A stretch of 60,442 nt of DNA, taken from Desulfatitalea alkaliphila (GTDB lineage Bacteria; Desulfobacterota; Desulfobacteria; Desulfobacterales; Desulfosarcinaceae). Each line of letters opens with the position of its first letter. Position 1 is the first letter of the stretch. The stretch covers positions 1-60,442 of the forward strand of contig NZ_JALJRB010000029.1 of NCBI RefSeq assembly GCF_022968795.1, given 5' to 3'. This document shows, one piece after another, positions 1-60,442 of the stretch. Under the pieces are notes generated by a model that worked only from the letters and a program-made list of their open reading frames with translations, did no database searches and was not told the origin of the DNA. A program made the translations under genes and the position numbers.

Positions 1-84
1 TTCACACTCAAAGTTGGCTTCGCGCGTGTCGGCATGCCCCTCGTTCCGTTCGTCCGTGTAATCCTGCACATTGTTCTGAGCCAT
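1..84 (-). CDS. 5' end of an unidentified gene, clipped by the window edge
   Basis: An ATG at 84 (minus strand) opens a frame that stays open for all 28 codons to the window edge. It is preceded by a good Shine-Dalgarno (GAGGTG about 5 nt upstream). The visible peptide, starting MAQNNVQDYTDERNEG, is hydrophilic and acidic with no membrane segment or known motif. I do not recognise the family. It is divergent from the restriction-modification operon, with a 529-base non-coding gap between them. The call rests only on the open frame and the ribosome binding site. Confidence 0.5.
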   Translation of the reverse strand, partial: MAQNNVQDYTDERNEGHADTREANFECE

Positions 85-613
85 GATATCACCTCTCGTT
101 ATGTTTTACGTTTGCTTGATTTCTGGTTGTCGTTCTTTCGTCCTGTTTTCGTCCTGCATTTGAAGCAAAAGATTAGGCGCCCGGCAGGAATTGCAATGGG
201 AACCGGTTGGTGGCGGAATGAGGGGGTGAAACTATCCATTGGGGATTGGGGGGTTGAGGGTTGTAGATTGCTGGTTGGGGGTTGGGGGTTGGGTTGAGAA
301 TAGCGCGACGGCAAACGCGAATGGTGCCAGGGAGTGGATTGGATTGGTTGAAATGGTGCGTTGAACCACCGCCGGCGGGTGGGGCGGGGGAGCGCTGGGA
401 CCAACCTATGTGCAACCGTTCCAAGCAAATAGATGGGGCATTTGACACCCGGACGCCTATCGATTAAACCACCAACAAAGAACAATTGATATTTGTGACA
501 CCTTTCCCAACCTCGTGGATCTTTCATTCGCCCCTATGGCGGCCACTTTCGAATTGGTCTTGTTATGGCGGACAAACCCTCATTGATCGGTAACTGGAAA
601 CAAATGGAGTGTC
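85..613. other. Intergenic region with no convincing gene
   Basis: This 529-base gap separates the clipped minus-strand gene from hsdM. Open frames here translate to low-complexity peptides rich in Pro, Gln and Ser because they read across a G-run tract, and none has a good ribosome binding site. Around 127-165 the minus strand holds a short direct repeat (GGACGAAA twice, 11 bases apart). The promoters of the two divergent genes presumably lie here, but I cannot point to a strong -35/-10 pair. Confidence 0.6.
241..293 (+). repeat. G-run tract with possible G-quadruplex potential
   Basis: Six runs of three or more G lie within 53 bases (241-244, 248-253, 258-260, 277-281, 284-288, 291-293), mostly separated by TT-type spacers. 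The unit GGGGGTT is repeated. One spacer is 16 bases, so a canonical short-loop quadruplex would need a long loop. It lies in non-coding DNA upstream of hsdM. Function is unknown. Confidence 0.5.
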
Positions 614-2599
614 ATGGAAAAAAACCATCTCAACTGGATTGCCGGCTACATCTGGGGGATCGCCGACGACGTCCTGCGCGATCTTTATGTGCGCGGCAAA
701 TACCGCGATGTCATCCTGCCGATGACGGTCCTGCGTCGCTTCGACGCTGTGCTCGAGGGCACCAAGCAAGCCGTGCTCGACATGAAAACATCTCTCGACA
801 ATGCGGGTGTGGTTGAACAAGACCCGGCCTTGCGGGTGGCCGCCGGCCAAGCCTTTTACAACACCTCGAAGTTCACGATGCGCGATCTTAAGGCCCGCGC
901 CAACCGTCAACAACTCAAGGCCGACTTCGAGGCCTACCTGGATGGCTTTTCCCCCAATGTGCAGGACATCCTCGACAACTTCGAGTTTCGCAATCAGATC
1001 TCGCGACTTTCCAAGGCCGACGCACTCGGCACGTTGATCGAAAAGCTCACCTCACCGGAAATCAACTTGAGTCCCGATCCGGTCACCAACGGGGATGGGT
1101 CCATCAAGCATCCCGGTCTCGACAACCATGGCATGGGCTCGATTTTCGAGGAATTGGTCCGCAAGTTCAACGAGGAAAACAACGAAGAGGCGGGCGAGCA
1201 CTGGACGCCACGGGATGCCGTGCGGCTGATGGCCAAACTCATTTTGCAGCCTGTCGCCGGCGAGATCGAGTCGGGCACCTATTTGCTCTATGACGGCGCC
1301 TGCGGTACCGGCGGCATGCTGACCGTGGCCGAAGAGACGCTACAACAAATTGCCGAGGCGCACGGCAAGGAGGTGGCCACCCATCTTTACGGTCAGGAGA
1401 TCAACGCCGAGACCTATGCCATCTGCAAGGCCGATCTGCTCCTCAAGGGCGAGGGGGAGGCGGCGGACAACATCGTCGGCGGCCCCGAGCACTCGACCAT
1501 CTCCAACGACGCCTTCCCGTCCCACGAGTTCGATTTCATGCTCTCCAATCCGCCCTACGGCAAGAGTTGGAAAACCGACATGGAGCGCATGGGCGGCAAA
1601 AAGGACATGCGCGACCCGCGTTTTGTGATCGAGCACGCCGGCGACCCCGAATACTCGCTGGTGACGCGTTCCAGTGACGGCCAGATGCTTTTTCTGGCCA
1701 ACATGCTCTCCAAGATGAAACAGAACACCCGCCTCGGCAGCCGCATTGCCGAGGTCCACAACGGCAGCTCGCTGTTCACCGGAGACGCCGGCCAGGGGGA
1801 AAGCAACATCCGTCGCTGGATCATCGAAAACGACTGGCTCGAAGCCATCGTCGCCCTGCCGCTGAACATGTTCTACAACACCGGCATCGCCACCTACATC
1901 TGGGTGCTCACTAATCGCAAACCCGCGCATCGTCAGGGCAAGGTCCAACTTATCGATGCCACCCAATGGTACCAACCCCTGCGCAAAAACCTGGGCAAGA
2001 AGAATTGCGAGCTGGGTGAAGTCGACATCCAACGCATCTGCGACACCTTTCTGGCCTTCGAGGAGACCGAGCAGAGCAAGATTTTCAACAACGCGGCGCT
2101 CGGCTACTGGAAGGTAACCGTGGAGCGCCCCTTGAGGCTTGAAGGAGCGGATCCCAATCGGGCCTACAAGCCGGCCGAAATCAAAAAACTCAAAGAAACA
2201 GGCACCCGCAGTGAGGATGCCCCGCCGGTAATCAAGAAGATTCACAAAAAAGGCACCGAACCCGACCCCTTGCGCGGCCTTTTCGAGACCACCATCGGCG
2301 GCAAGCCCGCCGTGGTCGAGTACGAACCGGACAACGATCTGCGGGACACCGAACAGATCCCGCTCATTGAGGACGGCGGCATCGAGGCCTTTTTGCGACG
2401 CGAGGTGCTGCCCCACGCACCGGACGCCTGGTATGTTCCGGACAGTGTCAAGATCGGCTACGAGATCAGCTTCACGCGCTATTTTTACAAGCCGCAGCCC
2501 ATGCGTTCCCTGGAGGAGATCCGTGCCGACATACTGGCGCTTACAAAGGAAACCGATGGGCTGCTGGGCGAGATCATCGGACAACCGAGGAGTGGGTAA
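614..2599 (+). CDS. hsdM: Type I restriction-modification system, DNA methyltransferase subunit HsdM
   Basis: The protein (661 aa) is the N6-adenine methyltransferase subunit that, with HsdS, modifies the host's recognition sites and forms the core of the HsdR2M2S1 complex. The N-terminal helical HsdM_N domain (about residues 8-140) starts with the family pattern IADDVLRDLYVRGKYRDVILP. The AdoMet-binding motif DGACGTGG is at residues 227-234 and the catalytic NPPY at 312-315. A further region after about residue 480 is typical of long HsdM forms. GGAG lies 4 nt before the ATG. The stop overlaps the next start as TAATG, and the order hsdM-(small ORF)-hsdS-hsdR supports one operon. Confidence 0.96.
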   Translation: MEKNHLNWIAGYIWGIADDVLRDLYVRGKYRDVILPMTVLRRFDAVLEGTKQAVLDMKTSLDNAGVVEQDPALRVAAGQAFYNTSKFTMRDLKARANRQQLKADFEAYLDGFSPNVQDILDNFEFRNQISRLSKADALGTLIEKLTSPEINLSPDPVTNGDGSIKHPGLDNHGMGSIFEELVRKFNEENNEEAGEHWTPRDAVRLMAKLILQPVAGEIESGTYLLYDGACGTGGMLTVAEETLQQIAEAHGKEVATHLYGQEINAETYAICKADLLLKGEGEAADNIVGGPEHSTISNDAFPSHEFDFMLSNPPYGKSWKTDMERMGGKKDMRDPRFVIEHAGDPEYSLVTRSSDGQMLFLANMLSKMKQNTRLGSRIAEVHNGSSLFTGDAGQGESNIRRWIIENDWLEAIVALPLNMFYNTGIATYIWVLTNRKPAHRQGKVQLIDATQWYQPLRKNLGKKNCELGEVDIQRICDTFLAFEETEQSKIFNNAALGYWKVTVERPLRLEGADPNRAYKPAEIKKLKETGTRSEDAPPVIKKIHKKGTEPDPLRGLFETTIGGKPAVVEYEPDNDLRDTEQIPLIEDGGIEAFLRREVLPHAPDAWYVPDSVKIGYEISFTRYFYKPQPMRSLEEIRADILALTKETDGLLGEIIGQPRSG

Positions 2600-2781
2600 T
2601 GCGTCAAACACCGAGCGTCATATTGGTTCGTTGCGGAAGAGTTGGCATGGTTCGTCCGTGGGATGGCCGGGATCTCGCTGAATCCATTTACCGCAATTTT
2701 GAGCGGCTTCCCGCTGAAATCCGGACACGGATTCCGTTAAGACGTGTATGGAGCCTGGTGCCGGAGGTGCCGGAATCGTGA
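2599..2781 (+). CDS. Small 60-aa protein encoded between hsdM and hsdS
   Basis: I do not recognise this product. The start overlaps the hsdM stop (TAATG) and its own TGA overlaps the GTG proposed as the hsdS start (GTGA), so it is translationally coupled on both sides. The peptide is basic, without cysteine clusters or membrane segments; its second half reads AESIYRNFERLPAEIRTRIP and looks like a real folded helix-rich segment. Codon use is unremarkable for the operon. It could be a small accessory or regulatory protein of the restriction system, or a residue of an older gene. The coupling is seen; the role is unknown. Confidence 0.55.
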   Translation: MRQTPSVILVRCGRVGMVRPWDGRDLAESIYRNFERLPAEIRTRIPLRRVWSLVPEVPES

Positions 2782-4262
2782 TCGTTAATCTCAAGCCATA
2801 CCCTGACATGAAGAATTCCGGTGTGGAGTGGATGGGGGAGGTGCCGGCGCATTGGGAGGTGCGGCGGCTACGCAATCTCGCGGACATGCGAGTTAGCAAC
2901 GTAGACAAACACACGAAGGAGGGCGAAGAGTCAGTTCGCCTTTGCAACTATGTGGATGTCTACAAGAACGACTATATACATTCAAGCATGAGCTTCATGC
3001 GAGCGACTGCAACGGAAGATGAGATAGTCCGATTCCATTTGGCCGCTGGAGACGTGCTAATCACCAAGGACTCCGAAGATTGGAAGGATATCGGCGTGCC
3101 GGCGCTGATCCTTGAATCTGCTGACGATCTAATTGCTGGCTATCACCTTGCGCTTCTTCGACCGTTCGGAGAATGGATCTGTGGCGCATATCTTTTTCGC
3201 TCCCTCCAGAGCACCAGCGCGCAGTACCAGTTTCACGTTGAGGCCAACGGCGTCACCCGCTATGGACTAACGCATGCCGCGATCAAGTCAGTTTGTTTGC
3301 CAGCCCCCCCCCTCCCCGAACAAGCCGCCATCGTCAAGTATCTGGACTATGTGGACCGACGCGTTAGACGGCTGATACGGGCCAAGCGCAAACTGATCGC
3401 GCTGCTCACCGAGCAAAAGCAGGCCATCATCCACCAGGCCGTCACCCGTGGCCTCGACCCTGACGTGCCACTGAAGGATTCTGGTGTGCAGTGGTTGGGA
3501 AAGGTGCCGGAGCATTGGGATGTAGTAAAGCTTCACAGGGTTACTATTTCGCGGTGCGATGGTCCGTTCGGATCAGCCTTGAAATCCTCGCACTACTCTG
3601 AATATGGAATTCGTGTCGTGCGTCTTCAGAATATCGGGCTTGGCGAGTTTAACAACACAGATGCGGCTTTCATTGATGAAAATTATTACAACACTTTAGG
3701 GGATCATTCAGTAATCGATGAAGATATATTAATTGCCGGCCTTGGTGATAAAAGGCATCCAGCAGGCCGGGCTTGTGTTGCACCAAAGGATATCTGCCCT
3801 GCAATGGTCAAGGCCGATTGTTTCCGTTTTCGGATAAACCAAAATAGGTGTGTTCCCAAATTCCTTGCTCTTCATCTATCCTCGACAGCAGCAGCAGCAT
3901 CCGCATTATTGTCGAGAGGAGCAACCCGCCAGAGGACAAACCTCCAATTGACTGGCTTAAGAGAGGTAGCCGTTCCGAATCTTGCAGAGCAGATAGCCAT
4001 AATGGACTACCTCTGCGAAGCCACCGTCTACGTCGATATGGCCATCTCTCGAACCAAGCAAGAAATCGAACTCCTCAACGAATACCGAACACGCCTGATC
4101 GCCGACGTGGTCACCGGCAAGCTCGACGTGCGCGAGGCGGCGGCCGCACTGCCCGAGGTCGATCCCCTGGCCGCGAACGACGATTTGGACAACACCCTCG
4201 ACAACGACACCGCGGCTGAACTCGACGAATCGGAAGCCATCCCAATGGAGGAAGACACATGA
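2778..4262 (+). CDS. hsdS: Type I restriction-modification system, specificity subunit HsdS
   Basis: HsdS (494 aa from this start) recognises the bipartite DNA target. It has the usual two half-repeats: NSGVEWMGEVPAHWEVRRL near the N terminus and DSGVQWLGKVPEHWDV in the middle. Each leads into a target recognition domain, followed by helical spacers (PLPEQAAIVKYLD and LAEQIAIMDYL). The GTG at 2778 is preferred over the ATG at 2748 because GGAGG lies 10 nt upstream and the GTGA overlap couples it to the preceding ORF. The two recognition domains, especially about 3540-3960, are visibly more AT-rich than the flanks, as expected for exchangeable segments. The C-terminal tail is acidic. The stop overlaps hsdR as ATGA. 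Confidence 0.93.
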   Translation: MIVNLKPYPDMKNSGVEWMGEVPAHWEVRRLRNLADMRVSNVDKHTKEGEESVRLCNYVDVYKNDYIHSSMSFMRATATEDEIVRFHLAAGDVLITKDSEDWKDIGVPALILESADDLIAGYHLALLRPFGEWICGAYLFRSLQSTSAQYQFHVEANGVTRYGLTHAAIKSVCLPAPPLPEQAAIVKYLDYVDRRVRRLIRAKRKLIALLTEQKQAIIHQAVTRGLDPDVPLKDSGVQWLGKVPEHWDVVKLHRVTISRCDGPFGSALKSSHYSEYGIRVVRLQNIGLGEFNNTDAAFIDENYYNTLGDHSVIDEDILIAGLGDKRHPAGRACVAPKDICPAMVKADCFRFRINQNRCVPKFLALHLSSTAAAASALLSRGATRQRTNLQLTGLREVAVPNLAEQIAIMDYLCEATVYVDMAISRTKQEIELLNEYRTRLIADVVTGKLDVREAAAALPEVDPLAANDDLDNTLDNDTAAELDESEAIPMEEDT

Positions 4263-7200
4263 CCACCGACACCTCCGAACGTGGCCTCGAACGGCTGATC
4301 TGCACGGCGCTCACGGGCCACCCCTGCGATCCGCCCGAAGCGTACACGGCCGGCCTGGCGCCTGCGAGCTACGGCGGCGTGGGGTGGATTTGCGGCAATT
4401 CCCATGACTACGACCGGGAATATTGCCTTGACCTGGCGCAGCTCGCCGCCTTCGTCAATGCCACCCGGCCCGGGGCGGCCGAATCCCTCTCCCTGAACGA
4501 GGATGGTCCGACGCGGCGCAAGTTTCTGGCCCGCCTGCAAGGAGAAATCACCAAGCGGGGCACCATCGAGGTGCTGCGCCACGGCATCCGTCATGGCGCC
4601 CATGACCTCGATCTCTTCCATGGCACGCCATCGCCGGGCAACGAGAAGGCCGGGGTGCGCTTTGATCTGAACCGCTTCACCGTCACCCGCCAGCTCCGAT
4701 ACAGCCGCGATGAGACCCAGCTCGCGCTGGACATGGTGCTTTTCATCAACGGCCTTCCGGTTTTCACTTTCGAACTGAAAAACAACCTCACCAAGCAGAC
4801 CGTGGCCGACGCGGTGTGGCAATACAAAAAGGACCGCAATCCCCGCGAAAAGCTCTTTGAGTTCGGCCGCTGTCTGGCGCACTTCGCCCTGGACGAAAGC
4901 GAGATCCGCTTTTGTACCCACCTCAAGGGCAAGGCTTCGTGGTTCCTGCCTTTCAACCGGGGCTGGAACGACGGCGCCGGCAATCCGCCCAATCCCCATG
5001 GCTGCAAGACCGACTATCTGTGGCGCGAGGTGCTGACCCGCGAGAGCCTGACCGACATCATCGAAAACTACGCCCAGGTGGTGGAATCCAAAGATGACCG
5101 GACGGGCAGAAAGAAACGCACCCAGATCTGGCCCCGCTACCACCAGCTCGACGTGGTCCGCAAACTTTTGGCCGACGTCGGCCGGCACGGCGCGGGCAGG
5201 CGCTACCTGATCCAGCACTCGGCGGGCAGCGGCAAGTCCAACTCCATCGCCTGGCTGGCCCACCAGTTGATCGGACGCGCAAAGGACGACGCAACCGTAT
5301 TCGACTCCATCATCGTGGTCACCGACCGCATCCTGCTCGACCGTCAGATCCGCGACACCATCAAGCAATACGCCCAGGTCGGTGCCACCGTCGGACATGC
5401 GGAGCGCTCGGGCGACCTGCGACGATTCATCGAGCAAGGCAAGAAAATCATCATATCAACGGTGCAGAAGTTCCCCTTCATTCTAAGCGAGATCGGCAGC
5501 GAGCACCGCGGGCGCACCTTCGCCATCATCATCGACGAGGCCCACTCCAGCCAGGGTGGCCGCGCCAGCGCGGCCATGGCCCAGGCCCTTTCGGAGGCGG
5601 GTGAAGTGGGTGAGGAGGAGACCTTCGAGGACCAGATCAACCGCCTGATGGAATCCCGCAAACTGCTGCCCAACGCCGGCTATTTCGCCTTCACCGCGAC
5701 ACCCAAGAACAAGACCCTGGAGATATTCGGCGCCCCCGCCCCCCGGGCCGACGGCACCGTCCAGCACCACGCCTTTCACACCTACACCATGAAGCAAGCC
5801 ATCCAGGAAGGCTTTGTTCTGGACGTGCTTGCCCACTACACCCCGGTGGCGAGCTACTACAAGCTGGCCAAGACAGTGGCGGAAGACCCTGAGTTCGACG
5901 TCAAAAAGGCCCGAAAAAAACTGCGCCGTTTTGTCGAGGGCCACGATCACGCCATCCGGCTCAAGGCCGAGATCATGGTGGATCACTTCCACGAGCAGGT
6001 GCTCGCCCAAGGGAAAATCGGCGGGCAGGCACGGGCGATGGTGGTCACCAATGGCATCGAGCGGGCCATCCAATATTACCACGCCATCGGCGACTACCTC
6101 AAAGAGCGCAAGAGCAGGATCGAAGCACTGGTCGCCTTTTCCGGCGAAAACGAGTACGGTGGGACCAAGGTCAGCGAGGCTTCGCTCAACGGATTTCCAT
6201 CCGGACAGATAGCGGCCAAATTCAAAGAAGAACCCTACCGGTTCCTGGTCTGCGCCGACAAGTTTCAGACCGGGTACGACGAGCCGCTGCTGCACACGAT
6301 GTACGTGGACAAAACGCTCTCCGGCATCAAGGCGGTGCAGACCCTCTCGCGCCTCAACCGGGCACACCCGAAAAAACATGACGTATTCGTGCTCGACTTT
6401 CTCAACGACGCAGACACCATCCGCGAAGCCTTCGCACCATTTTACAGGGCCACCATTCTGGCCGATGAGACCGACCCCAACAAGCTGCACGACCTGCAAG
6501 CCGACCTGGACGGCGCACAAATCTATTCGCCCGAACAGGTTGACGACTTTGTCCGGCTGTACCTTGGCGGGGCCGACCGCGAACGACTCGATCCGATCCT
6601 CGATGCCTGCGTGGCGGTCTATTTAAGCCAACTTGACGAGGATGGCCAGGTGGACTTCAAAGGCAAGGCCAAGGCCTTTGCGCGAACCTATGCGTTCCTT
6701 TCCTCGGTGCTGCCCTACACCAACGCCGGTTGGGAGAAACGCTCGATCTTTTTAAACTTCCTGGTTCCCAAATTGCCGGCGCCGCAGGAGGAGGATTTGT
6801 CCAAGGGCATCCTCGACGCCATCGACATGGACAGCTACCGGGTCGAAAAGCGGGCAATGCAGAAAATCATTCTGCCGGATGATGACGCCGAGATCGGGCC
6901 GGTGCCGACCGCCGGCGGTGGACGCCGCGCCGAGCCCGAACTGGACCGGCTTTCCAACATCATCAAGGTGTTCAACGAGCATTTCGGCGACATCCCTTGG
7001 CAGGATGCGGACCGGGTCCGACAACTCATCACGGAGACCATCCCCGCCCGGGTGGCGGCGGATACCGCCTACCGAAACGCGCAGCGGCATTCCGACAAAC
7101 AGAACGCCCGCATCGAACACGACAAGGCACTGTTGCGGGTGATGACGGCGGTGATGAAGGACGACACCGAACTTTTCAAACAGTTCATGGACAACGAGGG

Positions 7201-7270
7201 GTTCAAACGCTGGATGGCGGAGACGGTGTTCGGCCTGACCTACGTCGCAAGTGAGGCACAAGCACCATAA
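4259..7270 (+). CDS. hsdR: Type I restriction-modification system, endonuclease/translocase subunit HsdR
   Basis: HsdR (1003 aa) is the ATP-driven DNA translocase and nuclease that cuts unmodified DNA after the HsdMS core binds its target. The N-terminal nuclease motif is present (D158 then ELK at 172-174, in the context LFINGLPVFTFELK). The superfamily 2 motor follows, with Walker A HSAGSGKS at 320-327 and DEAH at 426-429, then QTLSRLNRAHPKK as helicase motif VI, and a C-terminal helical domain for assembly. Length is normal and no disruption is visible, so the system looks intact. It overlaps hsdS by four bases. Confidence 0.96.
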   Translation: MTTDTSERGLERLICTALTGHPCDPPEAYTAGLAPASYGGVGWICGNSHDYDREYCLDLAQLAAFVNATRPGAAESLSLNEDGPTRRKFLARLQGEITKRGTIEVLRHGIRHGAHDLDLFHGTPSPGNEKAGVRFDLNRFTVTRQLRYSRDETQLALDMVLFINGLPVFTFELKNNLTKQTVADAVWQYKKDRNPREKLFEFGRCLAHFALDESEIRFCTHLKGKASWFLPFNRGWNDGAGNPPNPHGCKTDYLWREVLTRESLTDIIENYAQVVESKDDRTGRKKRTQIWPRYHQLDVVRKLLADVGRHGAGRRYLIQHSAGSGKSNSIAWLAHQLIGRAKDDATVFDSIIVVTDRILLDRQIRDTIKQYAQVGATVGHAERSGDLRRFIEQGKKIIISTVQKFPFILSEIGSEHRGRTFAIIIDEAHSSQGGRASAAMAQALSEAGEVGEEETFEDQINRLMESRKLLPNAGYFAFTATPKNKTLEIFGAPAPRADGTVQHHAFHTYTMKQAIQEGFVLDVLAHYTPVASYYKLAKTVAEDPEFDVKKARKKLRRFVEGHDHAIRLKAEIMVDHFHEQVLAQGKIGGQARAMVVTNGIERAIQYYHAIGDYLKERKSRIEALVAFSGENEYGGTKVSEASLNGFPSGQIAAKFKEEPYRFLVCADKFQTGYDEPLLHTMYVDKTLSGIKAVQTLSRLNRAHPKKHDVFVLDFLNDADTIREAFAPFYRATILADETDPNKLHDLQADLDGAQIYSPEQVDDFVRLYLGGADRERLDPILDACVAVYLSQLDEDGQVDFKGKAKAFARTYAFLSSVLPYTNAGWEKRSIFLNFLVPKLPAPQEEDLSKGILDAIDMDSYRVEKRAMQKIILPDDDAEIGPVPTAGGGRRAEPELDRLSNIIKVFNEHFGDIPWQDADRVRQLITETIPARVAADTAYRNAQRHSDKQNARIEHDKALLRVMTAVMKDDTELFKQFMDNEGFKRWMAETVFGLTYVASEAQAP

Positions 7271-7293
7271 AAACCTCGGACCAATATTCCGGA

Positions 7294-7572
7294 TCACATC
7301 TTGATCAGCTCGGTGTGGGACTCGATACCACTTGAAATGATCGTAAATTGAGGGATGCCATCACTTATATCCCCGCCAAAAAGGTATGTTCCCGGAAGTA
7401 TTGCAAAGGTGAAGGTACTCGAAACGTTGGTTTCATCTTCGACCATGAGCGGTCGGGTCGCATCAAGAGCGATTTCTCCAAGCTTTCTTTCGTTTGCGGG
7501 GAAAAGTTGTGGTGTGGAAATTTCCACGATCCACGTAGATACCACCCTGCGATGATCATCCAAGAAAACCAT
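7294..7572 (-). CDS. Hypothetical 92-aa protein, second ORF of a small low-GC pair
   Basis: I do not recognise the family. The peptide has alternating hydrophobic strands (VSTWIVEIS; STFTFAILPGTYLF; PQFTIIS) and looks like a small beta-rich domain. It lies convergent to hsdR, 23 bases beyond its stop, and downstream of another minus-strand ORF in the same reading frame; only a TAA and four codons separate them. Base composition is lower in GC than hsdR or rsmE, suggesting a transferred cassette. The pair could be one gene split by a nonsense codon. No clear ribosome binding site precedes the ATG. Confidence 0.5.
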   Translation of the reverse strand: MVFLDDHRRVVSTWIVEISTPQLFPANERKLGEIALDATRPLMVEDETNVSSTFTFAILPGTYLFGGDISDGIPQFTIISSGIESHTELIKM

Positions 7573-7584
7573 TGGGCAAGGGCA

Positions 7585-7764
7585 TTAGGCGAATTTCAAT
7601 TTGCTATCGCCGGCCTTTTTGTGGGCCTCATCTACTTTACTAATGAAAGTTTGAACTACTTTGGCGTAGCGCATTTTCGCCTCGACGGCATCATGCGATG
7701 TACCGAATTGGGATGCAATCTTATTTGCGAGATCGATATTCCCGAAGGTACCTTCTTTTTGCAT
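7585..7764 (-). CDS. Hypothetical 59-aa protein, first ORF of a small low-GC pair
   Basis: A 59-codon frame begins MQKEGTFGNIDLANKIASQF and ends with a lysine-rich tail. It reads like a genuine soluble, helical protein with charged and hydrophobic residues well distributed. No homologous family is recognised. A TATAAT-type -10 lies about 50 bases upstream on the same strand. The ribosome binding site is weak. The following 92-aa ORF is in the same frame after the TAA stop. It sits between a restriction operon and a tRNA gene, a usual location for accessory or defence cargo, but no function can be assigned. Confidence 0.5.
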   Translation of the reverse strand: MQKEGTFGNIDLANKIASQFGTSHDAVEAKMRYAKVVQTFISKVDEAHKKAGDSKLKFA

Positions 7765-7811
7765 TGTATTTGCCCGCCATTTTGTTTGAAATCTAAGGAA
7801 ATGATGAGGTC

Positions 7812-7826
7812 ATTATACAAATTTGT
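7812..7826 (-). promoter_or_regulatory. Possible promoter -10 box overlapping a 10-bp palindrome
   Basis: On the minus strand a perfect TATAAT (7817-7812) abuts the palindrome ACAAATTTGT (7817-7826), with TTGACA embedded immediately upstream at only 6 bases spacing. A good -35 at 17 bases is not visible. The arrangement could be a promoter with an operator over its -10 region, driving the 59- and 92-codon ORFs. Sequence-level inference only. Confidence 0.35.
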
Positions 7827-7912
7827 CAATATGAACCGGGAGGATTATGTGGAATGCAACTGATATCTGCTTGCCGCCCAAGATATTCTTTGTACAAAAA
7901 TGTACTCATTTT

Positions 7913-7948
7913 AAAAACAGGGGCCGCGGGCTAACCCGTAGACCCCTG
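7913..7948 (-). terminator. Rho-independent terminator downstream of tRNA-Phe
   Basis: Read on the minus strand, CAGGGG pairs with CCCCTG and an inner CGGG pairs with CCCG across a TTAG loop. The stem is followed by TTTTT. It begins 7 bases after the CCA end of the tRNA-Phe gene, as expected for a terminator of that transcript. Confidence 0.75.
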
Positions 7949-7954
7949 ATTTTA

Positions 7955-8030
7955 TGGTGCCGAGGGACGGAATCGAACCGCCGACACGGGGATTTTCAGT
8001 CCCCTGCTCTACCGACTGAGCTACCTCGGC
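7955..8030 (-). tRNA. tRNA-Phe (anticodon GAA)
   Basis: The minus strand folds as a 76-nt tRNA with acceptor GCCGAGG/CCTCGGC, D arm with AGCTCAGTCGGTAGAGC, anticodon loop CTGAAAA (GAA, phenylalanine), T arm GGTTCGATTCC and an encoded CCA. The 3' end points toward the small low-GC ORFs and the restriction operon. tRNA 3' ends are common integration sites for islands, but no integrase and no second copy of the 3' end is visible in the window. Confidence 0.95.
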
Positions 8031-8088
8031 ATGAACCGGTAGGCTGTTGAATCGAAAGCGAGTATCTACCTAAAGGGTCGGAGGGTTG

Positions 8089-8844
8089 TCAAGCTATTTT
8101 TGTGCCCATGTCGCCGAACAGGTATTGCACCAGGGTGCAGGCGGCGATGGCGGCGGTCTCGACGCGCAGGATGCGCGGGCCCATCTGCACGGCTTCGAAG
8201 CCGTGGGCGCGGGCGGCTTCGTATTCGCCGGCTTCGAAGCCGCCTTCGGGGCCGATCATGATGAAGACGCTGTCGGGGCGCGGGCGGCGTTGCGGGTCGC
8301 TGAACAGGTGATCGCCCTGCACCTCCCAGAAGAACAGCTTGAGGGCGTAGGGTCGGGCCAGGGCCAGGGTTTCTTCGAAGGTGTGCACCGGCGCCACTTC
8401 CATGGGGCGTTGACGGCGGCATTGTTTGACGGCTTCGAGGGCGATTTTCTGCCAGCGGCGGCGGCGGTTGGCGGTGCGTTCGGCGTCCGGTTGGGGCACC
8501 GAGCGGCGGGCCATGAAGGGGATGAAGTGGTTGACGCCCAGCTCCACCACCTGGCGCACCAGCAGATCCATTTTTTTGTCCTTGAGATAGCTCTGGGCCA
8601 GGGCGATTTTCAGCGGGGATTCGGTGTCGACGGTGCGTTGTTCGGACAGCGCGATCCTTACCTGCCGGCGGTCCAGGGCGACGATGCGGGCGGCGTATTC
8701 GGTGCCTTGGCCGTCGAACACCACGATGGGGTCGCCCGGTTTGAGGCGCAGCACCGTTTGGATGTGGCGGGCGTCGGTGCCTTCGATGACCGGTTCGGAT
8801 CGGGTGGCCTGATCGGGTGGGATGTAGAAACGGTGCATGTCCAT
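8089..8844 (-). CDS. rsmE: 16S rRNA (uracil(1498)-N(3))-methyltransferase RsmE
   Basis: RsmE (251 aa) methylates U1498 of 16S rRNA using AdoMet. The N-terminal PUA-like domain starts MHRFYIP and holds DARHIQTVLRLKPGD. The SPOUT fold carries QSYLKDKKMDLLVRQVVELGV and the knot-forming signatures IGPEGGFEAGEYE and ILRVETAAIAA. All usual motifs are present and the length is normal. AAGGA precedes the ATG at 8844 by 5 nt; a second ATG two codons on is equally possible. It lies 58 bases upstream of the tRNA-Phe gene on the same strand. Confidence 0.95.
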   Translation of the reverse strand: MDMHRFYIPPDQATRSEPVIEGTDARHIQTVLRLKPGDPIVVFDGQGTEYAARIVALDRRQVRIALSEQRTVDTESPLKIALAQSYLKDKKMDLLVRQVVELGVNHFIPFMARRSVPQPDAERTANRRRRWQKIALEAVKQCRRQRPMEVAPVHTFEETLALARPYALKLFFWEVQGDHLFSDPQRRPRPDSVFIMIGPEGGFEAGEYEAARAHGFEAVQMGPRILRVETAAIAACTLVQYLFGDMGTKIA

Positions 8845-9168
8845 TTTTCCTTGAATCGCTTCGAAATGAACCCCGGCTGTCCTGAATGGGTGGGTCGGAC
8901 TGAATTCTCAATTTTATGAATATCTTAAGCACCAAACTGCTTGACAGTGCCGGACCGCTATGCTAATTTTTTTCGTTAAGTTGCGATCCGCGGCCTTTAA
9001 CTTTCGCACGCCCATGGCCGATAGTAGGGAGAGGGCGGCGGAAACCGGGTGTGCATCGGATCGCCGGCGCCATGGATCGGCTCCTGTACGGCCGCCGGGC
9101 CCACGCCAACGAAACCGTTTGTCAGTTGCGAACCGGCGTGCGGCCCATATATCAAAGCCGGGGGATAT
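8845..9168. other. Divergent intergenic region between rsmE and the acidic repeat protein
   Basis: These 324 bases separate rsmE (minus) from the gene starting at 9169 (plus). The open frames that cross it have poor amino-acid composition and no ribosome binding sites. It holds one clear plus-strand promoter candidate (8941-8969). If that promoter is used, the downstream gene has a leader of about 190 nt; no recognisable riboswitch or attenuator is seen in it. Confidence 0.55.
8941..8969 (+). promoter_or_regulatory. Sigma-70-type promoter for the acidic repeat protein gene
   Basis: A perfect -35 TTGACA (8941-8946) is followed 17 bases later by TAATTT (8964-8969); GCTAAT two bases earlier is an alternative -10. 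It is the best promoter-like sequence in the divergent region. Confidence 0.45.
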
Positions 9169-10758
9169 ATGGAAGAGAGCAAGCGAACGGAAAAGCGGGA
9201 CGACTCTGGAAAAGAGAACCCGGACCGCGTTATCGATCTGACGTCCGACATGGCGCTGCCCAGCGACAATGGCGGCCGGATCATCGACTTGACCGAGGTG
9301 CTGTACACGCCTCCGGAGGTCGAGGCGCCGTCCGCCACGCCGGCGGTCGCAGCCACCGACGAGACCGTGGCGGCCGAACCGGCGGCGGAAACTCCCCCGT
9401 TCACCATGGAGATGGATCCGGCCCTCCCGCCGGAATTCGCCATCGACACCCGTGACGATGCGGCCGATGAGACGGCCGAGCCGGTTGCTTTTTTACAAGA
9501 CCCTTTGCCCGATCCGGAACAAGGCCCGATGCCCGCGACGGGGGTTGATGAGGCCTCGCCGCCGCTTGACGCATCGCCGCTGCCGACCGTGGCAGTGGAC
9601 GATGAACCGACGGCGACCACGGAGGCCTCGCCCCCGCCGGAAGCCGCGGCCCCGGCCGAATCGCCGGAAGCACCCACCGCTGAGCAACCCCCGGAAGAGG
9701 AAATCATCGACCTCGGGGATGTCGCCCCCCCTGAGACCCATGGGGCCGCGGACGACGCGCTGCCGGATGAGGAGATCATCGAATTGACCGACATCGTTTC
9801 GCCGGAGGAGCTGGCACGCATCGCGGCGGCGGCGACTTTACCGGATGAGGAAGAGATCATCGAGTTGACCGATGTGGTGCCGCCGGAAGAGCTGGAGGGC
9901 ATCATGCAGGATCTCTCCCTGGCGGAAGAGGACGCGCCCATCCAACTGACCGACATCGTCACGCCGGAGGAGCTGGCCCGCATCGCCGAGGAGGCGGCAC
10001 AGGACCAGGAAGCGGATGAACCGGTCCTGGAGTTGACCGACATCATCGCGCCGGTTGAAGATTCGGCGGCTTTGGATACCGATGCCGGCGATCCACCCGC
10101 CATTGATTGGATGGAAGCCGACCGCGCAACGGAAATGGCGGCGGAAACGGAATTCGGCGATACGGCGGCAGCCGATGACATGGAGGGCCCTGTTGCGGAC
10201 GCACCCGAGGCGGCTTCGACGGTGGAAGCAGAACCGGCCGCCATGACGCCGGAGCCGGTGCAGCCCGGTGACTGGATCGGCGCCGAAATGGACGAAACGC
10301 CCGCGGCGATTGAAGAAGATCCCACCGAAGTGACCGACGAAGCCCCGGCGCTGGACCTGGGGCAGCTACAACCGGGCGACTGGTTGGACGATGACCCCGA
10401 GGCGGATGAGGAGCGCGTGATTCGTCTGGACACGGTGTTGGAACGCATGCGGCGGCACGAACAGCGTCTGTCCGACGACATCACCCAGGGGATCGAAACG
10501 GAACTGCAACGCCAGGGCTGGGCGGGCGACGAAGCCGGTGCGGAGGCCGAAACCGCTGCGGATGAGCGTGCAACGGCGGCCCAAGCGCCCACCGAGATCA
10601 ACGCTGCGGCTTTGGAAAGGGCCATCGAGCGGGTGATCCGCACCCAGTATGCCCAAACCATCGAAAAAACCATCGCCACCGTGGTGGAGCAGGTGGTTAC
10701 CCGCGAGATGGGGCGTATCCGGCAGGAGTTGCTGGAAGAGGAGGGGCCGCAAGAGTAG
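9169..10758 (+). CDS. Acidic repeat-rich protein with a C-terminal helical segment
   Basis: This 529-aa protein is extremely acidic and rich in Ala, Pro, Glu and Asp, so most of it is probably disordered. A short motif recurs at least seven times in the N-terminal 300 residues: RVIDLT, RIIDLTEV, EEIIDLGDV, EEIIELTDIVSPEEL, EEIIELTDVVPPEEL, PIQLTDIVTPEEL and VLELTDII. The last third has LQPGDW repeats, then a predicted coiled or helical end (ERAIERVIRTQYAQTIEKTI and following). The ATG at 9169 is chosen because a purine-rich GGGGGAT precedes it. No enzyme motif is seen. The layout (acidic linker plus C-terminal amphipathic helices) resembles polar scaffold proteins such as PopZ, but that is only an analogy. 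A clear terminator follows. Confidence 0.75.
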   Translation: MEESKRTEKRDDSGKENPDRVIDLTSDMALPSDNGGRIIDLTEVLYTPPEVEAPSATPAVAATDETVAAEPAAETPPFTMEMDPALPPEFAIDTRDDAADETAEPVAFLQDPLPDPEQGPMPATGVDEASPPLDASPLPTVAVDDEPTATTEASPPPEAAAPAESPEAPTAEQPPEEEIIDLGDVAPPETHGAADDALPDEEIIELTDIVSPEELARIAAAATLPDEEEIIELTDVVPPEELEGIMQDLSLAEEDAPIQLTDIVTPEELARIAEEAAQDQEADEPVLELTDIIAPVEDSAALDTDAGDPPAIDWMEADRATEMAAETEFGDTAAADDMEGPVADAPEAASTVEAEPAAMTPEPVQPGDWIGAEMDETPAAIEEDPTEVTDEAPALDLGQLQPGDWLDDDPEADEERVIRLDTVLERMRRHEQRLSDDITQGIETELQRQGWAGDEAGAEAETAADERATAAQAPTEINAAALERAIERVIRTQYAQTIEKTIATVVEQVVTREMGRIRQELLEEEGPQE

Positions 10759-10788
10759 GGGGCACACAAAAGAGGCTTGATTTTTCAT

Positions 10789-10816
10789 GGGGATTATTGG
10801 TTATAATCCCCTTTTT
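10789..10816 (+). terminator. Rho-independent terminator after the acidic repeat protein gene
   Basis: A perfect 9-bp stem, GGGGATTAT (10789-10797) with ATAATCCCC (10803-10811), encloses a 5-nt loop and is followed by TTTTT. It lies 30 bases after the stop at 10758 and separates that gene from valS. Confidence 0.9.
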
Positions 10817-10890
10817 CTATTTTCAACCCTCCCCGGGTCGGCGGAAAGCGCGCGGACCGACGGGGCCGAGTGGCGCATGGAGCGGGTCTT

Positions 10891-13557
10891 ATGAGCAGCA
10901 AGGTATTGGACAAGGGGTACGAACCCCGGCAAGTGGAGCGGCACTGGTACGCGTTCTGGGAACGGGAAGGCCATTTCGCGGCCGCGGACAGCGATGGGCG
11001 ACCGGCTTTTTCCATTGTGATTCCGCCTCCCAATGTCACCGGCGTGTTGCACATGGGGCATGCCCTGAACAACACCTTGCAGGACATTCTGTGCCGTTAC
11101 CACCGTTTGAAAGGGCACAATGTGCTCTGGATGCCGGGCACGGACCATGCGGGCATCGCCACCCAGAATGTGGTGGAGCGGCAGTTGGCCGCGGAGGGCC
11201 GCGACCGCCACTCCCTGGGGCGTGAGAAATTCATCGAGGCGGTGTGGCAATGGCGGGAAAAGTCGGGCAGCGCCATCATCAACCAGCTCAAGCGGCTGGG
11301 CGCCTCCTGCGACTGGCAGCGGGAGCGCTTCACCATGGACGAGGGGCTGTCCCTGGCCGTGCGCACCGTTTTCGTCCAGTTGTACGAGCAGGGGCTGATC
11401 TACCGCGGCCTTTACATCACCAACTGGTGTCCCCGCTGCCGCACGGCCCTTTCCGATTTGGAAGTGGAGCACGAGGAGCTGGACGGTCATCTCTACCGGA
11501 TCCGTTATCCCTTCGCCCGGGGCGAAGGCGGGCTGGTGGTGGCCACCACGCGCCCCGAGACCATGCTGGGGGACACCGCCGTGGCGGTGCACCCCGAGGA
11601 CGAGCGCTATGCCGACCTGCCGGCCGACAGCGTCATCCTGCCCCTTGTGGAGACCGAAATCCCCATCATCCGCGACACCTATGTGGATCGCGCCTTCGGC
11701 ACCGGCGCCCTGAAGGTGACCCCGGCCCACGATCCCAATGACTTCGAACTCGGCCGGCGCCACGACCTGCCCAGCAACAAGGTGATCGCCGACGACGGCA
11801 CCATGACCCCCGCGGCGGGCCGTTTCCAGGGCATGGACCGTTTCGCCTGCCGCGAAGCGGTGGTGGCTGCCCTGCGGGAAAGGGGGCTGCTGCTGGGCAT
11901 GGAACCCCACAAGCACGGCGTGGGCCACTGCTACCGCTGCAAAAGCGTGGTGGAGCCCAACCTTTCGCGCCAGTGGTTCGTCAAGGTCAAGCCCCTGGCC
12001 GAACCGGCCATCCGGGCGGTGGAAAACGGCGACACGCGCATCATTCCCGAAAGCTGGGCCAAGACCTATTTCGATTGGATGTACAACATCAAGGATTGGT
12101 GCATTTCGCGCCAGATCTGGTGGGGCCACCAGATCCCGGCCTGGACCTGCGGCGCCTGCGCGCAATTGACCGTGGCCATGGAGACCCCGGCGCGTTGCCC
12201 GGCCTGCGGCGGCAGCGATCTGACCCAGGAGACCGATGTGCTGGACACCTGGTTCAGTTCGGCCCTGTGGCCCTTCTCAACAATGGGATGGCCCGAACAA
12301 ACGCTGCTGCTCAAGACCTTCTACCCCACTTCGGTGCTGGTGACCGGCTTCGACATCCTCTTTTTCTGGGTGGCCCGCATGATGATGATGGGCTTGCACT
12401 TCATGGGCGAGGTGCCGTTCCGCGACGTTTACGTGCATGCCCTGGTGCGGGACGAAGAGGGCAAGAAGATGAGCAAATCCAAGGGCAACGTGATCGACCC
12501 TCTGGATGTGATCGACACCTACGGCACCGATGCCTTCCGCTACACCCTGGCCGCCTTCGCCGCCCAGGGGCGGGACGTGCGTTTGTCGGAAAAGCGGGTG
12601 GAGGGGTACCGCCACTTCATCAACAAGCTGTGGAACGCCGCCCGCTTCGCCTTGATGCACCTGGAGCGCGGCTACGATGCCGGCGACCCGGCGGCGGCGC
12701 CGGCCTTGCCGGATCGCTGGATCCTGGCGCGCCTGCGCCGCACCGTGGCACAGGTGGCCGAGGCCCTGGACACCTACAAGTTCAACGAGGCGGCCGGAGC
12801 GGCCTACCAATTCGTGTGGCACGAGTTCTGTGACTGGTACCTGGAGGCCGCCAAACCCGCCCTTTACGGCGAGGATGCGCCGGAGGCCCGGGAAGCCTCC
12901 CGCCGGGTGCTCTGGCACGTGTTGCGCGACACCCTGGTGTTGCTGCACCCCTTCGCCCCCTTCGTGACCGAGGAGATCTGGGACAAGCTGCCGGGTACCA
13001 GCGGCTCGATCATGCAGGCCGCCTTTCCCGCCGCGGCGGACGCCGGCGACGACACCCCCACCGAAGCCGAAACCCAAATGGCCCTGGTCATGTCGTTGGT
13101 GACCGCCATCCGCAACGTTCGCGGTGAAATGAACATCGCGCCGGCCGCCCAACTGCACGTCACGGTGCAAAGCGCCGACGAGGCCGTGCGCGCCGTGGTG
13201 GCACAGCGCCGGGCCATCGTGATCAACCTGGCGCGCCTGGCCGATGTGACGGTGGGCGCACCGGGTGAGCGTTCGGCCACGGCGGCCACGGCCATCGTCG
13301 GTGACTGCGAACTGCTGGTGGAGCTCAAGGGGGTCATCGATTTCGCCCAGGAGGCCCAGCGTTTGGAAAAGGAACTGGGCAAATTGAACAAGGACCTGAG
13401 CGCCATCAATAAAAAGCTGAACAACGACAGCTTCCTGGAGAAGGCCCCGCCGGCGGTGGTGGCCGAAGTCAAGGAGAAACAGGCGCTGCTGTCCGAAAAG
13501 CAGGACAAATTGAACGCCACCCTGGCGCGGGTGACGGCGTTTCAGAGGCAAGGCTGA
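10891..13557 (+). CDS. valS: Valine--tRNA ligase
   Basis: ValS (888 aa) charges tRNA-Val. Class I signatures are intact: the HIGH-type motif HMGH at residues 54-57 in [18 protein letters not shown], and KMSKS at 526-530. The editing (CP1) domain with zinc-ribbon-like cysteine pairs lies between them, then the anticodon-binding domain and a C-terminal coiled coil ([20 protein letters not shown]) typical of bacterial ValS. The ATG at 10891 is preferred over one at 10870 because GGAGCGGG sits at the right distance and the family begins with the [10 protein letters not shown] region. nadC follows 43 bases later. Confidence 0.97.
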
Positions 13558-13600
13558 GCGCGGTCCGGCAAGGAAACAACGGGGCATGGGAGGTGTGGGC

Positions 13601-14443
<843 letters not shown>

Positions 14444-14542
14444 CAGTGCTGCATTGAACGCGATGGCATTGCGCACGCTGCCACGGTTGGTAATGCGTGC
14501 CCTCGACCCTGATTATTTTCAGCCCTTTGTGGCGCAGACGAT

Positions 14543-15517
14543 ATGATTCCCATTCGCGACACCACCCCGTCCCGCAATGTCCCGGTGGTCAACAACGTGT
14601 TGATCGGGATCAATGTGGTGGTGTTTTTGGTGCAGACGATGATGCCCGAACCGGTGATCGAGCGCTTCATCTTCACCTTCGGCCTGGTGCCGGCGCGCTA
14701 CACCCTGGATCGTCTGGCCGAACACTTCTCCTTGGGCCAACAGATCTTCTCCTGGTTCTCCTTCATGTTTCTGCACGGGGGGTTTCTGCACATCCTCGGC
14801 AACATGTGGTCCCTGTATATCTTCGGCGACAATGTGGAGGACCGCCTGGGGCCGTTGCGCTACCTGATCTTCTACCTGCTGTGCGGCCTCGCTTCGGGGG
14901 TTTCCCACTTCGCCCTCAATGCCGGCTCCGCCGTGCCCGTCATCGGCGCCAGCGGCGCAATCGCCGGCGTGATGGGGGCCTATTTTCTGCTGCACCCCCA
15001 CTCCCGCATCCTGACCTTGATTCCGATTCTCTTCTTTCCACTGTTTGTGGAGATTCCAGCCTATTTCTTTCTGGGCATCTGGTTTCTGCTGCAATTTCTC
15101 AACGCGGCGGCCGCCGGTGCTGGTGCGGCCGGCGGTGTGGCCTGGTGGGCGCACATCGGCGGTTTTCTCTTCGGCATGCTGTTCCTCAAGCTGTTCGACG
15201 CCCTGCCCCATGCCGGTGTAACCCGTCGGATGCGCCCGCTGACCGCCCGCAAGCACAGCCATCGGCTACAGGTGGCGCGGCCCGATCGCTCGGAGCGCGC
15301 CGCCGACATCCATGCCACCATCGCCATCTCGCCTTACGAGGCCCTGGTGGGCACCCGCAAACTGGTCACCATCCCCACGGGGCTGCAGCGGCGCATCTTC
15401 CGGGTCAACGTGCCGCCGGGCATGGAGCAAGGCAAGGTGCTGCGCCTCAAAGGCCAGGGCAAGGTGGGCGCCGACGGCACCCGGGGCGACGTGCTGCTCA
15501 AGATCGTTATCCAATAG
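14543..15517 (+). CDS. Rhomboid-family intramembrane serine protease with a C-terminal DnaJ substrate-binding-like domain
   Basis: Residues 1-220 form a rhomboid core: FMFLHGGFLHILGNMWSLYIFG, the catalytic GASGA with Ser137, and the catalytic His204 in WWAHIGGFLFG, with about six membrane segments. After a basic linker, residues about 255-324 (IAISPYEALVGTRKLVTIPT ... PPGMEQGKVLRLKGQGKVG ... GDVLLKIVIQ) match the beta-rich substrate-binding region of DnaJ/Hsp40, without a J domain or zinc finger. The fusion suggests membrane proteolysis coupled to binding of extended polypeptide substrates; this is inference. The ribosome binding site is weak. Confidence 0.85.
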   Translation: MIPIRDTTPSRNVPVVNNVLIGINVVVFLVQTMMPEPVIERFIFTFGLVPARYTLDRLAEHFSLGQQIFSWFSFMFLHGGFLHILGNMWSLYIFGDNVEDRLGPLRYLIFYLLCGLASGVSHFALNAGSAVPVIGASGAIAGVMGAYFLLHPHSRILTLIPILFFPLFVEIPAYFFLGIWFLLQFLNAAAAGAGAAGGVAWWAHIGGFLFGMLFLKLFDALPHAGVTRRMRPLTARKHSHRLQVARPDRSERAADIHATIAISPYEALVGTRKLVTIPTGLQRRIFRVNVPPGMEQGKVLRLKGQGKVGADGTRGDVLLKIVIQ

Positions 15518-15534
15518 CGTAAAGGATGCCCCTC

Positions 15535-16695
15535 ATGTCCATTTCTTTTGCCCCGATGTTCTCCCCTATCCGTTCCAAGCGTCCTGCTTGCATGCGCGGG
15601 CGGCGCCGCTGGCCCTTGCCGATCCTCATGATGGCGTTCGTGCTTCTGGTTGTGGGCTTGCCTCCCGCGCTGTGGGCCGCCCCACCGGCCGTGGTGGTCA
15701 TGTCCGTGGAAGAGGCGGCGGTCAACCCGCCGGCCGAGTATGTCGGACGCACGGAAGCGATCCAGGCGGTGGACCTGCGGGCCCGGGTGGAAGGGTTCCT
15801 GGAACAGGTGGCCTTTCGGGAAGGTGCCGATGTCCAGACCGGCGACCTGCTGTTCGTCATCGAGCCGGCACCTTACCGTGCCGGGCTACGGGAGGCGGAA
15901 GCCCGGGTGGCGGAAGCCGAGGCGAACCATGTGATGGCGCAACAACGCCTTGGTCGACTCCAGGCGGTGCGCACCGGGGGGGTGTCCGCCACCGACCTGG
16001 AGACCGCCACCAGCAATGAGCGCCAGGCGAATGCGCGACGCCAGGAGGCCGAGGCCGCTCTGGAAACGGCCCGTTTGAACCTGGCATACACCACCGTTCG
16101 CGCTCCCATCAGCGGGCGCATCGGCCGCGCCGCTTACACCCGGGGAAACCTGGTGGGACCGGCATCCAACGCGCTTGCCCGCATTGTCCAGATCGATCCC
16201 ATCCGGGTGGTCTACGCGGTGAACGAATCCGATCTGCAGTCCCTGCGCCCGGACGGCGCCCACAGAGGTTGGGTCTCCCGTTTGCGCTTGCCCGACAACA
16301 CCGAATATCCACTGGCCGGCCGTTTCGATTTCATCGACAACCAGGTGGACCCCGACACCGGCACCATCGCCGTGCGGGCGGTGTTCGACAATCCCCAAGG
16401 GCTGCTGCTGCCCGGACAATTTGTCACGGTTCAAAATCGCCGGCCGACACCGGCGCATTTGCCGGTGGTCCCCCAGTCGGCGGTCCAGGCCGATCGCGAA
16501 GGCCGTTATGTGTTCGTGGTCGATGAGCGGAACCGGGCGCAACTGCGCCGCATTACCATCCGGACCGCCATGGGCACCCAATGGGTCGTGGAAAACGGCC
16601 TGACCGCAGGCGAAACCATCGTGGTCCAGGGCGTTCAGAAGGTGACCCCGGGCATGGAAGTGACGCCCAGTCGTGCTGCTTCCGCCAAGGAGTAA
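15535..16695 (+). CDS. RND efflux system periplasmic adaptor (membrane fusion protein)
   Basis: This 386-aa adaptor would bridge the inner-membrane RND pump encoded next and an outer-membrane channel. It starts with a signal peptide (hydrophobic stretch LPILMMAFVLLVVGLPPALWA with likely cleavage after AlaTrpAla-type residues), followed by the split lipoyl/barrel-sandwich halves (RARVEGFLEQVAFREGADVQ and NLAYTTVRAPISGRIGRAAY) around a coiled-coil hairpin, then beta-barrel and membrane-proximal domains. AAAGGA lies 8 nt before the ATG at 15535, making the ATG at 15526 unlikely. It resembles MexE/AcrA-type adaptors. Three bases separate it from the pump gene. Confidence 0.93.
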   Translation: MSISFAPMFSPIRSKRPACMRGRRRWPLPILMMAFVLLVVGLPPALWAAPPAVVVMSVEEAAVNPPAEYVGRTEAIQAVDLRARVEGFLEQVAFREGADVQTGDLLFVIEPAPYRAGLREAEARVAEAEANHVMAQQRLGRLQAVRTGGVSATDLETATSNERQANARRQEAEAALETARLNLAYTTVRAPISGRIGRAAYTRGNLVGPASNALARIVQIDPIRVVYAVNESDLQSLRPDGAHRGWVSRLRLPDNTEYPLAGRFDFIDNQVDPDTGTIAVRAVFDNPQGLLLPGQFVTVQNRRPTPAHLPVVPQSAVQADREGRYVFVVDERNRAQLRRITIRTAMGTQWVVENGLTAGETIVVQGVQKVTPGMEVTPSRAASAKE

Positions 16696-16698
16696 CCC

Positions 16699-19600
16699 AT
16701 GATCTCCAATATCTTCATCGAGCGGCCGCGGCTGGCCCTGGTTGTCTCCATCATCCTCACCCTGGCCGGCGTCCTCGCCCTGCTCAATATTCCCATCGCC
16801 CAGTTTCCGCCCATCACGCCGCCGGAGATCCGCGTGACCGCGGTCTACCCCGGCGCCGGCGCCGAAGTGGTGGCCGCCACCGTGGCCGCACCCATTGAGG
16901 CCGAAGTAAACGGTGTGGATGACATGCTCTACATGTCCTCCACCAGCGCCAACAACGGCAGCTACTCCTTGAGCATCACTTTCGCCGTGGGCACCGACCC
17001 CAACATCGCCCAAGTCAACGTCCAGAACCGTGTGCAGCAGGCGGCACCCAAACTGCCCAGCGAGGTGACCGACCAGGGCGTCTCGGTGCGCAAGCGCTCC
17101 TCGGACATCCTGGCATTGATGAGCTTCTACTCCCCCGGAGGCACCCGGGATGCCCTTTATTTGAGCAACTTTGCCGGCATCAACGTCAAAGACGCCCTCA
17201 CGCGGCTGACGGGGGTCAGCGAGGCCTTCATTTTCGGCGCACAAGATTACAGCATGCGGGTCTGGATGGACCCCGAACGGCTCACCGCACTCCGGATGAC
17301 CGACGAAGACGTCATCGCCGCCATCCGCCGCCAGAACATCCAGGCCGCCGCCGGCGCCGTGGGTGCCGCCCCCACCGGAGACAGCCAGCAGGTGCAATAC
17401 ACTCTGCAGGCCCGGGGCCGCCTGGAAACACCCGCGGATTTCGAAAACATTGTCTTGCGCAGCGGCGACAGCGGCGGCCTGGTCCGCCTGCGGGACGTGG
17501 CCCGGGTGGAATTGGGCGCCTCGTCATATTCGGCCCGTTCCACCCTCAACGGCGCACCGGCGGTGAACATGGCGGTTTACCAGAGCGTGGGCACCAATGC
17601 CCTGGAAGCGATGGAAGCCATACGGGCGGAAATGCAACGACTGGCGGAGCGCTTCCCCGAAGATGTGGAATATCGCCTGGTGTACGACACAACCGAGTAT
17701 GTGCGCTCGGTCATCCGGGAGATCATCATCACCCTGTTGATCACCTTCTGCCTGGTGGTGGGCGTCACCTTTCTGTTTTTACAGGATTGGCGGGCCACCC
17801 TGATCCCCTCCCTGACCATCCCGGTATCGCTGATCGGCACCTTTGCTGTTCTTCTGGCCATGGGGTTCAGCGCCAACACCCTGACCCTTTTCGCCCTCAT
17901 CCTGGCCATCGGGCTGGTGGTGGACGATGCCATCGTGGTGGTGGAAAATGTGCAGCGGGTGATGGTGGAAGAGCAACTCAGCCCCAAAGCGGCCTCTGTA
18001 AAGGCCATGGGACAGGTCACCGGACCGATCATCGCCACCACCCTGGTGATGATGGCGGTCTTCGTGCCGGTGGGATTCCTGCCCGGCATCACCGGGCAGC
18101 TCTACAAGCAATTCGCCGTCACCATCACCACGGCGGTGCTCTTCTCGGCCTTCAACGCTTTGACACTGAGCCCGGCCTTGTGCGCCATTTTGCTGCGTCC
18201 CCCCCAGGAAATTCGCCGGGGGCCGCTGGCCATCTTCTTCCGCGGCATTGTCATTTCCCGCCGTTGGTATGTGAATATCGCCGGCGTTTTGGTCCGGCGA
18301 CTGGCGCTGGCCCTGGTACTGGTGATAACGGTGATTGCCGCCGCAGCGTTAATGTGGAACAGCCTCTCGCGCAGTTTTCTGCCCAGCGAAGACCAGGGGT
18401 CCTTCTATCTCAATATCCAGTTGCCCGAATCGGCGGCCTTGCACCGCACGCAACAGGTGATGGCCCGGGTATCCGCCATTCTGAACGAAACCCCCGGAGT
18501 GGCCGATGTGATCACGGTAAGCGGTTTCAGCATCATCAGCGGCGCCAGCGAAAATGTGGGGTTCGGCCTGGTGGTGCTCGATCCCTGGCGTCGCCGCGAG
18601 ACTGCCGAACTGCAAATCCAGAACATGATCAACAGGGTGCGGGAGGAGCTGGCCGCCCTGCCCGAAGCCATTATTCTCGCCTTCAACCCACCGGCGATCC
18701 GTGGTCTGGGCAGTACCGGCGGATTCGATATGCGGCTCCAGGCGCTCGGCAGTCAGACACCCCAAGAACTGGCGGCGGCCACCCGCGCCCTTGTGGTGGC
18801 CGCGAACCAGGACCCGGCCCTGCGGGCGGTATTCTCCACTTACTCCGCCGATGTGCCCCAGTTGTTTCTGGACCTGGACCGCACCAAAGCCGAAACCTTG
18901 AAGGTGCCGGTCAGCAGCGTCTTTTCCACCCTGCAGTCCCATTTGGGGTCGCGCTTCGTCAACGACTTCAACCTGTTCAGCCGGGTTTACCAGGTCAAGG
19001 TGCAGGCGGATGACCCGTTCCGCAACTCGGCGGCGGATATCGGCCGGCTTCACGTGCGCAGTACCGATGGCCACATGGTCCCCATCAGCAGCCTGGCCAC
19101 CATCTCAACCGTGCTCGCCCCGCAGATCGTGACGCGCTACAATCAGTTCACCAGCGCCCAGATCAATGGCGAGGCGGCCATGCGCGTCAGCTCGAACGAT
19201 GCCATGGCGGCCATGGCCGAAGTGGCCGCCCGCACCTTGCCCGAAGGCTATGCCTACCAGTGGTCGAGCCTCTCCTTCCAGGAGCAGCAAACCGGCGGAC
19301 AGGGCCCGCTTCTGCTGGGTTTGGCGTTGATTTTCGGATATCTTTTCCTGGTGGGCAAATATGAAAGCTGGACCACTCCCCTGGCAGTGATCGTTTCCAT
19401 CTCGGTGGCCACCCTGGGGGCGCTGGTGGGCATATGGGTGGCGGGCCTCGATCTGAGCATTTACGCCCAGATCGGGATGGTCCTGCTGGTGGCCCTGGCC
19501 AGCAAGAACGCCATCCTCATCGTGGAATTCGCCAAAACCGAGCGCGAGGCGGGCCACTCGATCGCCGACGCGGCCCTCAATGGTGCCCGTATCCGCTACC

Positions 19601-19833
19601 GGGCGGTGTTGATGACCGCCTTTTCCTTTATCATGGGGGTGCTGCCCATGGTGCTGGCCACCGGTGCCGGCGCCAACAGCAGACGGGCCATCGGCACCAC
19701 GGTTTTTTCCGGCATGCTGGCGGCCACGCTGCTGGGCATCTTCCTGATCCCGGCGCTGTTTGCCATTTTCCAAAGCGTGCGTGAACGGATCCACGCCCAC
19801 CGGAACCGAGCCCGGTATCATGCCGCGCCCTGA
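16699..19833 (+). CDS. RND-family efflux pump, inner-membrane permease (HAE1/AcrB type)
   Basis: The 1044-aa protein has the two-fold RND layout: a membrane helix at the N terminus ([18 protein letters not shown]), a large periplasmic loop, a six-helix bundle, and a repeat. The proton-relay aspartates are present in [19 protein letters not shown] (TM4), and the matching lysine-bearing helix [10 protein letters not shown] (TM10) is intact. The start of TM1 with the FIERPRLA pattern is the family signature. The protein drives proton-coupled export of drugs, dyes, bile acids or lipophilic metabolites; the substrate cannot be read from sequence. It is complete and lies between its adaptor and channel genes. 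Confidence 0.96.
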
Positions 19834-19892
19834 TGTAGACTTTTCATTCGCTTGTCCCGTCATTGCGTGTTTGAAACGAAGAGGATTCCCCG

Positions 19893-21374
19893 ATGCATAG
19901 ACCGTACCCGTTGCCCACCCAATCCCGTCAACGCCACATCGCGGCGTCGCTGGTCGTCCTTTGGGCCCCGCTGCTGTTTTGGGCGTGTGCGGCCGTGGGG
20001 CCTGATTATGCAGCCCCGCCCACGGATGTGCCGTCCCACTGGCACGCCGCCATGGCCGATGGACTGGTGCCGGCCCCCGCCGATGCGGACACTCTGGCTC
20101 AATGGTGGACCACCCTGGAAGATCCCCTGCTCACCGACTTGATTCAACGCGCCGTGGCGGACAACATCGATCTGCGCACCGCCCGGGCGCGGGTGCGGGA
20201 AGCCCGGGCCCGCCGGGGTATCAGCCGGGCCGGGCGCTTTCCTACCCTGGACGCATCCGGCGCCTACACCCGTAGCGGCAGCACCGATGCCGACGGATCG
20301 ACCCGGGAGACCGATCTTTACTCGGTGGGCCTGGACGCCGGATGGGAGGTGGATATATTCGGCGGTACGCGCCGCTCGGTGGAGGCCGCCGATGCCGATC
20401 TGGACGCCAGCCAGGAAGATCTGAGCCATGTTCTGGTCACCCTCTCGGCCGAAGTGGCGCTCAATTATGTCGAACTGCGCACTTTGCAAGCGCGCATCAC
20501 GGTGGCCGAAGCCAATCTCGAATCCCAGGAGGAGACCTACATCCTGGCCCGCTCCCGCTACGAGGCGGGCCTCACCGATGAATTGGCGGTGCAGAGTGCC
20601 CTGTACAACCTTGCCGGCACCCGCAGCCAGATACCGACCCTGCAAAGCAACCTGGAGAGCACCCTCAACCGCTTGGCGGTTCTGTTGGGCCAGGCCCCGG
20701 GCACGCTGCATCCGGAACTCGTCCCATCGCAAGCGATCCCGGTACCGCCGGCCACGGTGGCCGTGGGAGTTCCGGCCGACACCGTACGCCAGCGCCCCGA
20801 TGTGCGCCGGGCCGAGCGGCAGCTGGCGGCCCAGACCGCCCGCATCGGTGTGGCCACGGCCGAACTCTATCCCAAACTCAGGCTCCTGGGGGCCATCGGC
20901 TACGATGCCCCGGCCCTGGGCGATCTACTGGACAGCACGCGCCTGGCCTGGCGTTTGGGGCCAAGGATCAGTTGGCGGTTGTTCGAGGGCGGCGCCATCC
21001 GGCAAAACATCGAAGTGCGATCGGCGTTGCAGGAGCAGGCCCTGCACCAGTATCGGGCCATCCTGCTGGCCGCGCTGGAGGAAGCAGAAAATGTACTGAC
21101 CGCCTACGTGAGCGAGCAACTGCGCCGGGAAGCCCTCGTCCAGGCCAACGAAGCGGCCGAAGTGGCGTTTCAGCTGGCCCGGGACCAATATGAGGCCGGC
21201 CTTGTGGACTTCACGACGGTGCTGGTGGCCCAACGGTCGCTGCTCTCGTTCCAGGATCAATTGGCCCGGAGCGAGGGCACCGTCACCAGCAACATGGTGC
21301 GCCTCTATAAAGCGATGGGAGGGGGCTGGCGGGATCAGGAGGTGGTGGTAACGTATGGTGATGAGGACAGATGA
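19893..21374 (+). CDS. Outer-membrane efflux lipoprotein, TolC/NodT family
   Basis: A 493-aa channel protein with a lipoprotein signal (LFWAC lipobox, then AAVGPDYAAPP, the classic NodT/OprM start). Two OEP repeats follow, each with long alpha-helical barrel segments (LRTARARVREARARRG; LQARITVAEANLESQEETY) and the DEL-type motif SRYEAGLTDELAVQSA. It would form the trimeric exit duct for the RND pump upstream, and perhaps also for the MacAB-type exporter encoded immediately downstream, whose start region touches its stop codon. Confidence 0.93.
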   Translation: MHRPYPLPTQSRQRHIAASLVVLWAPLLFWACAAVGPDYAAPPTDVPSHWHAAMADGLVPAPADADTLAQWWTTLEDPLLTDLIQRAVADNIDLRTARARVREARARRGISRAGRFPTLDASGAYTRSGSTDADGSTRETDLYSVGLDAGWEVDIFGGTRRSVEAADADLDASQEDLSHVLVTLSAEVALNYVELRTLQARITVAEANLESQEETYILARSRYEAGLTDELAVQSALYNLAGTRSQIPTLQSNLESTLNRLAVLLGQAPGTLHPELVPSQAIPVPPATVAVGVPADTVRQRPDVRRAERQLAAQTARIGVATAELYPKLRLLGAIGYDAPALGDLLDSTRLAWRLGPRISWRLFEGGAIRQNIEVRSALQEQALHQYRAILLAALEEAENVLTAYVSEQLRREALVQANEAAEVAFQLARDQYEAGLVDFTTVLVAQRSLLSFQDQLARSEGTVTSNMVRLYKAMGGGWRDQEVVVTYGDEDR

Positions 21375-21387
21375 GGGAATCGACGAC

Positions 21388-22677
21388 ATGAGCACAGCGA
21401 GCAATGCGAATACGGAGGATATCGGCCGGACCATTGGACTGGGAAATGGCGGTAAGAGCAGGCACCGTTGGGTCAGGTGGCTGGTGGGTGCTGTACTCAT
21501 GGCGTTGGTGGTCGCGGGGGTGCTGTTTTGGTTGGGACGCGACGGACAGAAGGCACTGCAGTACCGCACCGCCGAAGTGCGCCGGGGGGCGTTGACGGTG
21601 ACCGTGACGGCCACGGGTAATCTGGCGCCCACCAACGAAGTGGAAGTGGGCAGCGAGTTGTCGGGCATCGTCCAGGATGTACTGGCCGATTTCAACGCCA
21701 CCGTCACTGTGGGGCAGCCCCTGGCGCGCCTGGATGCCACCAAGTTCGAAGCCGTGGTGATGCAATCCCGGGCCGCCCTGGCATCGGCCCGCGCGCGTCT
21801 CCAGCAAGCCAAAGCCACCTCGAGCCAAGCGGAGCAGGGTTTGACGCGGTTGCGGCGGGCCCATGCACTGACCGGCGGGCGGGCGCCCTCGGCGGGCGAA
21901 CTGGAAGCCGCCGAGGCGGACCTGGAACGGGCCCGGGCCGATGTGGCCGCCGCGCTGGCGGCCATCGACCAGGCCCAAGCCAATCTCCGGGTGGACGAGA
22001 CCAACCTGGCCAAAACCACCATCTTTTCCCCCATCGACGGCACCGTGTTGCAGCGCAACGTGGATCCGGGCCAAACCGTTGCCGCCTCCCTGCAGGCGCC
22101 GGTGCTCTTCCTGCTGGCCGAGGACTTGACCCGCATGGAGTTGCAAGTGGATGTGGACGAAGCCGACGTGGGGCGGGTCCGGGAGGGACAGTCGGCCACT
22201 TTCACCGTTGACGCCTATCCTCAACGCACCTTCAGCGCCCGTATCACCCAGGTGCGGTATGGTTCCCAATTCACCGACGGCGTGGTCACCTACACCACCT
22301 TGCTGGATGTGGCCAACCCCGATCGGCTGTTGCGGCCGGGCATGACGGCCACGGCCGAAATCGTGGTCGAGCAGGTGGACGACGCCCTGCTGGTGCCCAA
22401 CAGCGCCTTGCGCTTCAGCCCGCCCCAAGAGGGTGCCCGGGCGGACGGGCGCGGGGTGATGGGCATGATCATGCCCGGCCCGCCGCGCCGCCGCGCCGGC
22501 CGACCGGAAGTGCAAACCCAACCCGGCACGGCCCAGCAGCAGGTGTGGCGTGTGCAAAACAACCAACCGGTCCCGCTGCAAGTGTTCACCGGGCCCACCG
22601 ACGGCATCTCCACCGTGGTCACCGATGGCGACCTGCAACCGGGCATGGCGGTGATTGTCGGCACCGTTTTGCGATGA
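21388..22677 (+). CDS. MacA-like periplasmic adaptor of an ABC exporter (HlyD family)
   Basis: The protein (429 aa from this start) has a single N-terminal membrane anchor (WLVGAVLMALVVAGVLFWLG), then lipoyl, coiled-coil hairpin and barrel domains: VTVTATGNLAPTNEVEVGSE, a long Ala/Glu/Arg helical hairpin, and TTIFSPIDGTVLQRNVDPGQ. This is the MacA pattern, an adaptor that stimulates the MacB ATPase. ATG 21388 has GAGGGA at 9 nt; ATGs at 21361 and 21355 overlap the channel gene and the latter has AGGAGG at 11 nt, so the exact start is uncertain. The stop overlaps the next gene. Confidence 0.9.
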   Translation: MSTASNANTEDIGRTIGLGNGGKSRHRWVRWLVGAVLMALVVAGVLFWLGRDGQKALQYRTAEVRRGALTVTVTATGNLAPTNEVEVGSELSGIVQDVLADFNATVTVGQPLARLDATKFEAVVMQSRAALASARARLQQAKATSSQAEQGLTRLRRAHALTGGRAPSAGELEAAEADLERARADVAAALAAIDQAQANLRVDETNLAKTTIFSPIDGTVLQRNVDPGQTVAASLQAPVLFLLAEDLTRMELQVDVDEADVGRVREGQSATFTVDAYPQRTFSARITQVRYGSQFTDGVVTYTTLLDVANPDRLLRPGMTATAEIVVEQVDDALLVPNSALRFSPPQEGARADGRGVMGMIMPGPPRRRAGRPEVQTQPGTAQQQVWRVQNNQPVPLQVFTGPTDGISTVVTDGDLQPGMAVIVGTVLR

Positions 22678-23414
22678 GGCGCGCCATGGGCACACTGATT
22701 CAACTGGAGCAGGTCACCAAGGTTTACGGCCGGGGCCACGCAGCCGTAAACGCCCTGGACCGCATCGACCTGACCATCGAACGCGGGGAGTTCGTGGCGG
22801 TGATGGGCCACAGCGGTTCGGGCAAATCCACCTGCATGAACATCCTGGGCTGTCTGGACACCCCCAGCAGCGGCACCTACCGTTTCGGGGGAGTGGATGT
22901 GGGCGCCTTGTCCCGCGACCAGCGCGCATTGCTGCGGCGCCACTATCTGGGGTTCGTCTTCCAGGGCTTCAACCTGCTCAACCGCACCTCGGCCATTGAA
23001 AATGTGGAGTTGCCCCTGATCTATCGCGGCATACCCATCCGCAGGCGCCGAGAACAGGCCGCCGCCGCCCTGGCGGCGGTGGGGCTCTCCGGCTGGGAGC
23101 AGCACACCCCCGGCGAGCTGTCCGGGGGCCAACAGCAGCGGGTGGCCATCGCCCGGGCCATCGTGACCGATCCCGATGTGCTGCTGGCCGACGAACCCAC
23201 GGGCAATTTGGACACCGCCCGCAGCCGGGAGATCATGTCCTTGATCACCCGTTTCAATCAGGAGCGGGGTCTGACGGTCATCATGGTGACCCACGAAGCG
23301 GACATGGCCGCCTACGCCCGTCGCCGCGTCGACTTCCTGGACGGACGCATTGTGACTGCGGCCGAAGGACCGGGTGCAATGGCAAAGGGCCCGCAAAAGG
23401 CACCGACAACATGA
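22674..23414 (+). CDS. ABC exporter ATP-binding subunit (MacB/LolD type)
   Basis: The protein (246 aa) has Walker [10 protein letters not shown], the Q-loop FQGFNLL, the signature [14 protein letters not shown] and Walker [10 protein letters not shown], followed by the H-loop VTHE. The pattern [20 protein letters not shown] is typical of the MacB/LolD branch. It is a separate gene from the permease, unlike fused E. coli MacB. The ATG at 22674 overlaps the upstream stop as ATGA; an ATG at 22686 with GAGG 6 nt upstream is an alternative. It overlaps the permease gene by four bases. Confidence 0.93.
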
Positions 23415-24622
23415 TTTGGGAAACCTATCTGCTGGCCCAACGGGCCATCCGGCGCAACGCCTTGCGCTCCACCCTGACCGTGCTGGGCATCGTCATCGGC
23501 GTGGCGGCGGTGATCACCATGGTCACCCTGGGCAGCGGCGCCACCGCCCAGGTGACTTCGGACATCGCCAAACTGGGCAGCAACATGCTCCAAGTGCGCG
23601 TGGGGCAGGGATTTCATCGCGGCGGCGGGGCGCGCGGGGCCGCCACCCCTTTTCGCATGGCCGATGTGCAGGCCATTGAACAACAGATCCACGGCTTGCA
23701 AGGGGTGGCGCCGGTCTCCAGCAGCGGCATGCAGGCCATCTACGGCAATGCCAACTGGTCCACCACCATCACCGGCAGCAACGCCGATTTTCTGGTCGTG
23801 CGGGATTGGCCCATGGCCCGGGGCCGCATCTTCACCGAAAGCGAAATGCGGGCGGGTCAAGCGGTCTGCGTGTTGGGCGCCACCGTGCAGCGACGGCTTT
23901 TCGGCGACGAAGACCCCTTGGGGGCCACGATCCGGCTGGGCAAAATCGCTTTTCGGGTGATCGGCGTGCTCGGCGCCAAAGGACAATCCAGTTTCGGCAC
24001 GGACCAAGACGACTTCGTTCTGATTCCCCTGCGCACCTTGCAGCGACGGGTGGCCGGCAACACCAACGTGGGCAGCATCATGGTTTCGGCCATGGACGGC
24101 GTGCCGACCGAGGCGGTCCAGACCGACATCGAGCGGTTGCTGCGGGAACGGCGCAACATCGCCGCCGCCCAGGAGGACGATTTTCACGTGCGGGACATGA
24201 AGGAGATCATCGACACCCTGACCGGCACCACGCGGGTGCTGACGGCCCTGCTGGGGGCCGTGGCCGCCGTGAGCCTGTTGGTGGGGGGCATCGGCATCAT
24301 GAACATCATGCTGGTGTCGGTCACCGAGCGCACCCGCGAAATCGGCACCCGTCTGGCCATCGGCGCGTTGGAGCGCCAAGTGCTGCTGCAGTTTTTGGTG
24401 GAGGCGGTGGTATTGGCCTGCTTCGGTGGTGTGATCGGCATCGCCTTGGGTTTGGGAGCCGCCGCCCTGGCCGCGCACTTGCTGGCCATACCCTTCATCT
24501 TCAACCCCGGCATCGTCAGCGCCGCCTTTCTCTTCTCCGCTCTGGTAGGGGTTGTGTTCGGCTATTTTCCCGCTCGCCAGGCGGCCCGCCTGGATCCCAT
24601 CGAGGCGCTGCGCTACGAGTGA
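23411..24622 (+). CDS. ABC exporter permease subunit (MacB/FtsX type)
   Basis: The 403-aa permease has the four-helix MacB layout: one N-terminal helix (LRSTLTVLGIVIGVAAVITMV), a periplasmic MacB core (about residues 50-260) and three C-terminal helices (LLGAVAAVSLLVGGIGIMNI, VVLACFGGVIGIALGLG, AAFLFSALVGVVFGYFPA), ending in the family sequence RQAARLDPIEALRYE. With the two genes upstream it makes a MacAB-type mechanotransmission exporter that would work with a TolC-like duct. It is convergent with, and overlaps by 10 bases, the next gene. Confidence 0.93.
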   Translation: MIWETYLLAQRAIRRNALRSTLTVLGIVIGVAAVITMVTLGSGATAQVTSDIAKLGSNMLQVRVGQGFHRGGGARGAATPFRMADVQAIEQQIHGLQGVAPVSSSGMQAIYGNANWSTTITGSNADFLVVRDWPMARGRIFTESEMRAGQAVCVLGATVQRRLFGDEDPLGATIRLGKIAFRVIGVLGAKGQSSFGTDQDDFVLIPLRTLQRRVAGNTNVGSIMVSAMDGVPTEAVQTDIERLLRERRNIAAAQEDDFHVRDMKEIIDTLTGTTRVLTALLGAVAAVSLLVGGIGIMNIMLVSVTERTREIGTRLAIGALERQVLLQFLVEAVVLACFGGVIGIALGLGAAALAAHLLAIPFIFNPGIVSAAFLFSALVGVVFGYFPARQAARLDPIEALRYE

Positions 24623-26376
24623 TCGGCGGCCACCAAAAAAAGCGGTTGCACAAAACGCGGATCGATATCCTTGGCAGCGACCGTTGCCAGTTCCTCTTCC
24701 ACCCGGCCGAACAGGCCGTCCACCACCGGCCCCACTTCTTCGGCGATGCGCGCCGTGGGCCATCCGCCGGCGGCCGACAGCCAATCGAGCAGATCCTGGC
24801 GCTGTTGCGGCCCAATGCGCCGGGGTTGACCCGTAGTAGGCCACAAGCCATCGAAAAATAGGCGGAAAAGGTCCAACGGCAAGGGGGCGACCGTCACCAG
24901 GGTCCCCTCGTTTGTGCCCAATTGGTGGTGGGCCCAGGCCGTGAGCAGGAGATTCTGATAGGTGATCAACCCCTCTATGGGCCGGGGCGGCGGTCCAACG
25001 GCCATATCCACCAGTAGCCGGTCCACGGCCATGATGCGGTCCAAAACCATCTCGGTGACGGCGATATCCGCCATGGTGGCGAACTCGCGGTAAAGCACGC
25101 CGGTGGCATAGTTGTCATGGAACAGGGGTTTCTTGATCAGCAACCCGCCCAACACCCCCAGCCAGGATTCGCCCCAGAAGGCCAGGGGCCATCCGTTGGC
25201 CTCGAACCAGCTTTCGCGGCGCCAGCGGTCGGCCCGCCATTTCAGGGCCAGGGCACGACCATAGCCCACCCGGAAAAGATCCGCCAGAAAATGGGACTTC
25301 AACAGGTTGGCGGCGCCATAGGGATCGCTGCCGTCACCGGCCGCTTCGGCCAGCTCCAGGCCGATGCCGATGTAGCCCGCCACCTTTTCCACCACCCGGG
25401 CCAGGGCTTCCCGCTCCCGAACCTGCTGCAGGTCGGCGACAATCACCTGGTTGCACAAGGCGGCGAACTCGGTTTGCAACCGCTGCAACAACAGTTCGTC
25501 TTGAATGCGGGCCAGAATGGCGGCAAACCGCCCGGCGCCGGCGGGGGTACCGGTGGCCGCATCGGGAATGGGATAGGAGGCCACGGGCCGTCCACCGCCC
25601 ATGTCCGGTTTGCGGCCGCGCCGCAACAGATCGGCCACCCGCAACGGCTGATAGACCCCCACGGCCTCTTCGAAAGGCAGAAACCCCTTCTCCGCCAGAC
25701 GCACATTGCGCAGCCGCAACAGCTCCTCTTCGGTTTCGGGACCCAAAACACCGGCCGAGGTCAGCAGCAGGCCGCGGTAGAGGGGGTAATCATAAACCGA
25801 CAAGCGTCGCAGCAGATCGCCGAGAAACTGGTCGCGCATCGCCTGCGCCTGCGGGTTGCTGTCCGGATAAGGCCGCATGCGCACGTAGTGCACGTCGTCT
25901 TCGCTGCTGAAACCATCGCCGACTTCCGCGGGATCCTCCTCGTATTCGCGCACGTGCAGCTCGATGTTCCGAAAAAAGTAGTATGCCAACAGATTCTGCT
26001 GAGGTCCGGTCACCCAGTGGGTGAAGCGATCCCCATCCGCCCTGAGCAGTCGGGACAACCACTCGGTGAGCTGGTGAGGGTGGACGCGGTCACGATGCCA
26101 CACCTCCATGTCCAGCACATATTCCCACTGATCGTTGGAAGCCAACCCCAGCACGGGCAGGGCGTCATCCGGACCGATGGCATGGACCAGCAGATACAGA
26201 TCCTCCTCGGCCATGGACTGCACCAGGGTCACCGGGTAGGGATGGGTTAAAACCGCATCCAACGCCTGTTCCGGCGGCAGCGACAGAACCCGCCGCCGGT
26301 CCGCGGCCAAAGCCCGCTCGCGCTCCTGCCGCACATGGACACCCTTGCCCTTGCCTTCCGATTGCACACCGCTCAT
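24613..26376 (-). CDS. DUF6178-like protein of unknown function
   Basis: A 587-aa protein I recognise as similar to the DUF6178 family, found mainly in Desulfobacterota; its function is unknown. There is no signal peptide or membrane helix; it is rich in Leu and Arg and mostly helical. Notable stretches are LPPEQALDAVLTHPYPVTLV, ANDQWEYVLDMEVWHRDR-like sequence near residue 85, and NLLAYYFFRNIELHV. Start 26376 is chosen because AGGGAG lies 9 nt upstream; the longer frame to 26514 starts with non-protein-like sequence. The 221 bases before it, up to the PEPCK stop, hold a GC-rich inverted repeat around 26507-26541 (CCACCG/CGGTGG) but no T-run. Confidence 0.75.
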   Translation of the reverse strand: MSGVQSEGKGKGVHVRQERERALAADRRRVLSLPPEQALDAVLTHPYPVTLVQSMAEEDLYLLVHAIGPDDALPVLGLASNDQWEYVLDMEVWHRDRVHPHQLTEWLSRLLRADGDRFTHWVTGPQQNLLAYYFFRNIELHVREYEEDPAEVGDGFSSEDDVHYVRMRPYPDSNPQAQAMRDQFLGDLLRRLSVYDYPLYRGLLLTSAGVLGPETEEELLRLRNVRLAEKGFLPFEEAVGVYQPLRVADLLRRGRKPDMGGGRPVASYPIPDAATGTPAGAGRFAAILARIQDELLLQRLQTEFAALCNQVIVADLQQVREREALARVVEKVAGYIGIGLELAEAAGDGSDPYGAANLLKSHFLADLFRVGYGRALALKWRADRWRRESWFEANGWPLAFWGESWLGVLGGLLIKKPLFHDNYATGVLYREFATMADIAVTEMVLDRIMAVDRLLVDMAVGPPPRPIEGLITYQNLLLTAWAHHQLGTNEGTLVTVAPLPLDLFRLFFDGLWPTTGQPRRIGPQQRQDLLDWLSAAGGWPTARIAEEVGPVVDGLFGRVEEELATVAAKDIDPRFVQPLFLVAADHS

Positions 26377-26597
26377 GACGCACTGCTCCCTGAAATCGAC
26401 AAAACACCTCGTATTACAAATGAACGTTCCAATCTGTTTATGATGCCATGGCGCAAATTTAAGCAACAACAACATGCCCGGCAAGGGGAGGCGGGTGCTG
26501 GATTTGACAGCCACCGACGCCCGTTACGGCAACAGACGCCGGTGGATGACAAATAACAAAAGCGGGGGATAGAAGAACGATAACGGACGGTGCCCGC

Positions 26598-28571
26598 TCA
26601 ATTGACGCTTTTACAGCTTTCGATCAGCTCGGGGGTGACGATGGGACCGTATTTGTCCCGCAGGGCCATCAATTCCGCGTGCTGGGATTGGAGCACCTTG
26701 AACAGTTGGGGCGGCAGGTTCTCCTCTTTGCCGTAGGCCTCCAACTGCAGGTCGATCCGCTTGACGATGTTGTCGATGTACAGGGAAAACTGCTTGTCGT
26801 ACAGATCCCTGGGATACACCTTGTCGATGCGCTCCTTGAAAAGCTTCTCGAGGTCCTCGTAGCAGGGAATGAAACCGATGGGGGTTTCGATGGCGGCCAT
26901 GTCGTGATGGGAACGCCGCTCCAGCCAGCTGAGCCACACCTTGACGTCCCGTTTCTCGCCCAGCAGTTTCTTGCCCTCGCCGCCGCGCGCCTCATGGGTC
27001 AAAAAGTAGTTGAGCCCCGCCATGATGGGCCGCTTGTCGGAGTCGATTTTTTCGCTGTTGAAGAATTTGAACTGGGCATCCATGTAATCCGCCAGGGAAC
27101 CGGGGATGAAGGGGGCATTGGCCCAGGGGGCCCGTTTGACGCCCTTGGCCCCCACCTCGGTGGCCGTAGCGGCCGAAACGATGCAGGCGCCGATGACCAC
27201 CCCCTCGTCGGCATTGCGCGCCTCCCATACCGGCGGCATGGTGTCGCTGTCCCGCCCGCTGTAAGTGATGACGCGGGTTTCCACGCCGGCCGGGTCCTCG
27301 GCCTTGGGCGAGTAGTTGGACAGGGCTTTGGAGGCGAGCGTGCAGCGGGCGTTGGGGTGGGAAATGGGCACGGTCTTGCCCTTTTCATCCTTCATGCCCT
27401 GCTCCCACGGGCCTTGGAAATTGCACCCCCGTTCCGGTGGCGGTTCCCCGTTGCCGGTCCAGTGGGGCACGCCGTTTGCGTCGATCAGCACGTTGGACCA
27501 GATCACCTCGGTGCCCGGTTCGCGCAGGCAGCGCATCAAGACCGGATCGCCCTCCCGGTTGACATCTTCGAGAATGCCGAAAATGCCGCATTCCGGGTTG
27601 ACGGAGCGCACGGTGCCGTCCTCGGCGATCCATATCTGGGCCAGGTCGTCACCGATGAAGTGGTCGCCGGCCATGGCGGTGGTGGTTTTGCCGCATCCGC
27701 TGGGCGCCGCCCCGGCGATGCCGGTCAAGCGCCCGCCCGGGGTCTCCATGCAGGTGATGAACATGTGCTCCGCCAGTTCCTCTCCCCGGCGCTCGTAGAC
27801 CGAACGATCCACGGAGAAGCGGTGGTTGCCCTTTTTCAACAGCAGGGTGTTGCCGGCATAGGTGCACTTGTATGCATAGGTGGTCCGGTGGGCGCGATCC
27901 ATCAATACGCGGGCATCGGGCAGATCCTCGGGCCGATTGAGCCCTTCGCTGTGGATGTTGGTGTAGAAATGATCCAGATGGCGCACCTCTTTTTCGAACT
28001 CGCTGTAGATGTTGCGATAGAGCAGTTCAGCGCTGTGGGCGACATAGGCCGAACTGGTGATCTCCATGGCCGGATTGGAGACCGGCGCCCCGGCCGGTCC
28101 GCGGGAGTAGAAGCCCACCACCATGGTCTTGCCGCGCATGATGCCGACCATTCCCTTGCGCACGGTGTCCAGGGCCTCGGGGCGGGACATGCGCAAGGCC
28201 AGGGAGCTGACCAGCTCCTTGTCGTTGGCCACGTAATAGGTGCGATCGATGATCCGGCCCTGCTCTTGCTTGAGGTCGAAATGGATGGTATGCCCCGCCA
28301 TGGGCAGCGCCTCCTCTTCCCCCTTCTCCAGCGCCAGATCACGGATGAACTGCCGATCCGCTTCGGAACCGGTATTGATAAATACGATATCGGGTTGGCA
28401 CATGGCGATGGCATTGGCGATTTTGAGCAGCACCGCCGGATTTTCGAAACCGGCGATGCGGTCCAGCTGCTCGGGGGCCAGTTTTTCCGCAAACAGGCGC
28501 CGCGCCGCTTCCACGGTGGCGATTTGCCCGATTTCTTGAACGATGTCGATCCCTTCTTCAAATGTGAGCAT
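26598..28571 (-). CDS. pckG: Phosphoenolpyruvate carboxykinase (GTP-type)
   Basis: The enzyme (657 aa) interconverts oxaloacetate and PEP with a nucleotide, a step of gluconeogenesis or anaplerosis. The kinase P-loop reads AAPSGCGKTTTAM, with the family's active-site cysteine at residue 293, and is followed by the metal-binding IGDDLAQIWI region and NPECGIFGILEDVN. The substrate-binding EITSSAYVAHSAELLYRN and RVITYSGRDSDTMPPVWEAR blocks are also present. The P-loop and the NPECGIFG stretch differ from the commonest bacterial/animal GTP enzymes (PSACGKTNLAM), pointing to a divergent branch. AAGGAG precedes the ATG. Confidence 0.9.
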   Translation of the reverse strand: MLTFEEGIDIVQEIGQIATVEAARRLFAEKLAPEQLDRIAGFENPAVLLKIANAIAMCQPDIVFINTGSEADRQFIRDLALEKGEEEALPMAGHTIHFDLKQEQGRIIDRTYYVANDKELVSSLALRMSRPEALDTVRKGMVGIMRGKTMVVGFYSRGPAGAPVSNPAMEITSSAYVAHSAELLYRNIYSEFEKEVRHLDHFYTNIHSEGLNRPEDLPDARVLMDRAHRTTYAYKCTYAGNTLLLKKGNHRFSVDRSVYERRGEELAEHMFITCMETPGGRLTGIAGAAPSGCGKTTTAMAGDHFIGDDLAQIWIAEDGTVRSVNPECGIFGILEDVNREGDPVLMRCLREPGTEVIWSNVLIDANGVPHWTGNGEPPPERGCNFQGPWEQGMKDEKGKTVPISHPNARCTLASKALSNYSPKAEDPAGVETRVITYSGRDSDTMPPVWEARNADEGVVIGACIVSAATATEVGAKGVKRAPWANAPFIPGSLADYMDAQFKFFNSEKIDSDKRPIMAGLNYFLTHEARGGEGKKLLGEKRDVKVWLSWLERRSHHDMAAIETPIGFIPCYEDLEKLFKERIDKVYPRDLYDKQFSLYIDNIVKRIDLQLEAYGKEENLPPQLFKVLQSQHAELMALRDKYGPIVTPELIESCKSVN

Positions 28572-28629
28572 ACCCTACTCCTTCAAAGTGATTCGGAAGC
28601 CTGAAACCATCGGCCCATCCGGGCCGCGA

Positions 28630-29298
28630 TCATTCATCCGCCCGTCCGCCCATGCACCCGATGGGCTCCGGTCCGGGCATATGTTGCCGTATCCATATCA
28701 ACACGCGGTCGAACTCGTCCCGCAGCTGCCCCAAGGCCTTACCGCGGTGGCTGACACGGCTCTTCTCGGCCATGGTCAGCTGAGCGAAGGTTTTGTTCAG
28801 CGGCGGATAGTAAAAAATCGGATCGTAGCCGAACCCGTTGTCACCCGCCGGTTCGCGGCAAATGAGGCCCTCGCAGCGCCCCTCGTAAGTCAGGGCCGGC
28901 CCGGTTGGCACCGCCAGGGAAAGCACGCATTCGAAGGCGGCCGCACGGTTTTCCACATCCTTCAAGGCCTCCAATAACTTCGCACAACGTTGCCGGTCGC
29001 TGGCCGCTTCACCGGCATAGCGCGCCGACAACACCCCGGGCGCACCGTCCAAGGCATCCACCAGCAATCCCGAGTCGTCGGCCAGGGCCGGCAACCCGAG
29101 ATTCCGTGCAGTCAGGCTGGCTTTTTTGTAAGCGTTTTCGTCGAAGGTGTCGCCATCTTCCTCGATGGGCGGCAGGGGGCCGAAATCGTCCAGATTCTTG
29201 ATCTCAACGTCAAAGCCCTGCAAAAGATCCCGTATTTCCCTGGTCTTGCCCGCATTGCGGGTGGCCAATACGATCGGCAGCACAGGTTTCACACTCAC
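28630..29298 (-). CDS. rdgB: XTP/dITP diphosphatase, RdgB/HAM1 family
   Basis: This 222-aa pyrophosphatase removes non-canonical purine nucleotides (dITP, XTP). Family motifs are intact: PIVLATRNAGKTREI at the N terminus, TFDENAYKKA, ALADDSGLLVDALDGAPGV, GFGYDPIFYYP and KSRVSHRGKAL. The C-terminal tail after residue 200 (MPGPEPIGCMGGRADE) is a little longer than usual. The pckG gene follows on the same strand after 58 bases. Confidence 0.95.
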   Translation of the reverse strand: MSVKPVLPIVLATRNAGKTREIRDLLQGFDVEIKNLDDFGPLPPIEEDGDTFDENAYKKASLTARNLGLPALADDSGLLVDALDGAPGVLSARYAGEAASDRQRCAKLLEALKDVENRAAAFECVLSLAVPTGPALTYEGRCEGLICREPAGDNGFGYDPIFYYPPLNKTFAQLTMAEKSRVSHRGKALGQLRDEFDRVLIWIRQHMPGPEPIGCMGGRADE

Positions 29299-29426
29299 CT
29301 CTTGCCTTGATTGTGTACGATCATTTTGGAGGCGGGCACCGGTTTGGGCGGTGGGATGTCACCGCATACCGGCGGTCCGGAACCAACTCCCGCCCCTTTT
29401 GCCATAGAATCAATTGATTGGAAAGT

Positions 29427-30641
29427 TTATTTTTCAAGCGGCGATGTCCTGCGCGCACAAAGGGTTCGCCATTGCGCGATGCGTGATGCCATCCCGATCC
29501 GTGCCAGATAGGCATCATCCAACCCGGGAACAGGGCGGGCGAGATCGCTCAACAGGGGACCGGCATGGGCAAAGGCGTTGGCCACATGGACGATGAGAAC
29601 CCCATCAAACGTCTGCCCGGAACGGAGGGCGATCTGGTGATGGAAAGCGGCCGCCGCGATGATGATGTCCGGTAGGCCCCACAATCCGAAAAGATAGGCG
29701 CCGACGGCCGCGTGGGTAGTGCCCAGCAACTGGTTTTCGGCCGTGGCCATGTCGCAACCGTGGACCTGCATGTACCGCGTCACGGCTTCGAATTCGGCGG
29801 GCAGGTGGGCCGCCAGGGGCAGTTTGCCGACATCGTGCAGCATACCGGCCATGAAGGCCGCTTCCAACCCGGCGCGGTCCAAGCCCGCCGCCTGCGCGAT
29901 GATCCGCGCCAGGGCGGCGGTGCGGCCGGCGTGCGCCCACATGGGAGCGATGGCCAATCCCCGCCGCTGCAGGGCCGTGAACTGGTCGAAGGTGCCGGCC
30001 GCCAGCACAATGGCTTGCACCAAATCCAAACCGAGCAGGCTCACGGCCTTGGCGGGGCTCGATACCTGTTGCGCCAGTCCGAAATAGGAGGAGTTGACCA
30101 GCTTGAGCAGCCGGGTCGCCAAACCCAGATCCGCCGCCACCTGCTCTCCCACCGCTTCGAAGGTGACTTCGGGATCCCGCAGGGCCGCCATCAGGGACAG
30201 GTGCCGGGCGGGTAGACTGGGCAAAGCGCCGATACGACCGATCAGTTCTTTGAGCGGGCGATGATCCAACAACCGCTTGACCAAGAAAGCCCTGTCGATG
30301 GTGGCGGCCAGGGTGGCGTCCTCCCAAGGCTTGGCCAAGAACTGATGGGCCAAATCCACCGACTGAACAAGAATATTGCGATCGGCATAACCGGACAGGA
30401 GGATGCGCACCGCGGCTGGATGACGTTCGCGGACCGTCCTTAGAAAATCGACACCATCGTATCCCGGGAACACCAATTCGCTGACCAGTACATCCACCGG
30501 TTCCCGGGCCATTACCGCCAAGGCGGCCGGGGGATCGGTGGCGAACCGAAGGGTCCAGTCGGGCTGCAGGTTGCGCAAAGAGCGCCGCAACGCCTTGTGG
30601 ACAAATTTCTCCGCATCTACAAAGAGGACGACAGGGGGCAT
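29427..30641 (-). CDS. HDOD-domain protein with an N-terminal degenerate receiver domain
   Basis: Residues 1-120 form a response-regulator receiver fold and residues about 135-335 an HDOD output domain (LKLVNSSYFG; FMAGMLHDVGKL; ATAENQLLGTTHAAVGAYLFGLWGLP). The phosphoacceptor Asp is replaced by Glu55 (VLVSELVFPGYDG), and the acidic pocket is D9-A10 rather than DD. The receiver lysine, Lys105 in FLAKPWE, is kept. So it probably does not respond to phosphorylation normally. HDOD proteins act in signalling and motility or cell-cycle control, but the target is unknown. It has no histidine kinase neighbour. The ribosome binding site is weak. Confidence 0.88.
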   Translation of the reverse strand: MPPVVLFVDAEKFVHKALRRSLRNLQPDWTLRFATDPPAALAVMAREPVDVLVSELVFPGYDGVDFLRTVRERHPAAVRILLSGYADRNILVQSVDLAHQFLAKPWEDATLAATIDRAFLVKRLLDHRPLKELIGRIGALPSLPARHLSLMAALRDPEVTFEAVGEQVAADLGLATRLLKLVNSSYFGLAQQVSSPAKAVSLLGLDLVQAIVLAAGTFDQFTALQRRGLAIAPMWAHAGRTAALARIIAQAAGLDRAGLEAAFMAGMLHDVGKLPLAAHLPAEFEAVTRYMQVHGCDMATAENQLLGTTHAAVGAYLFGLWGLPDIIIAAAAFHHQIALRSGQTFDGVLIVHVANAFAHAGPLLSDLARPVPGLDDAYLARIGMASRIAQWRTLCARRTSPLEK

Positions 30642-30909
30642 GGCAAGACCATTGACCGCCGCGATTGTTCAGGTGCGACCCATCGGCTGGTGGCCGCACG
30701 AGGGACGCAAGGACTCACGAAAATAACCGTTTCACGATCAACATGTAGCATTGAACGCCACCATGAACAAACACCTTTCATGGGTGACAACGATGACATC
30801 CGGGGTGTACAACGGCGGCCATCGATGCCGGCCCTTGCATTCCGGCTTGGAATCCGGGAAAATACCGCTTTCGATCATTGATGGCGATGGATATCCAAAG
30901 GAAGGTGTT

Positions 30910-31548
30910 ATGCGCGTGGTCGGACTGACAGGCGGCATTGCTTCGGGCAAATCGACGGTGGCCCGGATGTTTCAAAAAGCCGGGGCGGTCATCATCGATG
31001 CGGACCGGATCGCCCGCCAAGTGGTGGCGCCGGGCCTGCCGGCATGGCGCGAGATTCGGGAAACCTTCGGGCCGGCGGTGCTGCTGCCCGATGGGAGCAT
31101 CGACCGGGAAGCGCTGGGTCGCCTCGTCTTCGCTGATCCCGACAAGCGGCGCCGGCTGGAGCGCATCGTTCATCCCAGGGTGGGCCAGGAGATGGCGACC
31201 CGCATGGCCCATGCCGAACAAACCGATCCCGATGCTGTGGTGCTGCTGGACATTCCGCTGCTGTTCGAAACCGACCGCACCCAAGGTTTGAGCGACATCA
31301 TCGTTGTCTATCTGCCCGAAGCCCTTCAATGCCGGCGACTGATGGAACGCGACGGGCTCAGTGAAACCGATGCCCGGGCGCGCATGAACGCGCAGCTGCC
31401 CCTGGCGGAAAAGCGCCGACGGGCCACCATTGTCATCGACAACAGTGGCCCCATGGCCAATACGGAAAATCAGGTCCAGGCCGTTTACCGCCGATTGACC
31501 GGGCAGCCCGGCGGCAAGAAGGAGGAATGGTTCCATGACGAAGCGTGA
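30910..31548 (+). CDS. coaE: Dephospho-CoA kinase
   Basis: CoaE (212 aa) phosphorylates dephospho-CoA in the last step of CoA synthesis. It has the P-loop GGIASGKST at residues 8-16, the DADRIARQVV substrate motif, HPRVGQEM and the LLFET region of the family. The start at 30910 is preferred over the upstream frame from 30751 because AAGGAAGG precedes it and the sequence before it is not protein-like. It lies close to panB and panC, so several CoA-pathway genes cluster here, though on the opposite strand. Confidence 0.95.
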   Translation: MRVVGLTGGIASGKSTVARMFQKAGAVIIDADRIARQVVAPGLPAWREIRETFGPAVLLPDGSIDREALGRLVFADPDKRRRLERIVHPRVGQEMATRMAHAEQTDPDAVVLLDIPLLFETDRTQGLSDIIVVYLPEALQCRRLMERDGLSETDARARMNAQLPLAEKRRRATIVIDNSGPMANTENQVQAVYRRLTGQPGGKKEEWFHDEA

Positions 31549-31650
31549 TGCACTGCTTGACAGCCGATGAAATATTGATTAATGATTTTGTCTTGAGAAT
31601 CGACACTGCCATGGAGCGATTGTCCGGTCGATTTGAATCTGACATAGACT

Positions 31651-32328
31651 TTGGATCAGGATACCATTTTGGGAAGAGCTGCAAGATCGCGAAACATTCC
31701 CGCGGCATTTGAAACGCCTAACAATCGTGTCCTCTGCCTGATGTCCGACGCACTGGGTCAAAAGGATTCCTACACCCAGGCCCATGCCCGGCGGGTGGCC
31801 GCCTATGCCGAACGTTTGGCCCAAAGAATGGGGTTGCCCAACGATCAGGTGCGCCAAATCGCCTTGGGCGGCATGCTGCATGATGTGGGCAAACTGGCCC
31901 TCAGCGACCGCATTTTCAGCAGCAAGCAAACGGCCCTGTCGGAAGATCTGCTGGACGAAGTGCACAGCCATCCGCTCATCGGGGCCGCCCTGCTGCGCAA
32001 CATTTCCTGTGACAACGCCATCGTGGAGGTAGTGCTGTATCACCACGAACGGCTGGACGGCAGTGGTTACCCCTTCGGCCTGGGCGCCGACGAGATCCCC
32101 TTCAACGCCCTGTTGGTCAGCGTTGCCGACTGTTTCGACGCCATCACCACCGACCGGCCTTATCAGCGCCGCAAAAGCCGCGCCCACGCCTTCTCCATCA
32201 TGAACCAGATGGCCGGCCCGGCGTTGCCCCGCGACATGGTGGCCCTGATGATCGAAGAGGTGCGCACCCACGGCATGGAGTCGAACATGTCAGCGCCGCC
32301 GCCCCTCCCCCGGGCTGCCAACGGCTGA
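31651..32328 (+). CDS. HD-GYP domain protein, putative cyclic-di-GMP phosphodiesterase
   Basis: A stand-alone HD-GYP protein without any receiver domain. The core starts at LGQKDSYTQAHARRVA and carries HDVGK, the HHERLDGSGYP GYP signature and the NALLVSVADCFDAITTDRPY block; these ligands make it a likely active phosphodiesterase, which hydrolyses cyclic di-GMP. The frame can start with TTG at 31651 (225 aa) or ATG at 31741 (195 aa); neither has a clear ribosome binding site, so the N terminus is uncertain. It is convergent with panC. Confidence 0.88.
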   Translation: MDQDTILGRAARSRNIPAAFETPNNRVLCLMSDALGQKDSYTQAHARRVAAYAERLAQRMGLPNDQVRQIALGGMLHDVGKLALSDRIFSSKQTALSEDLLDEVHSHPLIGAALLRNISCDNAIVEVVLYHHERLDGSGYPFGLGADEIPFNALLVSVADCFDAITTDRPYQRRKSRAHAFSIMNQMAGPALPRDMVALMIEEVRTHGMESNMSAPPPLPRAANG

Positions 32329-32445
32329 TCTTCGGTCCGATCATCTCCCTTCCCTTCTCCGTAGTCCGGAAAAATAAACCGCCACACAGACCATAAGCCG
32401 TTCGAGGCGGCAATCGGGGTCACGACCGCAAGAAGTACTTCTCTC

Positions 32446-33294
32446 TCAGACCTGGACGCGGATATTGTCGATCAGGCGGGTGCGCCCGACCCGGATGGCC
32501 AAGGCAATCAACGCCTCTCCGGTGACGGTCTCCAGATCGGCCAATGTGCGGGCATCGACAACGGATACATAATCGATGGTGCTGTCATCGATGGCCGCCA
32601 GGCGGTCCTTGATTCGCTCTACCACCTTGACGGCCCTTCGTTCACCGGCGGCGATGGTGCTGCGGGCGTCCTGCAGCGCCTGGTGAATCAGGGGCGCCTG
32701 GGCCCGCTGCGCCGTCGTCAGGTAGGTGTTGCGGGAACTGAGCGCCAACCCGTCGGCCTCCCGCACCGTGGCACAGGGCACCACCTCCAGGTCGAAATCC
32801 AGATCCCGCACCATCTGCTGGATCACCGCCACCTGCTGAGCATCCTTCTGCCCGAAATAGGCCCTGTGGGGCATCACCAGGTGAAACAGCTTGCTGACGA
32901 TGGTGGCCACGCCCCGAAAATGGCCGGGACGGGACCGGCCGCACAAGGTCTCGGTGACGGCACCTTCGATGTGGACATAGGTCATGTAGCCCGGTGGATA
33001 GAGTTCCTCAACGGAAGGGCAAAAGACCTGGTCGGTGCCGCCTTTGTCCAGCAACGCCAAATCCCGCTCCAGGTCACGGGGATAGGCCGCCAAATCTTCA
33101 TTGGGCCCAAATTGGGTGGGGTTGACGAAAATACTGACCACCACCACGTCGTTTTCCCGGCGTGCCCGCTGCACAAGGGCCATGTGGCCGTCGTGCAGGT
33201 AGCCCATGGTGGGCACGAACCCCACGCTGCGGCCTTCGGACCGGCAGGGCTGCAGAATGGCCCGCAATTGCGCTATGGTCTGCACCACTTGCAT
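32446..33294 (-). CDS. panC: Pantothenate synthetase (pantoate--beta-alanine ligase)
   Basis: PanC (282 aa) joins pantoate and beta-alanine using ATP. The nucleotidyltransferase motif is FVPTMGYLHDGH at residues 27-37, with Leu/Val-rich VVVSIFVNPTQFGPNEDL, the pantoate-binding CGRSRPGHFRGVATIV, YFGQKDAQQVAVI, and LALSSRNTYL. All are at normal positions. It follows panB after 132 bases and belongs to the panG-like/panB/panC group on the minus strand. Confidence 0.96.
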   Translation of the reverse strand: MQVVQTIAQLRAILQPCRSEGRSVGFVPTMGYLHDGHMALVQRARRENDVVVVSIFVNPTQFGPNEDLAAYPRDLERDLALLDKGGTDQVFCPSVEELYPPGYMTYVHIEGAVTETLCGRSRPGHFRGVATIVSKLFHLVMPHRAYFGQKDAQQVAVIQQMVRDLDFDLEVVPCATVREADGLALSSRNTYLTTAQRAQAPLIHQALQDARSTIAAGERRAVKVVERIKDRLAAIDDSTIDYVSVVDARTLADLETVTGEALIALAIRVGRTRLIDNIRVQV

Positions 33295-33426
33295 GAATCC
33301 GCCTGTTTGTCTTGGTGTTGCATGTAATGCTTCGGTCGATCGCCCATGGTGCGATTTTCCGCCATGGAGACGATCATCTGCCGCTTGTCTTTGTGCGAAG
33401 TTGCGGTCTTACGCCGGTGGTCGGCG

Positions 33427-34260
33427 TCACAGCTGTTCCAGCAATTTCGGATCCATGTGGAAGGTGTGTTCTTCCGCCGGGAACCGTCCCTCGGCCATCT
33501 CCCGGATATACTCCTGAACGGCGCTCACGGCCGCATCGCCCAGCTCGGCATAGGCCTTGACGAACTTGGGCCGCATGCGGCGAAACAGACCGAGCATATC
33601 CTGGACCACCAGCACCTGGCCGTCGCAGTCCGCTCCGGCGCCGATGCCGATGGTGGGAATCTCCAGGCGACGGCGGAGCAAACCGGCCAATGCGTCCGGC
33701 ACACACTCCAGCACGATGCCGAAAGCCCCCGCATCCTGCAGCAGCAGAGCATCATCGAGCAACCGGCGGGCGGCTTCGACGTCCTTGCCTTGCACCTTGA
33801 AACCGCCGAAAACATTCAGCGATTGGGGTGTCAGACCCAAATGGCCCAGCACCGGGATCTGGGCTTTGACGATGGCCCGCACCTTGTCCACCACCGCGGC
33901 GCCCCCTTCCAGTTTGACGGCCTCGGCGCCCCCCTCCTGGATGAAACGGCCGGCATTGCGCACCGCCTCTTCCACGCTGATGTGATAGGAGAGAAAGGGC
34001 ATGTCACCGATCAACAACGCATTGCGGCTGCCGCGCGCCACCGCGCGGGTGTGGTGGATCATCTCGTCCATGGTGACGCGCAAGGTGTTTTCATAGCCCA
34101 GCATCACCATGCCCAGGGAATCGCCGATCAGGACGCTGTCCACACCGGCCTCGTCCAACAGACACGCCGTGGTGTAGTCGTAGGCGGTCAACATGCTGAT
34201 GGGCCGTTGGGCGGCCTTGGCGGCCCGGAACGACTGCACGGTAAATTTTTCCGCTGCCAT
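33427..34260 (-). CDS. panB: 3-methyl-2-oxobutanoate hydroxymethyltransferase
   Basis: PanB (277 aa) makes ketopantoate from 2-oxoisovalerate and methylene-tetrahydrofolate, the first committed step to pantothenate. Conserved blocks are MLTAYDYTTACLLDEAGVD, LIGDSLGMVMLGYENTLRVT, GDMPFLSYHIS, GHLGLTPQSLNVFGGFKVQG and PTIGIGAGADCDGQVLV. The ATG at 34260 is preceded by AAGGAG; an upstream extension to 34368 has non-protein-like sequence. It lies directly downstream of a DUF2520 reductase candidate. Confidence 0.96.
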   Translation of the reverse strand: MAAEKFTVQSFRAAKAAQRPISMLTAYDYTTACLLDEAGVDSVLIGDSLGMVMLGYENTLRVTMDEMIHHTRAVARGSRNALLIGDMPFLSYHISVEEAVRNAGRFIQEGGAEAVKLEGGAAVVDKVRAIVKAQIPVLGHLGLTPQSLNVFGGFKVQGKDVEAARRLLDDALLLQDAGAFGIVLECVPDALAGLLRRRLEIPTIGIGAGADCDGQVLVVQDMLGLFRRMRPKFVKAYAELGDAAVSAVQEYIREMAEGRFPAEEHTFHMDPKLLEQL

Positions 34261-34364
34261 GGTTTGCTCTCCTTTCGGTCCACACTTTGATGGAAATGGG
34301 CTTCGGGTATCGGTCCGGCCGGAACAGCACATTCGCCGAACATGGAATGCGCCTTCCCCGCCGA

Positions 34365-35234
34365 TCAAGCCTTTTTCAGCACTTCTTGCAGTGCTTCGGC
34401 TTTGGTATCCACTTTTAGCACGTCCCGGCGCGCCAGATCCAGGGTCTTTTGGCCCATATAAGCGTAAAAGGCCTTCAATTCAGCCAGTTCGGGCGGCGAA
34501 AGGGCGTCCAGGTGGTGCCGGATGGTGGAGACGTCGCCCCTGGCGATGGGGCCGGTCAGCGCCTTGTCCGGACCGACCCGGGCGATATTGGCCAGGGTGC
34601 CCTGGATCAAGGGCATCATGGCCTGAAATCCTTCCCGGGAGCGAATGCCGCTGTGTTCCAAGGCGTGCATGCCGTAGTCCATGAGGGTGACCAGATAGTT
34701 GGACACCACGCAGGCGGCCAAATGATAGAGGCCCTTGTGTTCCGGTAGGATTCGGAAATGACGGTTGCCGGTCTTCTCCAACACCTTTTCCACCGCCTTG
34801 AGCCGCGGGTCGACCCCTTCGAGACTGAACCATGTGTGGGGCAAATCGGCCAACGCCTTTTCTTCTTCGGCGAACGCCTGCAGGGGATGCAGGCTGAACA
34901 CCGCCGCCCCGGCCGCCTCGGCCGTCGCCAGGATGGCGGATGCGTGGGCGCCACTCATGTGGCCCACCAGATGATTGGCGGTAACGGCCCCTTCACGACA
35001 AAGGGCCGTGCAAACCCCCTCAATCTGATCGTCCCGGGTGGTGATCAACACCATATCGCTGATGCCCGCCACCTCGGCCGCGTCCCGGCAGGCGCGGCTG
35101 TGGGTGCCGCTACAGGCATGGGCCAGTTTATCGCCGTGACGATCGAAGTAACCACTGATAATCAAACCGCAACCGCGCAAGTAACGCCCATAGGCCGTGG
35201 CCACCTTGCCGGCGCCGATAAATCCGATATGCAT
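34365..35234 (-). CDS. Rossmann-fold/DUF2520 protein, likely PanG-type ketopantoate reductase
   Basis: The 289-aa protein begins with a dinucleotide-binding motif (HIGFIGAGKVATAYG), carries an NAD(P)-type domain to about residue 140 (LITTRDDQIEGV; HMSGAHASAIL; SLHPLQAF), and ends in an all-helical DUF2520 domain resembling 6-phosphogluconate/ketopantoate reductase C-terminal domains. DUF2520 proteins include PanG, an alternative ketopantoate reductase described in Francisella. Here it sits directly upstream of panB and panC with the expected enzymatic gap (ketopantoate to pantoate), so that role is a good inference. A GG-rich stretch lies before the ATG at 35234; longer starts are unlikely. 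Confidence 0.8.
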   Translation of the reverse strand: MHIGFIGAGKVATAYGRYLRGCGLIISGYFDRHGDKLAHACSGTHSRACRDAAEVAGISDMVLITTRDDQIEGVCTALCREGAVTANHLVGHMSGAHASAILATAEAAGAAVFSLHPLQAFAEEEKALADLPHTWFSLEGVDPRLKAVEKVLEKTGNRHFRILPEHKGLYHLAACVVSNYLVTLMDYGMHALEHSGIRSREGFQAMMPLIQGTLANIARVGPDKALTGPIARGDVSTIRHHLDALSPPELAELKAFYAYMGQKTLDLARRDVLKVDTKAEALQEVLKKA

Positions 35235-35334
35235 ACCGCCCCCATTCATCGATTTGCATCCCGTCCTCACCCTGCGCGGCCGGTCGCCGCGAACGGGAGG
35301 CGTGAACAATGTCCATTGAACCGTTTCCCTGTCT

Positions 35335-37080
35335 TCATCCAGCCACTTGTCTGTCCTGTCCCCCGCCACACACGCCGCACAATCGGCACTGTTGGGGATC
35401 GGCGGGGCATGGCGGTGTGGCTTTGGCTTGCAAGGCACGCCGGTACTCCCGCCACAGAAAATCCTTGTCCAGTCCATGATCGATCACGTCCCAGGGCAGC
35501 ACCTCGTCCCGCTCCCGCGGCCGGGTCACATAAAATCCCGGCGCTGGATCGGCGTCCTTGAACGCCCGGGGCCAATTGCCGCCGTTGTGCCGCACCGCTT
35601 CCAAAAGGCGCCCCACCCTGCGATCACCGCGGGCCAAGAGCGCCTGCACAAAGGCCTGGCGCGGCGGGTCGGCCTGCACCTGGACGTTGGCCACGGCCTT
35701 GAGTCCCGCCTGGATGGTTTTAATGCGCTGTTTGAGCAGCGCCGCCGGTGCCATGCCCACCCATTGAAACGGGGTGAAGGGCTTGGGTACGAAGCAGTTG
35801 ATACTGACGGTGATGCCGCCCATGCGGCCGCGCGGCCGGCTGGCATCCAAGAAGCGGCTTTTGATGCGTTGGACCAGCGTCACCAGCGCCGCCACATCGT
35901 CATCGGTTTCCGTGGGCAACCCGACCATGAAATAGAGTTTGAGATTGGGAATGCCGCCGGCCACCAATGTGTCGACCGCCTGCAAAATGGTTGTTTCGTC
36001 CAGTCCTTTGTTGATCACTTGGCGCAATCGTTGGGACCCGGCCTCGGGGGCGATGGTGGCGGTTTTGAGCCGCCCGGCACGCAGCGCCGCCACCAGCTTG
36101 CCGTCCAGGGCATCGGCCCGCAGAGAGCTGAAACTCAATTGCAGATCGTGGCGTGCGGCCCAGTCGCACAGCACGGGCAGGTCGGGCAGATCGGAGACGG
36201 CCGCCCCTAACAAGCCGATCTTGGCGGTCTGGGCGATCCCCTGCGCCATGGCGGCCAGCAGCCCGTCCGCAGACCGGAAACGCGGCGGGCGATAGACGTA
36301 ACCGGCGGCACAGAAGCGGCAACCGTGGGCGCACCCCCGGCTCACTTCGACCAGGTGGGCATCGGCAAAACCGGCTTGCCGGGTGATCACCGTGCTCCGG
36401 GTGGCAAAGGCCCCGATATCGGCGGCATGGACCCGCCGCACCTTTTCCGGTACGGACCGGTTCGGCGTCAGGGCCGCCAGGGTGCCGTCGGCATGGTAAT
36501 GATCGGTGTAAAAGGACGGCACGTAAACGCCGGGCAGCTCGCGGACCGCGCGCAGCAGCAACGGTTCCCGCTCCTGCCGGGGATCGAAACGGGCGAAAAA
36601 CGGGGCCAGGAGCCCCTCGGCTTCACCAATCAGGAAACAGTCGATGAACGGCGCGAGGGGTTCGGGGTTGAGAAAGCAGGAGACTCCCCCTGCCACGACA
36701 AGGGGGAGGGAGGCGCCACGCCGGGCGGCGGGCAGGGGGAGTCCTGCTTGGTGCAACAACTGCAATACATGGACATGGTCATGCTCGTAGGCGATGGAGA
36801 AGGCCAGGCAATCGAACATGGCCAACGGCCGCCCCGACTCCAGGGAAACCGGCGCCGTTGCGGCCGCTTCGCGCTCAGGCAGAAAGGCCCGTTCGCATAC
36901 CACATGATCCAAGGCGTTGAGCTGCCGATAGACGCTCTGGAATCCGAGGCTGGCCATGGCCACAGGGTAGCGGTTGGGGTAGACCAGTGCCACCCGCACC
37001 CGATTGCGCCACGGCTTGCGCAACGTGCCGATCTCCGCATCGAGCCATGCTTTCCGTTGTTTGTCCACTGACGAGGCCAT
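35335..37080 (-). CDS. B12-binding-domain radical SAM protein (TIGR03960/YgiQ-like layout)
   Basis: The protein (581 aa) has an N-terminal cobalamin-binding-like segment (VRVALVYPNRYPVAMASLGFQ; VAGGVSCFLNPEPLAPFID), then a radical SAM domain with the iron-sulfur motif CAHGCRFC (residues about 270-277) in EVSRGCAHGCRFCAAGYVYR. After that come TIM-barrel elements (TIAPEAGSQRLRQVINKGL; LKLYFMVGLPTE). A Cys-rich end (CPADPQQCRLCGVCGGG) could be a second cluster or zinc site. Family members of this layout are uncharacterised; I cannot name the reaction. The start at 37080 has GGAG upstream. It lies downstream of ftsZ, probably outside the dcw unit. Confidence 0.85.
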   Translation of the reverse strand: MASSVDKQRKAWLDAEIGTLRKPWRNRVRVALVYPNRYPVAMASLGFQSVYRQLNALDHVVCERAFLPEREAAATAPVSLESGRPLAMFDCLAFSIAYEHDHVHVLQLLHQAGLPLPAARRGASLPLVVAGGVSCFLNPEPLAPFIDCFLIGEAEGLLAPFFARFDPRQEREPLLLRAVRELPGVYVPSFYTDHYHADGTLAALTPNRSVPEKVRRVHAADIGAFATRSTVITRQAGFADAHLVEVSRGCAHGCRFCAAGYVYRPPRFRSADGLLAAMAQGIAQTAKIGLLGAAVSDLPDLPVLCDWAARHDLQLSFSSLRADALDGKLVAALRAGRLKTATIAPEAGSQRLRQVINKGLDETTILQAVDTLVAGGIPNLKLYFMVGLPTETDDDVAALVTLVQRIKSRFLDASRPRGRMGGITVSINCFVPKPFTPFQWVGMAPAALLKQRIKTIQAGLKAVANVQVQADPPRQAFVQALLARGDRRVGRLLEAVRHNGGNWPRAFKDADPAPGFYVTRPRERDEVLPWDVIDHGLDKDFLWREYRRALQAKATPPCPADPQQCRLCGVCGGGQDRQVAG

Positions 37081-37181
37081 CAACCACTCCATTGAAGCGT
37101 ACGCCGGCCGGACGGCGGGGCCGATGTTCCGGCCGAACAGATGGCCTAAGGTAATCCCGTTGGGCGATTGTGGCAACGGCC

Positions 37182-37262
37182 GCCGTCCATCCGTCCCATT
37201 TCGTCCGGGTGGGATGGTTCACGCGAAGCGCCTGATCGCTCCCACCCGCGTTGATGGACGGC
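37182..37262 (-). repeat. Nested inverted repeats just downstream of ftsZ
   Basis: An outer perfect 10-bp arm pair (37182-37191 with 37253-37262) encloses an inner perfect 9-bp pair (37206-37214 with 37240-37248). The structure begins 14 bases after the ftsZ stop and could form a long RNA hairpin at the 3' end of the dcw transcript. No T-run follows, so it is not a typical intrinsic terminator; mRNA stability or a weak terminator are possible roles. Confidence 0.55.
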
Positions 37263-37276
37263 CGGCATTTTTGCCC

Positions 37277-38470
37277 TCAGTCCGCCTTGCGCCGCAGAAA
37301 CGTGGGCACATCCAGGTCGTTGCTGTCGATGGGCGCGCCTTTGTAGCCGCCGAAGGAGGGCGCCGTTTCGTCGTTCACCGCCCGCTGATGGCGGCGCAGC
37401 CGCACGTAGGTCGGCTCGTCCAGGTCGTCGCCGGCGGCAAGGTCGGCCGGGGTGATGTCCCGCACCTTACCGCCGAAAGTAGGGTCGTGGCTCGGCGCCG
37501 GCGCCTTTTTCTCCTTTTCGCCGCCGATACCAGTGGCGATCACCGTCACGCGCATCTCGTCGCCCATGTCGTCGTCGATCACGGCGCCCCAGATGATCTC
37601 CGCATCTTCACCCACCTCGTTGTAGATCCGGTCGGAAGCCTCGGTCATCTCCTCCATGGTGATGTCGCTGCTGCTGGTGATGTTCATCAGCACACCCTTG
37701 GCCCCGGAGATATTGATGTCTTCCAGCAACGGATGGGAGATGGCCCGCTCCGCCGCCTCCACCGCGCGGTTTTCGCCGCTGGAGACACCGATGCCCATGA
37801 TGGCCATGCCGGCCTTGGCCATGGTGGTTTTTACATCGGCGAAGTCCAGGTTGACCAGGCCCGGGCGGATGATCAGATCGGTTATCCCCTTGACCGAATG
37901 GAGCAGGATCTCGTCGGCTTTCTTGAACATGTCCACCATGCGCGCGTTCTTGGACGCCAAACCGCGCAGCCGGTCGTTGGGAATGGTGATGACGGTGTCG
38001 GCCATCTTCTTGAGTTCGCTGAGGCCTTCGTCGGCCTGCCGGCTGCGTTTTTTGCCTTCGAAGGAGAAGGGGCGCGTCACCACAGCCACCGTGAGAATGC
38101 CCAGTTCCTTGCACAAACCGGCGATCACCGGCGCGGCACCGGTGCCGGTACCGCCGCCGAAGCCGGCGGTGATGAACACCATGTGGCTGTCGGCCAGGGC
38201 CGCCTTGATCACCTCGCCGCTTTCGATGGCGGCATCGCGCCCGATCTGGGGGTTGGCGCCGGCCCCCAGTCCCTCGGTGAGCTTTTCACCCAGCTGGATT
38301 TTGACTTCCGCCCTGGATACTTCCAAGGCCTGCAAGTCGGTGTTGGCAGCGATGAATTTCACGCCGTGCAGGTTGCAGGCGATCATGTTGTTGATGGCGT
38401 TGCCGCCGGCGCCGCCCACGCCGATCACCTTGATCTTGGCCGATTTTTCCGGTTCAATGTAGCTGAACAT
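37277..38470 (-). CDS. ftsZ: Cell division protein FtsZ
   Basis: FtsZ (397 aa) is the tubulin-like GTPase that polymerises into the division ring. Visible are the N-terminal KVIGVGGAGGNAINNM, the GTP-binding FGGGTGTGAAPV, the T7-loop region (RPGLVNLDFADVKTTM) and the C-terminal tail DVPTFLRRKAD that binds FtsA and partners. An acidic-to-basic linker separates core and tail. It is the last gene of the dcw cluster, 94 bases downstream of ftsA. Nothing unusual is seen. Confidence 0.98.
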   Translation of the reverse strand: MFSYIEPEKSAKIKVIGVGGAGGNAINNMIACNLHGVKFIAANTDLQALEVSRAEVKIQLGEKLTEGLGAGANPQIGRDAAIESGEVIKAALADSHMVFITAGFGGGTGTGAAPVIAGLCKELGILTVAVVTRPFSFEGKKRSRQADEGLSELKKMADTVITIPNDRLRGLASKNARMVDMFKKADEILLHSVKGITDLIIRPGLVNLDFADVKTTMAKAGMAIMGIGVSSGENRAVEAAERAISHPLLEDINISGAKGVLMNITSSSDITMEEMTEASDRIYNEVGEDAEIIWGAVIDDDMGDEMRVTVIATGIGGEKEKKAPAPSHDPTFGGKVRDITPADLAAGDDLDEPTYVRLRRHQRAVNDETAPSFGGYKGAPIDSNDLDVPTFLRRKAD

Positions 38471-38564
38471 ACGCTCCCCCTTTTATGTCTAAGGTTCTCC
38501 CTGTCGTTTGCCTGTTTTGTGTTCCGATTGCGCCCCATGGTGCCGATGGTCTTTCAATTTCTTC

Positions 38565-39794
38565 TCATATGACTTCCTTGAACCATTTCTTCATGCGCTG
38601 CATGATGCTGTTGAAAATGTTGCGGTCGCGAATACGAAACTTTTTCACCGGTGTCTTGCGCGCCCCATACATCACCAGCCCGACACCGGTAGCGTACATC
38701 GGGTTGTTGACGACATCCGTCAAACCGGTGATGCCGCGGGGTTTGCCCAAACGGGCCGGCAGACCGAAAACCGCCTCGGCGACATCGGTGACGCCATCGA
38801 GCATGGCCGTGCCGCCGGTCACCACGATCCCGGAAGACATCATGTTCTCCATTGCGGAACGAAATATTTCCCGCCGGATCAATTGAAAAATTTCTTCCAT
38901 ACGCGGCTCCAGGATCTCTCCCAGAATCTGCCGCGGCAATTGGCGGGCTTGCCGACCGGCCATTCCCGGCACTTCGATGGTTTCGTCGGGGCCGATGCCG
39001 GCCGACACACAAGTGCCGTATTTCTTTTTAATCTTCTCCGCCTCGGCCACCGGCGCCCGCAAACCGATGGCGATGTCGTTGGTCAGGTTGTCGCCGCCCA
39101 GGGAAAGCACGAAGGTGTGCTTGATGTTCTGTCCGGCGAAGATGGCCAGGTCGGAAGTGCCGCCACCCAAATCGATCAAGGCGGTGCCCAACTGCTTCTC
39201 TTCACTGGTCAACACCGCCTCGCCCGAGGCCAGAGACTCCAACACGATGTCGCACACATCCAATCCGGCCCGGTTGACGCACTTGACGATGTTGTGGGCC
39301 GAGGTCACCGCACCGGTGACGATGTGGATCTTGGCTTCCAGCCGCACCCCGGACATGCCCACGGGGTTTTGGATGCCGGCCTGCTCATCGACGATGTACT
39401 CCTGGGGCAGCACATGAATCACTTCCCGATCCATGGGAATGGCCACCGCCCGAGCCGCTTCGATCACCCGGTCCACATCGGCCTGGGTGATTTCCGGACC
39501 CTTGATGCCGACGATGCCCCGACTGTTGAAGCCGGTGATGTGGCCTCCCGCGATACCGGTGTACACGGAAGAAATTTCGCAGCCGGCCATCAACTCGGCT
39601 TCTTCCACCGCCTTTTTGATCGACTCCACCGTGGCATCGATGTTGACCACCACCCCTTTACGCAACCCTACCGAAGGATGGGTGCCGATACCGATGACGT
39701 TGACTTCGGGTCCGCTGACCTCACCCACGACACAACAAATTTTGGTGGTCCCGATATCCAGCCCCACTACGAGGTTTTCCTGCGGTTGCCCCAT
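38565..39794 (-). CDS. ftsA: Cell division protein FtsA
   Basis: FtsA (409 aa) is the actin-like protein tethering FtsZ filaments to the membrane. It has the phosphate-1 loop VVGLDIGTTKICCVVGEV, the SHS2/1C region, IDLGGGTSDLAIF (phosphate 2), and GGTAMLDGVTDVAEAVFG. The C-terminal amphipathic helix is present (FNSIMQRMKKWFKEVI). AAGGAGG precedes the ATG at 39794, so the frame extension to 39878 is not part of it. It is eight bases downstream of ftsQ. Confidence 0.97.
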   Translation of the reverse strand: MGQPQENLVVGLDIGTTKICCVVGEVSGPEVNVIGIGTHPSVGLRKGVVVNIDATVESIKKAVEEAELMAGCEISSVYTGIAGGHITGFNSRGIVGIKGPEITQADVDRVIEAARAVAIPMDREVIHVLPQEYIVDEQAGIQNPVGMSGVRLEAKIHIVTGAVTSAHNIVKCVNRAGLDVCDIVLESLASGEAVLTSEEKQLGTALIDLGGGTSDLAIFAGQNIKHTFVLSLGGDNLTNDIAIGLRAPVAEAEKIKKKYGTCVSAGIGPDETIEVPGMAGRQARQLPRQILGEILEPRMEEIFQLIRREIFRSAMENMMSSGIVVTGGTAMLDGVTDVAEAVFGLPARLGKPRGITGLTDVVNNPMYATGVGLVMYGARKTPVKKFRIRDRNIFNSIMQRMKKWFKEVI

Positions 39795-39802
39795 ATGCCT
39801 CC

Positions 39803-40651
39803 TTAGCTGCTGCTCTGAATGGCGGAATCCCATCGCACCACGACACGATCCGGATTGTTGAGATCGACGGCCACACAACGGCGCTGTTGTGTATCCTGTG
39901 CCAAATGGTCGGTAATCCGCTTGAACCGTTCCAACTTGATGTCGAAGGCGTCGAACCCCAAGCGAACGGTCGGCTGATCGTCCGCCAGAGTCAGCACCAC
40001 GCCCATGGCCTCGTCCATGTGCACCTTTACAAGGTCTGCGTAGTGCAGACCGCCTCGGTTCTGTTCACTGAATCGCAACACCGACAGCACCGTCCGCATG
40101 GCGCCACTGAGAGCATCATCTCCCAAACTGATATCCTTGAACGCCAGGCCCGTCACCAGCGGCAAATCGGCCGGGTCGTTCTCCTCGACCTCTTTGAAAA
40201 TGCGGCCGGACCGATTGACCAGGAAATGACGTCCCAGGTCGATGCGGGCCAGGGGCTCATGTTCGCCCACGCGAATGACCAGCGTGTCCGGTATTTCACG
40301 GGTCACGCGGGCGGTCGCGATCCAGGGATGGGCCAGCAAGCGTTGGCGCACCACGCGCAAATTGAGCCCCAGCAGGTTTTCACCGCGCCGGATGTCGGCC
40401 TGTTCCAGAACGGTGCGGGTCGACAACCGCTGGTTGCCCAGCACCTCGATGGCCTCGGTCCGGAAGAAGTCGGCCTGGGTGACGGCCGCATATCCCAGCA
40501 TGAACAAGGTGCTGATGCCCAGCAAAACGGTGGCCAGGGCCACCAGTTTGCAGCCGATCCACACACGCCCCCGCCAGCGCGCCCGTTGCCGGGCTTCATC
40601 CTTCTTGAAGCGGTTGCGTCGTGTGCGGCCGGCACTTGTTTTTTGCTGCAT
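39803..40651 (-). CDS. ftsQ: Cell division protein FtsQ/DivIB
   Basis: The 282-aa protein has a basic cytoplasmic N terminus (RTRRNRFKKDEARQR), a single membrane segment (LVALATVLLGISTLFMLGYAA), a POTRA domain (IEVLGNQRLSTRTVLEQADI) and the FtsQ beta domain with RIDLGRHFLVNRSGRIFKEV. It links FtsL/FtsB and FtsK in the divisome. Start at 40651 with GGAGG upstream is preferred over 40675. murC is directly upstream with no murB or ddl between, which is unusual. Confidence 0.93.
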   Translation of the reverse strand: MQQKTSAGRTRRNRFKKDEARQRARWRGRVWIGCKLVALATVLLGISTLFMLGYAAVTQADFFRTEAIEVLGNQRLSTRTVLEQADIRRGENLLGLNLRVVRQRLLAHPWIATARVTREIPDTLVIRVGEHEPLARIDLGRHFLVNRSGRIFKEVEENDPADLPLVTGLAFKDISLGDDALSGAMRTVLSVLRFSEQNRGGLHYADLVKVHMDEAMGVVLTLADDQPTVRLGFDAFDIKLERFKRITDHLAQDTQQRRCVAVDLNNPDRVVVRWDSAIQSSS

Positions 40652-40693
40652 CACCTTCACCTCCGGCAGGCCCATACCAAGGCCCCGCGCGCA

Positions 40694-42064
40694 TCAGCCC
40701 TTGCGGGCCAGGAACATTTCTCCCAGCCGGTACACATCGCCGGCACCCAATGTCAGCACCACATCCCCGCTCGCCACCCGCTCGGCCAAAACGGCCAGGG
40801 CCTGTTCCATGGTCTCCACGCAGGTGACGTTCTTATGGCCGTGGGCCTGAATCGATTCGCACAACAGCCCGCTGTGCACCCCTTCGATGGGTTGTTCACT
40901 GGCCGCATAGATGGGCAGCAGCAAGAGAATGTCCGATCGATAGAAGCTGCGGGCGAACTCATCGAACAGTGCCCGGGTGCGGCTGTAGCGATGGGGCTGA
41001 AACACCACCACCTTGCGCCGCCCGGGCCATGCGGTCTCCATGGCCGCCAGGGTGGTCTTGATTTCGGTGGGGTGGTGGCCGTAATCGTCCACGACGGTCA
41101 CCCCGTCGGTCTCCCCCTTGATCTCCAGGCGCCGCTGCACACCCTGCACCGCGCCCAGGGCCGATTGGATTCGATCGAAGGCGATTCCCAGTTCCAGCCC
41201 CACGGCGATGGCGGCCAAGGCGTTGTACACATTGTGCATCCCGGGCAGGTTGAGGGCCACCTGCCCCAATGTTGCGGCGCCGTGCACCACGGTGAAACGG
41301 CTTTGCAACCCCTGGCAGACCACGTCGCGGGCCTGCAAATCGGCCTGGGGATTCATGCCGTAGGTGACGAAACGCTTGCGCACCCGGGGCAGCAAATCCT
41401 GCACCGCCTCGTTGTCCATGCACAGCACCGCCAGGCCATAAAAGGGAATGCGGTCAATGAAATCGAGGAACACCTTCTTGATGGCTTCCAGGTCGGCGTA
41501 GAAGTCCAGGTGTTCACGATCGATATTGGTCACCACGGCGATGGCCGGGGAAAACTTTAAAAAAGAGCCGTCGCTTTCGTCGGCTTCGGCGACGATGTAA
41601 TCCCCTTTGCCCAGAACGGCATTGGCCCCGATCCCCTTGAGTTTGCCGCCGATCACCACAGTGGGATCCAATTCGCCGGCCGCCAGCACCGACGCCACCA
41701 GGGAGGTGGTGGAGGTCTTGCCGTGGGCGCCGGCAATGGCGATGCTGTACTTGAGACGCATCAGCTCGGCCAACATTTCGGCCCGCGGAATCACCGGCAC
41801 GGAGGCTTTCAAGGCCGCCTGCACCTCCGGATTGGCATGATCGATGGCCGAGGAGACCACCACCACGTCGGCACCGGCGATCCGACTGCCGTCGTGCCCC
41901 TCATGAACGGTGCCACCCAGTGTCTGCAGGTGAGCGGTGATGTCGGAAAGCCGCAGGTCCGAACCCGACACCTTGTAGCCCAGGTTCAGCAGCAGCTCGG
42001 CGATGCCGCTCATGCCGATGCCGCCGATGCCTACGAAATGAATGTGGTACTGTTTGCGATACAT
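40694..42064 (-). CDS. murC: UDP-N-acetylmuramate--L-alanine ligase
   Basis: MurC (456 aa) adds L-alanine to UDP-MurNAc. The Rossmann motif HFVGIGGIGMSGIAELLLNLGY is at the N terminus, the ATP loop is AGAHGKTSTTS, EADESDGSF is the Mg/uridine region, and DDYGHHPTEIKTTL is conserved in Mur ligases. The C-terminal domain carries FQPHRYSRTRAL. Length is typical. murG lies upstream (43 bases). Confidence 0.97.
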   Translation of the reverse strand: MYRKQYHIHFVGIGGIGMSGIAELLLNLGYKVSGSDLRLSDITAHLQTLGGTVHEGHDGSRIAGADVVVVSSAIDHANPEVQAALKASVPVIPRAEMLAELMRLKYSIAIAGAHGKTSTTSLVASVLAAGELDPTVVIGGKLKGIGANAVLGKGDYIVAEADESDGSFLKFSPAIAVVTNIDREHLDFYADLEAIKKVFLDFIDRIPFYGLAVLCMDNEAVQDLLPRVRKRFVTYGMNPQADLQARDVVCQGLQSRFTVVHGAATLGQVALNLPGMHNVYNALAAIAVGLELGIAFDRIQSALGAVQGVQRRLEIKGETDGVTVVDDYGHHPTEIKTTLAAMETAWPGRRKVVVFQPHRYSRTRALFDEFARSFYRSDILLLLPIYAASEQPIEGVHSGLLCESIQAHGHKNVTCVETMEQALAVLAERVASGDVVLTLGAGDVYRLGEMFLARKG

Positions 42065-42107
42065 ATCCGGTGCTTTCGTTCGTTGTCGGCCGCCTCTGCC
42101 CGCGGCT

Positions 42108-43256
42108 TCAAGGGGTTTCCGGCGCGTCCGCTCGAGAACGTTCCATCAGTTGATACAAATCGTTGACGATGTTCAGGGCCGCCTCGGGCCGCCCCAGGGT
42201 CAGGGCCCGCGCGGCCATCTCCGCCAATCGCTGCCGCTGGTTGATAAAATCCAGGATGCGCTCGGCCAGAAGATCGCCGTTCAGGTCCCTTTGGGCCACC
42301 ATCTCCGCCGCGCCGGCCTCCACCAGGGCCCGAGCGTTGCCTGTCTGGTGGTCATCGGCGGCATGGGGAAATGGAATGAACAGCGCCGCGCGCCCCACGG
42401 CGGTGATCTCGGCCACGGTGGTGGCGCCGGCACGGCAGACGATCAGATGGGCCCGATGGTACTGTTCGGCCATGTCATTGAAAAAGGCCTGCACCGTCGC
42501 GGCAATGCCGGCCCGGGCATAAGCCCGCGCCACTGTCGGCTCGTCCTCCAGGCCGGTCTGGTGCACCACCTGCAGCCTGGGACAGTCGGCCAGGCGCGGC
42601 AGCGCGGCCACCATGGCCTCGTTGATCGCCCGGGCACCCTGACTGCCGCCCAATATCAGCAGGTGAAAGGTGGCCGGATCGGCAGACGGTTTGGGTTTCG
42701 CCCCCAGGGCCAGAATCTCATCGCGCACCGGATTGCCTGTGACCAGCGCCTTGCGCGGATCGAAACGGTGCGTATCGTCGGCAAAGGTGAGATAGATGCG
42801 ATCGACCACCCGCCGCAGCAACCGATTGGTCAATCCCGGCAATCGATTCTGTTCGTGCAGGGCGGTGGGCACGCCCAGCATCCAAGCGGCCAAGACCACC
42901 GGGCCGGCCGAATAGCCACCCACACCCAGCACCCCGTCGGGTTCGAAATCCTGGATCAACGCGCGGGACTGCCGCAGTGCACCAGGAATTTTGGCCAGGG
43001 CGTTGAGCTGGCGCCACAGCCCCCTGCCCTTGAGGCCTTCGACGGGAATGGTGGCATGGGGCCACCCCAGCCGCGCCAGCACATTGACCTCCAACGGCCG
43101 ACCGGCGTTGATGAACAGCACCCGGTTGCGCGGGTGGCGCGTCAAGAACAGCTGCGCCACGGCGATACCCGGAAACAGATGGCCCCCGGTGCCGCCGCCG
43201 GCCACGATCAGTCGTCGACCCCGCGTGGCGCGGTATGGTTTAGGTGCGTCGCTCAT
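42108..43256 (-). CDS. murG: UDP-N-acetylglucosamine--undecaprenyl-pyrophosphoryl-MurNAc-pentapeptide transferase
   Basis: MurG (382 aa) makes lipid II. It has the glycine-rich donor loop AGGGTGGHLFPGIAVAQ, the second loop LGGSQGARAINEA, a membrane-binding patch and the acceptor region (VLGVGGYSAGPVVLAAW; HEQNRLPGLTNRLL), ending with CRAGATTVAEITAVGRAALFIP, the UDP-GlcNAc site. Its start overlaps the end of ftsW by 17 bases. Confidence 0.97.
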   Translation of the reverse strand: MSDAPKPYRATRGRRLIVAGGGTGGHLFPGIAVAQLFLTRHPRNRVLFINAGRPLEVNVLARLGWPHATIPVEGLKGRGLWRQLNALAKIPGALRQSRALIQDFEPDGVLGVGGYSAGPVVLAAWMLGVPTALHEQNRLPGLTNRLLRRVVDRIYLTFADDTHRFDPRKALVTGNPVRDEILALGAKPKPSADPATFHLLILGGSQGARAINEAMVAALPRLADCPRLQVVHQTGLEDEPTVARAYARAGIAATVQAFFNDMAEQYHRAHLIVCRAGATTVAEITAVGRAALFIPFPHAADDHQTGNARALVEAGAAEMVAQRDLNGDLLAERILDFINQRQRLAEMAARALTLGRPEAALNIVNDLYQLMERSRADAPETP

Positions 43257-44367
43257 GCGCTGTTCCGATGTTCATCAGAACCCCCACCGCCGCCATGTTC
43301 AACAGCAGGGAGGTTCCCCCGTAACTGATAAAGGGCAGGGTCAATCCTTTGGTCGGCAGCAGCCCCAGGCAAACCCCCATGTTGATCGACACCTGCAGCG
43401 CCAGGGCGAAAATGATGCCCGTGGCCAGAAGCATGCCGAAAATGTCCGAGCATCCCCCGGCGATGCGCAACCCGCGCCACAGAATCAAGCCAAACAGGCC
43501 TATGATCAGCAGCACCCCCCAGAACCCCAGCTCCTCGCCGATCACGGCGAAGATGAAATCGGTGTGCGGTTCGGGCAGGTAGAACAGTTTCTGATAGCCT
43601 TTGCCGATCCCCGCGCCCCACAATCCCCCGGACCCGAAGGCCATCAGGGAGTGGATCATCTGGTAGCCTTCGTCGGCGGGGTGTTGCCAGGGATCGAGAA
43701 AGCTGATCAGGCGCCGCAACCGATAGGCGGCATTGACCATCAGCAGATACACCACCGGGGCCGCCAGCAGCAGAGCACCCAACAGGTGCCGCAGCGGCAC
43801 CCCGCCCACGAACATCAGCAACCAGGTCAGTGCCGCGAAAATCATCACCGAACCGAAGTCGGGCTGCATCATCAACAGAACGGCGAAAACGGCCAGGATC
43901 AGCAAATGCGGCACCAATCCGACGCTGAATCGGCCCAAGGCCTCCTGTTTCTTGCTCAGGGAGTAGGCCATATAGATGATCAACACCAGCCGGGCCACCT
44001 CCGCCGGTTGAAAGGTGAGCGGCCCGAACCGCAACCACCGCTGGGCACCGCCGGCCGCCACCCCCAAGCCGCCGATATGCACCGCCACGAGCAGCACCAG
44101 GGCGACAATCAGCAGCGGATAGGTCAAGGGGCGATACCAACGATAGGGAATGTGGCTGTAACAGACCAGCACCACGATCCCGATCAGGGCAAAAAACACC
44201 TGCCGCTTGAGAAAAAAAGCGCTGCTGCCGAACTTCTCCAGGGCGACCGCCGAGCTGGCGCTGTACACCATCACGATGCCCAAACCCACCAGGGAGAGGA
44301 CCGCAAACAACAAGGGCACATCGTATACAAACCCGCCGGTTTCGGTTGCGCCATTCTCCCGGCTCAT
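43240..44367 (-). CDS. ftsW: Peptidoglycan glycosyltransferase/cell division protein FtsW
   Basis: FtsW (375 aa) is a SEDS polymerase that links lipid II into glycan chains at the septum with FtsI. It has about ten membrane helices, a conserved AQRWLRFGPLTFQPAEVARL segment holding the catalytic aspartate context, PDFGSVMIFAALTW, and the FISYGGTSLL signature. The start overlaps the murD stop as ATGA. Confidence 0.96.
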   Translation of the reverse strand: MSRENGATETGGFVYDVPLLFAVLSLVGLGIVMVYSASSAVALEKFGSSAFFLKRQVFFALIGIVVLVCYSHIPYRWYRPLTYPLLIVALVLLVAVHIGGLGVAAGGAQRWLRFGPLTFQPAEVARLVLIIYMAYSLSKKQEALGRFSVGLVPHLLILAVFAVLLMMQPDFGSVMIFAALTWLLMFVGGVPLRHLLGALLLAAPVVYLLMVNAAYRLRRLISFLDPWQHPADEGYQMIHSLMAFGSGGLWGAGIGKGYQKLFYLPEPHTDFIFAVIGEELGFWGVLLIIGLFGLILWRGLRIAGGCSDIFGMLLATGIIFALALQVSINMGVCLGLLPTKGLTLPFISYGGTSLLLNMAAVGVLMNIGTAHERRT

Positions 44368-45740
44368 GCCAACCCTCCCACCGCACGGCGGAACGCTTCA
44401 CCCCGCTCGGCATAGTTGGCGAACATATCGAAACTGGAGCAGGCCGGCGACAGCAACACCGCTTCCCCCGGCCGGGCGACGGCGCGGGCGCGACGCACGG
44501 CCTGGTCCATGTCGGCAGCGGTCTCGGAACCATCTGCGGGGGCCTGACCCAAAGCGGCCAGGATCTGTTCGCGCGCCTCGCCCATGACGATCAATCGCTT
44601 GACCCGCCGCTGCACTGCTGCGTGCAAGGGTGCAAAATCGTATCCTTTGTTGCGCCCGCCCATGATCAACACCACCGGTCGTTCGAAGCATTCCAGGGCC
44701 CGAATCACCGCGTCCACATTGGTGGCCTTGGAATCATTGAAAAATTCGACCCCATCCACCGTACCCACAGGCTCCAGGCGATGGGCCAGGGATTGAAAGG
44801 CGTCCAAAGCCCGCTGGACCCCCTCCAGGGAGCCGCCGCAGGCCAGGGCGGCCAGGGCGGCGGCGGCGATGTTTTCCCGGTTATGGGGTCCGATCAGGGT
44901 GGTGCGGCCCAGGTCGATGCGGCCGTCGACCAGCCCGGGAACGGTCAGCACGATCTGCCGCGGCGTGATGATCGCACCGGGTGCCGGCCCGCCGTCGGCG
45001 GGCGGACGGCTGTAAAAATCGAGACGTCGGCTGCGGATGCCTTCGCTTTGGGCCATCACCAGGGGATCGGCGCCGTTGCAGACGGCAAAATCGTCGGCCT
45101 GCTGGTTGCTGAAAAGACGCCCCTTGCTGTCGGCGTAAGCCGCCACCGATGGGTAGCGATCCAGATGATCCGGTGAAATATTGAGCAATACGGCCACATG
45201 GGGGCGAAACCGCTCGATGGTATCCAACTGAAAACTGCTGATCTCCGCCACTACCGCGTCCAGTTCGGCGTCCCGGCCCGCGATTTCGATCAGGGGGTTG
45301 CCGATGTTGCCGCCCACGAACACCCGCCGCCCCGAGGATGCCAACATGCGCCCCAGCAACTCGGTGGTGGTGGTTTTACCGTTGGTGCCGCTGACCGCCA
45401 CGATGGGGGCATAGATGAAACGTGCCGCCAGTTCCACTTCACCCATTACCGCCGCACCCCGCTGCCGGGCACGCACCAGCGGCCCGATGGTGTGCGGCAC
45501 GCCGGGGCTGATGACGATCAACTCGGCTGCCGCGAAGGTCTCCTCCCGGTGACCGCCCAATTCCAGACGCACCCCCAACCGGCGGGCATCTTCCAGGAAA
45601 GACTGCAAAATGTGCTCGGAGGCCTGGTCGGTCACCGTCACCCGTGCGCCGCGCTCCGTCAAGAAACGGGCCACGGCCAGACCGGAACGGGCCAACCCCA
45701 CCACCAACACATTGCGTCCATTGAGTTCCATAGCGGTCAC
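44364..45740 (-). CDS. murD: UDP-N-acetylmuramoyl-L-alanine--D-glutamate ligase
   Basis: MurD (458 aa) adds D-glutamate to UDP-MurNAc-Ala. It has a Rossmann N domain ([18 protein letters not shown]), ATP loop [48 protein letters not shown] and the C-terminal [13 protein letters not shown]. The likely GTG start at 45740 overlaps the mraY stop as GTGA; ATG 45731 is an alternative. It is complete. Confidence 0.96.
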
Positions 45741-46816
45741 CGCAGTTTGAGTGTGCTCATGCTCAGCAAGGCCAGGGCGATGGCGATGATCCAGAAGCGA
45801 ACGATCACCTTGGGCTCCGGCCAGCCCTTGAGTTCAAAGTGGTGGTGCAGGGGCGCCATGCGAAAGATGCGCCGGCCTTTGGTCATTTTGAAAAAACCCA
45901 CCTGAAAAATCACCGACAGCGCCTCGATGACGAACAGGCCGCCCACCAAAGCCAGCACGATCTCCTGTTTGGTGACCACCGCCAGCGTGCCCAGAGCGGC
46001 CCCCATGGAAAGAGAGCCCACATCCCCCATGAACACCTGGGCCGGGTAGGCGTTGAACCACAGAAACCCCAGCCCGGCGCCCACCAATGCGCCACAGAAG
46101 ATGGTCAGCTCGCCGCTGCCGACCACATAGTGAATCTGCAGATAGTCGGCCATGCGGATGTGGCCCGCCACATAGGCGAAAATCATATAGGTCCCGGCCG
46201 CGATGATCACCGGCCCGATGGCCAGCCCGTCCAGGCCGTCGGTCAGATTGACCGCGTTGGAGGCGCCCACGATCACGAAAGCGGCGAAGGGAATGTACCA
46301 CCATCCCAGATCGGGCGAGATATCCTTGAAAAAGGGCATGGTCACCTGGGTGTTGAACCCCTGCTGGCACACCACCCACCAACCGATCAGCAGGGCCAGC
46401 ACCGTCTGCAGCACCAGCTTGCCGCGCGCGCTGAGCCCTTTGCTCCGTTTCTTGACCTGCATCAGGTAGTCGTCCACAAAACCGATGGTGCCGAATCCCA
46501 GCAGGGCCGACAGAACGATCCAGATATAGGCGTTGGTCAGATCGGCCCACAGCAGGGTGGAGAGGGCCACCGCAAAAATGATCAAGCTGCCGCCCATGGT
46601 GGGAGTGCCTGCCTTTTGGTGATGGCTTTGGGGTCCGTCTTCGCGGATGTACTGCCCTACCTGCATCCGCTGCAATCGTCGGATCACCCAGGGGCCGAGC
46701 ACAAAGCAGATTAAAAAAGCGGTCAAGACCGCGTAAATGGTCCGAAAGGTGATGTACCGGAACACATTGAAGGCCGAGAAGGCGGTGTGCAGCGGATAGA
46801 GGAGATGATACAGCAT
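45737..46816 (-). CDS. mraY: Phospho-N-acetylmuramoyl-pentapeptide-transferase
   Basis: MraY (359 aa) makes lipid I in the inner membrane. It has ten-helix topology with conserved [55 protein letters not shown] (catalytic Asp region) and [20 protein letters not shown]. The ATG at 46816 gives the usual length and overlaps the murF stop by one base (TGATG). Upstream extension to 46912 is non-coding. Confidence 0.97.
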
Positions 46817-48237
46817 CAGTCGTTCCGTTCCGCTTGAGAGGTTGTCCACCGGTCGATGGCCGCCGCCACCGTCTCCATGACCATGCCGCGGGACCCCTTG
46901 ACCAGCACCCACTGCTCGGGCGCCAAATGCTGTAAAAGGTCTTCCGTAATGGCCTCCTTGGTGCCGATCATGACGGCGTCGGCCGCCATTCCGGCCGCCA
47001 GCGCCCCCCGGCGCACCGCCGCCGCCTGCGGGCCATGGGCGTAAAGGCGAAAAACGCCGGAAGCGGCGGCCTGTCGGCCCAGATCAAAATGAAACCGCTC
47101 CGCCTGCGCGCCCAGCTCCAGCATGTCCCCCACCACGATGATCCCGGGCCGTCCCTGCCGCAAGGTGCTCAAGGTCTCGATGGCCGCCTGCATGGAGGCC
47201 GGATTGGCGTTGTAGGTGTCGTCGATGAGGTGCACATGGCCCGCGGTGGTCCGCACCTGCAAACGGCCCTTTTCCGGCGCGAACTGCTCCAAACCGGCCT
47301 TGATGCGGTTTGCCGGGACCCCCAGCAGGTACCCCGCGGCGGCCGCGGCCAGGGCGTTGCTCACCATGAAGCGGCCCGGGGTGGCCAAGCGGACATGCAC
47401 CCGTTCATCGGGCAGTGCCAGATCGAAGGCCATCCCCATCTCTGCGGCGACGATGTTCTCGGCCCTGACCTGACACTCCGCCGCGGTGCCGAAAAAGAGC
47501 ACCCGCCGATCACAATCCCACGCCAGTGCCGCCACATTGGGATCGTCGCCGTTGAGCACCGCGGTGCCTTCCGGAGCGATGCGGCCGATCAGCTCCCCTT
47601 TGGCTCGCGCCACCCCCTCCAGGTCGCCCAAAAATTCCAAATGGCAAGGACCCACGGTGGTAATGATGCCGACGGTGGGCCGGCAAATGGCGCCCAGGCG
47701 GTCGATTTCGCCGGGATGGTTCATGCCCAGTTCCAGGACCGCCGCCTGGTGCGCCGCGGTGAGGTTGAACAGGGTCAGCGGCAGGCCGATCTCGTTGTTG
47801 AAGTTGCCTTGGGTGGCCAGGGTGTTGAACTGTTGCGAGAGCACCAGGGCGGTCATTCGGCGGGTGGTGGTCTTGCCGTTGGAACCGGTGATGGCCACCA
47901 CCGGGATCGCGCTGCGCAGGCGCAGGTGATGGGCCAGGGCACCCAGCGCACGCAAAGTGTCGGCCACCACCACGCAGGCCACCCCCGCATCTTGCAGGGC
48001 GGCGGCATCGATCCGGGCCGCTCCCACTTCGTCCACCACAACCCCTTTGATCCCCCGGGCCACCACCGCCGGAACAAAATCATGGCCATCGTGGCGCTCG
48101 CCGCGAATGGCCACAAAAAGTCGGGCCGCATCGATGGTGCGGGAATCGATGCCGACGCCGGCGAAGGTGCCGGCGGACGGCCCGCCGACATGGCGGCCGC
48201 CGGTGGCCTGCAAAATTTGGGGCAGCGTGAACATCAT
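46816..48237 (-). CDS. murF: UDP-N-acetylmuramoyl-tripeptide--D-alanyl-D-alanine ligase
   Basis: MurF (473 aa) adds D-Ala-D-Ala to the muropeptide. It has the N-domain [23 protein letters not shown] loop [46 protein letters not shown], the C-terminal [15 protein letters not shown] and [14 protein letters not shown]. Start 48237 (or 48234, adjacent Met codons) is chosen; the upstream extension to 48303 lacks homology. It is 99 bases after murE, the largest gap in this part of the cluster. Confidence 0.96.
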
Positions 48238-48336
48238 CGTCAAACCATTCTCATCCGTTCCATGGCGGTACGCGGCGCCAGGCGATGCTGGATGCCGTTG
48301 CACCGGGAAATCGTCCGTCCCATTCGCCGTCCTTGC

Positions 48337-49887
48337 TCATTGCACCGCCGCCTCGGCCGCCGCCAGCGCCGCGGCGGCCACTTGTCGATCATCGAAGGGA
48401 TGCTTGACACCGGCGATGAGTTGATAGGTCTCATGGCCTTTGCCGGCAATCAAAACGGTGTCTTGCGGGCCGGCCGTGCGAATACCGAGGGTGATGGCCC
48501 GGCGTCGGTCGGGCTCGACCGTGTACCCCCGGCCTTGCCGGCAGTCCGATACGCGAGCCGGGTCGTAGCGTTGCAACCCTTGATCGGCAATGCCGGCGAG
48601 AATCTCCGCAATGATTTGGTCCGGCGGCTCGTTGCGCGGATTGTCCGACGTCACCACGCTCAGATCGGCCAGGCGACCGGCGATGGCCCCCATCAGCGGC
48701 CGTTTGGTCCGATCCCGCCCACCGCCGCAGCCGAAAACACAGATGATGCGCCCGGTGGTCAGCTCCCGCAAGGTCGCCAGCGCCTTTTCCAGTGCGTCGG
48801 GTGTATGGGCGTAATCCACGAAGATGGACCGGCCCCCGTGGGCATCGGCCACCCTTTCCAGCCGACCCGGCACGCTGACCAATGAGCGGATCCCTGCGGC
48901 GACGACCTCCAGCGGCAAACCAAGTGCCAAGGCCGCACCGGCCGCATTGCGGATGTTTTCCAGGTTGTGCCGCCCCGCCAAGGGAGACCGGATGGCCACC
49001 GTACCCCGGGGCGTATGCAGGTCGGCTTCGAGGCCGTCGAGGCGGAAACGGGGCGCCGCAGTCCACAGATCGCAACCCGCACCGTTGCCGGTGGTCCAGT
49101 GGGGCAGCTTGAGTTCCGCGGCCAATTGCCGGCCGTAGGCATCGTCGCTGTTGATCACCGCCCGCACGGTGATGTCACTTTCGCCGGCCGGCAGATACCG
49201 GGTGAATAGAAGCCGCTTGCTGGCCCAATAATCGGACATGTCGGCATGGAAATCCAAATGATCCCGGGAGAGATTGGTGAACACCGCCACATCCAAGTGG
49301 CAGGCATGGATGCGCTGCAGCGCCAGGGCGTGGGAGGAGGCCTCCATGACCACGTGGGTGGTGCCGGCCGAGCGCATTTCGCCCAGTATCCGCTGCAAGT
49401 CGAGGGATTCGGGGGTCGTGACCGGGTTGTCGAAGCTGCGGCCGCCGTAACGGTAATTGATGGTGCCGATCACCCCCACCGAATGGCCGGCCGCCTGCAA
49501 GATCCGCTCGATCAGGTAGCTGGTGGTGGTCTTGCCGTTGGTGCCGGTGATGCCCACCAGGGTCATTACGCGGGACGGCCGGCCGTAAAACTCGGCCGCC
49601 AGGGCGGCCAGGGCCCGACGGGAATCGCGGACCACCACGGCGGCGGGTGTGGCAACGGGACGTTGGCAAACCACAGCCACGGCCCCCCGCGCCACCGCCT
49701 GGTCGATGAAGTCGTGGCCATCGGCGCTGTAGCCTTCGACGGCCACAAAGAGTCCGCCGGGCGTGACCTCCTGGGCCCGGTAATACAGGCCGGTGATTTC
49801 CGGATCGGCGCCGGCGGACGCCGCACCCCGGCTGTCCATGCCGCTGCCGTCCGCCGCTAAACCCTGCAGCAATCGCGACAACTTCAT
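48337..49887 (-). CDS. murE: UDP-N-acetylmuramoyl-L-alanyl-D-glutamate--2,6-diaminopimelate ligase
   Basis: MurE (516 aa) adds the third stem-peptide residue. The ATP loop is [16 protein letters not shown], followed by NYRYGGRSFDNPVTTPESLD and VMEASSHALALQRI. The specificity motif DNPRNEPP (after VVTS) is the meso-diaminopimelate type, so the wall peptide probably contains meso-DAP. A C-terminal GKGHETYQ is present. Its start overlaps the ftsI stop by four bases. Confidence 0.97.
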   Translation of the reverse strand: MKLSRLLQGLAADGSGMDSRGAASAGADPEITGLYYRAQEVTPGGLFVAVEGYSADGHDFIDQAVARGAVAVVCQRPVATPAAVVVRDSRRALAALAAEFYGRPSRVMTLVGITGTNGKTTTSYLIERILQAAGHSVGVIGTINYRYGGRSFDNPVTTPESLDLQRILGEMRSAGTTHVVMEASSHALALQRIHACHLDVAVFTNLSRDHLDFHADMSDYWASKRLLFTRYLPAGESDITVRAVINSDDAYGRQLAAELKLPHWTTGNGAGCDLWTAAPRFRLDGLEADLHTPRGTVAIRSPLAGRHNLENIRNAAGAALALGLPLEVVAAGIRSLVSVPGRLERVADAHGGRSIFVDYAHTPDALEKALATLRELTTGRIICVFGCGGGRDRTKRPLMGAIAGRLADLSVVTSDNPRNEPPDQIIAEILAGIADQGLQRYDPARVSDCRQGRGYTVEPDRRRAITLGIRTAGPQDTVLIAGKGHETYQLIAGVKHPFDDRQVAAAALAAAEAAVQ

Positions 49888-51614
49888 CCCTGCACCTCCG
49901 CATCCACCGCCACACGCAACTTCGGCAGATGGCCGCCGGGGGGCACGTCCAGGTATCCCAGGGTCTCGCGCACGATACGACTGAAAACCGGCGCCGCCAC
50001 CAAACCGCCGTAGATCGCCTTGCCGGGCTCGTCGATCACCACCAGCACGGCGATGGCCGGTCTTTCGGTGGGCGCGAAGCCGACAAACGATGCGATGAAG
50101 CGATCACGGGAGTAACTGCCGGTGCGGTCGATCTTCTGGGCCGTGCCGGTCTTGCCGCTCACCGCGTAGCCCGGCACGTCGGCCTGGACGCCGGTGCCGC
50201 CCTCGGTCACCACGCTGTGCATGATGCGCCGGATGGTCAGTGCGGTCTGGGGGGAGACCACCTGGCGCAGCGCTTCCGGGGTGGTGGTGCGCACCGGCTG
50301 TCCATCCGGTCCCAGCACGGCCTGCACCACGTAGGGCCGCATCAAGATGCCATCATTGGCCAGGGCCGCCGCCGCGCCGATCATTTGCAGGGCCGTCACC
50401 GACACCCCCTGCCCGAAAGCGATGGCGCCGGTATCCACCACCGTCCAGCGCTTGTAGTGAGACAGGGCGCCCGGCGACTCGCCGGGGCAGTCGATGCCCG
50501 TGCGGGTGCCGAAACCGAACCCCTCCAGGGTGGTGTGCAGCAAGCGCGGCCCCATCTGTTCCACCAGTTTGACGGCGCCGATGTTGCTCGAATATTTGAC
50601 GATCTGCTGCAACGAGAGCCACCCGTGGGGTTTGGTGTCGTTGACCGTGTGGCCGGCCACGCGGTAGGTGCCGTTCTCGCAATAGTAGATGGTGTCCGGT
50701 GCGCTGATATTGTGCTCCAATGCAGCGGCGGCACTGAAAATTTTCAACGTGGAACCGGGCTCGAATGGATCGGTGATGGCCCGATTGCGCCAAGTGGCCC
50801 GGTCCGATCGTCCGAAGGCGTTGGGATTGAAGGAGGGGTATTGGGCCACGGCCAGCAATTCACCGGTCCGGGGTACCATCACCAGCGCCATGCCCGATTG
50901 GGCCTGGTACTCGCTCACCGCTTCGGTCAGGGCCTGTTCGGCGATGAACTGCACCTGGCGGTCGATGGTCAACACCAAATCGCCGCCGGCCCGGGGAGCG
51001 GCCTGTTCCGCCAGGGTGCCGAAACCCCGGCCGCGGGCATCGCGCACGACGGTGACGGTGGCGTTTTCCCCTTGCAGATCACCGTTGTAGTAAAACTCCA
51101 GGCCTTCCAGGCCCTGGCCGTCGACCCCCGTAAAGCCGAGCACCTGGGCGGCCAGAACCCCGTTGGGATAGAACCGGCTGTGCTCCGGCAGAAACCCGAC
51201 CCCCGACAGTTTCAATGCCCGTACGGCGGCCGTTTCCTTGGGCCCGGCCTGACGTTTGATCCACACGAAAGAGCGGCCGCTGTCCAGACGCCGGCGCACC
51301 TCTTTGGCCTCCAGCCCCAACGCCCGTGCCAGATCCGCCGCAGCCCGCGCCTTGTCCTCGATCATGCCGGGGTAGGCCGCCACCGATGTGGTTTCAATGC
51401 TCATGGCCAGGGTCTCATGCCGCCGGTCGTACACGGTGCCCCGTTTGCCTTTGAGTGTCACCTCCCGCTCGTATCGGCCGGCGGCCTGGTGGGACAGCCA
51501 ATTGCCGTTGTAAAGCTGCACATAGCCGGCCCGCACGCCGATGGCGACGAACCAGGCGAAAAAGAGGCCGCCGACGATGGCCGCCCGCAGGCGATGACGT
51601 TGTTTGCGCTTCAT
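49884..51614 (-). CDS. ftsI: Septal peptidoglycan transpeptidase FtsI (penicillin-binding protein 3)
   Basis: FtsI (576 aa) crosslinks septal peptidoglycan. It has a basic N terminus then a single membrane helix (AAIVGGLFFAWFVAIGV), a dimerisation/pedestal domain, and the transpeptidase domain with SxxK at Ser288-Lys291 (EPGSTLKIF), the SSN motif (KYSSNIG) and SGKTGTAQK as KTG box. There is no PASTA domain. The ATG at 51614 sits two bases from the ftsL stop; the longer frame to 51890 overlaps ftsL in full and is not real. Confidence 0.96.
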   Translation of the reverse strand: MKRKQRHRLRAAIVGGLFFAWFVAIGVRAGYVQLYNGNWLSHQAAGRYEREVTLKGKRGTVYDRRHETLAMSIETTSVAAYPGMIEDKARAAADLARALGLEAKEVRRRLDSGRSFVWIKRQAGPKETAAVRALKLSGVGFLPEHSRFYPNGVLAAQVLGFTGVDGQGLEGLEFYYNGDLQGENATVTVVRDARGRGFGTLAEQAAPRAGGDLVLTIDRQVQFIAEQALTEAVSEYQAQSGMALVMVPRTGELLAVAQYPSFNPNAFGRSDRATWRNRAITDPFEPGSTLKIFSAAAALEHNISAPDTIYYCENGTYRVAGHTVNDTKPHGWLSLQQIVKYSSNIGAVKLVEQMGPRLLHTTLEGFGFGTRTGIDCPGESPGALSHYKRWTVVDTGAIAFGQGVSVTALQMIGAAAALANDGILMRPYVVQAVLGPDGQPVRTTTPEALRQVVSPQTALTIRRIMHSVVTEGGTGVQADVPGYAVSGKTGTAQKIDRTGSYSRDRFIASFVGFAPTERPAIAVLVVIDEPGKAIYGGLVAAPVFSRIVRETLGYLDVPPGGHLPKLRVAVDAEVQG

Positions 51615-51616
51615 AC

Positions 51617-51916
51617 TCAAGGCACCACCACAATCTGCCGGGCATCGGGAACCACCAGTGAAAACCGGTCGCGGGCGATTCGCGATAAATGCTCCGGCGC
51701 TTTCAATCGGGCCAATTCCACTTTCAAACTGTTGTGCAGCACCTGCAGCTCCTGCTGTTTGCGGCTTTCCCGGGCGATGCCGTAGCCGGCCTGCACCAAT
51801 TGCACACGGCACCAAGTGTAGAATAGCAGTTCGACGATCAGCAGGCCCAGCAAGGCGAGTCCCATCACCGCCGACCAACCGCGGAACCAACTATTTTGCT
51901 TGCGCTTCGGAGCCAT
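51617..51916 (-). CDS. ftsL: Cell division protein FtsL
   Basis: A small bitopic protein of 99 aa with a short basic tail, one membrane helix (VMGLALLGLLIVELLFYTW) and a coiled coil (ARESRKQQELQVLHNSLKVE), the family layout. The function is to form the FtsQ-FtsL-FtsB complex that activates FtsI/FtsW. The identity is supported chiefly by topology, size and position between rsmH and ftsI. Confidence 0.9.
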   Translation of the reverse strand: MAPKRKQNSWFRGWSAVMGLALLGLLIVELLFYTWCRVQLVQAGYGIARESRKQQELQVLHNSLKVELARLKAPEHLSRIARDRFSLVVPDARQIVVVP

Positions 51917-51940
51917 GCCCGCCTTCTCTTTCCGGGTGCT

Positions 51941-52882
51941 TCAAGCCGCCTTTGCGGCACAGCGCAGCCGCGTGCTGCGCGCCATGGGGTTGCGCGCCAC
52001 CTCCTCCGGAGAAGGACGCAACGCCTTTTTGCCGACCAAATGCAGAACGGCCCGCCTCTCACAACGGCACTGGGGCCATTCGGGCGGGCAGGTACAGGTG
52101 CGGGCCAAGGCCTTGAACCGCTGTTTGACCATGCGGTCCTCGAGGCTGTGAAAGGAGAGCACGCAGATGCGGCCGCCCGGGCGCAGCAGCGCCACGGCGT
52201 CGGCCAGAAACCGATCCAGGCATGCCAACTCCTGGTTGACCGCAATGCGCAGGGCCATGAACACCCTGGTGGCCGGATGAATTTTCTGCCGGGCGACCGC
52301 CTTGCCGGGGATCGCATCCCGCACCAGACGGGCCAACTGCCCGGTGGTGTGGACAGGGGTCTCTTGCCGCGCGGCCACAATGGCCCTGGCGATGCGCCGG
52401 GACCATCGCTCCTCGCCGTAGGTCTTGAACAGGTCGGCCAATTCCTTCTCCCCCAGGTCGTTGACCAAGTCGGCGGCGCGAGTGGCCGTTCGCACATCCA
52501 TGCGCATGTCCAGGGGCTCGTCCTGCTGAAAGGAAAACCCTCTTCCGCTGGCCTCCAATTGGTGCTGCGAAAGACCGAGATCGAGCAGAATGCCGTCCAC
52601 GGCCTGGATTTGCAATTGGTGCAGATACGCCGGCAGCTCCGTGAAATTGCCGTGCATCAGATGCAGTCGGTCCTGCCAGGGCCGCAGCACCTCGCGGGCG
52701 TTGGCGATGGCGTCCTCATCCTGATCGATGCCGACCAGCACGCCGTCCGGCGCGATCCGAGCGCAAATGGCCGCCGCATGCCCGGCACCGCCCAGGGTGC
52801 AATCCACGTAGATCCCCCCGGGCCGGCAGTTCAAGCAAGCAATGGCCTCGTTCAGCATGGCGCTGGTGTGCCGGTATGCCAT
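51941..52882 (-). CDS. rsmH: 16S rRNA (cytosine(1402)-N(4))-methyltransferase RsmH
   Basis: RsmH/MraW (313 aa) methylates C1402 in 16S rRNA. It starts YRHTSAMLNEAIACL, with the AdoMet motif VDCTLGGAGHAAAI, GILLDLGLSQHQLE (with the DLG-S-Q pattern), FSFQQDEPLDMRMD, LRIAVNQELACLDRFL, and SFHSLEDRMVKQRFK. It is four bases from mraZ, as is typical. Confidence 0.97.
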   Translation of the reverse strand: MAYRHTSAMLNEAIACLNCRPGGIYVDCTLGGAGHAAAICARIAPDGVLVGIDQDEDAIANAREVLRPWQDRLHLMHGNFTELPAYLHQLQIQAVDGILLDLGLSQHQLEASGRGFSFQQDEPLDMRMDVRTATRAADLVNDLGEKELADLFKTYGEERWSRRIARAIVAARQETPVHTTGQLARLVRDAIPGKAVARQKIHPATRVFMALRIAVNQELACLDRFLADAVALLRPGGRICVLSFHSLEDRMVKQRFKALARTCTCPPEWPQCRCERRAVLHLVGKKALRPSPEEVARNPMARSTRLRCAAKAA

Positions 52883-52886
52883 GGTA

Positions 52887-53333
52887 TCAGAGTCCTAGCT
52901 TCGCGATTTCGTTGCGTACCTCCGCCTGTTGCATGTCCAGTTCCATGGTTTGGTTTTCCTTCTCCCAATTCTCATGCGACCAGATCTCGAAATGGTTCTG
53001 CACACCAACCAGTACGATCTCTTTCTCCAGTTGGGCATATGCGCGCAGCGACGGCGGAATCAGGACCCGGCCTTGTTTATCGCATGTACAATCATGGGCG
53101 TTACCGCCGAACACCCGGCGAAAACGGCGGATGTAGTCGCTGGTTTCCGCCAAGGCGGCCATCCGTTGTTCGATTTTGGCCCATTCATTCAAAGTGCAGG
53201 CATAGAGGCTGCCGTCCAGACGCGTGATCATCACCGAATCGCCGCCACCGGCCCGGATCAGATCCCGGAAGCGGGATGGGATGATGAAACGCCCTTTGTC
53301 ATCAAGGGTATGTGTGGAGCTGCCTCTGAACAT
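52887..53333 (-). CDS. mraZ: Transcriptional regulator MraZ
   Basis: MraZ (148 aa) is an AbrB-like DNA-binding protein that represses the dcw operon in enteric bacteria. It has two tandem MraZ repeats: FRGSSTHTLDDKGRFIIPSR and GGNAHDCTCDKQGRVLIPPS, the second carrying the conserved DKQGR. It is the first gene of the cluster. Its 5' leader contains three TGGNN decamers overlapping its ribosome binding site, so autoregulation is likely. Confidence 0.95.
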   Translation of the reverse strand: MFRGSSTHTLDDKGRFIIPSRFRDLIRAGGGDSVMITRLDGSLYACTLNEWAKIEQRMAALAETSDYIRRFRRVFGGNAHDCTCDKQGRVLIPPSLRAYAQLEKEIVLVGVQNHFEIWSHENWEKENQTMELDMQQAEVRNEIAKLGL

Positions 53334-53337
53334 ATTC

Positions 53338-53362
53338 CCCCAATTTCATCCACTTTAATCCA
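53338..53362 (-). promoter_or_regulatory. MraZ operator: three TGGNN repeats at 10-bp spacing
   Basis: On the minus strand, TGGAT (53362-53358), TGGAT (53352-53348) and TGGGG (53342-53338) are spaced exactly 10 bases apart and run from the promoter -10 to the mraZ ribosome binding site. MraZ binds TGGGN repeats at this periodicity in E. coli and AAAGTGG[A/T]T boxes in Mollicutes; AAAGTGGAT occurs here. Occupation would block both the transcription start and ribosome access. Confidence 0.75.
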
Positions 53363-53391
53363 CATAAATATCATTCAACGGCCTGTGTCAA
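53363..53391 (-). promoter_or_regulatory. Promoter of the dcw (mraZ) operon
   Basis: A perfect TTGACA (53391-53386, minus strand) is followed after 17 bases by TTTATG (53368-53363), or after 15 by TATTTA. The -10 choice is uncertain, but both place the start inside the three-repeat MraZ operator. Confidence 0.55.
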
Positions 53392-53457
53392 GAAAAATAT
53401 GTGGTGCTAAAACCTATTTTCATAATGATTTTTTTCAGTTAAAGCACAAAAAAATGG

Positions 53458-53482
53458 TGGAGTAAAGTGGGGTGATATGGCA
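53458..53482 (+). promoter_or_regulatory. Second TGGNN decamer array, oriented toward the divergent HD gene
   Basis: On the plus strand, TGGAG (53458-53462), TGGGG (53468-53472) and TGGCA (53478-53482) occur at exact 10-base intervals, and AAAGTGG is shared with the mraZ operator. The array ends 13 bases before the -35 of the plus-strand promoter. It looks like a second MraZ binding array in the divergent region; this has not been shown. Confidence 0.5.
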
Positions 53483-53495
53483 CTCCCCTTATCAA

Positions 53496-53525
53496 TTGAC
53501 ACAAACCCTGTCTGTGCTCTATTTT
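53496..53525 (+). promoter_or_regulatory. Promoter of the HD-domain gene and following genes
   Basis: TTGACA (53496-53501) and TATTTT (53520-53525), 18 bases apart, lie about 27 bases before the ATG at 53552. It drives transcription away from the mraZ promoter. Confidence 0.5.
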
Positions 53526-53551
53526 CGGGGCCGAAGCCGATACCGTGAGCG

Positions 53552-54313
53552 ATGCCGCAAGCAACCCTTTCCGACCAGGAACAAACGAAACGCGCCATGC
53601 CCGAACAAACGCTGTGCAACCACCCCAGCGCCACCGCGACCGACCGCGGCGGCCCCCCTCCGACACCGGTGGAGCGGCATGCCTTGGCCACCCTTCGGGA
53701 AGCCGCCCGCGGCTGCCTGGAGACAGCGCGGGGCAGTCACGCCTGGGACCACACCTTGCGGGTACATGCCCTGTGTCGGCGTATGGGGCTCCGAGCGGCG
53801 GCCGACATGGTGGTGCTGGAAGCGGCCGCCTATCTGCACGACATCGGCCGCGCCGCCCAGGACACGGCCAATGGATCGGTCTGCCACGCCGTTGAAGGCG
53901 CACGGCAAGCAGGTGACTTGCTGGCCCCGTTGCCCCTTGCCGAGGCACGCAAGGCCAATATCGTTCACTGCATCCGCAGCCATCGTTTTCGGGATGACCA
54001 CGCACCGGCCACGGTGGAGGCCCGCGTGTTGTTCGACGCGGACAAGCTGGATGCCATCGGTGCCGTGGGGGTGGCCCGCGCCTATCTTTTTGCCGGCGAG
54101 CTGGGGGCCCGGCTGCACAATTCCGATCTGCCGCCGGAGAAGTCGCGCCCCTATTCCCGGGACGACACCGGTTATCGGGAGTATATGGTCAAACTGCGTG
54201 CCATCAAGGATCGGATGCTCACCGAAGAAGGACGCCGATTGGCCGAGCAACGGCACGCATTCATGGTCCATTTTTTTGAACGTTTTCTCAAAGAGTATGC
54301 CGGCGAGTGCTGA
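53552..54313 (+). CDS. HD-domain metal-dependent phosphohydrolase of unknown substrate
   Basis: A 253-aa protein with an HD domain (about residues 60-170): SHAWDHTLRVHALCRRMG, the HD pair in YLHDIGRAA, HAVEGARQAGDLL, CIRSHRF and FDADKLDAIGAVGVARAY, the layout of small YedJ-like HD hydrolases. Metal ligands are intact, so it may be active on a nucleotide or phosphoester, but the substrate is not known. The N-terminal 40 residues are Pro/Thr-rich and may not be translated; an ATG at 53597 is another start. It is divergent from mraZ and shares its regulatory region. Confidence 0.8.
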   Translation: MPQATLSDQEQTKRAMPEQTLCNHPSATATDRGGPPPTPVERHALATLREAARGCLETARGSHAWDHTLRVHALCRRMGLRAAADMVVLEAAAYLHDIGRAAQDTANGSVCHAVEGARQAGDLLAPLPLAEARKANIVHCIRSHRFRDDHAPATVEARVLFDADKLDAIGAVGVARAYLFAGELGARLHNSDLPPEKSRPYSRDDTGYREYMVKLRAIKDRMLTEEGRRLAEQRHAFMVHFFERFLKEYAGEC

Positions 54314-54347
54314 GCCGATGTGAACCATCAACCGACGAGGTGAATGC

Positions 54348-55028
54348 ATGGCAATGAATGTGGTGGATCGAATCGACGAGCTGGTGAAAGTGCGGCACGT
54401 CTTGATCAGCGTGTCGGACAAGACCGGACTGGAACGGCTGGTCCCCCGCCTGCGGGAGATCAACCCCGAGGTGCGGATCTTTTCCACCGGCGGCACCTTC
54501 GCTCGACTGGAACAGATCCTGGGCCCATCGGCCGAGCAGTGCCTGACCCAAGTTGCCGCCTACACGGGCCAGCCCGAAACCCAGGGGGGCTTGGTCAAGA
54601 CCCTGGATTTCAAGATCTATCTGGGGCTGTTGACCGAAACCTACAACCAAGCCCACCAGTCCGACCTGGCGCGCACCGGCGCCGTGCCCATCGACATGGT
54701 GGTGGTCAACCTCTACCCCTTTCAAGCCACCATCGCCGAATCCGGCGTCACCGTGGAACAGGCCCGGGGCAATGTTGACATCGGCGGCCCCTGCATGATC
54801 CGGGCGGCGGCCAAAAATTTCATCCGCGTGGCCGGCGTGGTGGACCCCCACGACTACGAACGCATCGTCAACGAGCTGGAGGCGCGGGACGGCTGTCTTT
54901 CCCTGGCCTTGCGCTACGAGCTGGCCTGCAAGGCCTTCGAGCATACCGCCGAGTACGACCGGACCATCGCCGACTTTCTGGCCGGCCAGTCGATCCAGGC
55001 GGTCAAAGGGTGCTACGGCGCCGGATGA
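54348..55028 (+). CDS. purH: IMP cyclohydrolase (PurH N-terminal domain as a separate gene)
   Basis: This 226-aa protein corresponds to the MGS-like N-terminal domain of bifunctional PurH, which closes FAICAR to IMP. Signatures are HVLISVSDKTGLERLVPRL, IFSTGGTFARLEQ, QGGLVKTLDFKIYLGLL, and VVNLYPFQATIAESG with NVDIGGPCMIRAAAKN. It ends 15 bases before a separate gene for the transformylase domain. GAGGTGA lies before the ATG. The split form is a real gene arrangement, not a frameshift, because the second gene has its own strong ribosome binding site. Confidence 0.93.
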   Translation: MAMNVVDRIDELVKVRHVLISVSDKTGLERLVPRLREINPEVRIFSTGGTFARLEQILGPSAEQCLTQVAAYTGQPETQGGLVKTLDFKIYLGLLTETYNQAHQSDLARTGAVPIDMVVVNLYPFQATIAESGVTVEQARGNVDIGGPCMIRAAAKNFIRVAGVVDPHDYERIVNELEARDGCLSLALRYELACKAFEHTAEYDRTIADFLAGQSIQAVKGCYGAG

Positions 55029-55043
55029 GAAAGGAGGCCGATC

Positions 55044-56294
55044 ATGGCCGATGATTTGAAAAAGATGTACCGCACCATCGTGGAGGACCACTTTCCCTCC
55101 CGGATGGAGATCAGCTTTGTCGAAGAACAATCGCGACAAACCCTCTTTTACGAAAAAGTGCGCTGGACCATCGACGGCGTCCAGAAGGGTTTGCGTTACG
55201 GTGAAAACCCCGGCCAGGAGGCCGCGCTGTACAAGCTGGTCAACGGCAACCTGGTGCTGGGCGATACCCGAACGCTGCAGCCCGGCCGTTTTCTGGTCTC
55301 GGACATCGAATTGTTGCAGTCGGGCAAGCATCCCGGCAAAACCAACCTCACCGACGCCGACAACGCCCTGAACATTTTGCGCTATTTCACCGACCGGCCC
55401 AGCGCCATCATCGTCAAGCACAACAACCCCTGCGGCGTGGCACGGGCCGACAGCCTGGTGGATGCCTATGTCAAGGCCAACCTGGCCGACCGGGTGGCCG
55501 CCTTCGGCGGTTGCATCGCCCTCAACCGGGCGGTGGACCGGGATACGGCCGAGGCCATTGCCAATCAATATGCCGAAGTGGTGGTGGCCCCCGACTTCGA
55601 GGAGGGGGCGATGGCCATCTTCCAAGCCAAACCCAACCTGCGCGTGATCCGCATCGGCAACATGGACCGCCTGCAACAGTTCGTGGGCCAACGGTGCGTG
55701 GAGTTCAAGAGCCTGATCGACGGCGGGATCATCACCCAGTGGTCCTTCGTGCCCGAAACCCGCACCCGTGATGCACTGCGCCCGGCCGAATGCGAATACA
55801 AAGGCCGCACTTACAAGGTCGATCGGGCGCCCACCGATGCCGAGTATCGCGACATGCTGTTCGGCTGGCTGGTGGAGGCCGGCGTCACCTCCAATTCGGT
55901 GCTCTATGTCAAGGACGAGGTGACCGTGGGCATCGGCACCGGCGAACAGGACCGCGTGGGCGTGGCCCAGATCGCGCGCGACAAAGCCTATCGCAAACTG
56001 GCCGACCGCTACTGTTTCGATGCTTACGGGATCCCTTACAACGACATGCAGGATGCCGAACGCATCGCGGCCATCGACGCGCGGGTGGCCGAGGAAAAAG
56101 GGGGGCTGATCGGGGCGGCCATGGTCAGCGACGCGTTCTTCCCCTTCCGCGACGGTGTGGACGTCGGTTTGCGCGAAGGGGTGCGGGCGGTGATTCAACC
56201 GGGCGGCTCCAACAACGATTACCAATCCATCGAGGCGTGCAACGAAGCGGGCGCCACCATGGTCTATACCGGCCAACGCAGCTTCAAACATTGA
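55044..56294 (+). CDS. purH: AICAR transformylase (PurH C-terminal domain as a separate gene)
   Basis: The 416-aa protein is the AICARFT part of PurH; it formylates AICAR using 10-formyl-tetrahydrofolate. It starts with a segment of about 50 residues not seen in typical PurH, then LRYGENPGQEAALY, the catalytic VKHNNPCGVA (Lys-His), DRVAAFGGCIALNRAVD, EEGAMAIFQAKPNLRVI, SNSVLYVKDEVTVGIGTGEQDRV, and RVAEEKGGLIGAAMVSDAFFPF with VIQPGGSNND. AAAGGAGG sits before the ATG. It is longer than the fused domain because of that N-terminal part. Confidence 0.93.
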   Translation: MADDLKKMYRTIVEDHFPSRMEISFVEEQSRQTLFYEKVRWTIDGVQKGLRYGENPGQEAALYKLVNGNLVLGDTRTLQPGRFLVSDIELLQSGKHPGKTNLTDADNALNILRYFTDRPSAIIVKHNNPCGVARADSLVDAYVKANLADRVAAFGGCIALNRAVDRDTAEAIANQYAEVVVAPDFEEGAMAIFQAKPNLRVIRIGNMDRLQQFVGQRCVEFKSLIDGGIITQWSFVPETRTRDALRPAECEYKGRTYKVDRAPTDAEYRDMLFGWLVEAGVTSNSVLYVKDEVTVGIGTGEQDRVGVAQIARDKAYRKLADRYCFDAYGIPYNDMQDAERIAAIDARVAEEKGGLIGAAMVSDAFFPFRDGVDVGLREGVRAVIQPGGSNNDYQSIEACNEAGATMVYTGQRSFKH

Positions 56295-56326
56295 TGCGTA
56301 CGTCGTAATTTCTGAGGCAATGGCCC

Positions 56327-57403
56327 ATGCCCACCACCCTCTTGCGCTTGTTCGTGGATGAAACGGCCCTGCACAACGCCCTGGTGGGACTGCCCACCTG
56401 GCTGCTGCTGCTGTTCATCGTCGTGTGCATCGCCGTTTTGTCCAAAGGCGCCGACTGGATGATCGAAGGGGTGGTTCACCTGGCCCAGCGCACCGGTCTG
56501 CCCAAAATCGTGATCGGCGCCACCATCGTATCCCTGGGCACCACCACCCCCGAAGCCGTGGTTTCGGTGATGGCGGCGGTCATGGGCAATGCCGGCCTTG
56601 CCCTGGGCAACGGGGTGGGCTCCATCATCGCCGACACCGGCCTGATCCTGGGGATCACCTGCATTTTGACCACCGTGCCCATCAACCGGTTCATCCTCAG
56701 CCGCATGGGATGGGTGCAAGTCGGGTCGGCCACACTACTGGTGGTCATCTGCGTCGGGCTGCTGTTGACCAGCGGGGAGGCCGTCCCCATGCTGCCGCGC
56801 TGGGTGGGCATCCTGTTTCTGGCGCTGTTGGTCGTCTATCTGTACGTCTCCTACCTATGGGCCCGCCAGGGCTCCACCGCCTTGCTGATGGAGGAGAAGC
56901 AAACGGCGACCGTCGCCCCGCCGGCCATTGCGCTGTGTTGGCTGATGATCGGCGGCGGTCTGCTGATGGTGCTGGCGTCGGCCCGCGTGCTGGTGCCGGC
57001 CGCCTCCGAGATGGCCTTGCGCATCGGGGTGCCGGATGATGTCATCGCCGCCACCCTGGTGGCCCTGGGCACTTCCCTGCCGGAGTTGACCACCGCCATC
57101 GCCGCCGTTCGCAAGGGGTACCCGGAAATCACCCTGGGCAACGTGATCGGCGCCGATGTGCTCAACTGCCTGTTTGTCATCGGTGCCGCGGCCACCGCCC
57201 GACCTTTGGCCATTCCGCCCAACTTTTTTTATTTCCACTTCCCGGCGATGCTGCTGATCCTCTACTCCCTGCGGCTGTTCATCGCCGTCAACCGCGGCAC
57301 GCACTTCCATCGCTGGCAAGGGGCGTGGCTGCTGGCCGTCTATCTGGTATATGTGGCCCTGCAGTTCACCCTCGGAGGGTCGACGCCAACCATGGGAGTG
57401 TAA
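56327..57403 (+). CDS. CaCA-family sodium/calcium-type antiporter (YrbG-like)
   Basis: The 358-aa membrane protein has about ten helices and both alpha-repeat motifs of the cation/Ca2+ exchanger superfamily: VIGATIVSLGTTTPEAVVSV and AATLVALGTSLPELTTAIAA, plus GNVIGADVLNCLFVIG in the second repeat. It would exchange Ca2+ (or another divalent or K+) for Na+ or H+ across the inner membrane; specificity is not deducible. It is complete and on the same strand as purH and the metalloprotease, with a 65-base gap before the latter. Confidence 0.92.
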   Translation: MPTTLLRLFVDETALHNALVGLPTWLLLLFIVVCIAVLSKGADWMIEGVVHLAQRTGLPKIVIGATIVSLGTTTPEAVVSVMAAVMGNAGLALGNGVGSIIADTGLILGITCILTTVPINRFILSRMGWVQVGSATLLVVICVGLLLTSGEAVPMLPRWVGILFLALLVVYLYVSYLWARQGSTALLMEEKQTATVAPPAIALCWLMIGGGLLMVLASARVLVPAASEMALRIGVPDDVIAATLVALGTSLPELTTAIAAVRKGYPEITLGNVIGADVLNCLFVIGAAATARPLAIPPNFFYFHFPAMLLILYSLRLFIAVNRGTHFHRWQGAWLLAVYLVYVALQFTLGGSTPTMGV

Positions 57404-57468
57404 CCAAGACGCCGTTGCCGCTTGGCTTTTTTTCGAAAATGGTTAACTTGCCCGCAAAGGAGGCGCCG

Positions 57469-58305
57469 ATGCAACCCGTCCGCCGTCAGAACCGCTTCAA
57501 TCGCACCCGATTGGTCATTATCGCCGTCGCCCTTGCGTTGACGGCCTGGGCTTGTGCCCAGGTGCCCGTCACCGGGCGCAGCAGCCTGCAACTGGTTTCC
57601 AACAACCAACTGGCCGGCATGGCCGTACAGCAATACAACGACACCCTGGAAAAGAGTACCCTTTCCAAAGATGCGGCCCAAACCGCCATGGTCCGGCGGG
57701 TGGGCACGCGCATCGCCGACGCCGCCGAACAGTTTCTGCGGGAAACGGGACGGGACGATCTGGCCGGATCCTTTCAGTGGGAATTCAATCTCATCGAAGA
57801 TGACGAAACCGTCAACGCCTGGGTGCTGCCCGGGGGCAAGACGGTGGTGTACACCGGCATTCTGAAACACACCCAAAACGAAACCGGCCTGGCGGTGGTG
57901 CTGGGGCACGAAGTGGCCCATGCCCTCGCGGGCCACGGCAACGAGCGGGTCAGCCAGGGACTGCTCACCCAATTGGGCGGCGTGGCCCTCGCCGTGGCCC
58001 TCGCCCAGAAGCCCGCCGAAACCCAACAGCTCTTCATGGCGGCTTACGGCCTGGGGGCCAACGTGGGGGTGTTGCTGCCCTACAGTCGGCTCCACGAGCG
58101 GGAGGCCGACCGCATCGGCCTGGTATTGATGGCCATGGCCGGCTACGATCCGCGGGAATCCGTCCCCTTCTGGCAGCGCATGAACAGTGAGGGCGGCGCC
58201 CGTCCGCCGGAATTTCTGTCCACCCACCCGGCGCCGGACACCCGCATCGCCGAGATCGAACGCTATCTGCCGGAGGCCCTGTCCTACTACAAGCCGACCC
58301 GCTGA
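57469..58305 (+). CDS. M48-family metalloprotease lipoprotein (LoiP/BepA-like)
   Basis: The protein (278 aa) has a short basic N terminus, a hydrophobic segment and a lipobox (LTAWAC), so it is probably anchored to the outer membrane facing the periplasm. The zinc site HEVAH is in VVLGHEVAHALAGHGNERVSQ, with the third ligand in LHEREADRIGLVLMAMAGYDP; the C-terminal STHPAPDTRIAEI is the family pattern. It would degrade misfolded outer-membrane proteins. AAAGGAGG lies 5 nt before the ATG at 57469. It is followed, in the same frame, by the selenoprotein gene. Confidence 0.94.
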   Translation: MQPVRRQNRFNRTRLVIIAVALALTAWACAQVPVTGRSSLQLVSNNQLAGMAVQQYNDTLEKSTLSKDAAQTAMVRRVGTRIADAAEQFLRETGRDDLAGSFQWEFNLIEDDETVNAWVLPGGKTVVYTGILKHTQNETGLAVVLGHEVAHALAGHGNERVSQGLLTQLGGVALAVALAQKPAETQQLFMAAYGLGANVGVLLPYSRLHEREADRIGLVLMAMAGYDPRESVPFWQRMNSEGGARPPEFLSTHPAPDTRIAEIERYLPEALSYYKPTR

Positions 58306-58323
58306 AACGGTACAACAGCGCAA

Positions 58324-59181
58324 TTGGAGGAACCCATCGCACCCCGGACATTCATCAACCAATCCATCGCCAAACTGCTCACCCGGTTTCCCGCTCTGTT
58401 CCGCCGCTGGGTACGGCACCACTCCTTCGTTACCTTCGATGACAGCCCCTGGACGCCTTTTAAAGGCGATCCGGCGCAGAGCCGGGTGGCATTGGTGACC
58501 ACGGCCGGCGTGCACCTGCGGCACGATCCCCCTTTCAACATGCGCGATCCGGCCGGGGATGCAACCTTCCGTGAAATCCCGGCGCAGAGCACCCCGACGG
58601 ATCTGACCATCACCCACGACTATTACGATCACCGCGACGCCGACCGGGACATCAGCGTGGTGCTGCCCCTTGAACCGCTCAACGCACTGGCCGCCGCCGG
58701 CGACATCGGTGCCGTCAACCGGCGCCACTTCTCCTTCATGGGCCACATTCTGCCGCCCCACCGCCGCACCCTGGTCGATGATACCGCACCACGGGTGGCG
58801 GAACTGCTCAAGGCCGACGAGGTGGACATCGCCATCCTCACCCCGGCCTGAGGGCTGTGCAATCAGTCCGTGGGACTGATCCAGCGCATCATTGAAGCAG
58901 CGGGCATCGCCACCATCTCCGTCACCCTTTCCCGCGGCATCAGCAAACAGGTAAAACCACCCCGCGCGGTCTACACCGGCTTTCCCCTGGGCCACCCTTT
59001 CGGCTTTCCCCACCAAAACTTTCGCCAGCAACAACTGCTGCGACTGCTGCTGCACTATTTAGCGGTTCTGGAAACGCCGGGAGAAATCGTGGTGCACAAG
59101 CTCACGCAAGACGGCGACCCGGACAAGGCGTGCGCGCTGTGTACACCGTCGGGGCCGCCCCCGGCCGACAGGCGGATTTGA
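58324..59181 (+). CDS. GrdB/PrdB-family selenoprotein with an in-frame UGA (Sec) codon
   Basis: The frame runs 285 codons with an in-frame TGA at 58849-58851 read as selenocysteine at residue 176. Around it the sequence is AILTPA-U-GLCNQSVGLIQR, matching the glycine/betaine/D-proline reductase selenoprotein B family (UxxC). The two halves by themselves would be broken. Conserved N-terminal RVALVTTAGVHLRHDPPF and ISVVLPLEPLNALAAAGDIG blocks are seen. A SECIS-like hairpin starts right after the TGA. Substrate is unknown; no grd/prd partner is nearby. The start is uncertain: TTG 58324 has no upstream Shine-Dalgarno; an ideal GGAGGA instead lies just before an in-frame ATC. Confidence 0.88.
58849..58885 (+). 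promoter_or_regulatory. Bacterial SECIS element for selenocysteine insertion
   Basis: Immediately after the UGA, ATCAGTCC (58862-58869) pairs perfectly with GGACTGAT (58873-58880) around a GTG loop whose first base is G and which lies 19 nt beyond the UGA. A lower stem, GCTG (58854-58857) with CAGC (58882-58885), extends it across a small bulge. Position, stem and loop match the bacterial SECIS that recruits SelB. Confidence 0.85.
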
Positions 59182-59316
59182 CAGCGCCGCAGAATCTCCT
59201 CAACCCCTAACCGCATCATCGGTCGCCCCTCCAGGTCCCCCATGACAAGGCCGCCGGCAAACCTTATGTTGGCACACGACGAAGACCATTGCCTTGGGAA
59301 TATGGGGAACAGCCTT

Positions 59317-60442
59317 ATGGAAAAGCAAAAGACGCTCCGGATGCGCTGGCACCAGCGCCTGGCCGAGGTGGACCGCGACGCCTGGGACCGCCTGGCGCAG
59401 CCACTGGCCACGCCCTTGCTGGAGTGGCGCTGGCTGCACGCTCTGGAGACCTCGGGCAGCATTGCGCCTGGTGCCGGCTGGCACCCCCACCATTTGACGG
59501 TCTGGCGCAAGAACCGACTGGTGGGCGCCGCGCCGTTCTACATCAAGACCCACAGTGACGGCGAATTCGTCTTCGACCAGTGGTGGGCCCAATTGGCGCG
59601 CGAAGCAGGCATCCCCTATTATCCCAAGATGGTGGGCATGAGCCCGGTGACGCCGGCGGTGGGCTACCGTTTTCTCATCGACCCGTCGGATCCCGATCCA
59701 ACCGCCATACAGGCCGCAATGCTCGACGCCGTCGACGCCCTTTGCCTGCAAAAGGGGCTGGCCGGCTGCCACCTGCTGTTCCTGGATCCCGCCTGGCGGA
59801 GATCACTGCCGGCGGGCCTTTTCGCGCCCTGGCAGCATCAGAGCTTTGTGTGGCACAATGAGGGCTTTCGCCATTTCGAGGATTATCTGGCGCGGTTTAA
59901 AGCCTCCCAACGGCGCAACATTCGTCGGGAACGGCAGCGGATGGTGGATGCCGGCATCGATTTTCGCCCTCTCAGCGGCGATCAGCTCAACGGTGATTGG
60001 GCCCAACGCATGTATCGGTGCTATGCCGACACCAACCGGCGTTACGGGCCGTGGGGGTGTCACTATCTCAACGCCGACTTCTTCGAAATGGCCTTCACCC
60101 ATTACCGCCACCGGCTGCTGCTGATCAACGCCGAACAGCAGGGACACACCCTCGCCCTGGCCATGCTGTTGCACAAGGGGGACCACCTCCTGGGCCGTTA
60201 TTGGGGCGCCGAACGCACCATCAAAGACCTGCACTTCAACATGTGCTTCTACGAGCCGATCCAGTGGGCCATCGACCACCAGATCCGGTCCTTCGACCCG
60301 GGTGCGGGATCGCCCCACAAAATCCAGCGCGGTTTTCAGGCGGTCACCAACACCAGCCTTCACCGTTTCTACGAACCGCGCCTGCAGCTCGTTTTCAATC
60401 ACTTGATCCAACGGGTCAACCGGATGGAACAGGCCAACATCT
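59317..60442 (+). CDS. Clipped COG3146 (DUF482)-like N-acyltransferase, GNAT superfamily
   Basis: The frame stays open to the window end (375 codons seen). It starts MEKQKTLRMRWHQRLAEVDR, with PLLEWRWLHALETSGSI and HPHHLTVWRKNRLVGAAPFY, and later FKASQRRNIRRERQRM, CYADTNRRYGPWG, and FNMCFYEPIQWAIDHQIRSF with PGAGSPHKIQRGF. This is the pattern of the COG3146/DUF482 family, related to FemAB-like transferases and of uncertain function. GGGGA precedes the ATG; an in-frame ATG 15 bases upstream (59302) is also possible. It may belong with the selenoprotein gene, 135 bases upstream. Confidence 0.85.
   Translation, partial: MEKQKTLRMRWHQRLAEVDRDAWDRLAQPLATPLLEWRWLHALETSGSIAPGAGWHPHHLTVWRKNRLVGAAPFYIKTHSDGEFVFDQWWAQLAREAGIPYYPKMVGMSPVTPAVGYRFLIDPSDPDPTAIQAAMLDAVDALCLQKGLAGCHLLFLDPAWRRSLPAGLFAPWQHQSFVWHNEGFRHFEDYLARFKASQRRNIRRERQRMVDAGIDFRPLSGDQLNGDWAQRMYRCYADTNRRYGPWGCHYLNADFFEMAFTHYRHRLLLINAEQQGHTLALAMLLHKGDHLLGRYWGAERTIKDLHFNMCFYEPIQWAIDHQIRSFDPGAGSPHKIQRGFQAVTNTSLHRFYEPRLQLVFNHLIQRVNRMEQANI

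Follow-up and report, generated by a model that had tools for sequence, protein, structure and literature searches.

At the end of the window, i.e. the whole stretch of 60442 nucleotides analysed here, a frame on the plus strand extends from 58324 to 59181 and is open save for the TGA at 58849-58851 and the terminal TGA at 59179-59181. A preliminary description of this DNA had proposed that the frame encodes a single selenoprotein, and its reading of the frame as continuous across one sole internal stop codon was confirmed. The locus and its surroundings comprise the following features:

57325-58305, plus strand: M48 metallopeptidase, upstream neighbour (PF01435, E 3e-35; start approximate)
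58326-58330, plus strand: Shine-Dalgarno-like GGAGG, 5 nt before the ATC at 58336
58336-58338, plus strand: proposed start codon ATC (AUC), from comparative evidence within the genus
58336-59181, plus strand: predicted PrdB-like selenoprotein gene, 281 residues plus stop from the ATC (285 from TTG 58324)
58849-58851, plus strand: in-frame TGA, almost certainly read as selenocysteine (U172 counted from the ATC, U176 from TTG 58324)
58858-58860, plus strand: TGC, the cysteine paired with Sec in the UxxC motif (UGLC), which does not vary across the 57 rows of alignment A1
58862-58880, plus strand: bacterial SECIS-like hairpin with an 8-pair stem and the 3-nt loop GUG, predicted from folding and covariation
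59131-59142, plus strand: CALC (CxxC) in the C-terminal tail, present in 7 of 7 complete genus orthologues; model confidence in the tail is low
59242-60442, plus strand: FemAB-like protein, downstream neighbour, cut by the contig end (PF04339, E 1.2e-120)

The end of the window is also the end of the contig (60442), so that the downstream gene is cut. The residues around the internal TGA, AILTPA-U-GLCNQSVGLIQR, read as previously reported, and the structure model of the window protein has a pLDDT of 91.9.

Elsewhere in the window, two consecutive ORFs in the same frame (54348-55028 and 55044-56294) are separated by a TGA and a strong ribosome binding site. Presumably they correspond to two parts of PurH, and the pair has the appearance of two distinct genes. 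At the gathering threshold, Rfam matches the window only once, with a tRNA gene at 7958-8030 on the minus strand.

Recoding of the in-frame TGA

The window is G+C-rich and contains 120 TGA codons with at least 60 open codons on either side, among which the candidate TGA ranks joint fifth by the folding energy of the sequence downstream of it. Because the site is not outstanding in this respect, frame and hairpin alone were dropped as proof, and we relied on homology and covariation. Six peptide patterns that all leave out the TGA were used to scan a collection in which each species is represented by a single genome; of the 171 relatives found, the best 80 were kept. Among these best 80, the aligned codon is TGA in 79 and GGA in one (L040). 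After addition of further relatives, 109 distinct loci were available, from which L098, a second copy of the window locus, is excluded: 106 with TGA, the GGA of L040, one TGC (L114, a distant relative) and one remnant without the site (L124). The genome of L040 contains SelB over the cut-off, and its GGA may be a real change or a sequencing error. In 60 genomes of the own and related groups, 38 of the 40 matches at E 1e-5 have an in-frame TGA. Furthermore, 51 of 247 genomes of the phylum have a match at E 1e-40, with at least one in-frame TGA in each of the 61 matches, as found with a profile built from TGA rows and counting a TGA anywhere in frame, whatever its position; four of these matches also contain TAA or TAG, and two contain two TGA codons. 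Cysteine forms look rare in this branch as aligned here, and an excerpt from the GOS survey, which cast a wider net, lists 235 Sec-containing 'PrdB' sequences and 110 Cys homologues (PMC2398784). Several related genomes have two to three PrdB-like matches, and at L042 two PrdB-like genes with TGA (4314-5060 and 6840-7421) lie within about 3 kb.

A hairpin past the UGA, as claimed before, was found: the window stem, AUCAGUCC-GUG-GGACUGAU, begins 13 nt past the U of the UGA. Upon shuffling, the window hairpin gave a z of -1.9, with 8 of 200 shuffles as good. All eight stem pairs are present in 75 of the 106 TGA loci, seven in 26, six in 3 and five in 2, and the native fold is more stable than synonymous recodings in 99 of the 106 (mean z -1.96; 60 of 106 at the 5% level). 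As for the eight genus loci, this level was reached by the window, L104, L105 and L107 and missed by L101, L102, L103 and L106. In alignment A2, which holds 102 distinct sequences, 95.3% of the 816 cells are paired, a figure favoured by the fact that the stem was drawn on the window sequence. Six of the eight pairs have changed on both sides, and double-sided changes occupy 63 cells as compared to 12.3 in shuffles. Kinship among sequences can lift a covariation score above that of shuffles without any structure, but the score obtained here (0.342 versus 0.156 shuffled; none of 500 shuffles as high) falls sharply when the pairing partners are slid, and this clear peak over the slid controls argues against such an effect. 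The peptide H-V-S-V-G-H-V of L120, compared to N-Q-S-V-G-L-I, illustrates that residues differ in distant rows while the pairing is kept. A SECIS-like hairpin directly past the UGA, one of the features by which a bacterial selenoprotein is recognized, is thus predicted at this locus.

The dependence on SelA, SelB and SelC encoded elsewhere that had been postulated for this gene agrees with the content of its own genome (5.07 Mb, with a completeness of 99.68% according to the tool). SelB (379.6 bits), SelA (605.2), SelD (367.2) and tRNA-Sec (73.5 bits) all score over their cut-offs, and ARAGORN assigns the anticodon tca to the tRNA-Sec; a lack of this machinery, which the preliminary description had named as evidence against its proposal, is not what was found. 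Since the SelD match (G000:C16:32576-33502, L131) holds one in-frame TGA, the SelD of this organism is probably a selenoprotein as well. Among 50 carrier genomes, accounting for 50 of the 80 loci, SelB over the cut-off is present in 38, including Chloroflexus islandicus and both Herpetosiphon loci. It was not found in 12 of the 50, namely ten MAGs or bins, Kouleothrix aurantiaca COM-B and Oscillochloris ZM17-4.

A stop codon that breaks the frame could also be the mark of a recent pseudogene, or of a short protein ending at the UGA, and the ATC standing in place of ATG could mean a lost start. In addition, one genome of the genus, G010 (95% complete, 8% contamination), has only a 63-codon remnant of the gene (L124, about 1507-1695), located just before a FemAB-like gene. 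Against this stands the finding that 8 of the 11 genus genomes, own included, match the gene across the TGA with E values of 1e-20 or lower, among them 6 of 6 with a completeness of 90% or more and a contamination of no more than 5%; G007 and G008 (73% and 64% complete) gave no match at E 1e-20. Moreover, substitutions are concentrated in third positions, and the same TGA with its covarying stem recurs across phyla. Close relatives without the region past the UGA had been suggested as a point against the selenoprotein, and one of ten congeners, G010, does lack it. However, the remnant is missing the N-terminal part too, so that it provides no case for a short functional form and looks like a decayed gene; the gene can therefore be lost. 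Taken together, we consider a pseudogene or truncated protein at the window locus extremely improbable.

Together, homology on both sides of the TGA, the same codon in 79 of 80 relatives and a covarying stem amount to more than chance and place the TGA inside one conserved predicted protein. We infer that Sec is actually inserted at the UGA. On the basis of the conserved TGA, the covarying stem and the machinery genes, selenocysteine at the UxxC site, as originally proposed, is close to certain, and the statement that ordinary calling splits the gene is supported as well.

Start codon of the gene

The frame had initially been counted from the TTG at 58324, which gives 285 codons. The ATC at 58336 fits better: it is separated from GGAGG by a five-base spacer and leads to a protein of 281 residues. 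Counted from this TTG, codon 5 is ATC in the window, L101, L103, L104 and L105 (5 of the 8 genus orthologues) and ATG in L102 and L107, and L106 has an ATG one codon further upstream. Purine-rich stretches (GGAGGTG, GGGGG, AAGGAG, GAGGTG) precede the start in L101-L105 and are weaker in L106 and L107. Pairwise differences at codon positions 1, 2 and 3 are 0.72, 0.73 and 0.76 for codons -10 to -1 and 0.71, 0.69 and 0.54 for codons 0 to 4. Over codons 6 to 13 the values are 0.28, 0.26 and 0.61, the third position varying most, followed by 0.29, 0.16 and 0.47 (codons 14 to 21) and 0.12, 0.19 and 0.45 (codons 22 to 29). From this pattern, constraint at the protein level starts right past the ATC or ATG.

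The same selenoprotein might also be translated from a canonical start, with the ATC as its fifth codon. TTG is able to start bacterial genes and lies in frame at 58324 in the window, and in-frame GTG, TTG or ATG codons are located further upstream in L103 and L104. However, the TTG at 58324 overlaps the GGAGG, an ATG occupies the codon of the ATC in L102 and L107, and codons 0-4 have little coding pattern in comparison with codons 6-13. Furthermore, no canonical start is available in two orthologues: L101, in which a TGA at codon 3 is followed by two ATC codons (4 and 5), is free of ATG, GTG and TTG as far as codon 41, and L105 contains none of these from the upstream stop up to codon 30. An in-frame CTG is found at codon 15 of L101 and codon 7 of L105; these are less likely as starts because they are not shared. 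A canonical start is thus unlikely, although it keeps more weight than any other alternative considered here, and we infer from the comparison within the genus that translation probably starts at AUC 58336.

In a lenient test, 89 of the 92 loci whose match reaches codon 18 possess at least one of ATG, GTG and TTG upstream of it in the open frame. The three loci without such a codon are L101, L105 and L096, and the frame of L096 is closed right there by a stop that is probably a frameshift. By this comparison the ATC start looks like a feature of this genus; as a rule, gene finders do not admit this codon as a start. In the protein tree, species with ATC are interspersed among species with ATG at modest support, and the direction of the change is therefore not fixed by the tree. 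According to an excerpt from a study of Listeria, ATC is the natural start of the conserved gene rnhC, where the initiation site was experimentally confirmed (PMC13068326). The gene described here would be similar in having ATC as the natural start of a conserved gene and differs in being another gene from another phylum, in the alternation of ATC and ATG within the genus and in the additional UGA recoding.

Family placement and the pyruvoyl subunit

The best NCBIfam model for the window protein is PrdB (TIGR04483), with E 7e-43 and 146.7 bits, which does not reach the cut-off of 300; the match covers positions 18-228 of the 238 of the model. The NCBIfam model various_sel_PB (TIGR01918) is matched at positions 222-410 of 431 with 43.8 bits and its cut-off of 65.45 is not reached either, whereas the gathering score of Pfam GRDB (PF07355) is passed by a narrow margin (23.8 versus 22 bits). 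The earlier assignment to a 'GrdB/PrdB-family' holds by these scores at the superfamily level only and falls under both NCBIfam cut-offs. The window protein has a short single-domain architecture similar to that of PrdB and shares the UxxC motif with Sec; it differs in that its first 40 residues lie outside the match, that it has a genus-specific CxxC tail and that no PrdA was found. With GrdB, GrdF and GrdH (PF07355, TIGR01918) it is homologous over their C-terminal half, but it lacks the N-terminal half, and no GrdE-type partner was found in the genome.

Proteins of this kind are already known, PrdB-family selenoproteins having been catalogued since 2005. The relevant passages of the Sargasso Sea, GOS, Anaeromyxobacter and Geobacter surveys report 'proline reductase PrdB' selenoproteins with UxxC, placed in pfam07355 in the GOS survey (PMC1088965, PMC2398784, PMC1794560), and by these descriptions they probably belong to the same broad family as the window protein. 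Those passages discuss neither the absence of PrdA nor a start at ATC or a tail with CxxC (PMC1088965, PMC2398784, PMC1794560). In a passage of a 2026 review, which does not deal with an absent partner either, PrdB is described as a D-proline reductase subunit (PMC13188914). A literature search that covered few subscription journals and no bioRxiv yielded, in the text portions retrieved, no report of PrdB-like proteins that lack PrdA or start at AUC. The arguments for an orphan branch other than a proline reductase seem to be new, as do the ATC start and the CxxC tail.

In D-proline reductase and in the glycine, sarcosine and betaine reductases, the Sec subunit is paired with a proprotein that yields a pyruvoyl group. 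PF09338, the GrdE/PrdA-type pyruvoyl-subunit family, which we take to cover PrdA, is absent from 59 of the 60 genomes searched, own included, and was matched in G059; 29 of these 60 genomes encode a protein related to that of the window at E 1e-5. The earlier observation that no partner lies nearby thus extends, for PF09338, to the entire own genome. Among 50 other carriers, PF09338 is absent from 45 and matched in 5. Two of these five were examined, and in both the match is GrdG-like and is encoded next to a long GrdF-like gene of its own. The two GrdG-like proteins also match the PrdA model TIGR04480 weakly, which fits the assumed coverage of PrdA by PF09338. TIGR04480 itself matched none of the 60 genomes, but gave no match in the controls either, so that this search had no positive control.

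A subunit of a true D-proline reductase is what the name used in the selenoproteome surveys would imply, and TIGR04483 as the best family match, its match to all 57 rows of A1 and the 235 Sec-containing GOS sequences carrying the 'PrdB' name agree with it. On the other hand, the score is half of the curated cut-off, PrdA and PF09338 were not found in the searches given above, apart from the matches stated there, and both PF09338 carriers examined have the GrdG-like protein next to a GrdF-like gene of its own. This assignment is therefore very unlikely for the window protein. The search of the genome for a PrdA/GrdE-type pyruvoyl subunit was negative, which makes a role as subunit of a D-proline, glycine, sarcosine or betaine reductase unlikely; the protein is probably not an amino-acid reductase of known type. 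The PrdB-like protein probably works without a pyruvoyl subunit, as judged from genome content.

C-terminal tail, neighbourhood and proposed mechanism

In 7 of 7 genus orthologues with a complete 3' end, the motif D-P-x-x-x-C-x-L-C is located 3 to 22 residues before the end; L104 runs off its contig and is outside this count. A C-terminal CxxC occurs in none of the 98 other TGA rows. The M48 cluster is also found upstream in L101, L102, L104 and L105, and in four congeners (L101, L102, L105, L124) a member of the FemAB-like cluster adjoins the gene or what is left of it. Neighbours within 5 kb were clustered for 110 loci with a match, the window locus being counted twice, and no cluster occurs in more than 15 of these 110. 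One cluster, built around heavy-metal P-type ATPases, is represented in 15 loci, and in 14 of these its member lies upstream with the same orientation as the gene. Three of the members, two of which belong to the 14 upstream, are short, with lengths of 79, 81 and 142 residues. Two cluster representatives were named (loci in the cluster are e.g. L048:3120-5951 and L035:2990-5272), one with YHS and HMA domains. A metal link is possible, but a function deduced from this neighbourhood was dropped, as the carriers are possibly not independent lineages. Class I methyltransferase-like proteins are present in 9 loci at varying places.

We propose that the gene encodes a single-domain PrdB-like selenoprotein, which would be translated from AUC 58336 behind a good Shine-Dalgarno sequence, with UGA 58849 read as selenocysteine by means of the hairpin at 58862-58880 and SelA, SelB, SelC and SelD encoded elsewhere in the genome. 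The predicted Sec residue lies just before a helix in the UGLC motif, where its selenolate could attack a substrate or a disulfide. The Cys three residues past the Sec may then resolve the intermediate as a selenenylsulfide, which would be reduced by thioredoxin or, in this genus, by the protein's own C-terminal CxxC tail. The thiol chemistry and the role of the tail are proposed on the basis of these motifs, the tail as internal reductant being our guess; similarly, a stand-alone selenol oxidoreductase is a better guess than an amino-acid reductase subunit. As a whole, a stand-alone PrdB-like selenoprotein with an AUC start and hairpin-directed Sec is in our view the likely explanation of the locus. 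The wider reading, in which the 'proline reductase PrdB' family of the surveys, widespread and for the most part with Sec, is a separate one-component selenol oxidoreductase without pyruvoyl subunit, to which one genus has added a recycling C-terminal dithiol and an AUC start, is put forward tentatively, at somewhat less than even confidence.

Ordinary gene calling could miss such a gene at both its start and its middle. If the proposal is true, translation of a single message depends on a near-cognate start as well as on UGA recoding, and synthesis of the protein would be kept low or condition-dependent. The alternation of ATC and ATG within one genus constitutes a natural series for the effect of a near-cognate start on a costly selenoprotein. 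Finally, if a pyruvoyl subunit is lacking for many PrdB-like proteins, as is the case in 45 of 50 carriers here, the function ascribed to a common selenoprotein family would have to be revised.
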